Part shown: piece after piece, positions 1 through 64,000 of the stretch
Position numbering within the stretch: the first letter of the stretch is position 1
Layout of the letters: the number at the start of each line of letters is the position of its first letter
Origin: Paenibacillus sp. HW567
GTDB lineage: Bacteria > Bacillota > Bacilli > Paenibacillales > Paenibacillaceae
Length of the DNA stretch: 64,000 nt
NCBI RefSeq assembly: GCF_000374185.1
Contig: NZ_KB910518.1
Location: 532,667-596,666, forward strand
Reading direction: 5' to 3'
Notes under the pieces: generated by a model
What the model was told of the DNA's origin: nothing
The model's database searches: none
The model's input: the letters and a program-made list of their open reading frames with translations, nothing else
Program-made: the position numbers and the translations under genes

Positions 1-71
1 ATAAAGGGTTTTGCGATAAAATAAGTAAAATGAATCAAAAAATTAATTTATGTTATTTTATCTAACCTGTG

Positions 72-101
72 TTGACAATAAAGTTGTCTTTATTCTATGA
101 T
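72..101 (+). promoter_or_regulatory. Sigma-A-type promoter upstream of the guanine riboswitch
   Basis: TTGACA at 72-77 and TATGAT at 96-101 are separated by 18 bases. Both hexamers are close to consensus. The predicted transcription start, near 107-108, falls inside the left arm of a terminator-like hairpin at 103-131. Confidence 0.6.
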
Positions 102-102
102 G

Positions 103-138
103 GGATTATTCAGCAAGCAATTGAATAATCCTTTTTTT
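103..138 (+). terminator. Hairpin plus T7 just before the aptamer
   Basis: A 10-bp perfect stem (103-112 with 122-131) with a 9-base loop is followed by seven T. It looks like the intrinsic terminator of a gene left of the window. However, it overlaps the start region of the 72-101 promoter, and its T-run is also the 5' strand of riboswitch helix P1. Confidence 0.55.
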
Positions 139-202
139 CGTATATCCTTAATAATTGGTTTAAGGGTCTCTACCGGGAACCGTAAATTTCTGGCTACGAA
201 AA
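132..202 (+). ncRNA. Purine (guanine-type) riboswitch aptamer
   Basis: P1 pairs TTTTTCGTA (about 133-141) with TACGAAAA (195-202). The P2 loop reads TAATTGG, J2/3 carries TCTACC, and the P3 loop reads ACCGTAAA, all as in xpt-type purine aptamers. The specificity base in the GGCTACG strand is C, which in this family selects guanine rather than adenine. It precedes an amidohydrolase/deaminase gene, consistent with purine control. Confidence 0.88.
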
Positions 203-226
203 TATGCCCAGCATATTTTTGTGGCC
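199..226 (+). terminator. Candidate expression platform of the purine riboswitch
   Basis: AAAATATGC (199-207) pairs with GCATATTTT (211-219) across a CCA loop. It shares the AAAA at 199-202 with the 3' strand of P1, so ligand-stabilised P1 and this hairpin could compete. The U-tract is imperfect (T at 216-220, then TTTTT at 227-231). Confidence 0.45.
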
Positions 227-279
227 TTTTTGTGTTACAAAAGCGGCTAGGGCTGCAGAAGACAAGGGGGAAGATGAAG

Positions 280-1617
280 ATGGCGAGCATTCTGATCAAG
301 AACGCAGAGATTATCACGATGAACAAGCAGGAGGAAATCATCCACGGAGATATCCGCATTAAGGGCAACAGGATTGCCGAGGTCGGCAGCGGCCTTGTCC
401 CTCAAGGGGATGAGACCGTAATTGACGCAACGGGCCGCACTGTCATCCCCGGTTTTGTACAGACCCATATTCATCTTTGCCAGACGCTCTTCCGGGGCAA
501 GGGCGATGATCTGGAGCTGATGGACTGGCTGCGCAAGCGGATTTGGCCGCTGGAAGCGGCGCATGATGAGGAATCGCTCTACTATTCCGCCATGCTGGGA
601 ATCGGAGAGCTGATCTCCAGCGGCACGACAACGATTGTCGATATGGAGACGGTGAACCATACGGATTTTGCTTTTCAGGCCATTGCGAAGAGCGGTATCC
701 GGGCATTGTCCGGCAAGGTGATGATGGATCAGAAGAACGCGGATGCGCCAGCGGCGCTGCAGGAGGAGACGGCTGCTTCGCTGCAGGAGAGCGTCGATCT
801 GCTGGAGAAATGGAACGGCTACGGGGATGGCCGGATTCAGTACGCGTTCTCGCCGCGGTTTGTAATTTCCTGCACCGAGCCATTGCTGAAAGAGGTGCGT
901 GACCTGTCCGAGCGGTACGGGGTCAAGGTACACACCCATGCTTCGGAGAACCAGGGGGAGATTGAGATTGTCCAGGCGATGACCGGTATGCGCAACGTGG
1001 TCTATCTGGATCATCTGGGGCTGGCGAATGAACGCCTGATTCTGGCACACTGCGTGTGGCTGGATGAGGAGGAGCGGCGGATTCTCCGCGACCGCAGGGT
1101 CCATGTCAGCCACTGCCCCGGTTCTAATCTGAAGCTGGCCTCCGGTATTGCCGACACGCCGGGCATGCTGCACGATCATATTCATCTCAGCCTTGGGGCA
1201 GACGGTGCGCCGTGCAACAACAACCTGGATATGTTCAATGAAATGCGCCTGGCCGCCATTATCCAGAAGCCGCATCACGGGCCGACTACGATGGATGCGA
1301 GAAGCGTCTTCCGCATGGCAACCATTGGCGGGGCCAGAGCGGTAGGCATGGAGGATCAAATCGGCAGCATCGAAACAGGCAAAAAAGCCGACCTGGCCAT
1401 TCTGAATCTCTACAATTTTCACACCTTCCCCTCCTTCGATGTAGACCCGATCTCCCGCATTGTCTATTCCGCTACCCGCGCTGATGTGGAGACTACAATC
1501 GTCGATGGAGAAATCCTGATGGACAAAGGGGTGATGAGGACAGTGGACAAGGATACCGTGCTGCATGAGGCCAACCGTTCCATCAAGAGGCTGCTGTCAT
1601 ACACCCCCCTTGGTTAA
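280..1617 (+). CDS. Amidohydrolase, purine/aminohydrolase (deaminase) subfamily
   Basis: This is a 445-residue metal-dependent hydrolase of the ATZ/TRZ-MtaD type, cytoplasmic with no signal peptide. The metal site is visible: HxH at residues 63 and 65 of PGFVQTHIHL, a His in KVHTHASEN, a His in LILAHCVW, and the Asp in SLGADGAPCNNN. The start at 280 is 9 bases after AAGGGGG; an ATG at 274 and the longer frame from 97 are poorer because 97-273 is the riboswitch leader. Related enzymes deaminate guanine, 5'-deoxyadenosine, methylthioadenosine or S-adenosylhomocysteine. The guanine riboswitch argues for a purine substrate, but the exact one cannot be read from sequence. Confidence 0.85.
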   Translation: MASILIKNAEIITMNKQEEIIHGDIRIKGNRIAEVGSGLVPQGDETVIDATGRTVIPGFVQTHIHLCQTLFRGKGDDLELMDWLRKRIWPLEAAHDEESLYYSAMLGIGELISSGTTTIVDMETVNHTDFAFQAIAKSGIRALSGKVMMDQKNADAPAALQEETAASLQESVDLLEKWNGYGDGRIQYAFSPRFVISCTEPLLKEVRDLSERYGVKVHTHASENQGEIEIVQAMTGMRNVVYLDHLGLANERLILAHCVWLDEEERRILRDRRVHVSHCPGSNLKLASGIADTPGMLHDHIHLSLGADGAPCNNNLDMFNEMRLAAIIQKPHHGPTTMDARSVFRMATIGGARAVGMEDQIGSIETGKKADLAILNLYNFHTFPSFDVDPISRIVYSATRADVETTIVDGEILMDKGVMRTVDKDTVLHEANRSIKRLLSYTPLG

Positions 1618-1629
1618 TTTCCCTGATCG

Positions 1630-1654
1630 TTGGGGCATTGTTTCAATGCCCCAA
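1630..1654 (+). terminator. Perfect hairpin after the amidohydrolase gene
   Basis: TTGGGGCATTG and CAATGCCCCAA form an 11-bp perfect stem around TTT. No T-run follows, so it may act as an RNA-stabilising 3' end or a weak terminator. Confidence 0.45.
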
Positions 1655-1691
1655 AACATTATCTTGAAGATAATGGAACACTGCTGTACAC

Positions 1692-1709
1692 TTATTATTA
1701 ATCTAATAA
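1692..1709 (+). promoter_or_regulatory. TTATTA/TAATAA dyad, possible ROK operator
   Basis: The inverted repeat TTATTA-N6-TAATAA lies 18 bases upstream of the ROK regulator start. AT-rich dyads of this form are typical for NagC/XylR-like autoregulation. Position is the only other support. Confidence 0.3.
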
Positions 1710-1727
1710 AAAGTAATTTAAAAGGAT

Positions 1728-2768
1728 GTGGGCATATCCCCTGTGACATACAGTACGTTACAAATTAAACAAATGAATATTGGGCTGGTCAAACAGGCCT
1801 TAAAGACACAGGAGTCTGGAACGAAAGCAGAGCTTGCCGGCCAAACCAGCCTGAGCATAGCCACTTGCAACACGATATTAAATGAACTTGTCGCTACCGG
1901 CGAAGTAATAGAGCTGGGACCGAATGAATCAAGTGGTGGAAGACCCGCCAAAAAATACAAGTACAACGCCGACTTTGGCTGTGCCGTTTGTTTGCTTGTC
2001 AAGACAAGTGGAGACCTGTACTCCATTGAGTGCAGCATCGTAAATTTGGTTGGAGACATTGTTAAAGCGGAAACGCTTGAAGATCTGAAGCATGTAGATA
2101 TGGACGTCATTGATCAGCTTATCGGACGGCTCGCCGGCGAGAGCAACCATGTTATGGCGCTGGGCATTGGCATACCCGGTGTCGTCTCCGGCGGTGTAAT
2201 TGGGGTCTGCGATGTTCCTGATCTTGTCGGCAAGGCGTTAGGACCTTATTTGGAAGAAAAATATGAAATGCCTGTCACGGTAGAAAACGATATGAACATG
2301 ACCGTCTATGGCTTTTATCATTTGCAGCATTTTGAAGAAGAAAAAACATTTGCTGTCGTGACCTTTCCGGAGAATCAATTTCCAGGTGCAGGGTTTATCG
2401 TGGATGGACGGATATTGTCAGGGAATACGAAATTCGGCGGGGAAGTATCCTTTTTGCCTTTCGGCATGACCCGTGAGGAGCAGCTCCGGCAGCTTCATAC
2501 CGCCGAAGGTTTTGTCCGCCTGGCTGTTCAAGTACTGACCTCCATCATCGCCGTCATTAATCCGGTCACCATTGCAATTACAGGGGAACTGCCGCAGCAA
2601 GCGCAGCTTGACGATTTTCATGAGGGCTGCCGAAAGAACATACCGGAAGAGCATATGCCGCTGCTTTTCGTTCAAAACGATACCAATCGTGAATATATGA
2701 AAGGGGTGGTCATGACGACTTTGGAAATCTTGAATTCCCCAGCGCAATGGATTGAACAAAGACAATAA
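1728..2768 (+). CDS. ROK-family transcriptional regulator
   Basis: 346 residues. The first ~70 form a winged helix-turn-helix (GTKAELAGQTSLSIATCNTI, then SSGGRPAKKY), followed by an ASKHA/ROK fold with the glycine-rich GIGIPGVVSGG and an FGGE segment near residue 240. The cysteine cluster that binds zinc in NagC-type ROK proteins is not seen after FGGE. The start is a GTG with only AAAGG 4 bases away, so an internal ATG at 1773 is possible. It heads a three-gene run with an MFS permease 18 bases downstream and an acetyltransferase, and so probably controls uptake of a sugar or glycoside. Confidence 0.82.
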   Translation: MGISPVTYSTLQIKQMNIGLVKQALKTQESGTKAELAGQTSLSIATCNTILNELVATGEVIELGPNESSGGRPAKKYKYNADFGCAVCLLVKTSGDLYSIECSIVNLVGDIVKAETLEDLKHVDMDVIDQLIGRLAGESNHVMALGIGIPGVVSGGVIGVCDVPDLVGKALGPYLEEKYEMPVTVENDMNMTVYGFYHLQHFEEEKTFAVVTFPENQFPGAGFIVDGRILSGNTKFGGEVSFLPFGMTREEQLRQLHTAEGFVRLAVQVLTSIIAVINPVTIAITGELPQQAQLDDFHEGCRKNIPEEHMPLLFVQNDTNREYMKGVVMTTLEILNSPAQWIEQRQ

Positions 2769-2786
2769 TCAGGAAGAAGGAATACA

Positions 2787-4025
2787 GTGGGCAAGCGTGA
2801 TAGCAAATTCAACAAAACTTATGCCATGCAGTTGGCTACCATTTTTTTGGGATTCGTTATTTTTGGATTTTCGGAAAATATTAAGGGGCCCGCGATCCCG
2901 CGCATTCAATTTGATTTTATGCTGAATGAATCGCAGCTCGGGACACTATTGTCCCTGAACGCTCTTGGTTATTTGATCGCATGTTCCTTTACAGCGTATT
3001 TAACTAGAATATGGGGAATCAAGACCGTAACGGTCACGGCCCTGGGAACGATGGCTGTCTCCGGCATACTCATTTACTTTTCGCACAGTTATCCCTTGTT
3101 CTCAGCTTCATATTTCCTGATGTACATCGGGAACGGCATGCTGGAGATCGGCCTGGCCGTGCTGGGCGCACGCATATTTGTAAAAAACACGGGAACGATG
3201 ATGAATCTATCCCACGGCTTCTACGGGCTTAGCTCCACGGTTGCCCCGCTGATTGCGACAGGTCTGATGAAGGTCACAATCAACGGATATACGCTGGACT
3301 GGCGCGGAATGTATCTGATTATGCTTTTATTGTCCGTGGTGCCGATAATTTTTGCGATGTTCAGTACTTTTCCGGGAGATAACGTTCAGCATGAGGAGCG
3401 CATCTCTTTACGAAGCTTGCTGAAGGACCCCGTTCTATGGCTGATGGTGCTCATACTCTCCTTTGGCGTGACGTCTGAGCTGGCTGTGGGCGGATGGCTT
3501 GTGAACTTTCTGGAAAAAGCGTACAGATGGGATACAATTACGGCTTCGGGGCTGCTGTCCGCCTTTTTCTTATGCTTCGCGCTTGCGCGGCTGCTGCTCG
3601 GTCCGTTGACGGATAAAATCGGGTTTACGTTATCGTTGATTATATTTTCAGGCTTTTCGGCTCTCTGCACGTTTGTGGCGATCTTGGGCGGGGAAGGCTT
3701 GGCCTTCCTGTTTGCCGCTTCCGGCGCAGGGATTGCAATGATCTATCCGACGGTTATGGCGCTGATTGCCCGAAGATATCCCAAGGAAAGCGATACGGCG
3801 ATTACGGTTACTGTTACGCTGATGGGGCTGGGCAGTGTGATTGGCAATTATGCCGTCGGCGGGGTTATCGAAGCTGTCAAAAAGCTGTTCGGTGCAGATT
3901 CACAGCTAGGGCTGCTTCGCGGACTTCAGGCAGGCTACGGAATTATAGGCTTATGCGCGGCGCTGAGTGCGGTCAGCGGTTTGCTTTTATATTCTTATCT
4001 ATACAAACGCAAAGAGATCATATAA
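2787..4025 (+). CDS. MFS transporter, sugar permease-like
   Basis: 412 residues, strongly hydrophobic with about 12 predicted membrane helices and a short cytoplasmic loop near residues 190-215. The N-terminal helix carries FGFSENIKGPAIP, resembling the FucP/FHS-like MFS branch. GTG start with AGGAAGAAGG 6 bases upstream. It follows the ROK regulator closely and precedes the acetyltransferase by 15 bases, so the three genes are likely cotranscribed. Substrate unknown; a sugar is inferred only from the neighbours. Confidence 0.82.
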   Translation: MGKRDSKFNKTYAMQLATIFLGFVIFGFSENIKGPAIPRIQFDFMLNESQLGTLLSLNALGYLIACSFTAYLTRIWGIKTVTVTALGTMAVSGILIYFSHSYPLFSASYFLMYIGNGMLEIGLAVLGARIFVKNTGTMMNLSHGFYGLSSTVAPLIATGLMKVTINGYTLDWRGMYLIMLLLSVVPIIFAMFSTFPGDNVQHEERISLRSLLKDPVLWLMVLILSFGVTSELAVGGWLVNFLEKAYRWDTITASGLLSAFFLCFALARLLLGPLTDKIGFTLSLIIFSGFSALCTFVAILGGEGLAFLFAASGAGIAMIYPTVMALIARRYPKESDTAITVTVTLMGLGSVIGNYAVGGVIEAVKKLFGADSQLGLLRGLQAGYGIIGLCAALSAVSGLLLYSYLYKRKEII

Positions 4026-4040
4026 GAGAGGAATATAGTT

Positions 4041-4604
4041 ATGCAACCGAAAACCGAAAAAGAAAAAATGATAGATGGAGAGCTGTATTCTGCCGCTGAC
4101 CCGGAGCTGGTGAAGGAGCGTTTGAACGCCCGGAGGCTGACAAGAGGGTTTAATCAATCCACGGAAACAGATGATACCCAAAGAATAGAGCTTCTAAGGG
4201 AACTGTTCGGATCAACCGGCAGTAATTTTTCCGTCGAACCCTCGTTCCGTTGCGATTATGGTTATAATATCCATGTCGGCGAGAATTTCTATGCCAATTT
4301 TGATTGTGTATTTCTTGACGTGTGCGAGATCCGTATAGGCGATAATTGCTTTTTGGCTCCGGGAGTACACATTTACACTGCGACGCACCCCTTGGAGGCC
4401 CGGGAGAGAATCAGCGGAGCGGAGTTTGGCAAGCCGGTCACGATTGGTCATAACGTGTGGATTGGCGGACGTTCGGTGATTAACCCCGGTGTGACAATAG
4501 GCAACAATGCAGTTATCGCTTCCGGCTCAGTGGTTACCAAGGATGTTCCTGATAACGTTGTAGTGGGCGGTAACCCGGCTAAGTTCATTAAAGAAATTGG
4601 ATGA
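4041..4604 (+). CDS. Maltose/galactoside O-acetyltransferase family protein
   Basis: 187 residues with the Maa/LacA layout: an N-terminal helical MAC domain ([15 protein letters not shown], residues ~11-60), then a left-handed beta-helix of hexapeptide repeats ([50 protein letters not shown]). The His of TATHP is in the catalytic position for acetyl-CoA dependent transfer to a sugar hydroxyl. Last gene of the ROK-MFS-acetyltransferase operon; a T-rich terminator follows at 4640. Confidence 0.9.
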
Positions 4605-4639
4605 CGGTGAATACGCTGATATCAACTAATGCTGTAACC

Positions 4640-4670
4640 GGCGGAGGGGAGGTACCCTCTGCCTTTTTTT
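4640..4670 (+). terminator. Intrinsic terminator of the ROK operon
   Basis: GGCGGAGGG (4640-4648) pairs with CCCTCTGCC (4655-4663), one G-U pair, followed by seven T. Confidence 0.85.
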
Positions 4671-4734
4671 GCTTTTTAGCAATACAGGGAACTTATCGGC
4701 CAGTTTTGTGGTCATATGTAGTGAGGTGAAGACA

Positions 4735-5298
4735 TTGGATTTGGGTGTGGAACTGGAACTGGATGGTCTGAAGCGTGCTCAGGCGATGAATGAAGAGCAA
4801 CTGAGGCGAATTATGGACCTGTACGGCGATGATATATGGAATTATATCTATTACCTCACCAAAAGTGCCGATATTGCGGATGATCTGGCGCAGGAGGTGT
4901 TCATTAAATGCTTTTACCGGATCGGGACCTACCAGGGCTCCTCGTCCCTTAAGGCCTGGCTGTTCACCATAGCGAGAAATACGGTGTTCTCCTATCGCAA
5001 ATCAAAGTTCTTTCGGTCGGGTCTTAACCCGCTCAACTACAGCTTATCTGATGAACTGTCTGGAACGGCCCGCTCAGCAGAGATGGAGTATCTGGGAAAC
5101 CGCCGGGTTGACGAAATCTGGAGCGTCATTATGAAGCTTCCGGACAAATTCCGCGAGGTGCTGGTGCTGGATTTGAAAGCGGAGCTGACCATTAAAGAAA
5201 TCGCTGAACTGACCCGGCTGTCCCCCGGAACCGTCAAATCCAGGCTGCACCGTGCGCGTCAGAAAGTCCAGGAGAAATTAAGGGGGATGGAGTCATGA
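4735..5298 (+). CDS. ECF-type RNA polymerase sigma factor
   Basis: 187 residues. Region 2 covers DDIWNYIYYLTKSADIADDL and the -10-recognition stretch GSSSLKAWLFTIARN. Region 4 is KLPDKFREVLVLDLKAELT followed by the HTH SPGTVKSRLHRARQKV. The frame is open from 4669, but that start lies in the preceding terminator; TTG 4735 sits 5 bases after GAGGTGA and gives a normal ECF length. The stop overlaps the ATG of the next gene by 4 bases (ATGA), so a sigma/partner pair is likely translationally coupled. Confidence 0.88.
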   Translation: MDLGVELELDGLKRAQAMNEEQLRRIMDLYGDDIWNYIYYLTKSADIADDLAQEVFIKCFYRIGTYQGSSSLKAWLFTIARNTVFSYRKSKFFRSGLNPLNYSLSDELSGTARSAEMEYLGNRRVDEIWSVIMKLPDKFREVLVLDLKAELTIKEIAELTRLSPGTVKSRLHRARQKVQEKLRGMES

Positions 5299-6467
5299 AG
5301 GAGCGGGAACCGAAGTGGTATGAAGAGGCGCGGAAAGGGCCATTCCGGGAAGCGGGGTTTACGGATAAGTTAGCCGACAATGTTACTATGCGCCTGCGGA
5401 CCCCCCCTTCAGACAGGGAACGGGCTGGGAAAAGACTGCGCTTAAGCTTCATCGCGGCAGCGATCCTTTTCCTGCTGGCCGGAGCGGGAGCCTTTTTACA
5501 ACAGAAAGGTCTTCTGGGAGAAGGCAGACAGGCGGGCTTCTTTTACCAGGAGGCGAGAACACCCGACCTTACCGATATGGGAATCCGCAAGATAGCTGAA
5601 CGAACGATGGAGCAGCAGCTTGGGAAGAAGCTTCCTTTTGCGAGTCTGGAGCGGATGGAGCCCATTCATCAGGCAAGGATCGTTTTTGGCACAGGAGAAT
5701 TCACCAGTACCATCAGAATCAATACAGAGACCGGAGAAGTGACGGAGTGGAGTATGAGCGCATTTTATAGCCTTGGGGAAATCGAGTCCAAGCTTATCAG
5801 TGATGCTGCCGTGAAGCTGCGGGACAATGGGTATGAGGGGGATTTTACAGTTACCGGGCTTAAACATTTAACATATTACTTTCCTGAAGCAGACCGAGGC
5901 GTCGAGACCCATGACATTCTCTTCGGGAAGGAGGGGCGGATAGACTATGCGAACGGCATATATGCCGGGGCGACTCTCAATCTGGACGCGGATAAGGTAA
6001 GTGAGGACGTGAAGCGGAAAGCTGAAACGGCGCTCAAACTTCTTAGAGACCATGGGGCAGATCATTTGTACCAAATCACCCGGGGTCTGGCTCCGAAGTG
6101 GGATGTAATCACTTTAATATACGGAGAGAATGAAAATGGGGCTTCTACAGTTATCATGGATTATGCCACGCATGAACTCCTGCAGGTTGAGGACAACTCA
6201 CTTTACATTGAGGGTTCATACGATTCCGGGATTCGTGGGGAGCAGGACACAAAGCTGCTGGCAATGGATAACGCCAAGCTGCAAAGGTCGGCTGCCGTTC
6301 TTGCAGATGAACTGTTTGGCATTCATCTGGGGGACTACACTATTGTCAGTAAAACGCCGGGTAATATTTTGTTTGAGAGCCCTGGAGGAGAGTCTCGTAT
6401 CAATGCCGCATTTAATTATGAAGGGGCATTTTACAGCATGGGACGGCAGAACACCACTCCTGAATGA
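5295..6467 (+). CDS. Probable membrane anti-sigma/partner protein of the ECF sigma factor
   Basis: 390 residues with a cytoplasmic N-terminus of ~55 residues, one transmembrane helix (LSFIAAAILFLLAGAGAF), and a ~315-residue extracytoplasmic domain with no recognised signature. No zinc-binding HxxxCxxC motif is present, so it is not a classical ZAS anti-sigma factor. The role is inferred from the 4-base overlap with the sigma gene and the one-TM layout. A similar pair (sigma plus one-TM protein) occurs at 33791-35445. Confidence 0.7.
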   Translation: MKEREPKWYEEARKGPFREAGFTDKLADNVTMRLRTPPSDRERAGKRLRLSFIAAAILFLLAGAGAFLQQKGLLGEGRQAGFFYQEARTPDLTDMGIRKIAERTMEQQLGKKLPFASLERMEPIHQARIVFGTGEFTSTIRINTETGEVTEWSMSAFYSLGEIESKLISDAAVKLRDNGYEGDFTVTGLKHLTYYFPEADRGVETHDILFGKEGRIDYANGIYAGATLNLDADKVSEDVKRKAETALKLLRDHGADHLYQITRGLAPKWDVITLIYGENENGASTVIMDYATHELLQVEDNSLYIEGSYDSGIRGEQDTKLLAMDNAKLQRSAAVLADELFGIHLGDYTIVSKTPGNILFESPGGESRINAAFNYEGAFYSMGRQNTTPE

Positions 6468-6498
6468 TGAAATGATGCGGTAACAAATAGTTTTTATT

Positions 6499-6536
6499 AG
6501 GGACGTATGCCTGTACAGGGCTGCGTCTTTTTTTGA
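6499..6536 (+). terminator. Terminator after the ECF sigma operon
   Basis: GACGTATGCC and GGGCTGCGTC form a stem with a small internal mismatch, followed by seven T. Its T-run abuts the -35 box of the next promoter. Confidence 0.7.
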
Positions 6537-6561
6537 TAACCATTTCAAGTATTGCTATACT
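6533..6561 (+). promoter_or_regulatory. Sigma-A promoter of the ltaS-like gene
   Basis: TTGATA (6533-6538), 17-base spacer, TATACT (6556-6561). The gene starts 74 bases downstream at 6635. Confidence 0.65.
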
Positions 6562-6634
6562 AGTTAAATGTGATATTTTACAGAAAAAGAGAACTAGGTT
6601 TACAAAATTAATATACAAGTTAAGAGGGGAAGCA

Positions 6635-8533
6635 ATGAATGAGAGCAAGCATGTGCGGGTGGGGGCGCATTTCTATATCGTTGCAGGGCTGATCTGGCTG
6701 AAGCTGCTGCTGCTGAGAGGGTTGTTTTTTGAACGGATTGCCTGGGAATGGATCGCGGCGGATCTGGCTCCTGTGCTGCTGCTAATGGGGATTCTAGCAT
6801 TTGTGATTCCTGCGAGGATGAAGACTGCGGTCTACTGGAGCTTCAACGGCTTATTGTCGCTGATTCTGTTTGCGTCCAGTGTCTATTTCAATCATTTCGG
6901 TTCGGTGCCGACGTATCTGGCTTTCTATGAGCTTCATCAGGTATTTCAGGTGAAAGAGAGTGTAAAATCGACCATCCAGATTATTGATTATCTGTTTTTC
7001 GCGGATCTTGTGGTTATGATTGCTTACAGTCTATTCCGCAGATGGAAAAGGGGGCCGGCGCTCCCCCTGCGGCGCCATGTGTCGCCGGCAGCGCGGAGCG
7101 TCCAGTGGATCGTCATTCTGACGGCGATTGTCGGCGGCGGCTCGCTGTCCGCTTACTCTATTCATGCAGCACGCGGCATTACGAATGAGCTGGTGCAGGC
7201 CGAGAGCGCCGGGTTCCTGAACTATGAGGTGTTCGCGGCTATTAAAGCGCAGGAGGATAATGGCCTCATCGGCACCGGAGACATCAAGGAAACCATCGCC
7301 AAGGTGGACACTCTAGAGGCTTCTTATTCTTACAGCAGCAAGCCTGCGGGAACCGTACCGGATTACTTTGGTTCGCAAAAGGGCAAAAATGTAATTGTGG
7401 TTCAGATGGAGGCCTTTCAGAACTTTCCGCTGCATCAGTCGCTGGAGGGGCAGGAGCTGACACCGGTGCTGAACCGCTTGGCCGGGGAAGGCTATTATTT
7501 CCCGCATGTCTATCAGCAGATCGGCGCGGGCAATACCTCGGATGCCGAGTTTATGAGCAATACCTCCATTTATCCGATTGCCTCGCTCGCGATGTCAACG
7601 GGCTTCGGGGACCGGGTGCTGCCGAGCCTGCCGCGTCTGCTGGAAGCCAAAGGGTATGAAGCCTACACCTTTCATGTGAACAAGGTCGGCTTCTGGAACC
7701 GCAATGAGCTGTATCCTGCGCTGGGCTTCAGCGGCTATTATGACAAGAATTATTTCCATAATGACCACTTCAATTCCTTCGGCGCCTCCGACGAGCAGCT
7801 CTACATCACTGCTGTAGAGAAGCTGACAGAGCTGAAGAAGAAAGGGACTCCCTTCTATGCGCAACTGGTAACGGCGTCAAGCCATCATCCGTTCAAAATC
7901 CCGGATGCCTTCAAAAGAATCACACTGCCGGACAAGCTGAAGAATACGATGCTTGGCGATTATCTGACCGCGATCAATTACACGGACTATGCCATTGGCA
8001 CGCTGATTGAAGGGCTGAAGCAAAGCGGGCTATGGGACAACACCGTGCTGGTGCTGTACGGCGACCACTTCGGCCTTCAGCCGCAGGATGTGCCGCCGGA
8101 GCAGGTGCAGGATGCACTTGGAATTCCTTATGATTCGCGGGTCAGCCGCTTCAATATTCCGCTGATTGTGCATGCGCCGGGGATGGCAGCCGGGCAGGTT
8201 GTGAACCGGACCGGGGGGCAACTGGATATTCTGCCGACCCTTGCCAATCTGCTGGGTGTGTCGCTGAAGCAGGAAGGGTTCACTGCCTTTGGTCACGATC
8301 TGCTGAACATTGACCGCAATGTGGTTGGCATGCGGTATTATTCGCCGACAGGGACCTTTTTTAATGATGAGATTATGTTTGTGCCGGGCAAAGGCTTCAC
8401 GGACGGTGAAGCAGTGTCGCTGGACACGCTCCAGCCGGTCGCTGATTTCAGCAAATACCAGAGCGACTATGACTATGTGCTGAAGCTGATGAGTTTGTCG
8501 GATGAATATGTGAAGCTGCTTCCGCAGCGGTAA
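6635..8533 (+). CDS. Lipoteichoic acid synthase family (LtaS-like) membrane sulfatase-fold enzyme
   Basis: 632 residues. Five membrane helices span residues ~12-190, then a large extracellular alkaline-phosphatase/sulfatase-fold domain. LtaS landmarks are present: the metal-binding Glu in VVQMEAFQNFP (E259), the catalytic Thr in GAGNTSDAEF (T301), and the Asp-His metal ligands in LYGDHFG (D477, H478). The family transfers glycerol-phosphate from phosphatidylglycerol to build polyglycerol-phosphate. The start at 6635 has AGAGGGGA upstream; the frame from 6533 overlaps the promoter. The next gene begins 9 bases after the stop with its RBS over that stop, so the two are cotranscribed. Confidence 0.9.
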   Translation: MNESKHVRVGAHFYIVAGLIWLKLLLLRGLFFERIAWEWIAADLAPVLLLMGILAFVIPARMKTAVYWSFNGLLSLILFASSVYFNHFGSVPTYLAFYELHQVFQVKESVKSTIQIIDYLFFADLVVMIAYSLFRRWKRGPALPLRRHVSPAARSVQWIVILTAIVGGGSLSAYSIHAARGITNELVQAESAGFLNYEVFAAIKAQEDNGLIGTGDIKETIAKVDTLEASYSYSSKPAGTVPDYFGSQKGKNVIVVQMEAFQNFPLHQSLEGQELTPVLNRLAGEGYYFPHVYQQIGAGNTSDAEFMSNTSIYPIASLAMSTGFGDRVLPSLPRLLEAKGYEAYTFHVNKVGFWNRNELYPALGFSGYYDKNYFHNDHFNSFGASDEQLYITAVEKLTELKKKGTPFYAQLVTASSHHPFKIPDAFKRITLPDKLKNTMLGDYLTAINYTDYAIGTLIEGLKQSGLWDNTVLVLYGDHFGLQPQDVPPEQVQDALGIPYDSRVSRFNIPLIVHAPGMAAGQVVNRTGGQLDILPTLANLLGVSLKQEGFTAFGHDLLNIDRNVVGMRYYSPTGTFFNDEIMFVPGKGFTDGEAVSLDTLQPVADFSKYQSDYDYVLKLMSLSDEYVKLLPQR

Positions 8534-8542
8534 GGAGAACTC

Positions 8543-9967
8543 ATGAAACGATTGTTCAAGGCGGAAAATCTCGCTGTGCTCGGCGGCTGCGGGCTGATCA
8601 TCTATCTGCTGTTTCTGCAGCCGTTTGTCGGCGTTGCCGACAATGGCGATTTCTTGCGGATGATGAATACGGTCGGGCTGAATTACTATGATGCCGCGGA
8701 AGGCTATGCCGACCGCTTCTTCAGCTTCAGCCATGCAAGATTCTCTTATGAGAATTTGTTCAAGGGCTTTTATCCGTCCTCGCAAATTTTGCTGGTGCTG
8801 GTGCCAAGGCTGCTGGCGGGGCTGGTGCATGGCAGCTATTTCGATATTCGTCTGCTTGCGGCGGTGTATGCCCTGCTGCTGCTTGCGGCAACTTGGCTGA
8901 TCGTCAAGACGGGCGCGCGCGGCTCCTGGATTGCGGGACTGCTGCTGGGTGCGGCAATGCTGGTCGTATTTTATGACATCGGCTATTTAGCCTACTTCAA
9001 TTCACTGTTCGGTGAACCGGTGTCGATGGTAGCCATGCTGCTTACCTTTGCGCTGGGGCTGAGACTGGCGTTGCAGGAACGGCCGACCACCAAAGGCTTG
9101 ACACTGTTCTTCATCGCCGTGCTGTTTCTAATCTGCTCCAAAATTCAGAATGCGCCGGTTGGACTTGCTTTCTCGCTGATCTTCCTGCGGCTGATGACGC
9201 TGGACGGCACGGGGAACTGGCGGAAGCTGGCTCTGCGGTTTGCGGTGGCGGTGTCCCTTATCTCCGTCATTATGTACGTCGCTGCTCCCAAAGAGCTGAA
9301 GCATATCAATCTCTATCAGACGGTATTCTACGGGATATTGAACGAGTCGCCGGATGTGCAGGGGGATTTGCGTGAGCTGGGGCTTCCGCAGAGGCTGGAG
9401 GTGCTGGCGGGGACGAACTATTTTCAGACGGATACAGCCATTAAGCAGGATGATCCGTCGCTCCAGGCGGATTTCTATGACCGGGTATCTCACAAGGACG
9501 TGCTTTTCTTCTATATTAAGCATCCTTCGCGCCTTCTGGAGGGCATGAAATATGCCGCCAGTAACAGTATGGACATCCGTCCCTATTATCTGGGGAACTA
9601 TGAGAAATCGGAAGGCAAGCCCGAAGGGGCGTTATCCTATACCTACAATCTCTGGAGCCAACTGAAAAAAGAGTACTTGCCGCATACGCTCGGCTTCCTC
9701 TTAATCTTCTATCTCGTCTATTATGCAGGGGTGCTGCACGAGCATTTCCACAGCCGGAAGCGGAGCGAACGGATTGCCGCAGAGCTGCTGATGCTGCTTG
9801 GCCTGATTGGGCTGTTCTCCTTCCTGGTCCCGATTCTCGGGGATGGCCGGGCTGATATCGGGAAGCATTTGTTTCTGTTCAATGTCAGCTTTGATATGAT
9901 GGCTGTGACGATGTTCGGCTGGCTTGTCCATAAGATCATTAAGGTTGTAAAAATCATTGCTAGATAA
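8543..9967 (+). CDS. Polytopic membrane protein of unknown function, cotranscribed with ltaS-like gene
   Basis: 474 residues, about 10-11 predicted membrane helices. The first extracellular loop, after helix 1, holds conserved-looking VADNGDFLRM and FSHARFSYENLFKGFYPSSQ; a second large loop lies at ~residues 260-360. Overall shape resembles GT-C type membrane glycosyltransferases, and the DNGD motif would suit a catalytic Asp, but I do not recognise the family. The RBS AAGGAG overlaps the ltaS stop. A role in modifying a lipid-linked or teichoic-acid glycan is inference from context. Confidence 0.7.
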   Translation: MKRLFKAENLAVLGGCGLIIYLLFLQPFVGVADNGDFLRMMNTVGLNYYDAAEGYADRFFSFSHARFSYENLFKGFYPSSQILLVLVPRLLAGLVHGSYFDIRLLAAVYALLLLAATWLIVKTGARGSWIAGLLLGAAMLVVFYDIGYLAYFNSLFGEPVSMVAMLLTFALGLRLALQERPTTKGLTLFFIAVLFLICSKIQNAPVGLAFSLIFLRLMTLDGTGNWRKLALRFAVAVSLISVIMYVAAPKELKHINLYQTVFYGILNESPDVQGDLRELGLPQRLEVLAGTNYFQTDTAIKQDDPSLQADFYDRVSHKDVLFFYIKHPSRLLEGMKYAASNSMDIRPYYLGNYEKSEGKPEGALSYTYNLWSQLKKEYLPHTLGFLLIFYLVYYAGVLHEHFHSRKRSERIAAELLMLLGLIGLFSFLVPILGDGRADIGKHLFLFNVSFDMMAVTMFGWLVHKIIKVVKIIAR

Positions 9968-9977
9968 AAAAATACGT

Positions 9978-10024
9978 AAAGACACTTATGCGGAAGCTGG
10001 ATGGATCCGTGCAAGTGTCTTTTT
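9978..10024 (+). terminator. Bidirectional terminator between convergent genes
   Basis: AAAGACACTT...AAGTGTCTTT with an inner GCGGA/TCCGT extension forms a long stem. A-run on the left and T-run on the right let it serve both the 8543 gene and the convergent ATPase gene ending at 10034. Confidence 0.8.
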
Positions 10025-10033
10025 GTGTTTCCT

Positions 10034-10798
10034 TCAGTCATCCCCCAGCAGCTCCCGCAGCATCCCCTGGCGGTCATTCATAAAAGCTTTGGTGACGGAG
10101 TAGTGTTCCGTGTCTTCCAGCATGGTGGGCCGGATGCCTCCGCCTTCCAGCAGGTAAATGTCAGAACCGGGGTAAGACATCAGAATCGGCGAGTGGGTGG
10201 CGATAATGAACTGCGAATGCTGCTCCACCAGCTCGTGCATCCGTACCAGCAGCGACATCTGCCGCAGCGGAGAGAGCGCCGCTTCCGGCTCGTCGAGAAT
10301 ATAAAGGCCTTGTCCGCCAAAGCGGTGGACAAAGGCGGCGAAGAACGATTCCCCGTGTGACTGCTCATGCAGAGATTTGCCCCCGTAGGAATTTTTAATC
10401 ATGCCTCCGCTCCCCGGCTCCTCATCCAATTGATCAATATAGGATGCCACATTATAGTAGCTCTCCGCGCGCAGAAAGAAGCCGTCCCTCGGACGTTTCA
10501 CCCCTTTAACAAGCCGCAGATAGTCATGCAGGCTGGAGTGTGAGGAACGGGTATTGAAGGAGAAATTCAGCGTCCCCCCTTCCGGGTTGAACCCCCAGGC
10601 TGCAGCAATACCCTCCAGCAGTGTGGATTTCCCCGTCCCGTTCTCACCGACAAGAAAGGTAACCCGGTTCTGAAAAGCAAGCCGTTCAAAGCTGCGGATC
10701 ACCGGCAGATCAAACGGGTAGCTCTGAAAGGAGGGAACCCGTTCGCGGAGCAGCTCTGCTTGGCGGATATATAACATTGCGTTGTCCATTGCATACAT
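10034..10798 (-). CDS. AAA-family ATP-binding protein (OLD/RecF-like single-domain ATPase)
   Basis: 254 residues. Walker A is GENGTGKST (residues 51-59), Walker B is GLYILDEPEAALSP, followed by an H-loop-type IIATHSPIL. There is no membrane partner or TOPRIM nuclease domain, so it is a free-standing AAA_15/AAA_21-type ATPase. The ATG at 10798 has GGAG 9 bases upstream. It lies alone on the minus strand between glycan-related genes, and no function can be assigned from neighbours. Confidence 0.82.
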   Translation of the reverse strand: MYAMDNAMLYIRQAELLRERVPSFQSYPFDLPVIRSFERLAFQNRVTFLVGENGTGKSTLLEGIAAAWGFNPEGGTLNFSFNTRSSHSSLHDYLRLVKGVKRPRDGFFLRAESYYNVASYIDQLDEEPGSGGMIKNSYGGKSLHEQSHGESFFAAFVHRFGGQGLYILDEPEAALSPLRQMSLLVRMHELVEQHSQFIIATHSPILMSYPGSDIYLLEGGGIRPTMLEDTEHYSVTKAFMNDRQGMLRELLGDD

Positions 10799-11068
10799 TA
10801 TCTCACGCTCCTAATCTTCTAATAGACTCATGGGCGGCGGCCGAAAGTCCAAACATTCCCCGCAGTTACGACCAGACCCCAATATGAAAATCTATAGTTC
10901 AACTTATTCATAAGTGTAGCTTGCGTGGAAATAATCTGCAAAGGTTCGGGCAAGCCGGGTGAAAGACAGGGGGCATTTGCCAATTTCGGCGGGATACAGA
11001 CATATGTCCATGAGGCGGATGCTGACTCCGCATATAGTTATATTGTCTTGAGAATATGACGGGGCAGG
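10799..11068. other. Divergent intergenic region without recognised RNA or repeat
   Basis: 270 bases separate the divergent ATPase and CgeB-like genes. A CATATAGTTA segment near 11031 weakly resembles a sigma-K -10 box, which would fit CgeB-type genes, but no convincing -35 was found. No riboswitch fold was recognised. Confidence 0.3.
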
Positions 11069-12166
11069 GTGAAAGCCGTGAAAGCAAAAACGAGAAACAT
11101 GCGTCCGCGGGATTACCGCGACGGTTACGAGGAAGGATACCGGCTCGGCTTGTGCGAAGCTGTGATGCGCCTGAATCCGCCGGTAGCGGGAGCATGCCGG
11201 CCGCTCAAGCTGATGTATATCCCCCAGGGCTTTCAAGCCATTGATACAGGAGTAACAGATGCCTTGCAGCAGCTTGTAAGCGAGCTTCTGATCGGCTCGC
11301 CGGAGACCATGCTGGAGATGGCGGCTCATGAGCTGCCGGGAGCCGTGCTTGTAATGAACGGGCTGCACGTGTTCCCCGAGAATCATCTGGAGCAGATTGC
11401 AGAAATACGAAAATTGGGTATTCCTACGGCGATCTGGTTTGTAGATGATCCTTATTTTACGAAGGATACTTCGGTTATTTGCCACCATTACGACCATGTA
11501 TTTACGCATGAACTCGGCTGTGTGGACTTCTACCGGTCGCTGGGAGTGAACTCTGTTCATTACCTTCCGCTGTGTGTCAATCCGCAAATGTTCTATCCGC
11601 GCCGCACCGGTCCGCAGTATCAATACGATGTTGTCTTTATCGGCAATGCTTTCCGCAACCGGACAGAGCTGTTTGACGAGCTGGCTCCGTTTCTTCACGG
11701 TAAGAAGGTGCTGATTGCCGGAGGCTTCTGGGAACGGCTGACTGCTTTTGAAGAGCTGTCGCCTTATATCAAGGACGGCTTCATCCCTCCGGAGGAAACG
11801 GCGAATTATTACAGCGGGGCAAAGCTGGTCATTAACATCCACCGTCCGTGGGAGGGCGGGCAGGACAACCGGAACAGCTATCAGCTCCCCTCCCGCTCCA
11901 TCAATCCCCGAACCTATGAGATCAGCGCCTGCGGGACGCTGCAGCTAACAGATGTCCGGGACGATCTCGGCAGCCACTATCGTCCGGGCAAGGATTTGGA
12001 TATTTTTTCTAATCCTGAAGAACTGAAGCTTAAGATTGATTACTACCTGAAGCATGAGAAGGAACGCAGGAAGCTTGCCCTCCAGGGGCTGCATACGACA
12101 CTTCGCCATCATACGTTTACAGCGCGTCTGCCTCGTTTGCTGGATGTTCTTACTGCACAAGCGTGA
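11069..12166 (+). CDS. CgeB-like glycosyltransferase family protein (first copy)
   Basis: 365 residues. The N-terminal half carries the CgeB-type signature IWFVDDPYFTKD...YDHVFTHELGCVDFYRSLG. The C-terminal half is a GT-B nucleotide-sugar domain (DVVFIGNAFRNRTEL; PRTYEISACGTLQLTD, a common donor-side motif), ending with a helical TFTARLPRLL. GTG start after GGGGCAGG; a second GTG at 11078 is equally usable. The N-terminus is unusually basic (KAKTRNMRPRDYRDGYEEGY). In Bacillus CgeB acts late in sporulation on the spore surface; here spore-surface or exopolysaccharide glycosylation is inferred. The paralogue at 12198 follows directly. Confidence 0.8.
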   Translation: MKAVKAKTRNMRPRDYRDGYEEGYRLGLCEAVMRLNPPVAGACRPLKLMYIPQGFQAIDTGVTDALQQLVSELLIGSPETMLEMAAHELPGAVLVMNGLHVFPENHLEQIAEIRKLGIPTAIWFVDDPYFTKDTSVICHHYDHVFTHELGCVDFYRSLGVNSVHYLPLCVNPQMFYPRRTGPQYQYDVVFIGNAFRNRTELFDELAPFLHGKKVLIAGGFWERLTAFEELSPYIKDGFIPPEETANYYSGAKLVINIHRPWEGGQDNRNSYQLPSRSINPRTYEISACGTLQLTDVRDDLGSHYRPGKDLDIFSNPEELKLKIDYYLKHEKERRKLALQGLHTTLRHHTFTARLPRLLDVLTAQA

Positions 12167-12197
12167 AATCCATTAAGGATTAAAGGAGCGAATACTC

Positions 12198-13331
12198 ATG
12201 AACAATGATTTTATTATGCCCGCACCGCCCTTTCCACGGACGCCTGCCGAAGAAGAGAAGCTGCGCGGACGGCTGAGCGGTTTTAAGATCGGGTACGATG
12301 AAGGCTATCTGCGGGGAAGACTCGCTATTCTGGACGGCCGGCCGGAGGAGCCGATTGCTGTCCGCAACATCCATATTATGTACGTGGCTTCTGGAAAAGG
12401 CTACCCTTATTCCCCGCTGGATGATGCGGTTCTGAGCGGGTTGCAGAAGCTGGTCACCCAGGTCACGATCACCGATGTCCGGCAGAATCTGGTAGAGCTT
12501 GCGGATGCGCAGCGGCCCGATCTGATGCTGGTGCTGGATGGGATGGATTTGCCGCTGGAGCAGATTGCGACTCTGCGCGCACGGGGTATCAAGACGGCGA
12601 TTTGGCTGACGGATGATCCTTACTATACGGATTTCACGATGCGGATTGTAGCGCATTACGACTATGTGTTCACACTGGAGCTAAATTGTGTGGAAATCTA
12701 TCGTGGTCTGGGCTGCAAAGAGGTGCACAATCTGCCGTTTGCCGCCCACAGAGAGCATTACCGCCCAACGACTGGACGTTCACCGGTTAGCCGGGATATC
12801 AGCTTCATCGGCTCTGCCTATTGGAACCGGATCAGCTTTTTCCGTGAAATTATGCCTGAGCTGATGAGCTACAACACGATTATCAACGGCATTTGGTGGG
12901 ACCGTCTGCCTGAGGCCCCGCTCTATGGGGACCGCATTGAAATCGGCAAATGGATGTCGCCGCAGGAAACGGCGCTCACCTATAGCGGCTCCAAAATCGT
13001 CATTAACCTCCACCGCTCACACGTTGACGATATAGTCAATAACAATAAGCTGCTCATTCCTGCGGCTTCGCCGAATCCCCGCACCTTTGAGATCGCAGCC
13101 AGCGGTTCCCTGCAACTGTGCGATGCCAGGGATGATCTGGGCTCATTTTACAAGATAGGAGAAGAAATCGACACGTTCACAACCCCTCAGGAAATGATGG
13201 ACAAAATCCGTTATTACCTGACCCATGAGGAAGAACGCCGGGAAATGGTGCTGCGGGCCTTTGAACGGACGCTCAAGGATCACACGTACACCAAACGCCT
13301 GAATAAGCTGTTAACTGTCATTTATGGCTGA
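12198..13331 (+). CDS. CgeB-like glycosyltransferase family protein (second copy)
   Basis: 377 residues, paralogous over its length to the preceding gene: the same N-terminal GYDEGYLRGR motif, IWLTDDPYYTDFT, YDYVFTLELNCVEIYRGLG, DISFIGSAYWNRISF and PRTFEIAASGSLQLCDARDD. RBS AAAGGAG lies 11 bases before ATG 12198, 31 bases after the first copy ends, so both are probably one operon produced by tandem duplication. Cytoplasmic, no TM. Acceptor and donor are unknown. Downstream, 65-bp tandem repeats separate it from the next glycosyltransferase. Confidence 0.8.
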   Translation: MNNDFIMPAPPFPRTPAEEEKLRGRLSGFKIGYDEGYLRGRLAILDGRPEEPIAVRNIHIMYVASGKGYPYSPLDDAVLSGLQKLVTQVTITDVRQNLVELADAQRPDLMLVLDGMDLPLEQIATLRARGIKTAIWLTDDPYYTDFTMRIVAHYDYVFTLELNCVEIYRGLGCKEVHNLPFAAHREHYRPTTGRSPVSRDISFIGSAYWNRISFFREIMPELMSYNTIINGIWWDRLPEAPLYGDRIEIGKWMSPQETALTYSGSKIVINLHRSHVDDIVNNNKLLIPAASPNPRTFEIAASGSLQLCDARDDLGSFYKIGEEIDTFTTPQEMMDKIRYYLTHEEERREMVLRAFERTLKDHTYTKRLNKLLTVIYG

Positions 13332-13459
13332 CTGTAACGGAGCGGAGAGCAGGCCGGTGAAAATGTGCGTATATCAGGGGACAGGTGTCGTGCCGGCATC
13401 TGTGCCCCCTCAATATACTGGAGCACCGGGCTTCGGCACTTGCCTGCAAGCAGTAAATT

Positions 13460-13654
13460 GGAGGCTTACGAAGTGAGTTTTACTATGAAGAGAGTTCAGG
13501 AAGCGTTGCTCCGTAAAACTAAGCGGATGCTTACGAAGCGAGTTTTACTATGAAGAGAGTTCAAGTAGCGTTGCTCCGTAAAACTAAGTGGATGCTTACG
13601 AAGTGAGTTTTACTATGAAGAGAGTTCAGGAAGCGTTGCTCCGTAAAACTTTTA
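13460..13654. repeat. Three tandem copies of a 65-bp repeat
   Basis: GCTTACG recurs at 13464, 13529 and 13594, giving an exact 65-base period; copies differ at only a few positions. Each unit has terminal inverted repeats AGTTTTAC and GTAAAACT bounding ~29 bases, so it can fold as a stem-loop in either strand. The last copy ends 4 bases before the AGGAGG in front of the next gene. No coding signal is evident. Confidence 0.9.
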
Positions 13655-13662
13655 GGAGGTGA

Positions 13663-13758
13663 ATGGCGGCTCCATACCTGCCAGGGAGCGCCGAAACACC
13701 ATGGCCGACAAAGCGACAATCGTACTCTTTTCCCATGTATCCAATACACGCAGTATAA
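13663..13758 (+). CDS. Possible 31-residue leader peptide in front of the glycosyltransferase
   Basis: The best RBS in this region, AGGAGGTG at 13654-13661, points to ATG 13663 in a different frame from the glycosyltransferase. That frame runs 31 codons and ends within the start of the larger gene. It may couple translation, or be a chance result of repeats moving next to the RBS. No homology known. Confidence 0.25.
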   Translation: MAAPYLPGSAETPWPTKRQSYSFPMYPIHAV

Positions 13759-15248
13759 CGGGGGCCGAGAGGCTGCTGCTGCTCTTCAGCCGGGAGCTCT
13801 CCCTCTATTTTAATTGTATTCTGGTAGCGCCCCACGAAGGCAAGCTGACACGCCAGGCACGGAATTACGGTCTGAATGTGCAGCTTTTGCCGATCCCTCT
13901 GGTCTATGGAGTCTACACACCCTATGCCGGGCTGGAAGCGGATATCCGCAAATTCCAGGAGAGCCGGGAGTACCATGAGCTGAGAAACTGGCTTGCTGCG
14001 CTGCATCCGGCTTTTGTCATCACCAGTACTTGTGTTCATGCTTTGCCGGCGCTCGCGGCGAAATCGCTGGGTATTCCGGTAGTGTGGAAAATCTCGGAGA
14101 CGATAACGGTCAATGATTTCACCTCGGTCAGTGTAGATCTCATACAGAAGAACAGTGATGAAATTCTGGCAATTTCACATACGTCGGTTGGCAGTTTTCC
14201 CGAGGATATCCGGCAGACCAAGGTGATTCAGCTTCCGCCGTCCTGGAATGAAACGGAGATCATGTCTGCGGCCTGGAGCAAGCTGCGGGGTGAGCGGCGG
14301 CGTGAATTGAAGGTGGCACCGGAGGAGCCGCTAATAGGTTATGTGTCTTCCTTCATTAATAAGGAAAAGGGCTTGGAGCATTTCGTCAAAATGGCCATCG
14401 AAGTCTCCGCGCAGCATCCGAATGCCAAATATATGGTTGTCGGCACCCCCGGAGATAAAGGCTACTATGACCGTTGTGTACGTAAGGTGAAGCTGGAAGG
14501 GTTGGCCTCCCACTTCAAGTTTGTCGGTTACGAGGAACATCTCTCCGAGGTCTATTGTGCACTGGATGTGCTGGTTGTTCCCAGCCTGATCCGCGAGGGC
14601 TTCGGCATGACCGCGCTGGAAGCAATGGTGTTCGGCAAGCCGGTGGTCGCTTATGATTCCGGCGGGCTGCAGGAAATTTTGCAATCTGCCCACTGCGGGG
14701 AGCAGCTTGTGGCTGCCGGGGACTTTGGTGGTTTGGCCGAACGCGTGAACAGACTACTGGCTGAGCCCGGGCTGGCGGCAGCGCTGGGCAGTCAGGTGCG
14801 GGAACGCGTCGAGGCCGTCTACGGTCCGGCGGCTTACCGCGCCCGCCTGCTGGGGCTTGCGGAGAGGTGGAATCTCCGCTATTGTCTTACGCCGCGGCCG
14901 GAAGCCCCCGTCGTGCAGGAGCTGCCCGCAGCGGTAGAGCCGCCCGCAGTGGCAGAGCCGTCCGCAGCAGCAGAGCCGCCCGCAGCAGCAGAGCCGCCCG
15001 CAGCGGCAGAGCCGCCGCTGCGGCGTGAGAGCCCCCCGCGCCGTGCAGCCAGGCTGCGCCGGGGCAAGGGCAAGCTCCGGCGCGGCAAGCTGCGGCGCGG
15101 CAAATCTCGGGCGCGAGGCCGCTCGCGCCCGGAACGCAAACGGCGCGCCGCGCCAGCCGCGCGCCGGAAGGGCCGCCGCGCGAAGCTTCGCCGCGCGGGG
15201 CATCGTGCGCGCCGCCCGGCGGCGAAGCGGCGGCGCAAAGCGGCCTGA
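13701..15248 (+). CDS. GT4-family glycosyltransferase with Ala/Pro/Glu and Arg-rich C-terminal tail
   Basis: 515 residues from ATG 13701; an in-frame GTG at 13659 is inside the RBS. Residues ~1-390 are a GT-B fold: GYVSSFINKEKGLEHFVKMA starts the donor domain, and VVPSLIREGFGMTALEAMVF is the E-x7-E motif of GT4 enzymes. The last ~110 residues are atypical: imperfect AEPPAAAEPP repeats followed by a Lys/Arg-rich block (RRGKGKLRRGK...), resembling histone-like tails. The tail DNA is much richer in GC than the catalytic part and runs into the 51-bp repeat array at 15300. The glycosyltransferase call is secure; the tail may bind polyanionic surfaces or be repeat-derived. Confidence 0.82.
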   Translation: MADKATIVLFSHVSNTRSITGAERLLLLFSRELSLYFNCILVAPHEGKLTRQARNYGLNVQLLPIPLVYGVYTPYAGLEADIRKFQESREYHELRNWLAALHPAFVITSTCVHALPALAAKSLGIPVVWKISETITVNDFTSVSVDLIQKNSDEILAISHTSVGSFPEDIRQTKVIQLPPSWNETEIMSAAWSKLRGERRRELKVAPEEPLIGYVSSFINKEKGLEHFVKMAIEVSAQHPNAKYMVVGTPGDKGYYDRCVRKVKLEGLASHFKFVGYEEHLSEVYCALDVLVVPSLIREGFGMTALEAMVFGKPVVAYDSGGLQEILQSAHCGEQLVAAGDFGGLAERVNRLLAEPGLAAALGSQVRERVEAVYGPAAYRARLLGLAERWNLRYCLTPRPEAPVVQELPAAVEPPAVAEPSAAAEPPAAAEPPAAAEPPLRRESPPRRAARLRRGKGKLRRGKLRRGKSRARGRSRPERKRRAAPAARRKGRRAKLRRAGHRARRPAAKRRRKAA

Positions 15249-15299
15249 GGCCAGCGGGGGAACCGCTGGCCGGATAAGGTGCGGCAGGCGTACCGCCGC

Positions 15300-15650
15300 A
15301 CCCGCGCAAGGCGCGCCCAACAACGGCAAAACTGCCGTTGAAATCGCCGCACCCGCGCCCAGCGCGCCCAACAACGGCAAAACTGCCGTTGAAATCGCCG
15401 CACCCGCGCCCAGTGCACCCAACAACGGCAAAACTGCCGTTGAAATCGCCGCACCCGCGCCTAGCGCGCCCAACAACGGCAAAATTGCCGTTGAAATCGC
15501 CGCACCCGCGCAAGGCGCGCCCAACAACGGCAAAACTGCCGTTGAAATCGCCGCACCCGCGCCTAGTGCGCCTAACAACGGCAAAACTGCCGTTTAAATT
15601 CGCCGCACCCGAGCCAAGCGCGCCCGCCCAGCGGCAGGGCTGCAGCTAAT
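15300..15650. repeat. Six tandem copies of a 51-bp palindrome-containing repeat (array A)
   Basis: Units begin at 15300, 15351, 15402, 15453, 15504 and 15555, exactly 51 bases apart; a degenerate seventh follows to ~15650. Each contains the dyad AACGGCAAAACTGCCGTT in a C-rich spacer. Because 51 is a multiple of 3, one forward frame reads through as a 17-residue repeat (PNNGKTAVEIAAPAPSA), but there is no RBS or independent start. The same core and the same period recur in array B at 28720-29335. Confidence 0.92.
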
Positions 15651-15667
15651 CAAAGGGGAGTGAAGCC

Positions 15668-16762
15668 ATGAAGATCATGACGATTTTGGGCACACGGCCC
15701 GAAATCATCCGGCTTAGTGTGATTATTCCGCTGCTCGATGAGCACGCGGAGCAGCATGTACTGGTGCATACAGGACAGAATTTCGCAGTCAGTCTCAGCG
15801 GGATTTTCTTCGAGGAGATGGGGCTGCGGGCACCGGATTACGTACTGCAGGATAAGCAAGCGGGACTGGGAGGGCAGCTCGCCGCCATGTTCGGCAGCCT
15901 GGAGAGCATCCTGCTGAAAGAGCAGCCGGACCGGATTCTGCTGCTCGGGGATACGAACAGCGCGCTCTGCGCCATCCTTGCCGAGCGGATGGGCATTCCG
16001 GTAGTGCATATGGAGGCGGGTAACCGCTGCTACGATCTGAAAGTGCCTGAGGAGAAGAACCGCCGTGTCATAGATGCCGTCTCTACCATTAATATGCCTT
16101 ATACAGAGCAGAGCAAAAAACATCTGCTAAGCGAAGGGTTTCCCAGCCGCCGCATTGTATTAACCGGCAATCCGATCCATGAGGTCATCACACATTACGA
16201 ACAGCAGATTGGAAGCAGCGATATTCTGGCCCGGCTGAATCTGACGGCAGGCGAATATTTTCTGGTCACTGCCCACCGGGCGGAGAATGTGGATGATCCC
16301 GGGTCGCTGCAGCAGATTATGTCAGGCCTGAACCTGGTGGCAGAGCATTTTGGCCTTCGCCTGATTTGCAGCATCCATCCGCGTACCCGCTCGAAGCTTG
16401 CCGGGCAAGAGGGGCTGGTAATGAACCCGCTGGTTGAATTTCATGAACCTTTCGGCTTTTTCGATTTTGTCCATTTGGAGCGGTATGCCCGGTGTGCGAT
16501 CACCGACAGCGGAACGGTTCAGGAGGAATGCTGCCTGATGGGAGTGCCGACTGTAACGATCCGCAGAACCACAGAACGGCCGGAAACCGTTGACTGCGGC
16601 AGCAATGTAGTATCCGGAGTGGAGCGTGACAGCATCTTGCGCTGCACCCGTCTTATGACTTCGCTGAGTCCGAAATGGGAGGCGCCGGAGGGTTATTTGA
16701 CCCCGGATGTCTCAGTTAAAGTAGTCAAATTTCTGCTTGGAGGGAACCTGCATGTTCAATAG
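15668..16762 (+). CDS. UDP-N-acetylglucosamine 2-epimerase family (WecB/CapG-like)
   Basis: 364 residues. Landmarks: ILGTRPEIIRLSVII at the N-terminus, HTGQNF, LLGDTNSALCA, the HMEAGNRCYDLKVPEEKNRR segment of the active site, and ITDSGTVQEECCLMGVPTV in the UDP-binding half. AAGGGGAG is 7 bases before ATG. With the next two genes it matches the CapE-CapF/WbvR-CapG logic that converts UDP-GlcNAc to a UDP-2-acetamido-2,6-dideoxy-L-hexose; this enzyme would carry out the C2 epimerisation. It overlaps the next gene by 11 bases. Confidence 0.88.
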   Translation: MKIMTILGTRPEIIRLSVIIPLLDEHAEQHVLVHTGQNFAVSLSGIFFEEMGLRAPDYVLQDKQAGLGGQLAAMFGSLESILLKEQPDRILLLGDTNSALCAILAERMGIPVVHMEAGNRCYDLKVPEEKNRRVIDAVSTINMPYTEQSKKHLLSEGFPSRRIVLTGNPIHEVITHYEQQIGSSDILARLNLTAGEYFLVTAHRAENVDDPGSLQQIMSGLNLVAEHFGLRLICSIHPRTRSKLAGQEGLVMNPLVEFHEPFGFFDFVHLERYARCAITDSGTVQEECCLMGVPTVTIRRTTERPETVDCGSNVVSGVERDSILRCTRLMTSLSPKWEAPEGYLTPDVSVKVVKFLLGGNLHVQ

Positions 16763-17738
16763 TAAAAGGATTTTGGTCACCGGCGGAACGGGTTCCTGGG
16801 GACACGAACTCATCCGGCAGCTTTTGCCTCAGAATCCGAAGGAAATTGTGATTTTCTCCCGCAGCGAGTCTGCGCAAGTGGCGATGAGCCGCGAATATGA
16901 AGATTCCCGCCTCAGCTTCGTCATTGGTGATATAAGGGACAAGGATGCGCTTATGGCAGCCTGCCGGGGTGTCGATTATATTTTCCATCTGGCGGCGCTC
17001 AAGCATGTTCCGGTCTGCGAAGACCAGCCGTATGAAGCGCTTAAGACGAATGTGGTCGGCACCCAGAATGTCATTGAAGCTGCTACTGCTAATCATGTGG
17101 AAAAAGCGATTTACATCTCCACCGATAAAGCCGCCAATCCCTCTAACTTCTACGGCATGACTAAGGCGATAGGCGAGAAGCTGTTCGTCTATGCCAACCT
17201 GCTTGGCTCGAATACCCAGTTTGTAACTGTGCGCGGCGGCAATGTGCTCGGTACGAACGGCAGCGTGGTCCATCTGTTCATGAAGCAGATCAAGGACAAG
17301 GGACAGGTGCGCATTACCGATATGAAAATGACCCGGTTCTTCTTCACCCTGCGCGATGCGATTACCCTGCTGTTCAAAGCTACTGAGGTGAGCATCGGCG
17401 GGGAAATATTTGTGATGACCATGCCGACCTGCCGGATTGTGGATCTGGCGGAGGTGCTGATCAAGGCTTCGGGCAAACCGGATGTGAGCATCATCGAAGC
17501 GGGTATTCGTCCGGGGGAAAAAATCCATGAAATCCTCATGAGCGATTTCGAGAGCCAGACGACAGTCGTCTACGATGAGCAGTACCTGGTCATTCTGCCT
17601 ACGCTGGATATGCCTGAGCTGAAAGCCCATTACAGCGTGTATCCGCATGTATCCTTCAGCAGCTTCAGCTCGGAGAACAACCTGATGGACCAGGAGGAAA
17701 TCACAAATATCCTGATCCGGGGAGGGTTCCTAGAGTGA
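16752..17738 (+). CDS. UDP-GlcNAc 4,6-dehydratase family (CapE/WbjB-like) nucleotide-sugar SDR
   Basis: 328 residues, extended SDR. The Rossmann motif GGTGSWG is at the N-terminus, HLAALKHVPVCE follows, and the catalytic region reads YISTDKAANPSNFYGMTK with the YxxxK pair. The MTRFFFTLRDAI segment is typical of the CapE/FlaA1/PseB group. Start: ATG 16752, 7 bases after GGAGGG; a TTG at 16737 is in frame but lies in the RBS. Predicted to oxidise and dehydrate UDP-GlcNAc, perhaps with C5 epimerisation. GTGA overlap with the reductase gene supports one pathway. Confidence 0.87.
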   Translation: MFNSKRILVTGGTGSWGHELIRQLLPQNPKEIVIFSRSESAQVAMSREYEDSRLSFVIGDIRDKDALMAACRGVDYIFHLAALKHVPVCEDQPYEALKTNVVGTQNVIEAATANHVEKAIYISTDKAANPSNFYGMTKAIGEKLFVYANLLGSNTQFVTVRGGNVLGTNGSVVHLFMKQIKDKGQVRITDMKMTRFFFTLRDAITLLFKATEVSIGGEIFVMTMPTCRIVDLAEVLIKASGKPDVSIIEAGIRPGEKIHEILMSDFESQTTVVYDEQYLVILPTLDMPELKAHYSVYPHVSFSSFSSENNLMDQEEITNILIRGGFLE

Positions 17739-18574
17739 AGCTGCTTATCCTCGGTGGAAACGGTATGGCGGGTCATATGCTGGCGGATTATTTCCGCCGT
17801 CAGGGCAAACATCATGTCTTCTATACAACCCGGGATAAAAGCGATCTTGGCGGGCTGTATGTCGATGCCGATGATATTGCCGGAGTAGAGAAACTGGTCG
17901 AAATTGTCTCGCCCCATTGCATTATCAATGCGCTTGGTGTGCTGAACCAATTTGCCGAACGTGACAAAATCAGCGCGTACCACGTCAACGGGTTCCTTCC
18001 CCACCGGCTGCGGCGTGCGGCGGACAATGTCCGCGCACGGCTCATCCACATCAGCACCGACTGCGTTTTTGAAGGGACACGCGGCGGTTATACGGAGGAC
18101 GATAAACCTGACGGAACCTCCGTCTATGCCATAACCAAAAGTCTTGGAGAGGTGCGGGAGCCCGGACATTTGACCATCCGCACCTCCATTATCGGCCCGG
18201 AGATCCGCTCCGGCGGCATCGGCCTGATGCAGTGGTTTCTCTCGCAAAAGGGCCGGGTCTCCGGCTATCAGCGGGTCATGTGGAATGGTGTCACCACCCT
18301 GGAGCTGGCCAAAGCCGTAGATTCCCTGCTGGATTCGGATGTTTCCGGCCTGATCCATCTGGCTCACCCGGAGCCGCTTAGCAAATATGAGCTGCTCCTG
18401 CATATGCAGGCAGCGTTTGGGAAAAAAGATGTAGAGGTCATCCCCGAGGCAACGCCTGTTCAGGACCGCACGCTGGTCAGCACTAGAGCAGACGTACAAG
18501 TGCGGCTTCCTTCCTATCCTATTATGCTGGCGGAGCTTGCGGCCTGGATGAGCCAGCCGGGAATGCCCACATGA
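17735..18574 (+). CDS. RmlD-like nucleotide-sugar 4-keto reductase (SDR)
   Basis: 279 residues. GGNGMAGHMLADYF is the nucleotide-binding start; INALGVLNQFAE, HISTDCVFEGTRGGY and the catalytic YAITKSLGE follow, as in dTDP-4-dehydrorhamnose reductase. It is shorter than CapF (which has a C-terminal cupin domain), so it better matches WbvR-type enzymes that make UDP-L-RhaNAc, later epimerised to UDP-L-QuiNAc. That product assignment is inference. Starts at GTG inside the previous stop and ends ATGA with the next gene. Confidence 0.82.
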   Translation: MKLLILGGNGMAGHMLADYFRRQGKHHVFYTTRDKSDLGGLYVDADDIAGVEKLVEIVSPHCIINALGVLNQFAERDKISAYHVNGFLPHRLRRAADNVRARLIHISTDCVFEGTRGGYTEDDKPDGTSVYAITKSLGEVREPGHLTIRTSIIGPEIRSGGIGLMQWFLSQKGRVSGYQRVMWNGVTTLELAKAVDSLLDSDVSGLIHLAHPEPLSKYELLLHMQAAFGKKDVEVIPEATPVQDRTLVSTRADVQVRLPSYPIMLAELAAWMSQPGMPT

Positions 18575-19560
18575 CAGCCCGGAGAGTGCTTATTACCGGC
18601 GCTGCCGGATTTACCGGAAGGCATGCCGTAGCTTATTTCAGGGAGGAGGGAGCTGAAGTAACTGCGGTGATCCGCCAGCCGGCAGCGGACTCAGCCCTTT
18701 TTCCCGCTGATGTGAAGCAGCACGTATGCGATTTGAGTGACCGGAAGGCGGTCAAATTCATGATTGAAGAGGTTCAGCCGGATGAAGTGCTGCATCTGGC
18801 AGGTAAGAACTCGGTGCCGGAATCCTGGCGTGACCCTTTGCTCTATATGGAGACGAATGTCATGGCTACACTATATTTGCTTGATGCGCTGCGCAGCCAG
18901 CCGGTCAGCCGTATCCTGGTGGCCGGTTCCGGGCTCAAATTCCGCCCGGGCCTATCAGCAGGGCCGCCTCATCCCTACAGTCTGAGCAAAACCTTGGAGG
19001 AACTGGTATCGCTCGCCTGGTGTACGCTGTTCAAGCAGCCTGTACTGCTGGCGGAGCCCTGCAATCTGATTGGGCCTGGCCCATCTACCGGTTTCTGCTC
19101 CTTGCTGGCGCAGCATATTGTGCGGAGTGAAGCTGCGGCAGGCGTCACTCCGGCTCCGCCGCCATTCAAGCTTTCCTCACGGCATACCCTGCGGGATTTT
19201 CTGGATGTGCGCGATGCGGTGAGAGCATATGATTACATCCTGCGTGCAGGAGAGACCGGAAGGGTGTACCGGATTGATTCGGGAACACAGCGGGGCTTAG
19301 GAGAGATCGCGGAGCAACTGCTTGCCCATGCAGCGGTGAAGGTCGGGATGGACTGGGGCCCGAAAGGGGATGAACAGCCTGCAGCCGTTCATCCGGCAGC
19401 TACCGTTTCAGACACACAGCAAACATTATCTGCTGCAAATGAAGGATTAGCCGCATCCCGTGAAGACGATGCCAGAACCTTAAGCTGGAGTCCCCAAATC
19501 GGTCTTTCCCGCTCGCTTGCGGATATCGTGGACTATTACCGGGCCGGGAGTAAGCAGTAA
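18571..19560 (+). CDS. NAD-dependent epimerase/dehydratase (GDP-6-deoxymannose reductase-like SDR)
   Basis: 329 residues, extended SDR. ITGAAGFTGRHAVAYF binds the cofactor, LHLAGKNSVPESWRDP fits the active-site loop, and HPYSLSKTLEE supplies Tyr-x3-Lys; the usual SST triad segment reads VAGSGLKF. Resembles Rmd/Gmd-type reductases or WcaG-like epimerases. ATGA overlap with the upstream reductase; ribosome binding site AAGGAGG of the following gene is 12 bases on. Likely provides a second sugar nucleotide for the same glycan. Confidence 0.78.
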   Translation: MTARRVLITGAAGFTGRHAVAYFREEGAEVTAVIRQPAADSALFPADVKQHVCDLSDRKAVKFMIEEVQPDEVLHLAGKNSVPESWRDPLLYMETNVMATLYLLDALRSQPVSRILVAGSGLKFRPGLSAGPPHPYSLSKTLEELVSLAWCTLFKQPVLLAEPCNLIGPGPSTGFCSLLAQHIVRSEAAAGVTPAPPPFKLSSRHTLRDFLDVRDAVRAYDYILRAGETGRVYRIDSGTQRGLGEIAEQLLAHAAVKVGMDWGPKGDEQPAAVHPAATVSDTQQTLSAANEGLAASREDDARTLSWSPQIGLSRSLADIVDYYRAGSKQ

Positions 19561-19572
19561 AGGAGGTGCTTT

Positions 19573-20289
19573 ATGAAGCCCAAAGTGTCAATTATTATTC
19601 CTTTTTACAATTGCCCTTATATTGAACAGGCGCTGCAAAGCGCCGTGGCCCAATCCCTGGAGCCTCATGAAATCATCGTGGTTGATGACGGTTCTACCAT
19701 GCATACGGAACGGATAACGCCATATCTGCCGCGAATCCATTATCTGGGAAAAAGCAACGGCGGCACCGCCTCCGCACTGAATCACGGCATCAGGTATTCG
19801 ACGGGCGATTATGTAGCCTGGCTAAGCTCGGATGATATGTTCTATCACGACAAGATCAACAACCAGGCGATGTTCATGGAACACAACCGGCTGCTGATTT
19901 CTTATACCAATTTCAACTATATTAACGGGCATTCTCAATTGACCCAGATGAATGTGGTCACGCCATTTCCAAGCCATCTACACTATTTGCACAGCTATTT
20001 GAACGGCAATCCGATTAATGGCTGTACCGTAATGTTCAAGCGGGAGCTGCTCAGCGCGATCGGGATGTTCGACGAGGGACTGCCTTATACTCATGATTAT
20101 GATCTGTGGTTCCGTGCCGTTCTGAACGGGTATCCGCCGATTCTGCTGAATCAGACCTTGACCGCCTACCGGCGGCATGAGGGTATGGGAACGATTAAGC
20201 ATCAAGAAGCCATTCAGGCTGAAGCAGCGGCAACCAATGCCCGCTACAGACCTATGCTCCAGTCCTTGATTGCCTCAATGGGAGGCTGA
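19573..20289 (+). CDS. GT2-family glycosyltransferase
   Basis: 238 residues, a single GT-A domain. VSIIIPFYNCPYIEQALQS and EIIVVDDGS begin the fold, AWLSSDDMF is the metal-binding DxD-like site, and GMFDEGLPYTHDYDLWFRAV is the ED/DYDLW catalytic segment. No membrane helices, so a soluble or peripheral enzyme. RBS AAAGGAGG is 6 bases before ATG. It ends the plus-strand glycan operon, followed by a strong terminator at 20309. Confidence 0.88.
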   Translation: MKPKVSIIIPFYNCPYIEQALQSAVAQSLEPHEIIVVDDGSTMHTERITPYLPRIHYLGKSNGGTASALNHGIRYSTGDYVAWLSSDDMFYHDKINNQAMFMEHNRLLISYTNFNYINGHSQLTQMNVVTPFPSHLHYLHSYLNGNPINGCTVMFKRELLSAIGMFDEGLPYTHDYDLWFRAVLNGYPPILLNQTLTAYRRHEGMGTIKHQEAIQAEAAATNARYRPMLQSLIASMGG

Positions 20290-20308
20290 GCGTAATCAGG
20301 CACCATTA

Positions 20309-20352
20309 AAAGAACCTTCAGCTTGACGTTCTCCGGAAGCTGAAGGTTCTTT
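20309..20352. terminator. Bidirectional terminator between convergent glycosyltransferases
   Basis: AAAGAACCTTCAGCTT pairs with AAGCTGAAGGTTCTTT around a 12-base loop, giving an ~16-bp stem with A- and T-runs on either side. Confidence 0.88.
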
Positions 20353-20430
20353 GTTTATCCTTCGATTTCTCGCTGAACCGGCTGCCGCCTCTGCCAGAGA
20401 ACGGCGTAGCCGTTGCTGCTTGTTACACAT

Positions 20431-21501
20431 TTAGTATATAGAAAAATAATTCATCATCTGACGAAAAGCGTCCGCATATTGCCCTGCACCGAACTGGGAC
20501 ACCATATGGCTGCGGCCCTGCTCCCGGAGGGCATTGCGCAGATCTGTATTATCCATCAGCTCCAGCGCTTCACTTACAGCAGCATTAACATCGCCCAGCG
20601 GATAGAACTTACCGGTAACATTATGAATAATAAAGGCCCTTACACCGTCGGAATCGGTGCTGAGTACAGGACAGGTACAGCAGACGGCTTCAGCAACCGC
20701 ATACCCAAACCCTTCCGTAATCGAGGAGGATAGCAGGAATCCGCCCGAACATGCTATGGCTGAGTAATACTCGGGCATCAGGTGATTGGGAAGATTGGTA
20801 AAAACCTTCAGCCGGTCTTGCAATCCCAGGTGCGTAAGTTCGGCATCGAATTGCTGTTTCTGCTCCTCTGCGGCAAGCTCCGGATCATGGAACATCCACA
20901 GTTGCAGATTCGGCTTAGTATAGAGAAGCTGATGGGCGATTTTCAGGTATTCACTCCAATTTTTATTAGGCTCCAAGCGGCCTATCCAGGCAATAACGGG
21001 ATCACAAGGGTGATCGACGTGAGTTAGCTGAAATGACTCAACATCTACAATATTAGGAATGACAAAACGCTGCAGCCAAGGACAAAAGCTTGTAAACAGC
21101 TCCAGCAAATGATTTGTGGGCGGAATCAGTACCGCATTGCTGTAATTGCGCAAGAAGGGTAGGGCTTCCAGGACCAAATCTTGTGCCGCACTGCGGATTC
21201 CAAGGCCCTGGGCTTCGTAAATCAGTGGACCGGCGAATCCCAGCCGGCGTAGACGTTCGAGCATCAGGAAATCCGAGGTAACAATAATGGCATCATACCT
21301 GTGCATATCGAGTACTGCTTTGATATCATCATCCCCGGGAGCAATAAACACCGGAAAAGCAGGCTCGTGCTGCATGGCGGAACCCGGCATAATATAAAGA
21401 ACATGACACTCAATACCGCTGCGCTGAAGCTTCTCGCACCGCAGCTTGTTCAGCGTTTCTACCCCGCCGCTCGCTACATAAAACGTAAACAAAACCCTCA
21501 T
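20431..21501 (-). CDS. GT4-family glycosyltransferase
   Basis: 356 residues. The N-terminus MRVLFTFYVASGGVETLNKL is the acceptor-side GT-B start; WIGRLEPNKNWSEYLKIAHQ opens the donor domain; SSSITEGFGYAVAEAV is the GT4 E-x7-E motif. ATG 21501 is chosen because GGAGGG lies 6 bases upstream, while an ATG at 21507 would abut it and the frame to 21621 has no RBS. It is convergent with the GT2 gene and probably belongs to the same surface-glycan functional group. Confidence 0.86.
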   Translation of the reverse strand: MRVLFTFYVASGGVETLNKLRCEKLQRSGIECHVLYIMPGSAMQHEPAFPVFIAPGDDDIKAVLDMHRYDAIIVTSDFLMLERLRRLGFAGPLIYEAQGLGIRSAAQDLVLEALPFLRNYSNAVLIPPTNHLLELFTSFCPWLQRFVIPNIVDVESFQLTHVDHPCDPVIAWIGRLEPNKNWSEYLKIAHQLLYTKPNLQLWMFHDPELAAEEQKQQFDAELTHLGLQDRLKVFTNLPNHLMPEYYSAIACSGGFLLSSSITEGFGYAVAEAVCCTCPVLSTDSDGVRAFIIHNVTGKFYPLGDVNAAVSEALELMDNTDLRNALREQGRSHMVSQFGAGQYADAFRQMMNYFSIY

Positions 21502-21709
21502 GCTCATCCCTCCTGATTTCCCCTTTGGAGAAACACCGGTGCTCCTTGCAGAATACGGTCTGATGTTTATAGGATACGGCGAAATCCTCTTATCCGTGAC
21601 GATAACAGGCGCCGGTACCAAATCCTTTCAGCATAGCCTAATGGGATGGAGGCCATCCTAATGACTGTTACGCTCTACACATTACAACTTTAGAGATGGA
21701 GGATGAAAC

Positions 21710-22651
21710 ATGTTGCGATCGAAGATCAGCCTGTCGGTCTCTGCCGCGCTGCTTTTGGGTATGGTAACTATTACAGGCTGCGGTGCCAATAACACAGCAA
21801 TGGGGAATGTTCAGACCAAAAGTGTACGGGGGATGCATGACGGGCGTCTGAATGTAAAAGCCGTACCGGGGACGAATGTAAACAACTTCGATTCTATGGA
21901 GATGAGCCAGGATCTGGCTAACCGGATTGCGGCAATGCCGGAGATCCGTTCTGCGCATGTAATGCTGGCCGGAAAAAGCGCCTATGTAGCTGTAGCCCTC
22001 AATGAAGCCTCAGCAGGGACGCATGCGACAAGCATCACCGGCCGCCCTTCGCACCTGAACAACTATACCGGAATGGGCAGACCTTCTGGAATCCTGCCGG
22101 GTACAAGAGGAACAGCGACAACACCGGGAGTAACCGGTATGGGCAACCCTTCCGGCATGCTGCCGGGCACAAGAGGGACAGTGACGGGAACACCTGGAAT
22201 GACCGGTATGGGAGGTTCAATGACGGGAGTTCCCGGACAGTATACCGGTAGAGGAACAGTTGGTGGAACAGGAATGGTTACCCCAACCCCTGGAACCTAT
22301 GTGGGGAATAATACCGTCGATGGCCGCCATTTGAAGCATGATCTTGACGTAAACATGGGGACCGCGGCCGGAACTCGTACCATTACACCTAATAATACCA
22401 TTGCTCCATACAGTACCAATAACGTGACGCACAACGATCGGGTTACCACTGAATTGAAGAACAAGATTGCTGATGAAGTGAAAAAACATCACAAGGGCAT
22501 CGACAATGTCTACGTGTCGGCGAATCCCGATTTCGTGCAGCGGGCCAACTTCTATGCCGATGAAGTCCGTGCCGGACATCCGCTGAAGGGCTTTGCCAAT
22601 GAATTCCGCATCATGGTGGAGCGTATTTTCCCTACGCGCAGCGGGTATTAA
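21710..22651 (+). CDS. YhcN/YlaJ-family sporulation lipoprotein
   Basis: 313 residues. A lipoprotein signal peptide ends at ITGCGANN. A YhcN/YlaJ-type domain is split: LNVKAVPGTNV...LANRIAAMPEIRSAHVMLAGKSAYVAVAL before, and VTTELKNKIADEVKKHHKGIDNVYVSANPDFVQRA after, an insert of ~120 residues rich in Gly, Thr, Pro, Met with repeats such as TGMG(N/R)PSG(M/I)LPGTRGT. The family sits in the forespore membrane and affects germination or outgrowth. RBS GGAGG lies 7 bases before ATG. The low-complexity insert is much longer than in Bacillus members known to me. Confidence 0.82.
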   Translation: MLRSKISLSVSAALLLGMVTITGCGANNTAMGNVQTKSVRGMHDGRLNVKAVPGTNVNNFDSMEMSQDLANRIAAMPEIRSAHVMLAGKSAYVAVALNEASAGTHATSITGRPSHLNNYTGMGRPSGILPGTRGTATTPGVTGMGNPSGMLPGTRGTVTGTPGMTGMGGSMTGVPGQYTGRGTVGGTGMVTPTPGTYVGNNTVDGRHLKHDLDVNMGTAAGTRTITPNNTIAPYSTNNVTHNDRVTTELKNKIADEVKKHHKGIDNVYVSANPDFVQRANFYADEVRAGHPLKGFANEFRIMVERIFPTRSGY

Positions 22652-22703
22652 CCGCTGACCTTGACCTGGGATAGTATTCCTGAGAAAGTTTGGTTTTATT
22701 CTC

Positions 22704-22754
22704 AAAAACGCAGCCGCCCTTCCGGGATAACCGGCAAAGGATGGCTGCGTTTTT
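22704..22754. terminator. Bidirectional terminator between spore lipoprotein and nagA
   Basis: AAAAACGCAGCC (22704-22715) pairs with GGCTGCGTTTTT (22743-22754). A-run and T-run at the ends suit both convergent genes. Confidence 0.82.
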
Positions 22755-22777
22755 AAGTTCTGGCATAGGGTTTGTTA

Positions 22778-23983
22778 TTAAGAGGGTTCAGCAATTTTAC
22801 GCCCGCCTATCCAGACTCCGCGCAATTCAAGTGCGTCATCCAGCAGCAGGACATCTCCGCGTTTTCCGGCTTCCAAAGAACCGGTGGTCCGCTCCATGCC
22901 AAGCGAGATTGCCGGCGTCAGGCTGGCGGCACGGGAGGCTTCCTCCAGACTAAGGCCAACCTCCTGCACCAGATAACGGTAGCCGCGAATCATCGTAAGC
23001 GTGCTTCCTGCCAGAGCTTCCGGGTTCTCCTTCAGTCTGGCAACACCGCCCTGGACCAATACCGGAAGATCGCCGATGGTGTATTCACCATCGCTTAGTC
23101 CGGTTGCTGACATAGCGTCTGTAATCAGTATGAGATTATTGGCGTTTTTGAGCCGGGACAGCACAGTGATTGCTGCCGGATGCACATGAATGCCGTCGGC
23201 AATAATCTCTGCACGGATACGCGGATCGAACATAATGGCACCTGCTGCGCCCGGTTTACGGTGATGGAGCGGGGTCATGGCGTTGAACATATGGACGGCC
23301 TGATTCAGTCCGGCATCGGCTGCGGCAATAACCTCTTCAAAGGTAGCATTCGTATGTCCGAGAGCCGCCGTAATTCCATGCTTGCGCAGCCATAGAACAG
23401 CTTCCAGCGCGCCTTCACATTCCGGGGCCAGTGTAACCTGACGGATGATTCCGGGGTACTGCTCCTCCCATTGCTCCAGCCAACCGATATTGGCGGGAAC
23501 AATATGTTCCGGGTTCTGCGCACCCGACCATTTCGGGCTAATGAACGGGCCTTCCAGATGCAGCCCTGCGAGCTGGGCATAAGGCATCCCGGCGGTGCGG
23601 AAAGCATCTACTTCAGCGATAACGCGGTCGATAGACTTTTTGTCCGCGGTCATTGTGGTAGCCAGCATCGTTGTTGTCCCCTGGGAAGCGTGAAACCGAG
23701 TAATGCTCTCCAGGGCTTCTGCATCTGCGTACATGAAGTCATGGCCGGCTCCGCCATGCACATGCACGTCAATAAATCCCGGGATCAGCAGGCCGCCGTT
23801 GTTCGCTGCTTCGCCTACAGGCCAGTGGGCATAGGCTTCAGGGAGCCAGGCGGCTTCTCCGGCATAATGAATGGCCTCTTCCGACAGTGCGACAACCCCT
23901 TGTTCAATCCAGCCGGCGGGGGTCAGGATCTTTCCGAACAGCAGCTCGCCAGCGGTGCTGTTCGTGTTGTTTACTTCAGCCAT
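22778..23983 (-). CDS. nagA: N-acetylglucosamine-6-phosphate deacetylase
   Basis: 401 residues. Metal and catalytic motifs are intact: HVHGGAGHDF (HxH), LHLEGPFISP (metal Glu), ALGHTNATFEE and AVHMFNAMTPLHHRKPG (metal His), and the catalytic Asp of LILITDAMSATG. Converts GlcNAc-6-P to GlcN-6-P and acetate in the cytoplasm. Its start overlaps the end of nagB by 13 bases, giving the transcription order regulator-nagB-nagA. Confidence 0.96.
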   Translation of the reverse strand: MAEVNNTNSTAGELLFGKILTPAGWIEQGVVALSEEAIHYAGEAAWLPEAYAHWPVGEAANNGGLLIPGFIDVHVHGGAGHDFMYADAEALESITRFHASQGTTTMLATTMTADKKSIDRVIAEVDAFRTAGMPYAQLAGLHLEGPFISPKWSGAQNPEHIVPANIGWLEQWEEQYPGIIRQVTLAPECEGALEAVLWLRKHGITAALGHTNATFEEVIAAADAGLNQAVHMFNAMTPLHHRKPGAAGAIMFDPRIRAEIIADGIHVHPAAITVLSRLKNANNLILITDAMSATGLSDGEYTIGDLPVLVQGGVARLKENPEALAGSTLTMIRGYRYLVQEVGLSLEEASRAASLTPAISLGMERTTGSLEAGKRGDVLLLDDALELRGVWIGGRKIAEPS

Positions 23984-24699
23984 TTTGCCGCACCTTCATC
24001 CAGGAGCACAACGACATTCGGATGGCTCTGCAGCAGAGAGGCGGGACACTGTGTCGTGATCGGTCCCTCCAGCGCATTCTTAACTGCCTCAGCCTTCTCT
24101 TCGCCGCGCACTAACAGTACAATCTGCCGGGCCTTAAGAATACCGCCGATGCCCATCGTTACCGCCTTGCGGGGCACATCCTCCTGGCTGTCGAAGAAGC
24201 GGGCGTTCGCATCCAGCGTTTCTTGCAGCAGATCAACGACGTGTGTGCCGCTGCTAAGGCTGGCATCCGGCTCATTGAAGCCGATATGGCCATTGCTGCC
24301 AATGCCGAGAAGCTGCAGGTCCACCGGACCGCCTTCCTCCAGCAGCTTATCATAAGCCAGACACTCAGCGTCCAGATCGGCCGCATTTCCGTTAGGGACA
24401 TGCGTCTTCGCCAGCTCAATATCAATATGGTTAAATAGCTGCTCATTCATGAAGCTGCGGTAGCTCTGCGGATGATCCACGGGCAAGCCCACATATTCGT
24501 CGAGATTAAAGGAAGAGGCTTTGGCAAAGCTGACAATGCCCTTGCGGTGCATCTCCACCAGCTTGGCGTATACACCGATTGGCGAGCTTCCTGTAGCCAG
24601 GCCGAGAACCGCTTTAGGATTGCTCTGCAGCAGACTGACAATCAGATTTGCTCCGGTCTGTGCGAAATCCTCATCGTTTTTAAATTTTAAAATATTCAT
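23971..24699 (-). CDS. nagB: Glucosamine-6-phosphate deaminase
   Basis: 242 residues, the short Firmicute form without the allosteric C-terminus of the E. coli enzyme. Motifs: LGLATGSSPIGVYAKL (phosphate loop), FNLDEYVGLP, GIGSNGHIGFNEPDA (catalytic region). Converts GlcN-6-P to fructose-6-P and ammonia. Only 2 bases separate it from the upstream regulator stop; it overlaps nagA downstream. Confidence 0.96.
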   Translation of the reverse strand: MNILKFKNDEDFAQTGANLIVSLLQSNPKAVLGLATGSSPIGVYAKLVEMHRKGIVSFAKASSFNLDEYVGLPVDHPQSYRSFMNEQLFNHIDIELAKTHVPNGNAADLDAECLAYDKLLEEGGPVDLQLLGIGSNGHIGFNEPDASLSSGTHVVDLLQETLDANARFFDSQEDVPRKAVTMGIGGILKARQIVLLVRGEEKAEAVKNALEGPITTQCPASLLQSHPNVVVLLDEGAAKWLK

Positions 24700-24701
24700 T
24701 A

Positions 24702-25586
24702 TTATTGACCTCCCCGTTTATGCCGATAATGTTGGACATTCAAGTAAGACTGCTCCAGCTTAGGGATAAAATCTCCAAACCGCGTGCTGACCATTCCGGT
24801 GAACAAAATATCAATAATGTGGAGCTGTGCAATCCGTGAAGCCATATCGCCCCGCCGCATGCCCTGCTCCAGTGAGGAGGAGAACAGCGGAAGGTCCGCC
24901 AGTGTGGACAGCGAGCTGCTGCCATAGGAGGTCAGCGAGATGGTGGACGCCCCGCTGGCTGCGGCACAGCTCAGGGCATCAATCGTTTCGGGGGTTTCCC
25001 CGGAATAAGAGACCGCGAACGCAACGTCGCCTTTAGTAAGCGAAGAAGCGGAGGTGATCTGCATGTGGGAATCGGCAAAGGCAGTACAGTTCACGCCGAT
25101 GCGGACCAGCTTCTGATAGAAATCCTGGGCTACGATGGAAGAGGTCGCCATCCCGTACAGATCGACCCGCCGCGCCCGGCACAATACATCAATGGCGCTC
25201 TGCAGCCGGTCAAGGTCAAGCAGCGAGGTTGTGTCGCGGATCGAAGCCAGATGATTCGCCTGCATGGCCTCGACAATGACTGAGAGCGGATTGCCTGCGA
25301 CAATATCCTGGTAAGAGGAGCCGCCAGCCTGCGGAGAACTATCACCATGGGCGATTTCCGCCGCCAGCTTGACCTTGAAATCCGGGAACCCTTTGAAATG
25401 CAGAACCTTGCAAAAACGTGTGATCGTAGCTGGGCTGACTCCGCACTGCTCCGCCAGCTCGGTAATGCCCATATGGACGATTTCCCCGGGAGAGGCCAGA
25501 ATACGCTCCGCGAGCTTGCGTTCCATTTGCGAGAGCTTGGACTTGTCATGCTCTAGAGCATGCAGGATAGGAGACAAAAGCCCCAC
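24702..25586 (-). CDS. MurR/RpiR-family regulator of the nag operon
   Basis: 294 residues: N-terminal RpiR HTH (ELAEQCGVSPATITRFCKVL, residues ~40-60), then a SIS sugar-phosphate-binding domain (MATSSIVAQDFYQKL; FAVSYSGETPETIDAL). GTG start 8 bases after GGAG. It heads an operon with nagB and nagA and probably senses an amino-sugar phosphate. Two AT-rich dyads upstream (25608-25654) are likely operators. Confidence 0.9.
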   Translation of the reverse strand: MGLLSPILHALEHDKSKLSQMERKLAERILASPGEIVHMGITELAEQCGVSPATITRFCKVLHFKGFPDFKVKLAAEIAHGDSSPQAGGSSYQDIVAGNPLSVIVEAMQANHLASIRDTTSLLDLDRLQSAIDVLCRARRVDLYGMATSSIVAQDFYQKLVRIGVNCTAFADSHMQITSASSLTKGDVAFAVSYSGETPETIDALSCAAASGASTISLTSYGSSSLSTLADLPLFSSSLEQGMRRGDMASRIAQLHIIDILFTGMVSTRFGDFIPKLEQSYLNVQHYRHKRGGQ

Positions 25587-25607
25587 CTTCTTTTCTCCAA
25601 ATATGAA

Positions 25608-25654
25608 GTAAAATTATTTTTACAAATAATACAATATAAAAGAAAATTATTTTC
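25608..25654. promoter_or_regulatory. Two candidate operators of the MurR/RpiR regulator
   Basis: GTAAAATTATTTTTAC (25608-25623) and GAAAATTATTTTC (25642-25654) are near-perfect dyads sharing AAAATTATTTT, with centres ~32 bases (three helical turns) apart, just upstream of the regulator start. No clear -35/-10 pair stands out in this AT-rich stretch. Confidence 0.55.
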
Positions 25655-25762
25655 ATAATCAGAATAAAACAAAACACTGGAGCTTGCAAGAGGGACTTTT
25701 ACGAGAAAGCTGGGAATGTGAGACCGGTATTTCTCAGGGTAGGGGAACAATAGTCCTTGCAG

Positions 25763-25820
25763 CAAAAAAAGCCTCCTTCAGCTAGCAGCGGAACTGTGGT
25801 CCGCAAGCCTGAAGGAGGCT
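25763..25820 (-). terminator. Strong minus-strand terminator 465 bases past the FTR1 gene
   Basis: AGCCTCCTTCAG (25770-25781) pairs with CTGAAGGAGGCT (25809-25820), with an inner GCGGA/TCCGC helix; on the minus strand seven T follow. It would end transcripts from the FTR1 gene or from an unrecognised RNA between 25821 and 26285. Confidence 0.75.
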
Positions 25821-26285
25821 GGTTAGCTTTACTAGTAGATCGCCAGACTTTAAATATTGGAGTTCAAACGATTCTCCGCCAAATGGATCAGGGTTAAGAG
25901 ATCACGCCGCGGGCGTATCAGGCCCCATGAACAGAATTATCTCCTGATCGGAAGGGTCTGCCCATGTGTAAAGGACTGAGTCGCTCTTATTTCCACTGGA
26001 AGTCATTTTTCCGCAAGTGAACGGACTCAAGAGCCTTTAGAGGTGTACATTTACCAAAAAAACACCTTACAAAGAGGCGATAAGCGCGTTACGGTCCGTT
26101 CCCTTGGCTAAATGTATCTCTTTGGGGAAAATAAGGGCTTTACGGTCCGCAAGGAACAGGAGGATTGATACAACTAATCCCTCTCTCCGAACCAACAAAG
26201 GGCCGTCCTAAGCCACAGATTTAGAACGGATGCTGTACTATTAAATAAAAAGGGGGAATCCAGATGTTCCGCCTGAAAAACAGGC
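25821..26285. other. 465-bp region without recognised gene
   Basis: No ORF with coding character. On the plus strand a 26-codon frame (26264-26344) has a good RBS (AAGGGGGAATCCAG before ATG) and a basic product, antisense to the 3' end of the FTR1 gene. On the minus strand the region ends in a strong terminator, so a long 3' UTR or small RNA is possible. I could not match it to 6S RNA, tmRNA, SRP RNA or RNase P. Confidence 0.35.
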
Positions 26286-28529
26286 TTATCCGGTTGTACG
26301 CGATTTGCCGGATGCTCTGCCGCGCAGCAGCTCCCAGAGAATAAAGATCAGGATAAGAAGCTGTGGCACCAGTGTTTCCCAGGTCGGATACAAGCCCAGC
26401 CAGCCTACGGCTGGCAGTCCTCTCTCGGAATGTGCAGGCAGCTTGCCCGCCACCTGAAGCGCGTGGATACTCTCGCCAAGGAAGCGGAACACCAGATAAT
26501 AAATCAGCACGGTTGCTGTACGGAAGAAGGCGGAAATCGGCAATCTTGCACTTAGGGCGATAATGGCGTAAGCCAGGATGATGAGCACCACTAGCGCGCC
26601 GCCGATCCCGAGCAGGAGCTGAGAGACTGCAATTGAAGGAGCCATCCCTACATAGAAAATCGTTGTTTCCGCCCCTTCACGCAGAATCGCAATCAGAGCT
26701 ATGAAGAACAGCGACCACAGATTACCTCCAGCCAAAGCGCCATCGACCTGTCTGCCCACATAATTATTCCAGGCGGCAGTGCTCGACTTGCCATGCAGCC
26801 AGCGGCCGATGGTCAGCATCATCACCACGGCAACAAGCCCGGCAATGCCTTCAATCAGCTCGCGTGCTCCACCGGAAGCCGCTTTGGAGAGCGTAAGGCT
26901 CAGCAGGACAGCTAGCCCGATGCTGCCGGCAAGACCGGCTGCTGCACCGGACCAGACCCAGCGCTGTGTTTTGGGTGTGCCGTCTCGTTTAAGATAGGCC
27001 AGCAGGGCAGCGAGTACAAGGATAGCTTCCAGTCCCTCACGGAGCAGGATCAGTGCGGCATCCCAGGCCGTATAAGTTGTATCCCCGGCCAGCGGTGTCA
27101 GCTCGGCCAGCATATTGTCCATGGCCGAGAGCGCCTGTTCAAGCTTAGGCGGATTGGAGAGGAGGTCTCCCGTTACCGCTGCGCTTTCATTCTCAATATT
27201 GGCATAAACCTTGGGCGAAGCAATCTGTACCTGTCCCTCGGCCGAAGGCCAGACGGAGATGAATTGCTCCATAATTCCGGCCGCCCCGGCGCTGTCACCG
27301 GCCTTTGCGGCCGCCAAGGCTTTGTTCAGGTAGCCGATGAGTCCCTCGATGGTTGCAGGTTCAGTTGACACGTTCGCGGTATCAACCGCTTTGCCTGCGC
27401 TGTAATCCGCCAGCAGTGTATACAGCGCTTCCGCTTCCGCCAGCGCCGCATCCTCGCGCCGAGGCTCGGCCTGCAATGCGATGCGCAGCAGGCTCATCTT
27501 CGTCTCCAGCAGTCCGTAGACTGCCGGATTGTCCCCCCGGATGCCGCGCTCTACCGGCTTCCATCCGCTGACAACGGCGCGGTACGCTGCCGCCGCCGTT
27601 GTCCACTCGGCGCTGCGCGCCGCATCCCGCACGCGCTGCGCAGCGGGCAGCAGCTTCGCCGCCGCGTTCCGCCCGGCGGCGGCTGTATCCACGCCGCCCG
27701 TGCCGGAGGCGGCGTTCACATACGCGTCCACGCTTCTGGCGAGCGTGGACAGCGCGGTTTTGGCGGGCGTGCCGCCGCCCGCCGCCAGGGTCTTCGCCGC
27801 GTCTGCGAGCGCGGCGTCGACTTTGGCAGCCGGACCGGCGAGTGCCGGGTCCGGCGTGCCTTCGTTCGCGGTGCGCCACAGCGCCGCGAACGATTCCACA
27901 TCGGCGGCGGCCGCGTCCCAGCGGCCCTGGCCGGCTTCGACGAGCGCGCTGCCGACCGGCGGCAGCAGCTCGTCATGCGGCGGCCCTTCCGCCGCCGCGA
28001 TAGCTGCTGGCCTGCAGAGCAGCAGCAGGAACAGGCAGCCGAAGAGTACGGCTGCCTGCAAGCCCCGGCGCTTCGCCAGCCGGGGATGCCGCACCGCCCC
28101 CTGCTCCGGCGTGCCGCAATCCGCCGTCCCCATTGCTGAATGCTCATCCGGCTCTAAAAGCTTAAGCGGCGCGCCGCAATCCGCCGTCCCCATTGCTGAA
28201 TGCTCATCCGGCTCTATACGCTTAAGCGGCGAGCCGCAATCCGCCGTCCCCATTGCTGAATGCTCATCCAACTCTAAATGCTTAAGCGGCGCGCCGCAAT
28301 CCGCAGTTCGCATTGCTGAATGCTCATCCGGCTCTAAATGCTTAAGCGGCGCGCCGCAATCCGCCGTCCCCATTGCTGAATGCTCATCCAACTCTAAATG
28401 TTTAAACGGCGCGCCGCAATCCGCAGTTCGCATCATTGTACGCTCAACCAACTCCATACGCTTACGTTGCCCGCTGCAATCCGGAGCAGCTTGCGCCTTA
28501 CGTTCCTTGAACTGCAAAAATAATAACAT
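26286..28529 (-). CDS. efeU: FTR1-family iron permease (EfeU-like) with N-terminal repeat extension
   Basis: 747 residues from ATG 28529, which has AAGGAGG 6 bases upstream. Four parts. Residues ~15-155 form six to seven 20-residue repeats of the type TADCGAPLKHLEPDEHSAM. A hydrophobic signal/anchor follows (LQAAVLFGCLFLLLLCR). Next is a helical extracytoplasmic domain of ~300 residues, Ala-rich. Last is a seven-helix FTR1 permease with both iron motifs, LREGLEAILVLAALLAYL (REGLE) and AILREGAETTIFYVG (REGAE). Family members import iron with EfeO and EfeB, both encoded upstream. The repeat block ahead of the signal sequence is not a family feature, and it must be translated if the strong RBS is used. 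An internal start just before the signal is the alternative. Confidence 0.85.
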   Translation of the reverse strand: MLLFLQFKERKAQAAPDCSGQRKRMELVERTMMRTADCGAPFKHLELDEHSAMGTADCGAPLKHLEPDEHSAMRTADCGAPLKHLELDEHSAMGTADCGSPLKRIEPDEHSAMGTADCGAPLKLLEPDEHSAMGTADCGTPEQGAVRHPRLAKRRGLQAAVLFGCLFLLLLCRPAAIAAAEGPPHDELLPPVGSALVEAGQGRWDAAAADVESFAALWRTANEGTPDPALAGPAAKVDAALADAAKTLAAGGGTPAKTALSTLARSVDAYVNAASGTGGVDTAAAGRNAAAKLLPAAQRVRDAARSAEWTTAAAAYRAVVSGWKPVERGIRGDNPAVYGLLETKMSLLRIALQAEPRREDAALAEAEALYTLLADYSAGKAVDTANVSTEPATIEGLIGYLNKALAAAKAGDSAGAAGIMEQFISVWPSAEGQVQIASPKVYANIENESAAVTGDLLSNPPKLEQALSAMDNMLAELTPLAGDTTYTAWDAALILLREGLEAILVLAALLAYLKRDGTPKTQRWVWSGAAAGLAGSIGLAVLLSLTLSKAASGGARELIEGIAGLVAVVMMLTIGRWLHGKSSTAAWNNYVGRQVDGALAGGNLWSLFFIALIAILREGAETTIFYVGMAPSIAVSQLLLGIGGALVVLIILAYAIIALSARLPISAFFRTATVLIYYLVFRFLGESIHALQVAGKLPAHSERGLPAVGWLGLYPTWETLVPQLLILIFILWELLRGRASGKSRTTG
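28109..28500. repeat. 60-bp tandem repeat inside the 5' end of the FTR1 gene
   Basis: GCCGCAATCCGC-type unit starts recur at 28113, 28173, 28233, 28293, 28353, 28413 and (degenerate) 28473, exactly 60 bases apart. Most units carry the GGCGCGCC palindrome. The period keeps the minus-strand reading frame open as 20-residue repeats (key residues Asp-Cys-Gly, then Glu-His-Ser-Ala-Met). Confidence 0.93.
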
Positions 28530-28719
28530 CGGGGACCTCCTTTTAACTATAGCCAGGCAGCCGATCACGGATTGTTCCTAAATGATCTATTATTTCCTTA
28601 CTTGCCCGCTTTTTCGTATTTAGAAAATAATGATTTTTCTTTTTGTAATGAAGTAAGGTGTACACACAACTAGGAAAAAGAAGCCCAAAGTTAATCCGCT
28701 GAAGGACGAAATTGCCCGG

Positions 28720-29335
28720 AAACAACGGCAAAAATGCCGTTGTCCAAGCCCTCGCGCCCGTCCAACCCCGCAACAACGGCAAAAATGCCGTTGTCCAAGC
28801 CCCCGAGCCCGTCTAACCCCGCAACAACGGCAAAAATGCCGTTGTCCGAGCCCGCGCGCCCGTCTGACCCTGCAACAACGGCAAAAATGCCGTTGTCCAA
28901 GCCCGCGCGCCCGTCTAACCCCGCAACAACGGCAAAAATGCCGTTGTCCGAGCCCCCGAGCCCGTCCAACCCCGCAACAACGGCAAAAATGCCGTTGTCC
29001 AAGCCCGCGCGCCCGTCTAGCCCCGCAACAACGGCAAAAATGCCGTTGTCCGAGCCCCCAAGCCCGTCTGACCCCGCAACAACGGCAAAAATGCCGTTGT
29101 CCAAGCCCGCGCGCCCGTCTAACCCCGCAACAACGGCAAAAATGCCGTTGTCCGAGCCCCCAAGCCCGTCTGACCCCGCAACAACGGCAAAATGCCGTTG
29201 TCCAAGCCCGCGCGCCCGTCTAACCCCGCAACAACGGCAAAAATGCCGTTGTCCGAGCCCCCAAGCCCGTCTGACCCCGCAACAACGGCAAAAATGCCGT
29301 TGTCTAAGCCCACGCGCTCAACAAACCCCGCGCCG
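28720..29335. repeat. Twelve tandem copies of a 51-bp palindrome-containing repeat (array B)
   Basis: AACGGC cores lie at 28724, 28775, 28826, 28877, 28928, 28979, 29030, 29081, 29132, 29183, 29233 and 29284: steps of 51 except one 50-base step, where the A5 run has lost one A. The core is AACGGCAAAAATGCCGTT. From 28979 the spacers alternate between two types, giving a 102-base higher-order period. The one-base deletion breaks any long reading frame, so the array is best seen as non-coding. It lies between efeB and efeU. Confidence 0.95.
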
Positions 29336-29350
29336 TTTCCCCACCGCTTC

Positions 29351-30640
29351 TCAGCCCAGCAGCCCCTCCCCGATATAGCCGCCTTCGCGGACGCCGGGGA
29401 AGCAGGCAAACACCGCGCTGCCGGTGTGGACCATATATTCGTTCAGCCGGTCGTTCTTGGCGAGCCGCTGCTGGATACTTACGAACTGCTTCACTAGATC
29501 CTTCTGGAAGCTGATGAACAAGAGACCTGCATCCAGTTGTCCTGTGGTCAGGTCCATTCCGCTGGAATAGGAGTAGGAGCGGCGGAGTATTTTTACCGTA
29601 CCGTCGCCATGTGCGAGGGCGGAATGGGAGTCGGGTGGGATGACCGGTTTGCCTGCTGAGTCTGCTGCCTCCAGGTTCAGCTTGGCGAATTCGTCGGTAG
29701 CTCCAATGGGAGCGCCGCTCTGCCGGTGCCGCCCGAAGGTGGATTCCTGATCGCTCAATGTGGACCGGTCCCACACCTCAATGCGCAGCCGCACGCGGCG
29801 CACGGCCATGTAAGTGCCGCCGTTCATCCAGGCGGGGCCTTCGCTCCCGCTCCAGACAACCTTGCGCATCTCGGCATCGTCCGTGACGTCCGGGTTGCCT
29901 GTGCCGTCCTTGAAGCCAAGCAGATTGCGCGGCGTGGCCCCTTTAGGGTCGGCAGCGCCTGTACGCTGGAAGCCTTCCTGCGTCCAGCGCAGCACGGCTG
30001 TGCCGCGGGCGATGCGGGCGAGATTGCGGATGGCATGGAATGCCACCTGCAGATCATCGGCGCAGGCCTGCACACAGAGATCGCCGCCGGACCACTGCGG
30101 CTCCAGGCTGTCTCCCGCGAATGCCGGGAGATCGGAAAGTGTGGACGGACGCTGCGAAGCCAGCCCGAACCGTCCGTCAAAAAAACCTGGCCCCACCCCA
30201 AAGGTCAGCGTGCACTTGGACGGGGTAAGTCCATCCGCTTCCCCTGTGTCCGAAGGAGGGAGATTAGGGTTATCGTTGACGCTGCCGATCAGGCTGCCGG
30301 AGGTTAAAGCTGCGGCGGCTGTAGTCCATGCTTGCAGCAGCTTTTTCACATCTGCCAGCTTCGTTGCAGTGAGGTCAAACGCTGCGAAGCAGAGAAAATT
30401 TTGTGCGGGTGTCAGAATACCCGCCTGATGAGTGCCGTAGAACGGAAGGCTGTCAGCACCCGAAGCTTGCGGAGGCGCTGCCGCCTGTCCTGCCGCCAGA
30501 ATACCGCCCACGCTTCCGCCGCCCAGCAGCAGCCCGAGGCCTGAGGCGCCGGTAAGCCGCAGCATCTCGCGGCGGCTTAGTTTGTGATCAAAGATTCCAG
30601 TGCTCTTGTTGTCGTCCTTAAGAAGAGGCTTCTTTTTCAT
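29351..30640 (-). CDS. efeB: Deferrochelatase/DyP-type heme peroxidase, Tat-exported
   Basis: 429 residues. A twin-arginine signal SRREMLRLTGASGLG with hydrophobic core leads the protein. The DyP signature GFKDGTGNPD is near residue 230, and the proximal heme region includes ARGTAVLRW and DAGLLFISFQKD. EfeB oxidises or extracts iron from heme outside the membrane for the EfeUOB system. ATG 30640 has GGAG 10 bases upstream; a GTG at 30649 overlaps the efeO stop (GTGA) and is an alternative. Downstream, array B intervenes before efeU. Confidence 0.92.
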   Translation of the reverse strand: MKKKPLLKDDNKSTGIFDHKLSRREMLRLTGASGLGLLLGGGSVGGILAAGQAAAPPQASGADSLPFYGTHQAGILTPAQNFLCFAAFDLTATKLADVKKLLQAWTTAAAALTSGSLIGSVNDNPNLPPSDTGEADGLTPSKCTLTFGVGPGFFDGRFGLASQRPSTLSDLPAFAGDSLEPQWSGGDLCVQACADDLQVAFHAIRNLARIARGTAVLRWTQEGFQRTGAADPKGATPRNLLGFKDGTGNPDVTDDAEMRKVVWSGSEGPAWMNGGTYMAVRRVRLRIEVWDRSTLSDQESTFGRHRQSGAPIGATDEFAKLNLEAADSAGKPVIPPDSHSALAHGDGTVKILRRSYSYSSGMDLTTGQLDAGLLFISFQKDLVKQFVSIQQRLAKNDRLNEYMVHTGSAVFACFPGVREGGYIGEGLLG

Positions 30641-30645
30641 CCCGG

Positions 30646-31533
30646 TCACACTCCTAGAATAGTCCCCATATTGGACAACGGCTCAGCCAAAGCATCCAGA
30701 TTCTGGCTTAATGTACGCACTTGGTCTTCCTTCAGCGTTTCATAGGACACATAACCATCCCCGGATTTAAATGGGGCCAGCTCAGTCAGCAGCGCATCGA
30801 ACCGTTCCCCGATGGTCTTTTCCAGCTCGGGATCTTTTTTTGCCAGTTCAGGCTTCAGCAGCTCATAAATTTTTTGCGCCCCTTCCACATTGGCCACAAA
30901 ATCATACAGGTCCGTATGAGAGTAACGTTCTTCCTCACCGGTTACTTTGGAGGAAGAGACCTCGTTCAGCAGCTCTACTGCACCAGTAACGAGCAGGCTG
31001 GCGTCAATTTCCACAGTCTCCACCTTGGCCCGCAGCAGTTGTGCATCCTTCAGCAGCTTATCCGCTACATCGGACATGCCTTCTGTAGTGTTGTTTTGCC
31101 ACAGCGCCTGTTCAATCTTATGGAAGCCGCGCCATTCGGCCGGATCTACATCATTTTCGCGGGCATCAATATTGGGGTCCAGATCTCCAAGCGCTTCGGC
31201 AATGGGTTCAATCCGTTCATAGTGCATGCGGGCCGGGGCATAGAGTGCCTTGGCTTCATCAAGCTTGCCTGCTTTTACAGCAGTGGTGAAGGCTTCGGTT
31301 TGTTTGACGAACTCGTCGCTTTGCTGGGTGGCATAGGCGCGGTATTGTTCGATTGCGGCTGTGAAGTCAGCGGCGGGAGCGGTATTGGCACTGCCCTCGG
31401 TAGCAACCGGAGCACTCGTCACGGCACCGGCACTTTCTGAGTTGCCACCTTTATTGTTGGTATTGCCCGCACATCCGGTGAACAGAATCGAAGCCGCAAG
31501 CAGACCGGCAGGAACAGCATAACTAAATTTCAC
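30646..31533 (-). CDS. efeO: EfeO-type (imelysin/M75) iron-binding lipoprotein
   Basis: 295 residues. A lipoprotein signal ends at LFTGCAGN, followed by a Ser/Thr/Ala-rich linker and an all-helical M75 domain (residues ~60-290) including EWRGFHKIEQALW, the family's HxxE-type site. No cupredoxin domain, so it is the M75-only form. First gene of a minus-strand efeO-efeB-efeU operon; a Fur box and promoter lie immediately upstream. Confidence 0.9.
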   Translation of the reverse strand: MKFSYAVPAGLLAASILFTGCAGNTNNKGGNSESAGAVTSAPVATEGSANTAPAADFTAAIEQYRAYATQQSDEFVKQTEAFTTAVKAGKLDEAKALYAPARMHYERIEPIAEALGDLDPNIDARENDVDPAEWRGFHKIEQALWQNNTTEGMSDVADKLLKDAQLLRAKVETVEIDASLLVTGAVELLNEVSSSKVTGEEERYSHTDLYDFVANVEGAQKIYELLKPELAKKDPELEKTIGERFDALLTELAPFKSGDGYVSYETLKEDQVRTLSQNLDALAEPLSNMGTILGV

Positions 31534-31563
31534 TAAAAAACACCCCTTTTTTGTGTATGTAAA

Positions 31564-31578
31564 TGATAATCGTTATCA
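31564..31578. promoter_or_regulatory. Fur box upstream of efeO
   Basis: TGATAATCGTTATCA fits the 7-1-7 TGATAAT-N-ATTATCA dyad of Bacillus-type Fur with one mismatch. It lies between the predicted promoter (31591-31619, minus strand) and efeO. Confidence 0.85.
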
Positions 31579-31590
31579 ATTATAGGATTT

Positions 31591-31619
31591 ATCATAAATG
31601 CCCGTACATAGGCTGTCAA
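31591..31619 (-). promoter_or_regulatory. Sigma-A promoter of the efeOBU operon
   Basis: On the minus strand TTGACA (31619-31614), 17 bases, TATGAT (31596-31591). The Fur box follows at ~+5 to +20, a position suited to repression. Confidence 0.75.
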
Positions 31620-31657
31620 CACAAAAATGTGATTTATATCATAGCTATACCGGCGCA

Positions 31658-31683
31658 ACAAAAAACCTCCCATAATCGGGAGG
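31658..31683 (-). terminator. Terminator of the LacI-family gene
   Basis: On the minus strand CCTCCCG-ATTAT-GGGAGG is followed by TTTTTT. It lies 133 bases after the LacI-family gene. Confidence 0.75.
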
Positions 31684-31815
31684 CTGCATCACAACTGATA
31701 CCGCTGCTTAGCTGAAAAACTAGCTGAATTTGATCATACTCTGGCATTCAATGGCATGAGCAGCCATTACCGGCAGGCAGTGCCGGGGTTTACGGCAACG
31801 GTGTAATTCATCCGC

Positions 31816-32793
31816 TTAAACTGTAGACCGCTCGATGATCCGATGCTCCAGCTTACGGTATACCGGGCAATGGCTGCCGCCGTTAATCTGCTCATGGAAC
31901 ATGCGGAAGGCAGCCGCCCCCATCTCATAGAGCTGATTGTCAATCGTAGTGATTTCCAGCAGCCGTCCGATCGGCTGGTTGTCGATACCCATCACCGCCA
32001 GATCCCCCGGGATGCTCATGCCGTGCTTGCGGGCTTCAATGATAAGACCTGCGGCGATATGGTCGCCGGCAACCATCATCGCCTCCGGCCGTTCAGGCAT
32101 TGTTAGCAACTGCTGTGCTATTGCCGCTCCGCTCTCCTCATTCACACAGTCAAAGATCATCCATTCTTCATGGAAGGGCAGACGTTTTTCAGCAAGGAAC
32201 TCATGATAAGCGGACTGGCGAAAAGAAGAGCTGCTGCCGTTCTGTCTGCCGTCACAGTAGCCAATTTTGCGGTGTCCCTTGTCGTACAAATACTGCAGGC
32301 CATGACGGAAAGCGGCATAATGCTCAGTATATACGGAAGAGTAGCCGTGTTTTCCGCTATTTTGGCAGGTCACAATCGGCCCGTAAACAGTATATTCTGC
32401 GATGATCTCAGGCGTTAGCGCTGTTGAGACGATGACCACACCGTCAATCTCCTTGTTGCGCAGCATGTCCAGCACCTTAAGCTCCTCTTCGCGGGAATAG
32501 TTCGTCTGGCACACAATCAGCCGGTACTGGGCAATCAGCGCCTCATGGGCCAGCCCTTCCATCACAATCGAGAAGTAAAAAGAATTGATATAGGGAAGAA
32601 TCACCGCAACCGCTCCGGTGCGGCCAGTGATCAGATGAACGGCGTTCATGTTGCGCGTATACTTCAATTGTTCTATAGTTTCTAGGACAACGGCCCTTTT
32701 GTTGCTGCTGACATAAGGATGGTTATTCAGCACGCGTGATACGGTGGTTACGGAAACCCCGGCAATGCGGGCGATTTCTTTAATGTTGGCCAT
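31816..32793 (-). CDS. LacI-family transcriptional regulator
   Basis: 325 residues. N-terminal LacI HTH with NIKEIARIAGVSVTTVSRVL and hinge helix YTRNMNAVHLITGRT, then a periplasmic-binding-protein-like sugar sensor (VAVILPYINSFYFSIVMEGL; AVMGIDNQPIGRLLEITTID). AGGAGG lies upstream of the ATG. It is monocistronic; no sugar operon is adjacent, so its targets must lie elsewhere. Confidence 0.9.
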   Translation of the reverse strand: MANIKEIARIAGVSVTTVSRVLNNHPYVSSNKRAVVLETIEQLKYTRNMNAVHLITGRTGAVAVILPYINSFYFSIVMEGLAHEALIAQYRLIVCQTNYSREEELKVLDMLRNKEIDGVVIVSTALTPEIIAEYTVYGPIVTCQNSGKHGYSSVYTEHYAAFRHGLQYLYDKGHRKIGYCDGRQNGSSSSFRQSAYHEFLAEKRLPFHEEWMIFDCVNEESGAAIAQQLLTMPERPEAMMVAGDHIAAGLIIEARKHGMSIPGDLAVMGIDNQPIGRLLEITTIDNQLYEMGAAAFRMFHEQINGGSHCPVYRKLEHRIIERSTV

Positions 32794-32904
32794 CGGCGGC
32801 GGCGCCTCCTGGTGCAGTAATGATATGGCTTTATTTTACCACACTGCCCTTTGGGAAACTCTCACAATAAAAAGCTTGCTATGGAATCCATTTCATAAAA
32901 TACA

Positions 32905-33003
32905 CTGAAGGTGCAGCAGCATTACCGGACTAAACCGGCGTAACCGAGAAGGGCGTGACGGACCGGTAAGCTGCGCTTGAATACCGCCGGAAGGCGGTTT
33001 TTT
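32905..33003 (+). ncRNA. Putative structured RNA with intrinsic terminator
   Basis: GCAGC (about 32913) and GCTGC (about 32970) enclose TTACCGG/CCGGTAA, with an inner CCGG hairpin, forming a closed branched fold. It is followed 10 bases later by ACCGCC-GGAA-GGCGGT-TTTTTTT (32983-33004). A weak TTGCTA-N17-AATACA promoter precedes it. No coding frame. It lies between the divergent LacI gene and gerE; family unknown. Confidence 0.4.
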
Positions 33004-33067
33004 TGCTGTATATGCCTGATGAAATGCTCCGCCTCCAGCCTCCGCCCATTTTCATGCGGTGACCGCA

Positions 33068-33095
33068 CCATTGACATTCCCTCTACATAGTATGA
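33068..33095 (+). promoter_or_regulatory. Candidate sigma-K promoter of gerE
   Basis: CATAGTATGA at 33086 resembles the sigma-K -10 consensus CATANNNTA with one mismatch, and CACC at 33068 lies at the right distance for the -35. gerE is sigma-K dependent in Bacillus. Confidence 0.45.
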
Positions 33096-33157
33096 TTTGA
33101 CTGTATCCCTTTACCTTGTTATACCAAACAAACCCAGGGCAAGGAGGGGTGACACCA

Positions 33158-33382
33158 TTGAAGGGGAACGAACATCACAGCAAATTCCTGTTGACGCATC
33201 GCGAGCGCGAAGTATTCGAGCTTCTTGTACAGGACAAAACAACACGGGATATTGCCGGATTGTTATTCATCAGTGAAAAAACCGTCCGCAACCACATCTC
33301 CAACGTCATGCAAAAATTAAACGTAAAAGGCCGTTCGCAAGCGGTTGTCGAGCTGATTAAGCTTGGGGAGCTGAAAATTTAG
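33158..33382 (+). CDS. gerE: Spore coat transcriptional regulator GerE
   Basis: 74 residues, the same length as B. subtilis GerE as I recall it. The LuxR-type helix-turn-helix LLTHREREVFELLVQDKTT, FISEKTVRNHISNVMQKLNV and KGRSQAVVELIKLGEL is almost unchanged. TTG 33158 is chosen because AAGGAGGGG ends 8 bases upstream and it gives the canonical length; the frame is open from 33116. GerE acts in the mother cell late in sporulation on coat genes. Part of its 3' end is duplicated at 37463. Confidence 0.93.
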   Translation: MKGNEHHSKFLLTHREREVFELLVQDKTTRDIAGLLFISEKTVRNHISNVMQKLNVKGRSQAVVELIKLGELKI

Positions 33383-33411
33383 CTGCCGTGCTTCGGAGTG
33401 ACGCGTTTAAG

Positions 33412-33447
33412 CCTTCTTTTGCCCCTTGGGGCGAGGGGAGGTTTTTT
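33412..33447 (+). terminator. Terminator of gerE
   Basis: CCTTCTTTTGCCCC (33412-33425) pairs fully, with several G-U pairs, with GGGGCGAGGGGAGG (33428-33441), then six T. Near-copies occur at 36738-36767 (no T-run) and 43097-43131. Confidence 0.85.
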
Positions 33448-33630
33448 GTTGCGGGGAAAAATTTTAAACGTCTAATTTTTATGTTGAATTGTCATGGTAT
33501 CGAAGTTCACCTTACATATGGCTCTTATCATAAAAACAATATGCTTAAGAATAATGGAAGTGAGTACGGTGATTGCCATTATATGGTACAGTGTGGTTAG
33601 TAAGGCCTAGCTTCAAATGGAGGAAAAAAC

Positions 33631-33804
33631 GTGTCATCCCCTTTAACAGAAAAGGTTCTGCAAGCAGATACCGCACGGGAGATCAACAGGGATTTATCCG
33701 TTGGTCTCTTTGCTGTGGAGACTGAAATAAATGTCACATCGCAATCTCCTCATGTGTTATATCTATATGAATTGCAGAAAGGAGATCAACGTGGATTCTA
33801 TTGA
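33631..33804 (+). CDS. Small 57-residue protein ahead of the ECF sigma factor
   Basis: GTG 33631 follows GGAGG by 8 bases and opens a 57-codon frame ending at 33804, overlapping the sigma start by 14 bases. The product is acidic, without TM or Cys motifs. The RBS and the overlap suggest translational coupling; homology is unknown, and a chance frame cannot be excluded. Confidence 0.4.
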   Translation: MSSPLTEKVLQADTAREINRDLSVGLFAVETEINVTSQSPHVLYLYELQKGDQRGFY

Positions 33805-34348
33805 AGACAAGATTAGAAGAATACAGGCCGGAGAGGCCTACCTGTTCTCGGATGTGATCAGATTGTACCAGCAACGTATCTACCTCTATTGCTTCCGGCT
33901 GCTGAGCAGCGAGGAAGAGGCGAAGGATGCCGTGCAGGATGTCCTGATCAAGGCGTATCAGAACATCGGGCAATTCAAACCGCAGGCGAATTTCAGCTCA
34001 TGGCTCTACAAGATTGCTTACCACCACTGCCTGAATCAGTTGCGGCGGCAGAAATTTCAGCTCCAGCTCCGCAAGCTGCTCCGGCAAGAGGTGGCGGTGA
34101 ACAGCGCTGAACAAATTGTTGCGGACCGGCTGTTCAGCGAGCCGGTCGCGGCTGCTCTGGAGAAGCTGAATGTGGAGGACCGGAACTTGTTGTTTCTGCG
34201 TATTTATGAGGATAAATCGTTTGCGGAGATCGGTGAGATTCTGGGAGTCAGCACGGTTACGGTGCGCAAAAGGTATGAACGCACCAGAAGCAAGCTAAAA
34301 AAAGTGATAGAGAGAAGGGAGAAGCAATTATGGGCAAGAGTGAATTGA
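33791..34348 (+). CDS. ECF-type RNA polymerase sigma factor
   Basis: 185 residues. Region 2: RLYQQRIYLYCFRLLSSEEE, AKDAVQDVLIKAYQNIGQF, ANFSSWLYKIAYHHCLNQLR. Region 4: VEDRNLLFLRIYEDKSFAEI with HTH GVSTVTVRKRYERTRSKL. GTG 33791 has AAAGGAGAT 5 bases upstream; the in-frame ATG at 33731 lacks an RBS. It overlaps the next gene by 19 bases. Confidence 0.88.
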   Translation: MDSIEDKIRRIQAGEAYLFSDVIRLYQQRIYLYCFRLLSSEEEAKDAVQDVLIKAYQNIGQFKPQANFSSWLYKIAYHHCLNQLRRQKFQLQLRKLLRQEVAVNSAEQIVADRLFSEPVAAALEKLNVEDRNLLFLRIYEDKSFAEIGEILGVSTVTVRKRYERTRSKLKKVIERREKQLWARVN

Positions 34349-35445
34349 CACCGGAGGAGCAGTTCTTGAAGGAGGGAGACCGGTCTGCCGCTTTCATCAC
34401 CGTTGATGTTCATGACCCGGTGATGCAAACGCTCGGGCTTGGCGGGACCTTCCCTGCTGCAGAAGCGCAGTCACCTCAGCAAGACAGGATGGCGCCCGAT
34501 ATTATGCGCAGAATGGAGACCGAGGCCGGAATGGGGCGGAGCCGGAAGCGACGGGTTTCTTTGCGAGTATGGGCGGCGGCACTCCTTGTTATTGTTCTGC
34601 TGGGCGGCGGCTATACCCAGTTTTCCGGTGAACTCCGGCAGGGGGCCCAATTTCAGTATAAGGTGCTGCCCTATAAGCCGCTTCAGGCAACGAAATCAGG
34701 CGGTATGATAGAGAAGGCGAAAGAACCCTTGACTCTCTTGCCGGCCCAGGTACAGCCGAGCAAAGAGAATAAAATCTACAGTATGAAAAATTCAAAGGGC
34801 TACAACACCCTTGAGAAGCTGCTGCTTCCTGGAGAGTATGCCACCTATTTCATCACACGCGGGAAAGAAGAACCTTATCTTGGCATGTACCGCCCGCCGA
34901 TCACGTTCAAGGACTATGCCGCCTATAAGACCAGTGTAGAGAAGTACAACGCTCCGATAGTGAAGCAGCCGGGGTATATGCCGGAAGGGTATGCCTTGGA
35001 CCAGGCGATCATCAAGCCTTCTTTCATAAAGGTTCCAGATGAGAAGGAGCTTGGAGGCGGAAGCGAGAGAGACCTGGGAGATAACTTCCGGCTGACCTGG
35101 AGAGTGGAGAAGACGGAGAATATTGCCTATCTTTTTTCTTCACTGGTGTACAAGAAGGGGGACGTTCAGGTGAGAATCGGTGCCTCACGTGTTGATGACG
35201 AAGCTAAACCGGCAGAAAGCCTGTCGTGGACCAAAACGACAAAGGTGGAGAATATTGAGATTGGCGGCAAGCAGCTCATTTATCTCGAACCCTCCAGCAA
35301 CGAGAAGATTGACTTGGGGTATACGTATAACCTGATCTGGCCTGACCTGGAAGCGCACATCATTTATCATGTAACGGTTCGCCAGGAGAAATCGGAGTTG
35401 ACCAAGGATGAGGTCATCCGCATTGCCGCCAGTATGATGAATTGA
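34330..35445 (+). CDS. Probable membrane anti-sigma/partner protein with DUF4367-like outer domain
   Basis: 371 residues: cytoplasmic N-terminus of ~75, one membrane helix (VWAAALLVIVLLGGGYT), then an extracytoplasmic domain. The C-terminal part has PGYMPEGYALDQA and ...EIGGKQLIYLEPSSN...YNLIWPDLEAHIIYHV, the pattern of DUF4367-type sensor domains often fused to anti-sigma factors. The 19-base overlap with the sigma gene supports a partner role. No zinc-anti-sigma motif is visible. Confidence 0.72.
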   Translation: MGKSELTPEEQFLKEGDRSAAFITVDVHDPVMQTLGLGGTFPAAEAQSPQQDRMAPDIMRRMETEAGMGRSRKRRVSLRVWAAALLVIVLLGGGYTQFSGELRQGAQFQYKVLPYKPLQATKSGGMIEKAKEPLTLLPAQVQPSKENKIYSMKNSKGYNTLEKLLLPGEYATYFITRGKEEPYLGMYRPPITFKDYAAYKTSVEKYNAPIVKQPGYMPEGYALDQAIIKPSFIKVPDEKELGGGSERDLGDNFRLTWRVEKTENIAYLFSSLVYKKGDVQVRIGASRVDDEAKPAESLSWTKTTKVENIEIGGKQLIYLEPSSNEKIDLGYTYNLIWPDLEAHIIYHVTVRQEKSELTKDEVIRIAASMMN

Positions 35446-35463
35446 ATGAACTAGACATTACGC

Positions 35464-35505
35464 TGAGGGCTGCCCCGCTATGATAGATAGCAGGACAGCC
35501 CTCAT
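35464..35505 (+). terminator. Hairpin after the second sigma operon
   Basis: GAGGGCTG (35464) and CAGCCCTC (35496) pair with an inner GCTAT/ATAGC helix. There is no proper T-run, so it may be a weak terminator or mRNA 3' end. Confidence 0.5.
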
Positions 35506-35618
35506 TCTAATCCCTAAAAGGGAAAATTGGAGGAGAAGGTTTGAAAAACGTCGAATATATAATTTTAGGAAAAAAAGGGTAATAGGGTAATATAGAAGAT
35601 GATTTTTTGGGGGACCAG

Positions 35619-36647
35619 ATGAAGAAGATAATAGCTGTCGGAATGTTAGCACTGGTTATTAACGGTATTATGGGATGTACTTTTGACACGGCAGTTGTAC
35701 ATAGTCTAGGAAAGATCGACACTGATACTGTGGCTTCCCTAAATAAAATAAATAATACAGATCCGAAAGTCATCATTACAGATTTAGCGAAATGGAAACA
35801 TCCGGTCAAAGAGGTATTCAAGAAAAATCATGTAACGTTAGTAAGAGTGGAATTGACAAATAATAAAACTTACCCAACATTCATTGTGAAATCCCTTGAG
35901 GGAATCTCAGCAGACAGCTCGGATTTTCTGTACAGTCTCTCCGAGAAAAATGGATATTGGGATTTCAGAATCACGGATGGAACAAGATTTATTAATGTTT
36001 ACTGTGACAAAACAAAAAAAATTATAACTAAAGCAGAATCTAACGAAAAAACGATGGATATTGCTACTATAATTTTTCCTGAATATAACGGGGTTTGGCT
36101 CGATGTTTCTTTTGCTAATCAAACCGGATATTACAGTAAAATGAATATTAAATTTTTGGAGAATAACCACGCTCATGTAGTACTTGAAAGTTCAACGGAT
36201 CTAACAGGCACAGCACAAATAGTTAACAATATTTACTTTGACTATAATCAGGAAGCTAACTTCACAGGGATAGATTCATTTGGCAATACCATTAAAGCAA
36301 AAATCTCCCTTTATGATGGGAATGTTTCTTTTGATTACCTCTCAAATGATGCTTATAAGGGGAAAAAGAATATAGTTACGGTTGGCTCTGGACGTTTTGT
36401 AAGAGAGGCTGAATACTTGAATGTTCAGAAATCCATGAAGATTTTAATAACTAAATATGGTTTTGTAGATAATAGTAAAGGATTCTATATCCCCAAGTAT
36501 GAAGATGAATCTTTATATTTTGGGTATGAAGGGAAAACAGATGATGGAAGATACAGAATAGGAGTGAGATATTGTAGAGATACTGTTATTTATGCATGGT
36601 ATCTAGTGGACCCGGATACTAAAGAAGTTGAAGTGGAAAATTATTAA
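35619..36647 (+). CDS. Predicted lipoprotein of unknown function, AT-rich
   Basis: 342 residues. The short signal MKKIIAVGMLALVINGIMGC ends with a plausible lipobox Cys. The rest is beta-rich and carries no motif I recognise. ATG 35619 follows GGGGG by 5 bases. The codon use is markedly A/T-richer than the sigma operon upstream, marking the left edge of an accessory patch that extends to ~40.3 kb. Confidence 0.65.
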   Translation: MKKIIAVGMLALVINGIMGCTFDTAVVHSLGKIDTDTVASLNKINNTDPKVIITDLAKWKHPVKEVFKKNHVTLVRVELTNNKTYPTFIVKSLEGISADSSDFLYSLSEKNGYWDFRITDGTRFINVYCDKTKKIITKAESNEKTMDIATIIFPEYNGVWLDVSFANQTGYYSKMNIKFLENNHAHVVLESSTDLTGTAQIVNNIYFDYNQEANFTGIDSFGNTIKAKISLYDGNVSFDYLSNDAYKGKKNIVTVGSGRFVREAEYLNVQKSMKILITKYGFVDNSKGFYIPKYEDESLYFGYEGKTDDGRYRIGVRYCRDTVIYAWYLVDPDTKEVEVENY

Positions 36648-36737
36648 CAGCTAATTCAGGGGATCAAGTAACTTGTGTACAAAGTTTATTGAATTGGATT
36701 TTCTTTTTTTGAAGATAGTAGTTCTCTAATGTTAAAG

Positions 36738-36767
36738 CCTTCTTTTGCCTTTAGGGGTGAGGGGAGG
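36738..36767. repeat. Relic copy of the gerE terminator stem
   Basis: CCTTCTTTTGCC...GGGGTGAGGGGAGG repeats the gerE terminator arms (33412-33441) but lacks the T-run, so it is probably inactive. Confidence 0.6.
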
Positions 36768-36803
36768 ACCCACTCAATAATTTGGTAAAAGGAGGAACCT
36801 GTG

Positions 36804-37052
36804 ATGAAGTGGCAGCAGGTAAGAGAATTGTTTCCCAACCAATTTGTTTTGCTTTCAGTTCTTGACTACCGTGAAGAAGAAGACAAAAAAATAATAACGG
36901 AAGTTGCACCCGTTCGGGTGATAGATGAGAAGGATGCTAACAGAGAGTTTTTTAGTGCCGAACCTGGCAGTATTGTTTATCATACCTCCAATGTAGATTG
37001 TGTCATTCATTTGCGAAAAGACCCATTATTGAGGGTGAGACGTAAGGTATGA
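36804..37052 (+). CDS. Small protein paired with a retropepsin-like protease
   Basis: 82 residues; AAAGGAGG is 8 bases before ATG 36804. No TM or signal. The sequence (LFPNQFVLLSVLDYREEEDK; VIDEKDANREFFSAEPGSIVYHTSN) gives a compact alpha/beta profile of unknown family. Its stop overlaps the protease start by 4 bases (ATGA), so the two form a tight unit and the protein may be a partner, adaptor or substrate. Confidence 0.65.
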   Translation: MKWQQVRELFPNQFVLLSVLDYREEEDKKIITEVAPVRVIDEKDANREFFSAEPGSIVYHTSNVDCVIHLRKDPLLRVRRKV

Positions 37053-37435
37053 AGATTGAGTACAATGGACAACTTCTTACAGTTTCACTTGTTGTGTGCT
37101 TCCGTGGACAAGCATTGCAATTGAACGATATAATTATTGACACAGGCTCGTCACATACGGTGTTCAGCCCTGATGTGCTTGAGGAAATCGGCGTTACGTA
37201 TGAAAACGGAGACTCTGTCTATGAAGCCTATGGGGTTGGCGGCACTGTACCGTTTTACACAAAAGTTATGGATTATATTCAAATAGATACGCTTAGGATT
37301 GAGCAGATTGAGGTTGATGTCGGGGTCCTTCCAAAGTCTCATAAAGGGTTACTTGGTCTCGACGTCCTGAGAACACAAGGCTTTATTGTGGATATGGATA
37401 AGTTAGAGTTTTACTCACCTCATTTCACCGATTAG
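37049..37435 (+). CDS. Retropepsin-like aspartic protease
   Basis: 128 residues, a single-lobe aspartyl protease that would act as a dimer. The active site is IIIDTGSSHTVF (D31), followed by a flap-like GVGGTVPFYTKV and the second hydrophobic-Gly motif GLLGLDVLRTQGF. Soluble, no signal peptide, so cytoplasmic. Translationally coupled to the 82-residue protein upstream. Physiological substrate unknown. Confidence 0.8.
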   Translation: MKIEYNGQLLTVSLVVCFRGQALQLNDIIIDTGSSHTVFSPDVLEEIGVTYENGDSVYEAYGVGGTVPFYTKVMDYIQIDTLRIEQIEVDVGVLPKSHKGLLGLDVLRTQGFIVDMDKLEFYSPHFTD

Positions 37436-37462
37436 CTCTGCATGTTTCAAATTGCACCTTGA

Positions 37463-37590
37463 GCGTCATGCAGAAATTAAACGTAAAAGGCCGTTCACAA
37501 GCGGGTGCCCTGCCTGATTGAGCTTGGAGAGCTAAAAATTTAGCTGCCGTGCTTCGGAGTGACGCGTTTAAGCTTAAGCCCTTCGATTCG
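37463..37590 (+). pseudogene. Partial duplicate of the gerE 3' end
   Basis: Bases 37463-37580 closely match gerE 33303-33417: the codons for VMQKLNVKGRSQA are intact, then small changes disrupt the frame, and the downstream segment TTTAGCTGCCGTGCTTCGG is copied exactly. The N-terminal two thirds of gerE is absent. It has no start. Confidence 0.88.
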
Positions 37591-37599
37591 AAATCACTA

Positions 37600-38110
37600 A
37601 TTATTGATTTGCCTATGGTCAGCAAAGACGTCCTATGTAATGATTATGCGGGTAGAAGGCATTATTTATGTTTGAACTGGATGAACTTGAACAAAAGATT
37701 GATGCTATTACTTTAGAGACCCTATCGCTCCGAATGGAAGTATGATATTTTAGCTCACAAAAAAATCCATATTGATGCTGGACATGGCGCGGTTGGGAAG
37801 AAACGAGAGTAATTACCCGCATTTCTGATTACAGTGACAGCTTAATAAATGACTCCATCAGCATTGGAACCTTTGAGGTCAAGCGACCTTGAGGGTTCTT
37901 TTTAATTCCCAATATTTAGAATGGTTGATATACTGGAGGAGGAAAATTGGAGAGATAAAACTGAAGAGAATATAAGGATCGGCACTCCTTGGTCTTCAGA
38001 GGAAATAGCCCGAAAAATATAGAAAAGAGCGAATAACTATGAACATACAAAAAGAATTGTACTTAAACTTAAAAGGAAATCTCATTTTTGATGAAACAAC
38101 AGACCTGCGA
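37600..38110 (+). other. Gene graveyard: short truncated frames
   Basis: Short AT-rich frames with coding flavour but no full gene: 25 codons from ATG 37668, 33 codons from 37921, and 25 codons from 38039. A terminator-like hairpin lies at 37868-37904. They look like N-terminal stubs of small accessory genes, such as immunity-type proteins, after deletions. No single family can be named. Confidence 0.4.
37868..37904 (+). terminator. Terminator in the relic region
   Basis: GAACC...GAGGTC-AAGC-GACCTTGA...GGTTC is followed by TTTTT; stem with a small internal loop. Confidence 0.6.
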
Positions 38111-38220
38111 GACTAAGTCTGACGACCCGTTCGCTGTTGCTCACTTAAGCCTCCTGGGTGTGTGAATGCATGAACGTCAAGTGAGACCTATGCAAGATAA
38201 AAGGAAGGAATGAACTGGAA

Positions 38221-38571
38221 ATGTTCGTCTTTAGATTAACTCAAACTTTATTGAAGGATATGAAGATTACTCCTCAAGAGAATGAACCCGATTCGCCGCT
38301 ATTAAGCTGGCATGCCAATATTATTCAATTGAATAGACGAAAACATGTACTATTTGTCAATGATTTAAGTCGTTTATGTTTGATAATAGACGGAGTAAAG
38401 AGTTTTTTCAGTACTGCTACCCAAACAAAATTTGAAAGCAAGGAAGCCCAAGTGAAATGGCTGAATCGAATAATCCACAAACCAATAAACTATGAAGAAC
38501 CAATACATGTATTTAAACAAGCTATTGCAAGGCAGTACTTTGTAAGAATACTCAAGGAAGATAAGAAATAA
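38221..38571 (+). CDS. DUF6933-like protein, possibly short
   Basis: 116 residues beginning MFVFRLTQTLLKDMK, with LLSWHANIIQLNRRKHVLFVND, the recognisable pattern of DUF6933-type proteins found in accessory regions; members I recall are somewhat longer. Upstream AGGAAGG is 11 bases from ATG. It ends overlapping the next frame. No catalytic residues are known. Confidence 0.6.
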   Translation: MFVFRLTQTLLKDMKITPQENEPDSPLLSWHANIIQLNRRKHVLFVNDLSRLCLIIDGVKSFFSTATQTKFESKEAQVKWLNRIIHKPINYEEPIHVFKQAIARQYFVRILKEDKK

Positions 38572-38585
38572 TGAAAGGATTTAGA

Positions 38586-39059
38586 ATGAAGAGATATATT
38601 GAATTTTCTTTTTATCTACCCTTTTTTGATTTAATAGAGGATACAAATGAGGTATTTTGTTTAGAAGAATTAATGAGACAATTAAATATAAGATTTAATA
38701 TTATGGAATTATATGATCGGTATATCTCCTATGGCGAAGGACCTTGCAGGGCAGGACAGGGAGATGTTTTTGTGTTTTTTACGAAAGATGATAAGGATAG
38801 TTTTATATTAATAGATTTGTTTAACGACTTTACTGATCAGCATAACATGGTGAAATTAGGAGTCCGCTGTGAGAGGAAACATGATAAGTGGATAAGGAAT
38901 ATACTTAATAATATACACTCAAGGGCAGAGATTAAAAGCAAAATAAAAGAGAGTGATGATGATTTACTGAAGTCGGAGATCAGCAGCGAAGATTACCCAA
39001 AAGAGATTCGTTATGGGGATCAAAAATACATGAAGAACATTTATTATAACACCATATAG
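38586..39059 (+). CDS. Hypothetical protein in the accessory patch
   Basis: 157 residues. ATG 38586 has AAAGGA 6 bases upstream; an ATG at 38571 overlaps the previous stop. Features: YIEFSFYLPFFDLIEDTNE start, one Cys pair (PCRAGQ; GVRCERK), charged C-terminus. No TM or signal peptide. Family unrecognised; size and neighbourhood are like polymorphic-toxin immunity proteins, but that is speculation. Confidence 0.55.
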   Translation: MKRYIEFSFYLPFFDLIEDTNEVFCLEELMRQLNIRFNIMELYDRYISYGEGPCRAGQGDVFVFFTKDDKDSFILIDLFNDFTDQHNMVKLGVRCERKHDKWIRNILNNIHSRAEIKSKIKESDDDLLKSEISSEDYPKEIRYGDQKYMKNIYYNTI

Positions 39060-39126
39060 CATAACAACGTGTAAAAGTCCAATCTCCTGAACGCCCGGTA
39101 CATGTTCAAGTCGAATTACCAGTAAA

Positions 39127-39270
39127 ATGGTCGACAACTCAGGAGTCGGTGAATACGAGACAGGAGCAAATCAATATTTTGTAATCGGAGATAATTATAA
39201 CGACAGTTTGGATAGCAGAATTTTCGGCACGATTAGTAAAGAACAAATTGTTGGGAAGATAATAGAATAA
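39127..39270 (+). pseudogene. C-terminal remnant of a type I signal peptidase
   Basis: A 47-codon open stretch contains YFVIGDNYNDSLDSRIFGTI followed by SKEQIVGKI, the conserved box E (GDN..SxDSR.FG) that closes SPase I/LepB/SipS proteins. The catalytic Ser and Lys regions and the N-terminal TM are absent. It is a clear 3' fragment, with a stop codon just upstream in frame. Confidence 0.85.
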
Positions 39271-39324
39271 TTGATTGAAAATCGAAGATGCCAAATCGTT
39301 TATGAAATGGAGTAATGTAACTCG

Positions 39325-40086
39325 ATGAAGAAATTAATAATTACTTCTGTTAGTGTTGTTACACTTTTAAGTTTTATAGTTGGGTGTAAAGAAAATCCTA
39401 ATAGTAATGAAGCTACTAATAATTCACACATTCCAATAGTTGAGCAGAAAACAACTCCATCAATTACGCCATCAACCAGTATATCTCCAGGTACAGACAA
39501 AGAAGCATTGGAAGTGGGAAATATAAATTCAATTATTCCAGCAGGATGGCATATTTTAGAACTTATCAAAGGAGAGCCAGTTATCGCTGAAGGTGATTTA
39601 AATAAAGATAGTATTCCAGACATTGCAACAGTAATTGAGAAGAATGTGGTTGATCAAACGGCGTCTCCGAGATCACTTTTAATTGCATTTGGCGGTAAAA
39701 ATGATACATATTCCATTTCAATAATAGCCGATAATGTCATTTTGAAAGCTGATGAAGGTGGAGTATGGGGAGACCCTTTTGATAGTCTAATCATTGATCG
39801 GGGTTCAGTCCTTGTTAGCGATTACGGAGGAAGCAATTGGAGATGGTACAATAAATATAGATTTAGGTACCAGGATAATGATTGGTTTTTAATAGGAGCA
39901 ACGATGGGAAGTTACTTTACAGGAACAACGACAATTGATAAATCTGACGAAGATGATATCAATCTATTGACCGGAGAATTCATCCAGCGAAGAACCGATG
40001 AAAAGGGAAATACAACAACGAAAAAAGGAAATCGAGGTAAAAAAGAGTTGATTAGGCTACAGGAATTCGAATTAGAAAACATGTGA
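39325..40086 (+). CDS. Predicted lipoprotein with FG-GAP/VCBS-like segment
   Basis: 253 residues. Lipoprotein signal ending SFIVGCKEN, a Thr/Ser/Pro-rich linker (~residues 25-60), then VIAEGDLNKDSIPDIATVIE, the calcium-loop pattern (DxNxDxxxD) of FG-GAP/VCBS repeats, and a beta-rich remainder to a charged tail. A cell-surface location is inferred. A/T-rich codons like its neighbours. Confidence 0.7.
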   Translation: MKKLIITSVSVVTLLSFIVGCKENPNSNEATNNSHIPIVEQKTTPSITPSTSISPGTDKEALEVGNINSIIPAGWHILELIKGEPVIAEGDLNKDSIPDIATVIEKNVVDQTASPRSLLIAFGGKNDTYSISIIADNVILKADEGGVWGDPFDSLIIDRGSVLVSDYGGSNWRWYNKYRFRYQDNDWFLIGATMGSYFTGTTTIDKSDEDDINLLTGEFIQRRTDEKGNTTTKKGNRGKKELIRLQEFELENM

Positions 40087-40259
40087 GGATAAAGTATGAT
40101 AGGGTTCCTTCCTTCGGTTGGGGCAGTGCAGAGCATCAAAGACAAATAATTAATTATTTCTTATTGCAACAGCTTCACGAATATTTATACTTCGGTTACT
40201 CAATCCTAATCTGTCCTTGGTGTGGAGATGAAGAATGTGGCTTGATATCAGTTTTTATT
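40087..40259 (+). pseudogene. Truncated 3'-less gene fragment
   Basis: A frame with coding character (RQIINYFLLQQLHEYLYFGY, then CPWCGDEECG) lacks an RBS and runs straight into the terminator at 40260, so the gene has lost its end. The Cys motif resembles immunity-type DUF proteins but is too short to classify. Confidence 0.45.
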
Positions 40260-40294
40260 GCCTTCCTTTACCCCGGGGTAAAGGAAGGCTTTTT
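40260..40294 (+). terminator. Perfect palindromic terminator
   Basis: GCCTTCCTTTACCCC and GGGGTAAAGGAAGGC form a 15-bp perfect inverted repeat (40260-40289), then TTTTT. It closes the AT-rich accessory patch. Confidence 0.85.
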
Positions 40295-40358
40295 GCTTGC
40301 TGTGACAGCGGCCGGCGTAACATCAATGCGGCGCTAGCAGTAAGATATGCATTGTAGT

Positions 40359-40377
40359 TGAGAATGATTATCGTTAG
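40359..40377. promoter_or_regulatory. Fur box and promoter of the first AraC-lipoprotein fusion
   Basis: TGAGAATGATTATCGTTA matches Fur consensus imperfectly. It overlaps a plausible TTGTAG-N17-TAGAAT promoter (40353-40381). Confidence 0.6.
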
Positions 40378-40449
40378 AATAGGTGTTAGTGAAGAGGCAA
40401 GCTTGTCTTGCTGGTTTTGCATGCATAAAGGTTTATGGAAGGTGAAGCG

Positions 40450-42423
40450 ATGCACGTAGAAGAGCATGTTAAGCTTTGGAATCTGGCCTCGATCAAAATA
40501 TGGGATGTACGGCATAGGGTGTTGCGAGCCGGTGAACAAGTAAATGCTTATCGGCTGCCAGCCAGCGGGTTTTTATATACGATACGGGGCAGTGCCACGG
40601 TTACTTTGGATGACACCGCGTACGTTATTGGGAAGATGCAAGTCTTGCATGGAGGCAAAGGAGTATGTCTGGAGATTAGCCTCACGGAAGATTACTTCGA
40701 GTATTACTTGATTTTCTATCGGGCTAACTTGTCTTTGTCCAGCAGCCGTGAGAATCAAGCGCTGTTAAGGAGCCATTTGCCATTTCATATTCAGTATGCT
40801 TTTGCCCCAAGCTATCCCGTCGTCTTATACGACAAAGTCCAAAAAATAGACCAGTATTGGGAGCGGACAGATGCGCTTGCCAAATTTCAGGTTAAGACGC
40901 TGTTCTATCAGTTTATTAACGATTTGATGAGACAGATGAATACGCAGGTCGTTACAACTGTTAAGCCTAATCTGGTCGCTCAAGCGGTTCGTTATCTTCA
41001 TGAAAACTATGCTCTACCGATTATGGTCGATCCATTGGCTGAACTTCTGGACTGCAGCGCAGGACATCTGTCGAGAAGCTTCAAGAAAGAGACAGGAAGC
41101 AGTCTGATCGCATATTTAACCCGGATTCGAATGAACAAAGCAAAGGAGCTGTTGTTGCATACGGACGTTTCCCTACAGGAAATTGCTGAGGGTATAGGCA
41201 TCCCGGATGTTCTTTATTTTAACCGCTTATTCAAAAAGCATATAGGTGTGTCGCCAGGCCGTTTCAAACGGGATTATACGGGTCTGCCAGCGAGTCAGGA
41301 TAATACTATGGTGAAGTCAGAATTGTCCATTGTCAGGCATAAGCTTCGCGGTTATATTCGTATTGATGATGATAATCATTATCAATATAGAAGAGAAGGG
41401 GACTCACGCACACCTATGAAATCGAAACAATCCTTTCCGATGCTTTTGTTGCTTAGCTTTACGCTATTATTGTCTGCTTGCTCCTCCTCTCAGAATACTT
41501 CGACAGCAAGCGGAAATGGACAGAACAGCAGCAATGTGCAACCAACCGCTGTTGTTCAGCCAACCGAACAGCCGGCAGTACAGGAGAGGGTGATTAAGCA
41601 TGCATGGGGAGAAACCGTCATTAAGGGCGAACCTAAGCATATTATCTCATTGTTCCCGGCCGCGACTGACTATTTGCTTGCACTCGGCATAGTACCGCAG
41701 GCGGCATCGAGCAATGAAGAAGGCAGCGATCAGTTTCCTACTTACCTGGCCGACCGACTGAAAGGAAAACAAAATCTGGGTTGGCAAGTGGAGCCGAATT
41801 TCGAAAGTATTTTAGCCGCAGATCCGGATCTCATTATTGGTCAGGATTTCATGGGTGATTCCTTCGAGAGTCTCAATAAAATTGCTCCTACCTTGTTTGC
41901 GGAGAAAGTCAAGGATGAGCAAGGTATTATTCGCATGAAAACGAGCCTGCTCAAAATGGGGGAAATGCTAGGGAAGACGGAGCAAGCCAAGCAGGTTATC
42001 AAAGAATATGAGAAGCAGGCTGCAGAGGCTCGTGAGAAAATCAAGCAAGCGATTGGAAATGAGACAGTAATGTTCCTGCGCTTATCGGATAAAGAAGTCC
42101 GGTACTATAGTAAACGAAACTATGAGGTTCTTTATGATGACCTCGCTCTGCAACCTCCCGCTTCTATACCTGATCCGTCAGAATCTATGCAGATTATCTC
42201 TCTGGAGTCGTTGCCTTCTATTAATCCTGACCATATTTTCCTCCTGTCATCAGATCCGAAAGAAACAAGTGAATTACAGAAGACAGCGGTGTGGAAAGGC
42301 CTGAAAGCCGTTAAGAATAACCATGTTTATGTGGTTGACTACGGTTTGTGGTTCCAAGGCCCGGGCGGCCCCATCGGACAAAGTAAAATTATCGAAGAAG
42401 CGGTGCATTGGCTTACCCAATAA
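40450..42423 (+). CDS. AraC regulator fused in frame to a siderophore-type substrate-binding lipoprotein (first)
   Basis: 657 residues from ATG 40450 (GGAAGGTGA upstream). Residues ~1-165: cupin-like AraC sensor; ~175-280: two-HTH AraC domain (MVDPLAELLDCSAGHLSRSF; IAEGIGIPDVLYFNRLFKKH). After a ~40-residue linker, MLLLLSFTLLLSACSSS is a complete lipoprotein signal (residues ~331-347), then a FecB/FeuA-type class III binding protein (HIISLFPAATDYLLALGI; ILAADPDLIIGQDF). The fusion parallels Bacillus Btr, which binds bacillibactin, but Btr has no internal signal. A Fur box (41370-41384) and promoter lie inside the linker, and ATG 41416 would give a free lipoprotein of 335 residues. So it may yield two products. 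No permease is adjacent. Confidence 0.85.
   Translation: MHVEEHVKLWNLASIKIWDVRHRVLRAGEQVNAYRLPASGFLYTIRGSATVTLDDTAYVIGKMQVLHGGKGVCLEISLTEDYFEYYLIFYRANLSLSSSRENQALLRSHLPFHIQYAFAPSYPVVLYDKVQKIDQYWERTDALAKFQVKTLFYQFINDLMRQMNTQVVTTVKPNLVAQAVRYLHENYALPIMVDPLAELLDCSAGHLSRSFKKETGSSLIAYLTRIRMNKAKELLLHTDVSLQEIAEGIGIPDVLYFNRLFKKHIGVSPGRFKRDYTGLPASQDNTMVKSELSIVRHKLRGYIRIDDDNHYQYRREGDSRTPMKSKQSFPMLLLLSFTLLLSACSSSQNTSTASGNGQNSSNVQPTAVVQPTEQPAVQERVIKHAWGETVIKGEPKHIISLFPAATDYLLALGIVPQAASSNEEGSDQFPTYLADRLKGKQNLGWQVEPNFESILAADPDLIIGQDFMGDSFESLNKIAPTLFAEKVKDEQGIIRMKTSLLKMGEMLGKTEQAKQVIKEYEKQAAEAREKIKQAIGNETVMFLRLSDKEVRYYSKRNYEVLYDDLALQPPASIPDPSESMQIISLESLPSINPDHIFLLSSDPKETSELQKTAVWKGLKAVKNNHVYVVDYGLWFQGPGGPIGQSKIIEEAVHWLTQ
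41363..41391 (+). promoter_or_regulatory. Intragenic Fur box/promoter inside the first AraC fusion
   Basis: TGATAATCATTATCA (41370-41384) is a perfect 7-1-7 Fur dyad. TTGATG (41363) and TATAGA (41386) are 17 bases apart around it. AAGGGG and ATG 41416 follow, directly before the lipoprotein signal. Confidence 0.75.
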
Positions 42424-42453
42424 GGGAATGCAGCAGGAGGGAGATCAACCGAT

Positions 42454-43041
42454 ATGGAAGTATCAGCAATAGAGCTGCTAATTCGTGGAAGAAGAACAAT
42501 CCGTCAGTTTAATGAACAACCGCTATCGAAAGAAACGATCGTAGATTTGTTGGAAGCAGCCGTGTGGGCACCGGTGCATTCACGTAAGGAGCCGTGGCGA
42601 TTCATTTTATTTATGGAAGCGGGAAGGAAGCAATTTGCTGATGCAGTGCTGCATACGTTCTCCAAGGACGAGCTGGAGCGCTGGGGACCGAAGCTGCAGA
42701 ATGATTACTGCGAACGTATCCAGGCCCATCTGCTTATTGTTATTGAGGCTGATCCGAGACAACGGGAATGGGAAGACGCTGTGGGTGCAGGCTCAGCCCT
42801 TATTCAGAACATACAACTGCTGGCCTGGGAGCAGAAAATCGGGGTAGTGTGGAAGACGAATGAATATAATTTCGATCCCGACTTCTGCAGAATGACAGGC
42901 GTGAAGCCAGGTGAGAGAATCATCGGTACGCTTCATCTTGGTTATTTCGATCAGGATAAGATTCCTAAACCCCGTCCTCGTACACCTGCACGTGAACTGT
43001 TGACCTGTATCTCGGCCGCAGGGGGAGAGGAGCAGCAGTAA
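42454..43041 (+). CDS. Nitroreductase-family flavoprotein
   Basis: 195 residues, short nitroreductase (YdjA-type size). ELLIRGRRTIRQFN supplies the FMN-phosphate-binding Arg pair, EAAVWAPVHSRKEPWRF the Ser/Arg loop, and LIQNIQLLAWEQKIGVVW the second flavin-contact helix. Predicted FMN- and NAD(P)H-dependent. It starts 30 bases after the AraC-lipoprotein gene with AGGAGGGAG, so it is likely in the same iron-controlled operon, perhaps reducing ferric siderophores; that is inference. Confidence 0.88.
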   Translation: MEVSAIELLIRGRRTIRQFNEQPLSKETIVDLLEAAVWAPVHSRKEPWRFILFMEAGRKQFADAVLHTFSKDELERWGPKLQNDYCERIQAHLLIVIEADPRQREWEDAVGAGSALIQNIQLLAWEQKIGVVWKTNEYNFDPDFCRMTGVKPGERIIGTLHLGYFDQDKIPKPRPRTPARELLTCISAAGGEEQQ

Positions 43042-43096
43042 TAGCAGCACAAGGCGTCAGGATATAGCTGCTGTGCTTTGGAGTGGCATGTTTAAG

Positions 43097-43131
43097 CCTT
43101 CTTTTGCCTAAGGGCGAGGGGAGGTTTTTTT
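43097..43131 (+). terminator. Terminator of the first AraC-nitroreductase operon (gerE-terminator-like)
   Basis: CCTTCTTTTGCC-TAA-GGGCGAGGGGAGG followed by seven T. The stem and ~35 bases upstream of it (GTGCTTTGGAGTG..TTTAAG) are related to the gerE 3' flank. Confidence 0.8.
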
Positions 43132-43270
43132 GTTTCTAACAACATTATTACCCCCTTGCTGAGGAACTGCCAGTGTTTGCGTGGTATAAGGCAACCGAAT
43201 ATACTAATAGTAATTCTTTTGCCGGGCACCGAAAGTGCTCCTAATTACAGGGTGGAGGCAAGTCTACGGC

Positions 43271-45202
43271 ATGGACATCAATGATCTTATTGTTATATGG
43301 AATCATGTAAATTGCAAAGTCATAGATATTCGCCGCATCACGATTAGGGCTGGTGAATCCATTCGTTCCTATTATGTGCCTTCGAACCTGTTCCTCATGT
43401 CGATACGCGGTAATGCAACAGCTAAGCTGGGACGGGAAGTTTATCGCATGCAGCGATTTACTGTGCTTCATGCAGGTAAAGGTGCTTTGCTCGACATTGC
43501 CGCAGGCAGCGAAGGCCTTGAATACTATAGTGTCTATTATAAAGTGAGTGTTAATCCCCCGGTACCCTCAGAGCTTGCCGCACCATTCGGGCAGGTTCAC
43601 CCTTTGGATTATTCGTACAGCATAACGCCGGACAACCCGGTAGCGCTGCACCGGATATTGAGGGAAATGTTCAAGGATTGGGGAAAACGGCAACCCCTTA
43701 TGCATCTGCGTGTTCGGACTTTATTGTATCAGTTTGTGCATGAGCTGCTTCATCAAATGCAGATGCACGGTGTAAGCCCGGCTAAGCGGGACCTGGCCGC
43801 CCAGGTCGCCGCCATCATCCATGAACATTATGCGGAGTCCATTACGCTGGAATCACTATCGGAAAGTCTGAACTATAGCGTTCCCCATCTTTCCGCCTTT
43901 TTCAAAATCCGTACAGGGCTTAGCCCGATTGACTACTTAATCAAGGTACGTATGGATAAGGCAGCAGCGCTGCTGCTTGAAACGGATGCTACACTGAAGG
44001 AAATTGCAGATGGCGTAGGTTATCAAGATCCGAGCTATCTCGGTAGAATGTTCAAGAAGTATAAAGGAGTTTCTCCAATACGCTATAGAGAAGTGCATGC
44101 TGACAAGAAGAAACCAGAAGATCGTCCGGCCATGATCATGAAATCCTCCATTGTCCCTCCCGAGCCATTTAACTATACTAATGTCATTGATAACGATTAT
44201 CAGTACCATGGTATTGGAGAGGAAGATTTATTCATGTTCAAACATTCAAGGCCTACGCTGGCATCGGTATTGCTGCTAAGCTTCATTCTGGTGCTGAGCG
44301 CATGCGGCACGAACGGTACTGCGGAGACAACAGTCTCACAGCCAAGTCCAAGCGTTACGCAGGCTGCTGCGGAGCAGGCGCAGACCAAAATCGTTAAAAC
44401 GGTTAACGGTGAGGTGGAGGTCCCCCTTCATCCCAAACGAATTGTCGCCGGCGAGTATCTTGGCAGTCTGATTGCGCTTGGCATTACACCTGTTGGAACA
44501 TCCGATCATCATATTAAAAATCCTTATTTCCAGGAATATTTAAAAGATGTTGAGAACATAGGGGATGGTAATGGCAACGTAGAGAAAATTTTGTCGCTTG
44601 AACCGGATTTGATTATTATGGACGATTTCTACCCTGAGCTAAATGAGCAAATGTCAAAAATTGCGCCGACTGTCGTCGTTCCCTACGCTTCCTTAAAAAC
44701 AGTACACGAGGAGGTCGCTTATTTCGGCGAGCTACTCGGCGAAGAAGCCAAGGCGGAAGCCTGGCTCAGCGACTATGACAGACGTATGGCCAGTGCCAAA
44801 GAAAACGTGTTGAAGGTAATCCCTGCGGACAGCACATTTTCAGTTTTTGAGTTGAGTGAGAAAAGCTGGATGGCTGTCGGAACCAGCTTTGGCAAAGGCG
44901 GACAGCCGGTATACAATGGATTCGGCTTTAAGCCTCCAGCGGATATTGCCGCCGCATTGTCCGATCCTGGCTGGGTTTCATTCTCTGCCGAACTATTGCC
45001 AAAGTATGCGGGAGACTATATTATTCTAACCTCCGATTCAAAAACATTGGATGAACTTAAGGCGGACTCGATCTGGAGCTCGCTGCCGGCAGTCAAAAAT
45101 AATCACGTCTTTTTATGGACAAGCGAACGCTCCGGCTACTGGGACCCGATAGCTATTCTGAGCCAGACCGAAGAGTTGGCTGCATGGCTGACAAGCCTCT
45201 AA
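43271..45202 (+). CDS. AraC regulator fused in frame to a siderophore-type substrate-binding lipoprotein (second)
   Basis: 643 residues, same architecture as the 40450 gene: AraC cupin-like sensor, two-HTH domain (ITLESLSESLNYSVPHLSAF; IADGVGYQDPSYLGRMFKKY), linker, lipoprotein signal SVLLLSFILVLSACGTN (residues ~331-350), then a FecB/FhuD-type class III binding domain (KRIVAGEYLGSLIALGI; LEPDLIIMDDFYPE). ATG 43271 follows GGAGG by 12 bases. Inside the linker are TTGTCC-N17-TATACT (44151-44179), a Fur box (44188-44202), AGAGGAAG and ATG 44234, giving a 322-residue lipoprotein. A paralogue of the first fusion. Confidence 0.85.
   Translation: MDINDLIVIWNHVNCKVIDIRRITIRAGESIRSYYVPSNLFLMSIRGNATAKLGREVYRMQRFTVLHAGKGALLDIAAGSEGLEYYSVYYKVSVNPPVPSELAAPFGQVHPLDYSYSITPDNPVALHRILREMFKDWGKRQPLMHLRVRTLLYQFVHELLHQMQMHGVSPAKRDLAAQVAAIIHEHYAESITLESLSESLNYSVPHLSAFFKIRTGLSPIDYLIKVRMDKAAALLLETDATLKEIADGVGYQDPSYLGRMFKKYKGVSPIRYREVHADKKKPEDRPAMIMKSSIVPPEPFNYTNVIDNDYQYHGIGEEDLFMFKHSRPTLASVLLLSFILVLSACGTNGTAETTVSQPSPSVTQAAAEQAQTKIVKTVNGEVEVPLHPKRIVAGEYLGSLIALGITPVGTSDHHIKNPYFQEYLKDVENIGDGNGNVEKILSLEPDLIIMDDFYPELNEQMSKIAPTVVVPYASLKTVHEEVAYFGELLGEEAKAEAWLSDYDRRMASAKENVLKVIPADSTFSVFELSEKSWMAVGTSFGKGGQPVYNGFGFKPPADIAAALSDPGWVSFSAELLPKYAGDYIILTSDSKTLDELKADSIWSSLPAVKNNHVFLWTSERSGYWDPIAILSQTEELAAWLTSL
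44151..44202 (+). promoter_or_regulatory. Intragenic promoter and Fur box inside the second AraC fusion
   Basis: TTGTCC (44151-44156), 17 bases, TATACT (44174-44179), then TGATAACGATTATCA (44188-44202), a Fur dyad with one mismatch at about the +1 to +15 position. RBS AGAGGAAG and ATG 44234 follow. Confidence 0.75.
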
Positions 45203-45318
45203 ATTACTCGTCAGAGTGATTGTTAGATTCCATTCGGAATCAACACAAGCGATCTTGATAGATGTCGTAGTTTTTTAGCTCTATAATTGTGGAGAGAAAC
45301 AGCAGGTGCAGTTTGAGG

Positions 45319-46287
45319 TCAGGCGGCGGAGGAGGCTGTGTCCGAAGGCTCTGGCTTGACACGGCGGCCAATCAGGAAGCCGACCAGGGAAGCCAGCATT
45401 TGCTGAAATATCATGCCGAGTACAACAGGAACAGCGACCGGAGCGGGAAAGTAGGAGACCGCCAGAACGGCTCCCGCGCTGATATTGCGCATGCCTCCAT
45501 TGAAAATAAGCGCTGTCTGATCCGCTTCGCTCCAGCCCATTAGTTTGGAGAGGCTGAAACTCAGCAGATAACCCGTGGAGGCGAGCGCAACGATCACAGC
45601 CGCCAGACCAACCAGCCGCCAGCTAAAGTCTGTCAGATAAGGGGCGACAACCGATCCGTTAATGGCAATTACTGCTGCCATAGCCAGCTTGGAGAACGGG
45701 TTCATTCTCGGACTCCAGACGGGCACAATGGCGCCTTTACTCCATTCATTCAATATCATGCCTAGCAGCGAAGGGACAACAATCATCCAGAACAAGCTGC
45801 TCATCATGGCTGACACATCCAACTGCACATTTGTTCCGATTAGCAGCGAGAGGATGCCGGGCACGGCGAACGGGGCCACGATGGTGTCAATGAGAATAAT
45901 CGACAGAGTCAAGGCGATATTGCCTTTATAAATATGGACCCAGATGAAGCTGCTTACGCCGGTTGGAATAACCGCGGCCAGGACAAGTCCGGTAATCGTA
46001 TATGTATCCCCCGGAAAGGTTAGATGTCCGAAGGCCAATGCAATTATGGGCATAGCCACATGCAGGACGAACAGACATACAAACAGCGGAGCGGGTTTTT
46101 TGATTACGCTCAATAAGTCCCTGAAGCCCAGACTGATGCTGCCGGCAAACGTCATAAAGGCAAACAGCCACGGCGACAAGTAGGTAAAAGAAGACAAGCG
46201 GCTGCCGCAGATTACGCCGATGAGAATACTGACCGGTGTAATCAGGGGCATCATGCGGTTCAGCCGCCTGTTCAAAGAGTGCAGCAT
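45319..46287 (-). CDS. Bile acid:sodium symporter (BASS) family transporter
   Basis: 322 residues, about 9-10 membrane helices. Typical BASS features: LFAFMTFAGSISLGFRDL in helix 2-3, AAVIPTGVSSFIW (crossover region), and FNGGMRNISAGAVLAVSYF near the C-terminal crossover. ATG 46287 lies 9 bases after AAGGAAG; TTG 46308 is in frame but inside the RBS. Substrate unknown; bacterial relatives move organic anions. No clear operon partners. Confidence 0.82.
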   Translation of the reverse strand: MLHSLNRRLNRMMPLITPVSILIGVICGSRLSSFTYLSPWLFAFMTFAGSISLGFRDLLSVIKKPAPLFVCLFVLHVAMPIIALAFGHLTFPGDTYTITGLVLAAVIPTGVSSFIWVHIYKGNIALTLSIILIDTIVAPFAVPGILSLLIGTNVQLDVSAMMSSLFWMIVVPSLLGMILNEWSKGAIVPVWSPRMNPFSKLAMAAVIAINGSVVAPYLTDFSWRLVGLAAVIVALASTGYLLSFSLSKLMGWSEADQTALIFNGGMRNISAGAVLAVSYFPAPVAVPVVLGMIFQQMLASLVGFLIGRRVKPEPSDTASSAA

Positions 46288-46308
46288 ATCGGATAACTTC
46301 CTTCGCAA

Positions 46309-46573
46309 TTATAGGATATAACTACTATATACCAATAAGACGAAGAAGGAGAATTTTATTCGCTGATTGCCCCGGTTTCTGTAGTGTCTGATTTGAGCCT
46401 GATAAAAGCTCGGCCTGATTTCAAATGATAATCAAAAAGACAATCGAACGCTTTACAGCTCTAAATCGGAACATTACCAAGCAAATGTAATTGATGTGCG
46501 CCTGAATTACTGAAGTAGTCCCTGCAAAAGCACAGACAGAATTTAAGCAGCTTCTGCTATTGCTCCAAAATAA
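46309..46573. other. Intergenic region, little recognised
   Basis: 265 bases with no ORF of coding character. A TGATAATCA half-dyad at ~46426 resembles part of a Fur box but lacks the second half. Confidence 0.3.
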
Positions 46574-46616
46574 AAGACCGCAAAAACCGGAATAGCTTCC
46601 GGCTTCTTGCGGTCTT
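46574..46616 (-). terminator. Terminator of the 61-residue protein gene
   Basis: AAGACCGCAA pairs with TTGCGGTCTT, with an inner CCGG/CCGG helix; on the minus strand TTTTATTTT follows. Confidence 0.7.
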
Positions 46617-46664
46617 ATGTTAAAAGTTGAATTGTGAGTTGATTTGTATCTGCAATAGAAGCAG

Positions 46665-46850
46665 TTAATGATATTTGACACTCTTGATGCGTGCTTCTTC
46701 CTGGTAGGTAAGCGGATTAGGAGTTGGCGGAGTATGCAGATGTCGCTCCACGGAATATTCAATTTTCCAGTAGTCTCCTTCTTCCGAAGTCATCCACGGC
46801 TGCCACATTCCGGATACCCAATTTTTAAGCTCCTTAAGTCCTGCCATCAT
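46665..46850 (-). CDS. Small 61-residue protein
   Basis: ATG 46850 lies 9 bases after AAGGAGG, with further in-frame ATGs up to 46859. The product is Trp-rich at its start (LKNWVSGMWQPWMTSEEGDYW) with a His/Pro/Thr-rich C-terminal half. No TM or signal. The strong RBS and the downstream terminator favour a real gene. Function unknown. Confidence 0.6.
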   Translation of the reverse strand: MMAGLKELKNWVSGMWQPWMTSEEGDYWKIEYSVERHLHTPPTPNPLTYQEEARIKSVKYH

Positions 46851-47053
46851 TTCATTCATCCTCCTTGGACGATGCAATCAAAGGTTTTTATTTCTTTTTG
46901 GTTACGCTTTCATTATAACACAAAAAAAAGAATTTGGAAGATGTGTCCACGGGAAAAAGACAATTTTTCTCGTGAAAATGATATATTTATTAGGGTTTGT
47001 GTTTATCTCGGGGAATGGTGTCTCTGTGTCGTGGACGGTCATTTCAGCCGTTG

Positions 47054-47389
47054 CTACTTAATCCGTTTTAAGGCTGCTTCCTGATCTATGGAACGTCTTG
47101 ATAAGATATCAAGTGTAACGTCATGACTTCTTAGAGTTTCTTCTATACTATGCAAGGTGTCGCGGTTAGCGATTACTTCCGCATTTACTTCCGACACCGC
47201 CTGCTGGATCAGCGGGATGAGCTTGGTGTCTTCTTTAATGCTGATAATGTCGGCTTTAACTTCAGTTAAGTCAGCTTTCACTTCGCTTAATTCCGCTTTC
47301 AATCCGCTTACGTCAACCTTCACTTCATTCAAATCGGAGCGCATGCTCTTTAGTTCCCCAAGAATCTGTTGAAGAATCTGATCACTCAT
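47054..47389 (-). CDS. Coiled-coil protein of unknown function
   Basis: 111 residues. Heptad-like repeats run through most of it: LKSMRSDLNEVKVDVSGLKA, ELSEVKADLTEVKADIISIK. ATG 47389 (MSDQILQQIL) has GAGGGGA upstream; an in-frame ATG at 47407 has none. Soluble, probably oligomeric. Monocistronic. Confidence 0.65.
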   Translation of the reverse strand: MSDQILQQILGELKSMRSDLNEVKVDVSGLKAELSEVKADLTEVKADIISIKEDTKLIPLIQQAVSEVNAEVIANRDTLHSIEETLRSHDVTLDILSRRSIDQEAALKRIK

Positions 47390-47551
47390 GGTTCGCGGTC
47401 CCCTCACCTGTGTAAGATTCGCTAATTATATCATAATTCGGGACAAGCCAGCTTGTGGAATTGATGAATTTCCAAAATCTATAATTGTGAATGGATTTTT
47501 GCACTAATTATTGGGATATTTACCATCCGTCAAAGATGCTATATTGGTTTT

Positions 47552-47565
47552 CGTAAGCGGTTGCA
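47552..47565 (+). promoter_or_regulatory. Candidate cre (CcpA) site upstream of the glucanase
   Basis: CGTAAGCGGTTGCA matches TGNAANCGNWNNCA at all fixed positions but the first. It lies 122 bases before the glucanase start, in keeping with carbon catabolite control. Confidence 0.5.
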
Positions 47566-47686
47566 AAAAAAGTACGGAGGTGATTTTGTGCAGTAGTCAT
47601 CCTTCCTTCTGAATGATATGCACATTAGACAACACAGCATCTGTTCTAAAAAGGAGCCTTACACCTAAAAGGAGGAATTACTTTTT

Positions 47687-49405
47687 ATGCCAAAACAGAA
47701 ATCGTTCCTGTCACTAGCATTCATCGCTGTTTTACTGCTTGCTTTAGTTACACCCGCAGTCTCTGCTGCATCCGCTGAAGAGGCGCCGCAGGCACAAGCT
47801 GCCGCTGCCACAGGTCTGCAATCCTATGTCGATGCCATGCAGCCGGGCTGGAATCTTGGCAATACGCTCGATGCAACGGGAGCCGATGAAACGTCTTGGG
47901 GCAACCCCGCAGTTACTCAGGAATTAATTAAGAAGATTGCGGCTCAAGGATACAAAAGCATCCGTATTCCCGTGACCTGGGATGTTCACACCGGAGCGGC
48001 TCCGGGCTACACTGTTGATCCCGCCTATTTGTCCCGTGTTCAGCAGGTTGTGGACTGGGCGATTGGCGAGAACCTGTATGTGATGATCAATCTCCACCAT
48101 GATTCCTGGCTGTGGATCAGCAAGATGGAGCAGCAGCATGATCAGGTGCTGGCCCGTTATAACGCGATATGGACACAGGTTGCGAACAAATTCAAGGGAT
48201 ATTCTAATAAGCTGATGTTCGAGAGCGTCAATGAGCCGCGATTTACCGATGGCGGAACTACGGATGAGAACAAGGCGATCCAGATGCTGGATGAGCTGAA
48301 CGTGTCTTTCTACAACATCGTCAGAAAATCGGGCGGGAATAATGCAACACGTCCGCTGGTACTTTCGACACTTGAAGCTTCTCCAACCCAGACCCGCATG
48401 AATGCGCTTTACAGCACGATTACCAAGCTGAAAGACTCCAACCTGATTGCTACCGTGCATTACTATGGCTTCTGGCCGTTCAGCGTCAACATTGCGGGCT
48501 ATACCAAGTTCGACACGGATACACAGAATGACATCAACACCACCTTCACCAATGTGTACAACACCTTCACAGCTAAAGGAATTCCAGTCATTGTGGGCGA
48601 ATACGGTCTGCTCGGTTTTGATAAAAATACTGGTGTAATCGAGCAGGGCGAGAAATTGAAATTCTTCGAATATTTGGCTTATTATCTGAAATCCAAGCAG
48701 ATTACACCGATGCTGTGGGATAATGGCCAGCATTTTGGCCGTACAACCTATCAATGGTCCGATCCCCAGCTCTACAATATGATGAAGGCCAGTTGGTCCG
48801 GCCGTTCGTCCACTGCTGAAAGCGATCTCATTAATTTGACAAAAGGTGCTGCTGCCAAAGATGTGACGGTGAAGCTTAACCTGAACGGCAATACGCTGTC
48901 CTCGATCCTGTACGGCAGCCAGCAGTTGGCGCAGGGAACGGACTATACTTTGAGCGGTGATCAATTGACCTTCAAAGCAGCCAGACTCACCAGTCTGACC
49001 TCCTCCGGCAAGCTTGGGGTAAATGCGGTATTCACCGCCCGCTTCAACAAAGGGGCGGACTGGACCTTTAACGTTGTCCTCTCAAATACGCCCAAGTTGA
49101 GCAATGTCCAGGGAACGACCAGCGCATTCAAAATCCCTACAGCCTTTAACGGAACAACCTTGGCTACTATGGAAGCTACGTATACCTCCGGCGGCAATGC
49201 CGGTCCGCAAAACTGGACACCGTACAAGGAATTCGCCTATGCATTCACACCTTCCTACACCACCAATGAGATTAGTCTGCTGCCGGCCTTTTTCAATGAA
49301 GTGAATAACGGCGATGTCATTCTGAAGTTCCATTTCTGGAACGGTGATGTGGTGAGCTACAAGATTACGAAGAACGGAACCACGGTTACAGGCACTACAA
49401 TGTAG
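47687..49405 (+). CDS. Secreted GH5 endoglucanase with Ig-like (X2) and CBM46-like modules
   Basis: 572 residues. A Sec signal ends near VSAASA. Catalytic GH5 domain ~residues 40-375: MQPGWNLGNTLDATG, the acid/base Glu in ESVNEPR (E183) and the nucleophile in VGEYG (E305). Then an X2/Ig-like module (~385-470: VTVKLNLNGN, YTLSGDQLTF) and a C-terminal CBM46-like beta module (~475-572). This GH5-Ig-CBM46 order occurs in beta-1,4-glucanases/xyloglucanases of Bacillaceae. RBS AAAAGGAGG. A terminator follows at 49423. Confidence 0.92.
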   Translation: MPKQKSFLSLAFIAVLLLALVTPAVSAASAEEAPQAQAAAATGLQSYVDAMQPGWNLGNTLDATGADETSWGNPAVTQELIKKIAAQGYKSIRIPVTWDVHTGAAPGYTVDPAYLSRVQQVVDWAIGENLYVMINLHHDSWLWISKMEQQHDQVLARYNAIWTQVANKFKGYSNKLMFESVNEPRFTDGGTTDENKAIQMLDELNVSFYNIVRKSGGNNATRPLVLSTLEASPTQTRMNALYSTITKLKDSNLIATVHYYGFWPFSVNIAGYTKFDTDTQNDINTTFTNVYNTFTAKGIPVIVGEYGLLGFDKNTGVIEQGEKLKFFEYLAYYLKSKQITPMLWDNGQHFGRTTYQWSDPQLYNMMKASWSGRSSTAESDLINLTKGAAAKDVTVKLNLNGNTLSSILYGSQQLAQGTDYTLSGDQLTFKAARLTSLTSSGKLGVNAVFTARFNKGADWTFNVVLSNTPKLSNVQGTTSAFKIPTAFNGTTLATMEATYTSGGNAGPQNWTPYKEFAYAFTPSYTTNEISLLPAFFNEVNNGDVILKFHFWNGDVVSYKITKNGTTVTGTTM

Positions 49406-49422
49406 GATGAGCGAATAAGATC

Positions 49423-49469
49423 GGCCTTCTTTTAACCTGCGATGGATGTGGGGGAGAAGAAGGCTTTTT
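49423..49469 (+). terminator. Terminator of the glucanase gene
   Basis: GCCTTCTT (49423) pairs with AAGAAGGC (49457-49464) around a long loop, followed by TTTTT. Confidence 0.75.
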
Positions 49470-49501
49470 GCTGTCCTGTGGAACGGGATCTGCGAAAGTA
49501 G

Positions 49502-49530
49502 TTGATAATCATTATCAATGGTGGTATATT
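49502..49530 (+). promoter_or_regulatory. Promoter with perfect Fur box for the marR-suf operon
   Basis: TTGATA (49502-49507), 17 bases, TATATT (49525-49530). A perfect Fur dyad TGATAATCATTATCA (49503-49517) covers the -35 and spacer, so iron should repress this operon. Confidence 0.85.
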
Positions 49531-49571
49531 GTTCACGAGTAAACAATAATATTGCTATTGAAGAGGAGTGG

Positions 49572-50084
49572 ATGAGCGCATTGGAATCAGCGGATTCTCT
49601 CAAACAACTGTTGTATGCGCAATACATCAGATTTCTGCATATGCATGAATCTCTTGCGGAGACGGAGCTTGATCAATTTCTCGTTTTTGCCCAAAGGGAG
49701 TCCATCAATAACTTTCCGCAGAGCATTACAGCGATTCACGTGATTGATTGTATCGGCCGCCATGAACCGGTCAACAGCACGACTATTGCGGAAATACTGG
49801 ATCTGTCGAAAGCCAGCATTACCAAAATCGGCGGCAGGCTTTTGAAGGATGGGCTCGTTAATCGGACACAAAAGGATGACAACAAGAAAGAGAGCTACTT
49901 CCAGCTTACTCCGCAAGGGAAAAAAATATTTGATCTTCATGCGCAACTGCACGAAATTGAAGCACAGCGCTTTTACCGTTTTGTGGATAAGTACTCAGCC
50001 GCTGAGCTGCAGCTTATCCGTAAATTTCTGCAGGAATACAATGTTGAACTGGAACTCAGATTAACAGAAGGAGTTGCTGAGTGA
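49572..50084 (+). CDS. MarR-family transcriptional regulator
   Basis: 170 residues. The winged HTH reads STTIAEILDLSKASITKIGG followed by RLLKDGLVNRTQKDDNKKE (wing). ATG 49572 has GAGGAG upstream; the longer frame from 49518 overlaps the promoter. Its stop overlaps the sufC start, so it is the first gene of a Fur-controlled suf operon and may sense iron, Fe-S or redox status. No Cys cluster for Fe-S binding is seen. Confidence 0.88.
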   Translation: MSALESADSLKQLLYAQYIRFLHMHESLAETELDQFLVFAQRESINNFPQSITAIHVIDCIGRHEPVNSTTIAEILDLSKASITKIGGRLLKDGLVNRTQKDDNKKESYFQLTPQGKKIFDLHAQLHEIEAQRFYRFVDKYSAAELQLIRKFLQEYNVELELRLTEGVAE

Positions 50085-50871
50085 TGAATACATGTCTGGA
50101 AATCAGTAATTTAAAAGCAGAGATTGAAGGAAAGGAAATTCTCAAGGGAGTGGACCTGAATGTGCGCGGTGGAGAAATTCATGTGGTCATGGGACCCAAT
50201 GGAACCGGAAAAAGTACCTTGGCCTCAGCGCTTATGGGCCATCCCAAATATGAGGTTACCGGGGGCACCGTTACAATGAACGGGGAGGATTTGCTGGCAA
50301 TGGATGTAGATGAGCGCGGACGGGCAGGGCTATTTCTTGCTATGCAATATCCGAGCGAAATCAGCGGAGTGACGAATTCGGATTTTTTGCGCAGTGCGCT
50401 TAATGCACAGCGTGGAGAAGGGCAGGAGATCTCATTAATTAAATTCATCCGCATAATGGAAGACAGCATGAAGGCGTTGGAGATGAATCCGGAGTTCCTG
50501 CACCGTTATCTGAATGAGGGCTTTTCCGGAGGGGAAAAGAAACGCAATGAAATTCTGCAAATGATGATGCTGAAGCCGCGGATTGCTGTGCTGGATGAAA
50601 TTGATTCCGGTCTTGATATTGATGCGCTGCGCATCGTGGCTGAGGGCGTCAACCTGCTGCGCAGCGATGAACGCGGATTTTAATTATTACTCATTACCAG
50701 AGACTGTTGAATTATATCAGACCAGATTTTGTACATGTCATGATGCAGGGGAGAATTGTAACATCGGGTGGTCCTGAATTAGCCGAGCGTCTCGAAGCTG
50801 AAGGGTATGACTGGGTTAGAGAGGAATATGGAATCGCCGATGAAGGAGATGCCGGGGAGGGGAGCTTATGA
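50081..50871 (+). pseudogene. sufC: sufC, Fe-S assembly ABC ATPase, interrupted by a one-base deletion
   Basis: The first 200 codons encode a normal SufC: Walker A GPNGTGKST, Q-loop AMQYPSEI, ABC signature FSGGEKKRNE, Walker B IAVLDEIDSGLD. At 50678-50681 only four T occur, where the family would read GFLIITHYQ; this creates a TAA stop after ERGF. Restoring one T opens 62 more codons ([20 protein letters not shown], then a C-terminus typical of SufC) and ends at 50871 in an ATGA overlap with sufD. The truncated product lacks the H-loop His (THYQ) and should not function as an ATPase. Recent mutation, sequencing error or recoding are possible. Confidence 0.88.
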
Positions 50872-52178
50872 AGACTGAACCTCGGGTACTGATCAAGCAT
50901 CTGGTGTCAGAGGAAGCGGGGGAGCGCCTGGAGCCGGAATGGCTTGCAGAACAACGTTTGGAAGCGGCAGCCCTGGCGGAAGCTCTGGATCTGCCAGAGC
51001 TGGAGAAGGTCCGGCTTCAAAACTGGAGCATTGGGGATTGGGGGCGGTATCGCGGACATGCTCCACTGGAAGGAGTCGAGGAACTGCCGTCATCATTGCA
51101 GCGCTGGGTGTCATCGGAGAATGTGCTGGTCCAGTGGAACTCAGGAAATGTCTTTAGCCGGCTATCCGGTCCCCTGAGAGAACAAGGCGTTATCCTGATG
51201 GATCTGGAATTAGCAGCTAACTTGTATCCGGAACGGGTTCAGCCGTATTTGATGCATGCGCTCAAGAGTGATGAGAATGTGCTGACGGCAGTACATGCGG
51301 CTTTGTGGAGCGGTGGTGCCTTCGTGTATGTACCTCCGGGTGTTCAGATTGAGGAGCCGCTGCAAATTTTGGCTTTTGCGGATGAGGCGGGCATCCGGTT
51401 TATGCCCCATGTGCTGATCGTGGCAGACGAGAACAGTTCGGTTACTGTAGTGGAGAACGTGACTTCTATGGGCCGGAATCAGGAACAGAGCCATAACGGT
51501 GTTATCGAGGTTTTCGTGAAAAGAGGAGCAAGGGCCTATATCTCATCACTGCATCACCTGAATGAAGCAGTTACCGACTTGACCTACCGGCGCGCGTATG
51601 TGGAACAGGAGGGCAGTGTGGAATGGATTCTGGGGGAAATGAATGAAGGCCATGCCATGAGCGATACAACATCCATTCTGCTGGGACGTGGTGCAAATGC
51701 CCGGCTTAAGACGGTTTCAGTTGGGGCAGGCAATCAAAAGATGCATATAACAACGAAAATTGTTCATGTAGGTCAAAACTCAATCAGTGATATGTTCATT
51801 CGGGCCGTAATGCGGGAGCAGTCCACAGCCATCTTGAACGGCATTACCAAAATCGAAAAAGGAGCAAAGGGCACTAACGGCCAGCAGACCGAAAAAATAC
51901 TGATGCTTCATCCGGAAGCCCGAGGTGATGCCAATCCGATTCTGCTGATTGATGAAGATGATGTGAAAGCCGGGCATGCGGCAAGTGTTGGGCAGGTCCA
52001 TCCGGAACAGGTCTACTACATGATGTCACGGGGAATTTCAAGAGCAGAGGCGGAGCGGCTGATTGTATATGGTTTTTTGGCGCCGGTCATTGATGAAGTT
52101 CCCTTGGAGGGTGCGGCAGATCAGCTTCGATTATTGGTGGAACACAAGCTGGGACAGGCGTCACCGGCAGTTAAATAA
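50868..52178 (+). CDS. sufD: Fe-S cluster assembly scaffold protein SufD
   Basis: 436 residues. SufBD core: [24 protein letters not shown]-like [40 protein letters not shown] and the C-terminal [20 protein letters not shown]. The N-terminal ~110 residues are helical and divergent, as in SufD. Starts in the stop of restored sufC (ATGA). SufS and SufU are not encoded here, so cysteine desulfurase must come from elsewhere. Confidence 0.9.
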
Positions 52179-52202
52179 AATGGCTTAAGGAGGTAAAGGA
52201 GC

Positions 52203-53600
52203 ATGCCCAAACAATTGTCCGATCCGGAAGAGTATCAGTATGGGTTCCGGGATAATCACGAATCCGTGTTTCGGTCCGGTAAGGGATTGACCCGCGATAT
52301 TGTAGCAACCATCTCACAAATGAAGGGCGAGCCCGGGTGGATGCTGGATTTCCGCCTGAAATCACTGGAGCTGTTCCACGGCATGGCGCTGCCCGAGTGG
52401 GGCGGTAATCTGAAAGAGCTGGATTTTAATGAAATCCAGTATTATGTGAAGCCTTCGGAGCATCAGGGGAAGACCTGGGAGGAGGTTCCCGCAGAAATCA
52501 AAGCCACCTTTGATAAGCTGGGCATTCCCGAAGCGGAGCAGAAGTTCCTGGCCGGGGTGTCCGCACAATATGAGTCTGAGGTTGTGTACCACAGCATTCA
52601 GAAGGATTTGGAGGCACAAGGTGTTATTTTTACAGATACAGATACGGCCTTAAAGGAATATCCGGAGCTGTTCAGAGAGCATTTTGCGACGATTATTCCA
52701 CCATCTGACAACAAATTTGCGGCGCTTAATAGTGCAGTATGGTCTGGCGGCAGCTTCCTCTATGTTCCCAAAGGGGTAAAGTGCGACGTTCCGCTTCAAG
52801 CGTATTTCCGGATTAATTCAGAAAATATGGGACAGTTTGAACGGACGCTGATCATCTCAGAGGAAGACAGCTTTGTGCATTATGTAGAGGGCTGTACAGC
52901 GCCAATCTACAGTACGAACTCCCTGCACAGCGCAGTGGTTGAAATCATCTGCCGGAAAAATTCACGTATGCGCTATACAACCATCCAAAACTGGGCGCCC
53001 AATATCTACAATATGGTAACCAAAAGGGCGGTTGCCGAAGAAAATGCAACGATGGAATGGGTGGATGGCAATATCGGCTCCAGACTGACGATGAAATATC
53101 CTTCCGTTATCTTGAAAGGCCGTGGAGCCAAAGGCTCAGTGCTCTCCATTGCCGTAGCCGGTAAAGGCCAGCATCAGGATGCCGGAGCCAAAATGATTCA
53201 TCTGGCACCAGAAACGACCTCCACCATTATTTCGAAATCAATCAGCAAGCATGGAGGGAAGGTGACCTACCGGGGACTTGCGTCATTCAGCCGAGACTCG
53301 GCCAGTTCCAAATCGAGTGTTAAATGTGACACCCTGATTCTTGATAATCAATCTACCTCAGATACGATCCCTTACAATGAAATCCGGAATGAATCCATTA
53401 CCCTAGAGCACGAAGCGACTGTATCCAAAGTTTCCGAGGAGCAGTTGTTCTATTTAATGAGCCGGGGATTGACGGAAGAAGAAGCCACTCAAATGATTGT
53501 AATGGGCTTTATTGAACCGTTCACTAAAGAGCTTCCTATGGAGTACGCAGTGGAAATGAATCGGCTGATCAAATTGGAGATGGAAGGAAGTATCGGATAA
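52203..53600 (+). CDS. sufB: Fe-S cluster scaffold protein SufB
   Basis: 465 residues, the usual SufB length. Motifs: [18 protein letters not shown] start, [40 protein letters not shown] (conserved Cys), [19 protein letters not shown], and [20 protein letters not shown] with Cys ~residue 378 near the cluster site. RBS AAGGAGG and AAAGGAG upstream. Order C-D-B without S and U differs from the standard Firmicute sufCDSUB operon, suggesting an accessory set. Confidence 0.95.
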
Positions 53601-53632
53601 AGCCCGGAGACATAACTCCGTATGAGAGGAGA

Positions 53633-54217
53633 ATGAGAACCTTGAGTCTGGCATCATTAATTAGAGAACGGAGAACTATCCGCAAGTTCAATCAGACGCC
53701 TGTTGCCGAGGAACTGGTGGTTGAGCTGCTGAATGAAGCCGCAGGATTGTTTCCATCTTCGGATACTGTTATCTGGCGCTGTCTATACGCTGGTACGTCC
53801 GAGTCGCGCACCCGGCTGGCCGATTATATGCTGGAGCAAATGACCGGGAGCAGGCTTGGCAAGTGGATTCCGGGCAAGATGATCGAGCTGTTCAAAAAGA
53901 GATTTACCGATATTCCCGGCCATGTTGTTGTAATTGCTGGCACCGGCCCGGACCGCCGGGCGAGTAACCGGAATTATGCGGCGGTCTGCAGCATCCTGCA
54001 GAATTTCCAACTGCTTGGCTGGGAGCGGCAGCTTGGGATGCTGTGGGATACCGAACCCATGATGCAAAGTGAGGAGTTTTTCAAACGTATCGGGGTCCGT
54101 GAGAATGAAAGATTTGTCGGCATTATTCATTTGGGGTATTTCGATAAGGCGCCAAGAGGCCGGGCAAGAACGTCAGCCGAGAAGAAATGGACAGTCTATA
54201 CAGGCCGGAAGGCTTGA
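53633..54217 (+). CDS. Nitroreductase-family protein
   Basis: 194 residues, related to the 42454 gene: LIRERRTIRKFNQTPV (FMN-binding Arg), NEAAGLFPSSDTVIWRCLY in place of the usual Ala-Pro-Ser loop, SILQNFQLLGWERQLGMLWD, and ENERFVGIIHLGYFDKAPRGRAR. ATG 53633 is close to the RBS GAGGAG; TTG 53642 has better spacing. Follows sufB by 32 bases within the same Fur-controlled operon. Confidence 0.85.
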   Translation: MRTLSLASLIRERRTIRKFNQTPVAEELVVELLNEAAGLFPSSDTVIWRCLYAGTSESRTRLADYMLEQMTGSRLGKWIPGKMIELFKKRFTDIPGHVVVIAGTGPDRRASNRNYAAVCSILQNFQLLGWERQLGMLWDTEPMMQSEEFFKRIGVRENERFVGIIHLGYFDKAPRGRARTSAEKKWTVYTGRKA

Positions 54218-54232
54218 AGGGAGGGATGAAAA

Positions 54233-54718
54233 GTGTCATTAACCGGATTAAGCATGGGGCTATACAGCCCCGGGTCCTTTTCCGACCGGCCCGTTCCGCA
54301 GTGGCTTGTGCTCGAGCTGCTGAATGATGCCGTGTGGGCGCCAAATGACGGGCTTAGGGAGCCTTGGAGATTTATTTATGCAGAGGCGGGCAGCGGCGGC
54401 TTCATGACAGGTCTGCAAGACCCTGCTCCAGCTTTCCTGATTGTCGCAATGAAGGAAGAGAGCGATTCGTATAAGCGGGATGAGGATTTTGCCGCGGTCT
54501 GCTGCCTTATTCAGAACTTCCAACTGCTTGCACACGTACGGAAACTGGGGGTAAGGCGGACGATGAAGGATTGGATGTATGACCGGGAGCAGACTTACTT
54601 GTTCGGTGTGCAGGATAAGGAATGCATCGTTGCTGTTCTGGAAATGGGGTTTGTGGACGAGCCGGAGAGTGCGTACAGGGCAGCTAGCGTGACAGAAGTA
54701 AGGCTCGAGTCGCTGTAG
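54233..54718 (+). CDS. Nitroreductase-like protein with degenerate N-terminus
   Basis: 161 residues. Shares NDAVWAPNDGLREPWRFIYAE and AAVCCLIQNFQLLAHVRKLG with the two other nitroreductases in the window, but the N-terminal Arg-rich FMN-binding segment is replaced by GLYSPGSFSDRPV and ~30 residues are missing mid-protein. GTG start after GGGAGGG. It may be a non-catalytic partner that dimerises with the 53633 product, or a decaying copy. Confidence 0.75.
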   Translation: MSLTGLSMGLYSPGSFSDRPVPQWLVLELLNDAVWAPNDGLREPWRFIYAEAGSGGFMTGLQDPAPAFLIVAMKEESDSYKRDEDFAAVCCLIQNFQLLAHVRKLGVRRTMKDWMYDREQTYLFGVQDKECIVAVLEMGFVDEPESAYRAASVTEVRLESL

Positions 54719-54757
54719 TGTTATACAATTAAATGGATGTACCCCAATGTTTTGTAC

Positions 54758-54795
54758 AGCTTTCTCTTGCTTCTCAAGGCAAGGGAGAGCTTTTT
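54758..54795 (+). terminator. Terminator of the marR-suf operon
   Basis: AGCTTTCTCTTGC pairs with GCAAGGGAGAGCT around an 8-base loop, then TTTTT. Confidence 0.85.
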
Positions 54796-55093
54796 GCTGT
54801 GGGATGCACTGTGGAAAGTATTTCAATTTGTAAATATACAAAAGTGAATAATGGGTGTAAAATTGCATTACTTGAGCTTTTCGGGGAGCTGGCAGTATAC
54901 ATACATCTCGCGAACGCGGAATATTCGCAGGAAGGGCCGGCCTGCTATATGGGAGGGGACTTTCAAAGGGCGGCGAAGCTGCTTCACTTTATGCCCTTAT
55001 GTGAATAAATTCGCATAAGCGATATTATATTCTGTGCTGCCCCGGAGGCCGATGAGTAATCAAAACAAAGAAGATGGAGGCTACCGGAGAAAC
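54796..55093. other. Intergenic region before the ABC importer
   Basis: 298 bases with no recognised RNA. Alternative in-frame starts of the importer lipoprotein lie near its right end. A TATTATATT run near 55024 could hold a -10 element; no confident -35. Confidence 0.3.
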
Positions 55094-56110
55094 ATGAAGA
55101 GAAAGAACTGGAAACACCTTACAATGCTGTTGATGCTGGTCGCTGCGATCAGTGTAGTGGCGGTGGGCTGCGGCACATCCAATACGAATAATGCAGGAGC
55201 GGATACACAGGGGAACGCGGCTGGAGAGGCGCCGGCTGCAGGCGGTACACCCGCAGAGACGGCTACGTTAACGCTGGGTCTTTTACCATCCATTGATGCG
55301 ATTCCATTCATTATTGCCCATGAGCGGGGCTTTGATAAAGAGCATAACGTGAATCTGGAGATTCAGACGTTCAAGAGCGCCAAGGATCGTGACGTGGCTT
55401 TTCAGGCCGGTAAAGTGGATGGGCTTAGCGCCGACCTGGTGGCGATTTCGATCTATAATGAAGCGGGGCTAGATGTGAAGATCACCAGCACCACTACCGG
55501 TGAATTTGATCTGCTGACCGGCAATGATGCGATTAAGGATGTGAAGGATCTCAAGGGCAAGACAGTGATACTGTCCAAGAATACTTCAACACAATATACG
55601 GTGGCGACGATGCTGAAGCAGGCAGGGTTGACGGAAGACGATATTACGGTGACTGAAGTGCCGCAAATTCCAACCCGTCTGGAGCTGCTGAAGAACCAAA
55701 AAGCCGATGCGGCTATTTTGCCGGAGCCTTATGTCACGATGGGGAAAGCGGCTGGTCTGCGCGTGCTCAGCTCCACCAAGACCGCTAATGTGAATCCGTT
55801 TGTGCTGGCCTTCCCGCAAAGCGCGATTGATGCCAAGGGACAAGCAATTCGCGATATGTATGCAGCGTATGATGAAGCGGTAGCTTACATGAAATCGCAT
55901 GTCCAATCGGACTATATTGATCTGATTATCAAGGAGGTCGGCTACCCGGATACCTTGAAGGACCAGATCAAAGTACCGGAATACCAGCCGGCTAATCAGG
56001 TGGATGTGAAGGAAGTGGAAGCGGCGTTTGCCTGGGCGCGGGAGACAGGCCTCCTGACCAAAAATATTGCGGCTGAAGATGTGATCTCCGATGTCCAGTT
56101 CAAAAAATAA
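55094..56110 (+). CDS. NitT/TauT-type ABC transporter substrate-binding lipoprotein
   Basis: 338 residues. Lipoprotein signal ending VVAVGCGTSN, Ala/Gly/Thr linker, then a NMT1/SsuA-type domain: TLGLLPSIDAIPFIIAHERG, EIQTFKSAKDRDVAFQAGKVDG, ILSKNTSTQYTVATMLKQAG, AILPEPYVTMGKAAGLRVL. ATG 55094 follows CGGAG by 5 bases; in-frame upstream ATGs lack an RBS. The 3' end overlaps the ATPase gene by 20 bases. Substrate (sulfonate, nitrate, thiamin precursor or other) cannot be told. Confidence 0.9.
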   Translation: MKRKNWKHLTMLLMLVAAISVVAVGCGTSNTNNAGADTQGNAAGEAPAAGGTPAETATLTLGLLPSIDAIPFIIAHERGFDKEHNVNLEIQTFKSAKDRDVAFQAGKVDGLSADLVAISIYNEAGLDVKITSTTTGEFDLLTGNDAIKDVKDLKGKTVILSKNTSTQYTVATMLKQAGLTEDDITVTEVPQIPTRLELLKNQKADAAILPEPYVTMGKAAGLRVLSSTKTANVNPFVLAFPQSAIDAKGQAIRDMYAAYDEAVAYMKSHVQSDYIDLIIKEVGYPDTLKDQIKVPEYQPANQVDVKEVEAAFAWARETGLLTKNIAAEDVISDVQFKK

Positions 56111-56867
56111 CGGACTCTGCATCAAAGAGCTGCAAGTGGAATATAAAAGCGGACAATTGGCTCTGGGGCAGGTCAATCTGACCTTGCCGGAGCATGGGAT
56201 TTATACGATTATCGGGCCTTCCGGCAGCGGCAAATCCACACTGCTGCGCGCGGTGGCGGGACTGCTGCCGGGCTATGAGGGCGAACTGCTGTTCAACGGG
56301 AAATCCGTACATGACAAAGAAACGCTGATTGGACTGGTCCCGCAAAATTATGGGCTGCTGCCCTGGAAGACCGTTCATGACAACATTCAGATTGCGATGA
56401 AGATCACCCGCCCGGCAGGAGGACGCAAGGAAACGCAGGAGGCGCAAATTACCCATTGGCTGGAGTCGATGGGAATTTCCGAGCTGGCCGCCCGGTACCC
56501 GCTCTCGCTGAGCGGTGGACAGCAGCAGCGGGTGGCGATTGCCCGGGCGTTTGCCATTCAGCCGACTATTCTGCTGCTGGACGAGCCGTTCTCCGCCCTG
56601 GATGCCATTACGCGCGAAGCGCTGCAGCAGATTTTTCTGGATAATTGGCTGGCTAACCCGGCTACGACGCTGTTTGTAACCCATGATGTGGAGGAAGCGA
56701 TTTTGCTGGGACAGAGAATCATCGTCATGCCGTCAAGCAAGCAGGATACGCCGGAAATCCTTGATAACGCTGCTGTCTTTGCGATGAAGCATGAGGATAA
56801 GCGGGACAGCGATGATTATTTTGAGCAGAGCAAGCGCATCAGAAAGGTAATGCTTACGAAATGGTGA
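56091..56867 (+). CDS. ABC transporter ATP-binding protein
   Basis: 258 residues. Walker A GPSGSGKST, Q-loop VPQNYGLLPW, signature LSGGQQQRVAIARAFAI, Walker B ILLLDEPFSALDA, H-loop FVTHDVEEAI. SsuB/TauB-like. Starts within the binding-protein gene and overlaps the permease gene by 7 bases, so one importer operon. Confidence 0.95.
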   Translation: MSSSKNNGLCIKELQVEYKSGQLALGQVNLTLPEHGIYTIIGPSGSGKSTLLRAVAGLLPGYEGELLFNGKSVHDKETLIGLVPQNYGLLPWKTVHDNIQIAMKITRPAGGRKETQEAQITHWLESMGISELAARYPLSLSGGQQQRVAIARAFAIQPTILLLDEPFSALDAITREALQQIFLDNWLANPATTLFVTHDVEEAILLGQRIIVMPSSKQDTPEILDNAAVFAMKHEDKRDSDDYFEQSKRIRKVMLTKW

Positions 56868-57613
56868 AAAAAAGACGTCTTCCTCACTTGCTGCGGCTGT
56901 TGTTTGTCTTTTTATGCATGAATGCGGTATGGTATGTTGTTTATCTGCTGATGAATCATCCGATTCTTCCCAGCCCCGGCTCGGTCTATAAGGCGATGTT
57001 CCATCTAGGGGCAAAGGATGTGGCGCTGAATGTCGGCTATAGTCTGCTGCGGATTTTTGAAGGGGTGCTGCTGGCACTGCTGATCGGTCTGCTGATCGGC
57101 CTCTTAATGGGCCGTTCGCCGCTATGGAACCGGCTGCTGGACCCGGTAGTATACCTCACCTATCCTATCCCAAAAATTGCGCTGCTGCCGGTGGTCATGC
57201 TGTTCTTCGGGCTTGGCGAAACCTCCAAGGTGCTGATGATTATGCTGATTCTGCTGTTCCAGGTTATCATCTCTGTGCGTGACGGTATCAAGGCCATCCC
57301 CGAAAGCACCTATGATGTGCTGACCAGCATCGGCGCAAGCACCGCGCAGAAATTCTGGAATGTGACGCTGCCCGGCGCACTGTCGGTCATTCTCAGCACG
57401 ATCCGGATTTCCCTTGGAACTGCAATTTCCGTATTGTTCTTCACCGAAATCTATGGCACGGAGCATGGCATGGGCTTTTTCATTATGGATGCCTGGCTGC
57501 GCCTGGACTACCCTGAGATGTACGCAGGAATTATGCTGTTCAGCCTTGTCGGATTTGTGCTGTTCCTGCTCGTCGATGTTCTGGATTACAGATTTATGAA
57601 ATGGCGGCGGTAA
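56861..57613 (+). CDS. ABC transporter permease (SsuC/TauC-like)
   Basis: 250 residues, six membrane helices. Contains the cytoplasmic EAA-type coupling loop AIPESTYDVLTSIGASTAQKFWNVTLPGAL (Glu-Ser-x, then Gly) and LLIGLLMGRSPLWNRLLDP. Completes the SBP-ATPase-permease set; a terminator follows at 57663. Confidence 0.92.
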   Translation: MVKKRRLPHLLRLLFVFLCMNAVWYVVYLLMNHPILPSPGSVYKAMFHLGAKDVALNVGYSLLRIFEGVLLALLIGLLIGLLMGRSPLWNRLLDPVVYLTYPIPKIALLPVVMLFFGLGETSKVLMIMLILLFQVIISVRDGIKAIPESTYDVLTSIGASTAQKFWNVTLPGALSVILSTIRISLGTAISVLFFTEIYGTEHGMGFFIMDAWLRLDYPEMYAGIMLFSLVGFVLFLLVDVLDYRFMKWRR

Positions 57614-57662
57614 AGGGAGGACGTTGCTGCTGCTGAGGTAGAATAGGATAGTAATAACTGTA

Positions 57663-57690
57663 AGGCGGCTCATGAACGGGCCGTCTTTTT
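57663..57690 (+). terminator. Terminator of the ABC importer operon
   Basis: GGCGGCTC and GGGCCGTC pair with two G-U pairs around a 9-base loop, followed by TTTTT. Confidence 0.7.
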
Positions 57691-57782
57691 GCAAACACAA
57701 AAATTCAAGTTTCCTCCGCAAGCAAACAGGTTCTTCACAACTCTGAGTTAATCTTTGTATATAACGAAGGGGGAGAACGACA

Positions 57783-58037
57783 ATGAAAAAGAAGATCTGG
57801 TTAGGGATTGCGGCATTGGTTCTGGTAATGGGCATTGGTACAAGCGTATATGCAGCGGGGGCTGACAACGGGCAGGGCTGGTTGGAGAAGATGCTGCCCT
57901 TTGCAAAACAAATGCATCCGGGCTTGTCGGATGACGGCATCAAAGAGATGGTGAACAATTGCCGTGAGAATCAAGGAACAGGCATGGGCGGCATGATGGG
58001 CAATTCATCCGGCAGATCAGGCATGATGAACTTCTAA
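57783..58037 (+). CDS. Small secreted protein with Met-rich C-terminus
   Basis: 84 residues. Sec signal ending SVYAAGA, a short helical middle (LEKMLPFAKQMHPGLSDDGI, a single Cys in NNCRENQ), and a Met/Gly tail GMGGMMGNSSGRSGMM. Such Met-rich tails suggest binding of soft metals such as Cu(I) or Ag(I), as inference. Promoter-like TTCACA-N18-TATATA at 57734-57763; RBS GAAGGGGGAG. It precedes a two-component system by 69 bases and may be its target or accessory. Confidence 0.75.
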   Translation: MKKKIWLGIAALVLVMGIGTSVYAAGADNGQGWLEKMLPFAKQMHPGLSDDGIKEMVNNCRENQGTGMGGMMGNSSGRSGMMNF

Positions 58038-58106
58038 CTGCGCCATACATCCACGCCGCTCTTTCGCAGCAATGCAGATGATGAAGTTTCAGGATGGGAT
58101 GAAGGG

Positions 58107-58823
58107 ATGATGGCGGTGGATGCTCCAACTATTTTGCTTGTGGACGACGAGGCGGATATTCTTCAGGTGATCAGAGCGTATCTGGAGAAAAACCATTATA
58201 GAGTGTATGAGGCTGAAACTGGAACCGGCGCATTGCAGCTTTTTGATGAGCTGAAGCCTGATCTGGTGGTGCTTGATCTGATGCTGCCGGATATTTCCGG
58301 CGAGGAGATTTGCAGAATCATCCGCAGAGATGCAAATACGCCTATCCTTATGCTCACGGCCAAAAGCAGTGAAGACGATATGGTGAATGGCCTGCTGATG
58401 GGTGCGGACGATTACATTACCAAGCCCTTCAGTCCAAGGGAACTGCTGGCCCGCGTAATCAGTCTGCTTAGAAGGGCGCAGCATGCTCAGAACCAGGAGC
58501 CGAAAGGCAGCTTGAGCTTCGGGGGCGGGAGGCTTTGGATGGATTCTGAGCGGCATGAGGTCAAGCTGGAAGGAGAGCTGCTTGCGCTGACACCCCTTGA
58601 ATTCAAGCTGCTGGAGTGTCTGTCGAGGAATCCCAAGCGGGCCTTCAGCCGTTATGAGCTGGTAAATCTTATCCAGGGCGATGATTTTGACGGCTTTGAG
58701 CGGACGATAGATGTGCACATCAAGAATTTGCGGCAAAAAATCGGCGATAGTCCACGGCATCCCCAGTTTATAGGCACAGTGTTCGGAATCGGCTATAAAT
58801 TTCTGGTGAACCGGGATGAATAA
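58107..58823 (+). CDS. OmpR/PhoB-family response regulator
   Basis: 238 residues. Receiver: LLVDDEADIL (acidic pair), phospho-acceptor Asp in LVVLDLMLPDISG, Thr in ILMLTAKS, Lys in YITKPFSP. C-terminal winged helix with ALTPLEFKLLECLSRNPKRA and GFERTIDVHIKNLRQKIGD. AAGGG precedes tandem ATGs at 58107/58110. Overlaps the kinase gene by 8 bases. Confidence 0.95.
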   Translation: MMAVDAPTILLVDDEADILQVIRAYLEKNHYRVYEAETGTGALQLFDELKPDLVVLDLMLPDISGEEICRIIRRDANTPILMLTAKSSEDDMVNGLLMGADDYITKPFSPRELLARVISLLRRAQHAQNQEPKGSLSFGGGRLWMDSERHEVKLEGELLALTPLEFKLLECLSRNPKRAFSRYELVNLIQGDDFDGFERTIDVHIKNLRQKIGDSPRHPQFIGTVFGIGYKFLVNRDE

Positions 58824-60156
58824 AGGCGGATTGCGAAAAAAACTGCTGCTGTCCCATCTGGGTGTCGCACTCAGTTCCCTGCTGATCATCTTTTTTCTAG
58901 TCAATCTGGTGATGAGCTTCTCCTTTGGAAGGTATGTCGAGAACCAGCGGAAAGCCGAAGCCGGATTCCTGCTCGCCGATCTGGAGCAAGCCTATGATCC
59001 TGCACAGGCTTGGGGGATGGATGCATTGATGAATATATCCCATCAGGCGATGCTGCGCAATTATTCCATACGCCTATACGATGCCGAAGGGAAGCTGGTC
59101 TGGGACACAGGAAGCATGGGCATGGGGATGTCAACGGCGAATCAGGCTGCGGCTGCCAGCCGCTATGAGATTGTGAAGGATGGAGTGAACATCGGCGCAC
59201 TTGAAATGCGGGGAGATGGCGAAGCGGAGCAAGCGCAAAACCGGGATTTTCTCCAACTGTTCAACCGGCTGTCTTGGGGAGCGCTGCTGCTGGTGCTTGC
59301 GGGTGCCTATCTGTACAGCAGACTTATGGCTAAAGGCTTGAGCCTTCCGCTAGTGCAGATCAAGAGAACCGCCGTGAAGATGCGGGAAGGCAATTTGACG
59401 GAGCGGGTTCCGCTTCAGCGTAACAGGCAGACGGAAATTGAAGAGGTAGGCCTGGCGCTTAATTATCTTGCGGATACGTTGCAGCAACAAGAGAAGCTAA
59501 GAAAAAATCTTACGGCAGATGTAGCGCATGAATTACGTACGCCTCTGACTACCGTCCAGAGCTATATTGAAGCTTTTCAGGATGGAATATGGGAAGCGAC
59601 TCCTGAGAGATTGCAGATTTGTCACGCTCAAATCATCCGGTTGGTGCAGCTTATTAATGATCTGGAGAAGCTGAATGCGGCAGAGAACCCGATGATACAA
59701 CTGCGGCATGAACGGCTGCTTCTGAATGACGTGCTTCGTGACTCGGTTCATTCGGTTGCCGGCAGACCGGAGCTGGACAAGGTTGTCTTGACCTTAAAGG
59801 ATGAGAAGCAAATCTTTATTAACGGTGATTATGAACGGCTGGTGCAGGTATTTGTCAACTTGCTGAATAATGCGCTTAAATATACCAAGGAAGGCGGTAT
59901 AGAAATAAGCCTCGCTGAGGAGTCTTCCGAAGTAAGGGTGATGATTGCCGATACGGGTGCTGGAATTGCCGCCGATGAGCTGCCGTATATATTTGAACGC
60001 TTTTACCGTGGAGAGAAATCGCGCAGCCGTAAAACCGGGGGAGCGGGAATCGGTCTTACGATTGTAAAAGCGATTGTCGAAGCGCACGGAGGACGGGTAA
60101 CCGTCTCAAGCACGCCGGGCTCAGGCTCGGAGTTCAGTGTTCATCTTCCTAAATGA
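58816..60156 (+). CDS. Sensor histidine kinase, partner of the response regulator
   Basis: 446 residues. Two membrane helices (~16-36 and ~155-175) flank an extracellular domain of ~115 residues that includes the Met cluster GSMGMGMSTANQ. HAMP follows (LPLVQIKRTAVKMREGNLTE), then HisKA with DVAHELRTPLTTVQSYIEAF (phospho-His), and HATPase with N-box VFVNLLNNALKYT, G1 IADTGAGIA and G2 GGAGIGLTIVKAI. The Met cluster plus the Met-rich secreted protein upstream suggest a metal (Cu/Ag) stimulus; not proven. Confidence 0.94.
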   Translation: MNKGGLRKKLLLSHLGVALSSLLIIFFLVNLVMSFSFGRYVENQRKAEAGFLLADLEQAYDPAQAWGMDALMNISHQAMLRNYSIRLYDAEGKLVWDTGSMGMGMSTANQAAAASRYEIVKDGVNIGALEMRGDGEAEQAQNRDFLQLFNRLSWGALLLVLAGAYLYSRLMAKGLSLPLVQIKRTAVKMREGNLTERVPLQRNRQTEIEEVGLALNYLADTLQQQEKLRKNLTADVAHELRTPLTTVQSYIEAFQDGIWEATPERLQICHAQIIRLVQLINDLEKLNAAENPMIQLRHERLLLNDVLRDSVHSVAGRPELDKVVLTLKDEKQIFINGDYERLVQVFVNLLNNALKYTKEGGIEISLAEESSEVRVMIADTGAGIAADELPYIFERFYRGEKSRSRKTGGAGIGLTIVKAIVEAHGGRVTVSSTPGSGSEFSVHLPK

Positions 60157-60193
60157 ATACCCTTTGCTGGAGTGTTCTTCAGCCTGGGACTGC

Positions 60194-60233
60194 AAAAGCC
60201 TCGTTTTCGATCTGACAGATGAGGCTTTTTTTT
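60194..60233 (+). terminator. Terminator of the two-component operon
   Basis: AAAAGCCTC (60194-60202) pairs with GAGGCTTTT (60221-60229) around an 18-base loop, in a run of eight T. Confidence 0.82.
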
Positions 60234-60342
60234 GCGTATTTCTCGCAATCTGTAGTTTCCTGCCGTAAATAAAATATGGAAAAAATAAGCATATATCTCT
60301 ATACTTAGAGAGAATATATGGTAAAAATTGAGGAGGATGAAT

Positions 60343-62697
60343 GTGTTGGATCGCAAAAATAGTCCCAAAAACAGTACTCATATCGTACATCAGACCACCA
60401 AAGCTTTGCTTACCACTACAGTCGCGCTCGCGCTGCTTCTGCCTGGCGGATTAGCCGCAGCGGATTCAAGCGTTACTTCCACTGCAGCGACTGCGGTTAA
60501 GGAGGCTCCCGGACAAGCCGCTGCAACGCCGGACGCATCCAAAGCCAAAATTACGCAGGATCAGGCCGTAGAAAAACTCAGAGAGCTGTTTCCTGTGCTG
60601 AAGAATGCAACCGTATCGAGTGTGCGGCTGGGTGGAGACAACACGTATCCTCCGAGCACCAATCAAATGATTTGGAACATTAACTGGGGATATGAGCTTG
60701 GCAACACCAGCTACGGTTTCTCCAGCATGGTTGATGCGGTTAGCGGGGACTTGGTCAATACGTACCTTTCGTTTCCTTTAACGCAAGAAACAGCATATTA
60801 TCCGCCCAAAATTACACGTGCTGAAGCGCTGGAGCGGGCCCGGCTCTTTATTGCCGCCGCTGCGCCATCCCTGGGTAAAGAAGACCTTCAGCTTCAGGAC
60901 GATGATGCACTTAATCTGGCCAGTGGAGCGCTGTTCGGAACGGTTCAATACAGCTTCTCCTTCAAGACTCTGAAGAACGGTTTGCCTACATCGGATGCCC
61001 TAATGATCACTATCGACGGCAATGGAAACTTCGTTCAATTCAACAAACCGTCCTCAGGACTTGCGTATCCTTCCGCTAAGCCTGCTGTTTCTTTGGAAGC
61101 GGCGCAGAAGAAATTTACGGACGGCTTGTCTGTGGGGCTGTACTACATTCCCGTCTACAAAGACAACCAGGTGGAGCGGTGGATTCTGGGCTGGCGTCCC
61201 CAGGAGCAGGGCCTGTATCCAATTGATGCCCAGAGCGGGAAAAGTATAGATAACGATGGGGCTGAAGTTGCTGCTCTCTCAGCAAGGGATGAGACGGTAC
61301 CGCAGACCAAAGAACGGTTCCAGCCGGTCAGCACAGGCAAGGAGCTTACTGCAGAGGAAGCTGCAAAGCTTGTTCAGCAGGTAGCATTCATTCCGGCAGA
61401 TCGCAAGCTGTCCAGCCAAATGCTGGGGGCCAGCTATCCGAACCAGAAGCAGAAGGTATGGAGATTGACCTGGGAGGCGGAACGGAAAGGGAGCATAGCG
61501 GGATTTCCTTCCAGTTCCTCTGCTGAGGTAGATGCGGCAACCGGACAAATCAATGTGTTTCAGTTAGAGCAGTTTACCGGCAGCGCCGATGCCAAACCGC
61601 AGCCAGCTCCTGCCGGCGGCAAGAAGCTGACTCAGGCGGAAGCTAAGAAGCAGGCTCTTGCTCTAATCAACCGTCTGTACGATCAGGCGAGCAGCGAGCT
61701 TAAGCTGGCCGGGCATGATGAAGCATGGAGTGTTCTTCCGGATGGAAAAGGGTTCCGCTATGAATTTGTACGCTATTATAAGGGGATTCCAATAAGCGAC
61801 GGAGCTATAACATTGGTAATGGATACTTACGGCAGACTCCAGAACTATTCAGCTCTGGTTAACGCGGGAGTCGAAACGCTGAAGGAGCAGCCAACCCCTG
61901 CCATATCGGGGAGCGACGCGCTGAAGAGCTACAAGGACAAATATACCCTGAAGCTGCAATATAACCGCACCGGCGGATATAGCAATATTCTGTACGTAGA
62001 ACCCAAAGTGAAGTTAGTCTATAATCCGTCGCCGGTTAACGATAAGGATCAGTATGAGGTACTGGATGCCATGACGGGCAAATGGGTTCAAGTGTATCCA
62101 TACGCTGCCACGATTGCCCCTGCCGCGGTTGATCTGAAAGGCCATCCTGCAGAGAAGCAGTTAACTGAACTCGTCAAGTATGGTGTGCTTGTTCCTGACG
62201 CCGACGGGAAGCTCAAGCCGGATCAGGAAATAACGGTTGGAGAATGGTTCAGCTTGATTGCCAAAGCATCCACGCCGTACTATACCAGTTATTCTACCGG
62301 AATTGAGCGAAAGGCGGTGGCTGGTGTAAGTTCGGACAGTAAATACTATCCGTCGGTCAGCTATGCCCTAAGCCGCGGCTGGATCAGCAAAGATACTATG
62401 CTACAGCCGGACAATTCCCTCAGCCGCGAACAGCTCGCCGTGCTGCTGGCTTCCTTCCTGAAATACAATAAGCTCTCTGCGTTCCTGCAAAATGACACTG
62501 CCGTGAGCAGCTTCAGCGACAGCGCCGACATTAAAGACAAAGGCGCAGTGGCGCTGGTCTTGAAGCTGGGGCTGCTGCAGGGAGACGGCGGTAAATTTAA
62601 TCCGCAGCAAAAGATAACCAAAGCCGATGCTGCCACTGTTATTATGAAGCTGGTAGAGCTACAGGGCAAAACGGACCAGAGCATCAGTCAGCAATAG
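60343..62697 (+). CDS. Secreted YcdB/YcdC-repeat protein with C-terminal SLH domains
   Basis: 784 residues. An N-terminal signal (TTKALLTTTVALALLLPGGL) is followed by two YcdB/PepSY-like units (~residues 50-250 and 320-550), each with a start such as KITQDQAVEKLRELFP or KLTQAEAKKQALALINRLYD and a Trp-rich WNINWGYE or WRLTWEAE strand. From ~580 to the end are SLH-type segments: LTELVKYGVLVPDADGKLKP, YYPSVSYALSRGWISKDTML, LVLKLGLLQGDGGKFNPQQK. These would tether the protein to pyruvylated cell-wall polymer. GTG 60343 is 6 bases after GAGGAGG; ATG 60337 abuts the RBS. Confidence 0.82.
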   Translation: MLDRKNSPKNSTHIVHQTTKALLTTTVALALLLPGGLAAADSSVTSTAATAVKEAPGQAAATPDASKAKITQDQAVEKLRELFPVLKNATVSSVRLGGDNTYPPSTNQMIWNINWGYELGNTSYGFSSMVDAVSGDLVNTYLSFPLTQETAYYPPKITRAEALERARLFIAAAAPSLGKEDLQLQDDDALNLASGALFGTVQYSFSFKTLKNGLPTSDALMITIDGNGNFVQFNKPSSGLAYPSAKPAVSLEAAQKKFTDGLSVGLYYIPVYKDNQVERWILGWRPQEQGLYPIDAQSGKSIDNDGAEVAALSARDETVPQTKERFQPVSTGKELTAEEAAKLVQQVAFIPADRKLSSQMLGASYPNQKQKVWRLTWEAERKGSIAGFPSSSSAEVDAATGQINVFQLEQFTGSADAKPQPAPAGGKKLTQAEAKKQALALINRLYDQASSELKLAGHDEAWSVLPDGKGFRYEFVRYYKGIPISDGAITLVMDTYGRLQNYSALVNAGVETLKEQPTPAISGSDALKSYKDKYTLKLQYNRTGGYSNILYVEPKVKLVYNPSPVNDKDQYEVLDAMTGKWVQVYPYAATIAPAAVDLKGHPAEKQLTELVKYGVLVPDADGKLKPDQEITVGEWFSLIAKASTPYYTSYSTGIERKAVAGVSSDSKYYPSVSYALSRGWISKDTMLQPDNSLSREQLAVLLASFLKYNKLSAFLQNDTAVSSFSDSADIKDKGAVALVLKLGLLQGDGGKFNPQQKITKADAATVIMKLVELQGKTDQSISQQ

Positions 62698-62815
62698 CTT
62701 GTGCCAGAATAGCGGCAGTGCGCGTTGCAAGCAGCGCTGCCGACGATCAAGTAGACGCAGCAAGCCTGCTTCCTGCCTTCAGGCGGGGAGCAGGCTTTTG
62801 TTTTTCATTCACGGG

Positions 62816-63643
62816 TTATTTCCCGAGCTGTTTATCTGCTTCACGAACAGGGGCATGACCCTCGTTCTCTTCAGTTTTCTCGGTGCTCATGAACCAGCCT
62901 ACGGCTGCAATGATTACCAGCACAATATAGAAGGTGGCCTTCCACCAGGTGCTATGAGCGAAATCCTCGGACAGCACACCCAGCGAAGGGTGAGCCAGAG
63001 TGATGACCGCCAGCTTGACACCTACCCAGCCAACGATGAAGAAGGCTGCCACTTCAAGGCCCGGACGGGAGTGCAGCAGCTTAACGAAGAAGGATGCCGC
63101 AAACCGCATAATGACAAGTCCGATGAACCCGCCGGCAAAAATGACAAGGAATTGTCCCCCATCAAGACCCCCGATTTTACTTATTCCGCTTGGCGGAAGC
63201 GCAACGGCCAGCGCAACGGCTGCGAGGATAGAGTCGACGGCAAATGCGATGTCGGCCACCTCAACCTTCAGCACGGTGAACCAGAAGCTGGATTTTTTCT
63301 TGGCTGTCCCTTCTTCAGAAGCACCTTCGACCGCCGCTTCAGCCTCCGGTTTCTTGAACAATAATTTTCGGAAAATATGATTACCCGCGATGAACAACAG
63401 ATAAATGGCACCAATAGCTTGTACCTGCCAGATGTCCACCAGATAAGAGATGATAAACAGTGAACCAAAGCGGAACACGAATGCCCCTGCCAAACCATAG
63501 AACAATGCCTTCTTACGTTCCTCATCAGGAAGATGTTTGACCATGATTGCCAGTACCAGTGCGTTATCTGCGGCGAGCAACCCTTCCAGTGCGACGAGAA
63601 CGAGCAAGACCCATCCGTATTCTAATAATAATCCCCAATCCAT
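62816..63643 (-). CDS. TerC-family membrane protein, probable Mn2+ exporter
   Basis: 275 residues, about 7 membrane helices. TerC hallmarks: LEGLLAADNALVLAIMV at the N-terminus and VEVADIAFAVDSILAAVAL in the second half (paired acidic/Asn-Asp metal-site helices), with a charged Glu/Lys loop (~100-120) between halves. A complete yybP-ykoY Mn2+ riboswitch precedes it, which by established knowledge controls MntP/TerC-type Mn exporters. Monocistronic. Confidence 0.92.
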   Translation of the reverse strand: MDWGLLLEYGWVLLVLVALEGLLAADNALVLAIMVKHLPDEERKKALFYGLAGAFVFRFGSLFIISYLVDIWQVQAIGAIYLLFIAGNHIFRKLLFKKPEAEAAVEGASEEGTAKKKSSFWFTVLKVEVADIAFAVDSILAAVALAVALPPSGISKIGGLDGGQFLVIFAGGFIGLVIMRFAASFFVKLLHSRPGLEVAAFFIVGWVGVKLAVITLAHPSLGVLSEDFAHSTWWKATFYIVLVIIAAVGWFMSTEKTEENEGHAPVREADKQLGK

Positions 63644-63718
63644 TGCTGCTTCCTCCTCATTTGGATGTAAATATCATCAAAAAATACCTACACTACCATT
63701 ATTTTAACCAAATATATA

Positions 63719-63783
63719 TAAAAAAGACCTTTACCAAGCAGATCAGCCTTCGGAATGAAGGACTAACCTGATTGGTAAAGGTC
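63719..63783 (-). terminator. Riboswitch-controlled terminator before terC
   Basis: On the minus strand GACCTTTACCAA (63783-63772) pairs with TTGGTAAAGGTC (63737-63726), then TTTTTT. Its 5' arm includes the GAGACCTTTACC of the aptamer, so metal-bound aptamer and terminator are mutually exclusive. Confidence 0.88.
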
Positions 63784-63873
63784 TCGCTAACAATGGTTCA
63801 TTGCCGATAAAACCGGAGAACATCCTCACGTTCTCGTATTGACGATTTTATCTAACAGCTACTCCCCTTTACG
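63775..63873 (-). ncRNA. yybP-ykoY (Mn2+) riboswitch
   Basis: Read on the minus strand, the 5' element GTAAAGGGGAGTAGCTGTTA and the 3' element TTAGCGAGACCTTTACC are the two conserved sequence blocks of yybP-ykoY aptamers, with P1 closing GTAAAGG against CCTTTAC. The intervening arms include CCGGTTTTATCGG. Binding of Mn2+ is expected to sequester GAGACCTTTACC and allow terC expression. Confidence 0.92.
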
Positions 63874-63915
63874 GGATATATTAAATTTGATCATTTGTGT
63901 TGTTGACTTAAAAGT

Positions 63916-63944
63916 ATCATATATGACTTAAGAGTCGTTGTCAA
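63916..63944 (-). promoter_or_regulatory. Sigma-A promoter of the terC transcript
   Basis: On the minus strand TTGACA (63944-63939), 17 bases, TATGAT (63921-63916). GACTTAA repeats directly in and downstream of the promoter (63904, 63925), of unknown meaning. Confidence 0.8.
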
Positions 63945-64000
63945 TGCCTGTGAGAATAAATATCAATAAAAAAAGCTGAAATGGAAACGGAAACATGATA

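Follow-up and report, generated by a model that had tools for sequence, protein, structure and literature searches.

The siderophore-binding lipoproteins FeuA, SirA and FhuD are encoded by stand-alone genes. The proteins analysed here share their class III fold, lipobox and two docking glutamates, with the difference that the reading frame continues upstream into a regulator. One-component membrane regulators of the ToxR/CadC type keep their DNA-binding part inside the cell and their sensor outside; the likeness is one of possible topology only, as their anchor is proven while its counterpart here is a cleavable lipoprotein signal, and here a separate short product is proposed in addition. Btr (YbbB) of Bacillus (NCBIfam NF049932) also has an AraC part followed by a siderophore-binding, FeuA-like domain, and excerpts of two reports (PMC3896406, PMC6529636) describe nearby receptor genes that are controlled by Fur and Btr. 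There, however, the receptor is a separate gene, and the Btr-like genes that we examined have no internal signal, in agreement with what an earlier note on the same DNA had said of Btr. In Shigella, according to an excerpt of one report (PMC5101355), a single AraC-family gene gives two same-frame proteins, VirF30 and VirF21, the shorter from a gene-internal promoter; this short VirF retains the DNA-binding part and acts as a repressor of virF, whereas the short form here would be an exported receptor without a DNA-binding part. We did not find the present arrangement described in the titles and abstracts of open-licence PMC literature.

The window, which is the whole stretch of 64,000 nucleotides analysed from Paenibacillus sp. 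HW567, contains two such genes on its plus strand. ORF1 (40435-42423, 662 aa) encodes an AraC regulator, a linker and a lipoprotein siderophore-binding domain of the SirA/FeuA type, while ORF2 (43271-45202, 643 aa from the ATG at 43271; a listed GTG start at 43235 gives 12 extra residues) has the same architecture with a FhuD-like domain. The earlier note had read both genes as continuous from AraC regulator through lipoprotein signal to class III domain, and this was borne out: neither frame is interrupted along its entire length, and Pfam places HTH_18/HTH_AraC and then Peripla_BP_2 on both, all above gathering scores. By closest solved structures, the substrate-binding protein (SBP) part of ORF1 resembles SirA (3mwf, first by fold) and FeuA (2why), and that of ORF2 resembles 3hxp, named FhuD. 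A nitroreductase-family gene (PF00881, 42454-43041, plus strand), to which we assign no role, sits between the two loci. The genome holds four copies of the AraC-linker-lipoprotein gene, which the earlier note does not mention, and the AraC/XylS helix-turn-helix (PF12833) exceeds its gathering score in all four proteins. The class III siderophore-binding domain (PF01497) is likewise above its gathering score and carries the two docking glutamates; an AraC DNA-binding part and a siderophore-binding domain lie in one chain with an open frame, as in a Btr-type sensor. The four proteins score 151.8, 98.6, 86.6 and 106.5 bits against NF049932 (the first two being those of the window), below its Btr equivalog cutoff of 900. 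A hydrophobic h-region and a lipobox cysteine after an internal start predict a bacterial lipoprotein.

Each linker contains what appears to be a complete expression unit, again on the plus strand. The Fur dyads that the earlier note had placed at 41370-41384 and 44188-44202 were confirmed there: the ORF1 box TGATAATCATTATCA matches at 14/14 positions, in codon phase T|GAT|AAT|CAT|TAT|CA, and the ORF2 box TGATAACGATTATCA at 13/14. Checked base by base, the promoter-like pairs with 17-base spacing and the internal ATGs also hold. In ORF1 the pair (41330-41358) consists of TTGTCA (41330-41335), a 17-nt spacer and TATATT (41353-41358), and the ATG at 41416 opens a predicted type II signal peptide that runs to the lipobox Cys349 (41416-41481, Cys codon 41479-41481). 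In ORF2 the pair (44151-44179) is TTGTCC (44151-44156), a 17-nt spacer and TATACT (44174-44179), with the ATG at 44234 and a predicted signal peptide to Cys345 (44234-44305, Cys codon 44303-44305). The ribosome-binding site claimed for each linker fared less well, as a base-by-base check gives a candidate in ORF2 (GGAGAGGA, 44216-44223) but only a weak one in ORF1, and family-wide the Shine-Dalgarno matches do not exceed those of synonymous-codon shuffles. Two further elements are absent from the earlier note, namely a Fur box upstream of ORF1 (40359-40373, plus strand, 12/14) and a direct repeat in each linker. Fur-like sites of at least 12/14 number seven in the window, two of them overlapping each other at the ORF1 box, against a mean of 0.0 when the whole window was shuffled 20 times by mononucleotide.

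With only the AraC part as query, searches recovered the same fused frame across the genus and the order, with 79/83 and 141/150 of the matches listed in open frames of at least 620 codons. The fused gene is found complete and with a lipobox in 171 unique instances, which rules out chance or sequencing error as the origin of the fusion. The linker set leaves out members below 190 bits, L247 (an X in its linker) and seven that had no lipobox match; merging identical linker proteins took it from 176 to 173. Some loci had come to light in part through a motif that includes one docking glutamate and through the peptide encoded by the Fur box, and for this reason the key counts were repeated excluding them. 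Among plasmid records 13 matched, none over 80% of the query, and the best place was always in the SBP part. The tree was built by a quick method with a midpoint root; it contains no Btr outgroup, cannot order fusion against splitting, and labels L037, L189, L240 and L247 as lacking a signal only because their linkers were de-duplicated or dropped.

The promoter-like pair is accompanied by k-mer enrichment across family linkers, and of 127 unique linkers obtained by whole-genome searching, 126 contain a Fur box (L243 lacks one), always in the same codon phase (126/126). At three codons of the box, mostly of the NAY type, the wobble base is T in 121/126, 124/126 and 126/126, compared with a T share of 63-74% in NAY codons of the domains. 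The free central base of the box, on the other hand, is codon position 1 and varies, so the encoded amino acid changes, and with the wobble bases near fixation this rules out that the box merely follows from conservation of the peptide. Scored gene by gene against synonymous shuffles, the Fur signal is weak (24/173 at p<=0.05) because the peptide already nearly fixes the box, which makes the wobble count the better test. Outside the Fur box, the linker shows less synonymous divergence than the domains (pS 0.22-0.29 versus 0.46-0.47), and substitution rates are similar at all three codon positions. The dN/dS constraint on the linker frame that the earlier note had set as a criterion is not seen in its simple form, since the amino acids are under weak and the DNA under strong constraint; a simple dN/dS case for the linker protein is unsupported, and stop-avoidance tests were used instead. 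From the phase of the box, its nearly fixed wobble bases and its varying amino acid, it follows that the linker, as read from its sequence, doubles as regulatory DNA and coding sequence. Upstream of the genes themselves, a Fur box of at least 12/14 precedes 105/170 family members.

The direct repeat, a putative AraC operator, has a spacing of 22 bp and overlaps the -35 element; it lies at 41303-41335 in ORF1 (two half-sites 22 bp apart, 24.0 bits) and at 44124-44156 in ORF2 (23.3 bits), both on the plus strand. With 24 spacings tried, the 22-bp repeat occurs in 47 of 118 linkers against 3.7 expected, and in 37 of 90 without the motif-found loci. On both strands of the window, the two linkers are the best matches to an operator profile trained on the family to which they belong, the next reaching 13.4 bits. 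In fusions without a signal, a match lies upstream of the separate lipoprotein gene at 12 of 14 loci (10.8-21.6 bits), although five of these twelve are from one clade (L312-L316) and score only 10.8-12.1 bits, and L307 and L309 have none. Among five unfused loci scanned, four have a match (14.0-17.4 bits), and at L097 both the operator and a good Fur box are missing. The 99th percentile in SBP coding windows is 6.2 bits, and an operator before the AraC start is ruled out by a maximum of 9.4 bits upstream of 89 such starts.

The earlier note had proposed that selection keeps the frame open across the Fur box, and both the AraC-only searches and stop avoidance agree: no in-frame linker stop was seen, where about 31.5 of 72 pairs would be expected to have one. 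Orthologues broken between the two parts, which the earlier note had named as a refuting case, do occur, but rarely, as L074 has a stop in the linker and L181 a frameshift in the signal, so the fusion can be lost. In four other loci (L065, L128, L174 and L227) the AraC part is broken while linker and SBP remain. In unfused relatives the promoter and Fur box are located after the AraC stop codon, and gene order is unchanged.

Neighbouring genes also differ between fusions with and without the signal. A separate SBP gene within 1.5 kb accompanies 14 of 16 no-signal fusions (L308 and L310 lack one) but only 1 of 45 signal-bearing fusions (L034), although the no-signal and unfused comparisons draw on a small number of independent lineages, and of the three groups without a signal two are on long branches. 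Two glutamates have a role in docking to the permease, according to an excerpt of one report (PMC3741162). Both are present in 169/170 signal-bearing fusions (123/124 without the motif-found loci) and 20/20 separate SBPs, against 5/16 no-signal fusions and 4/24 Btr-like rows; gapped rows went unscored (2/172 fused, 1/17 no-signal), and the Btr-like rows hold one gene of the present genome twice (L021, L031), so that by gene the count is 3/23. The hydrophobic stretch has a median of 17 charge-free residues, the same as in separate lipoproteins, and the signal-peptide amino acids are conserved (pN/pS 0.23).

The architecture, conserved DNA elements, stop avoidance, neighbour-gene complementarity and docking residues, all of which are present in the sequences, suggest that one gene probably gives rise both to a full-length sensor/activator resembling Btr and to a lipoprotein receptor, the latter made from an internal promoter under Fur and self-control. 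Transcription from a promoter in front of the AraC part, often also Fur-controlled, would give the full-length fusion. As in Btr, its siderophore-binding domain would sense the ligand and its AraC part would be the activator, which would bind the 22-bp repeat within the linker coding sequence and switch on the internal promoter. Fur would repress this promoter when iron is plentiful, and the short mRNA would be translated from the internal ATG into a lipoprotein whose docking partner would be a siderophore ABC permease. A single binding domain would thus be both sensor and receptor, which would keep the two matched in specificity, and selection would hold the parts in frame because sensing needs the fusion. 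One of two readings in the earlier note, a regulator with a separate receptor from one locus, is strongly supported by this comparison of internal operator, promoter and Fur box, glutamates and neighbour genes, except that its receptor should be called iron-repressed rather than iron-induced. Counting against the two-product model, the export signal in the full-length protein could misdirect the sensor domain; the linker amino-acid constraint, Shine-Dalgarno matches and gene-by-gene Fur scores are weak or at the null; and L034, L308, L310, L307, L309, L243 and L097 depart from the pattern.

It is possible, but somewhat doubtful, that the full-length protein instead stays uncleaved across the membrane, in line with the other reading of the earlier note, a ToxR-like tethered sensor. 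AraC would then be inside and the binding domain would detect ferri-siderophore directly from the outside, the short lipoprotein being made as well. The hydrophobic stretch does lie between the two domains, preceded by basic residues, AlphaFold predicts two confident modules, a linker of low confidence and a helix at 334-347, and the fusion frame is retained. However, the stretch is indistinguishable from that of separate lipoproteins and terminates in a cleavable lipobox, and no-signal members among the signal-bearing fusions in the tree stay fused without it. A combined version, in which the domain exists both as a membrane-spanning surface sensor that switches on its own buried operator and as an importing lipoprotein, we regard as rather doubtful; if true, lipoprotein signal processing could set the ratio of sensor to receptor. 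It is unlikely that the fusion serves processing rather than sensing. In that case signal peptidase II would cut the exported full-length protein into an ordinary lipoprotein and an AraC piece that stays bound to the membrane. A lipobox that is intact in the full-length frame and the conserved signal-peptide residues fit such a precursor, but related fusions without a signal cannot undergo this processing and yet remain fused, and the kept frame is poorly explained because separate translation would supply the lipoprotein equally well. Very improbable is an accidental loss of the stop codon between two ordinary adjacent genes, with incidental read-through and only the separate functions mattering, for although unfused relatives share gene order and promoter, linker amino acids are weakly constrained, four loci are broken in the AraC part, and L074 and L181 are broken in the linker or signal, stop avoidance is far above expectation and broken frames are few across the order among the AraC-only matches listed.

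If the two-product model is true, these genes would be compact circuits, with a single reading frame holding the regulator, operator, promoter, Fur site and receptor, and the specificities of sensor and transporter could not drift apart because they are one domain. The Paenibacillus genomes searched contain many such genes, each of which could easily be mistaken in annotation for just a regulator or just a transporter component. The series of unfused genes, fusions with a signal, and no-signal fusions with a separate receptor suggests a possible route to cytosolic Btr-like sensors, and the same natural series makes the dual-coding constraint of protein frame and regulatory DNA measurable in bacteria.

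Both genes that the earlier note had described as AraC regulators joined to siderophore-binding domains were borne out: ORF1 (40435-42423) and ORF2 (43271-45202) each run unbroken from the AraC part through a Peripla_BP_2 domain, and the linker elements lie at the coordinates claimed for them. Along the linker of either gene come first a promoter-like pair spaced by 17 bases, then a Fur box, then an internal ATG, and last a lipoprotein signal with the lipobox cysteine at its end. The two binding domains are unlike each other; by sequence, the nearest solved structures are SirA and FeuA for ORF1, for which Foldseek also ranked SirA first by fold, and FhuD for ORF2. When ORF1 was modelled with AlphaFold (29 sequences, mean pLDDT 79, pTM 0.45), two confident modules were separated by a low-confidence linker (residues 285-333), and the signal formed a helix (334-347). 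Between the two fusions lies a nitroreductase-family gene (42454-43041); yfhC, a B. pumilus nitroreductase, is tabulated under fur in an excerpt of PMC3896406.

Fur-like sites also occur elsewhere in the window. One (13/14 matches, 31564-31578) stands a short way upstream of two minus-strand genes (29351-31533), the first for an imelysin (Peptidase_M75) and the second for a Dyp-type peroxidase, which we take to be an Efe-like iron-uptake pair. Another (14/14, 49503-49517) directly precedes genes for a MarR-like protein, an ABC ATPase and two SufB/D-family proteins (49518-53600), and a 12/14 site at the window edge (63951-63965) may serve a gene beyond it.

After pooling of all loci, 171 unique fused genes were complete and carried a lipobox, five more lay at a contig edge or had an incomplete AraC part, and 173 unique linkers were analysed. 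A Fur box (at least 11/14) was present in 172 of these linkers, in a single codon phase throughout, and in 126/127 when loci found by search patterns including the Fur-box peptide and one docking glutamate were left out. Among these 126, T occupies three wobble positions of the box in 121, 124 and 126 cases and its first base, the wobble of the preceding codon, in 125, compared with 63-74% T-ending NAY codons in the AraC and siderophore-binding (SBP) domains; the fourth wobble is T in 75/126, with TGAGAAT and TGAAAAT variants found there. The central base, free in the consensus, is codon position 1 and varies, altering the amino acid. Upstream of the box, a 22-bp direct repeat, the putative AraC operator, occurs in 47/118 linkers, where 3.7 would be expected; 22 is the only spacing between 12 and 35 to stand out, and the second half-repeat overlaps the -35. 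In 72 independent pairs, synonymous divergence in the linker (Fur box excluded) is lower than in the domains, 0.22-0.29 versus 0.46-0.47, whereas non-synonymous divergence is higher, 0.15-0.20 versus 0.12 (AraC) and 0.07 (SBP), and the three codon positions of the linker change at similar rates. Judged from these patterns, the fusion linker is regulatory DNA, and its frame is kept despite that role.

The earlier note had proposed examining whether the linker frame stays open in orthologues as its sequence diverges, and it does: 0/72 pairs have a linker stop, where 34.8 would be expected if substitutions ignored the frame (Fur box spared) and 31.5 with the observed positions fixed and the base alone redrawn. 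Stops occur in 130/172 linkers in frame +1 and 172/172 in frame +2. Because the 72 pairs were drawn from fused genes only, searches with the AraC part alone, whose result is independent of downstream sequence, were needed alongside. Within the genus, where 61 genomes were covered, these gave 83 matches (E<=1e-60). Open frames of 620 codons or more hold 79 of the 83, although a few of the 79 have a stop inside the AraC part or (622-623 codons) lack the signal. Across 149 genomes of the order there were at least 150 matches, and 141/150 among those listed had open frames of this length; shorter frames were of 581-598 codons (no signal where looked at) or of 349, 370, 430, 459, 464 and 549. The fusions named come from Paenibacillus, Cohnella and Lysinibacillus, and four signal-bearing genes are found in the window's own genome, along with AraC-SBP fusions of the Btr-like kind, about 550 residues long, in which the internal signal is absent. 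Paired signal-bearing fusions lie close together, as in the window, on contigs of L043, L034 and L050 (Lysinibacillus, Paenibacillus and Cohnella).

A stop between the two parts, named in the earlier note as evidence against its reading, does occur in one linker (L074), and one signal is frameshifted (L181). L286 is broken inside the SBP, and L249 and L288 are in short frames. The AraC part is interrupted, with linker and SBP intact (signal also open), in L065, L128, L174 and L227, a pattern consistent with an independently expressed lipoprotein or with sequencing error. In unfused relatives (L072, L073, L090 and L091, also L257 and L260), the AraC stop codon is followed by promoter, Fur box and lipoprotein. 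The operator lies across this stop codon in 4/5 unfused loci scanned (14-17 bits); in the fifth, L097, the profile scan found none.

Class III binding proteins are described as docking on the permease via two glutamates (excerpt of PMC3741162), whose positions we took by alignment to FeuA. Both are present in 169/170 signal-bearing fusions (123/124 without loci from patterns including one glutamate) and 20/20 separate SBPs, and in 5/16 no-signal fusions and 4/24 Btr-like rows, with one gene counted twice. With these residues kept, the signal-bearing domain looks to be under selection as a transport receptor too.

Ten no-signal linkers have Fur box scores of only 6 to 11 of 14. In a quick AraC tree the no-signal fusions form three groups, two of them long-branched, that lie among signal-bearing fusions. 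Neighbours were counted for 16 of the 21 frames of 581-598 codons from AraC-only searches, those retrieved with their flanks. A separate SBP gene lies within 1.5 kb in 14/16, versus 1/45 signal-bearing genes (42 loci), the flank being under 1.5 kb for one and six of these, respectively. Upstream of the separate gene, the linker-trained operator profile finds a site in 12/14 no-signal loci (10.8-21.6 bits; intergenic in L301-L306), and 10/14 have a Fur-like site there scoring 11/14 or better. Controls gave a 99th percentile of 6.2 bits in shorter coding windows, a maximum of 9.4 bits upstream of 89 AraC starts, and 13.4 bits for the best site outside linkers in 64 kb. Weighed against the main account are L308 and L310, which have no signal and no separate SBP gene, and the weaker operator matches. 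In L167, L168 and L169, a hydrophobic stretch without a lipobox resembles a decayed signal, and a good Fur box is absent; these are possible intermediates toward a cytosolic sensor.

In excerpts of published accounts, Btr activates and Fur represses feuABC in Bacillus subtilis (PMC6529636), and YbbB/Btr is described as a regulator of the AraC type that carries a putative FeuA-like domain (PMC3896406). AraC-SBP fusions are already known in the form of Btr; the present fusions fall below the Btr equivalog cutoff but would function like Btr. A promoter internal to an AraC gene, as proposed here, is known from VirF (excerpt of PMC5101355). Literature searches of open-licence PMC papers listed neither this combination nor its retention across a bacterial order; with its parts known separately, it appears to be a new variant on them.

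The simplest account is that two products come from a single gene at each locus. The upstream promoter, which has its own Fur box in 105/170 cases, would give the full-length fusion, acting like Btr; here we infer operator binding by its AraC part, internal promoter activity, ligand sensing and topology. Within the full-length protein the signal may be ignored, serve as a membrane anchor or be cleaved, and its hydrophobic stretch is like the one in separate lipoproteins, 17 of which were compared: the median is 17 charge-free residues for fusions and lipoproteins alike. The full-length fusion would activate the promoter within its own coding sequence, from which the receptor lipoprotein would be made, and a single binding domain would be common to sensor and receptor.
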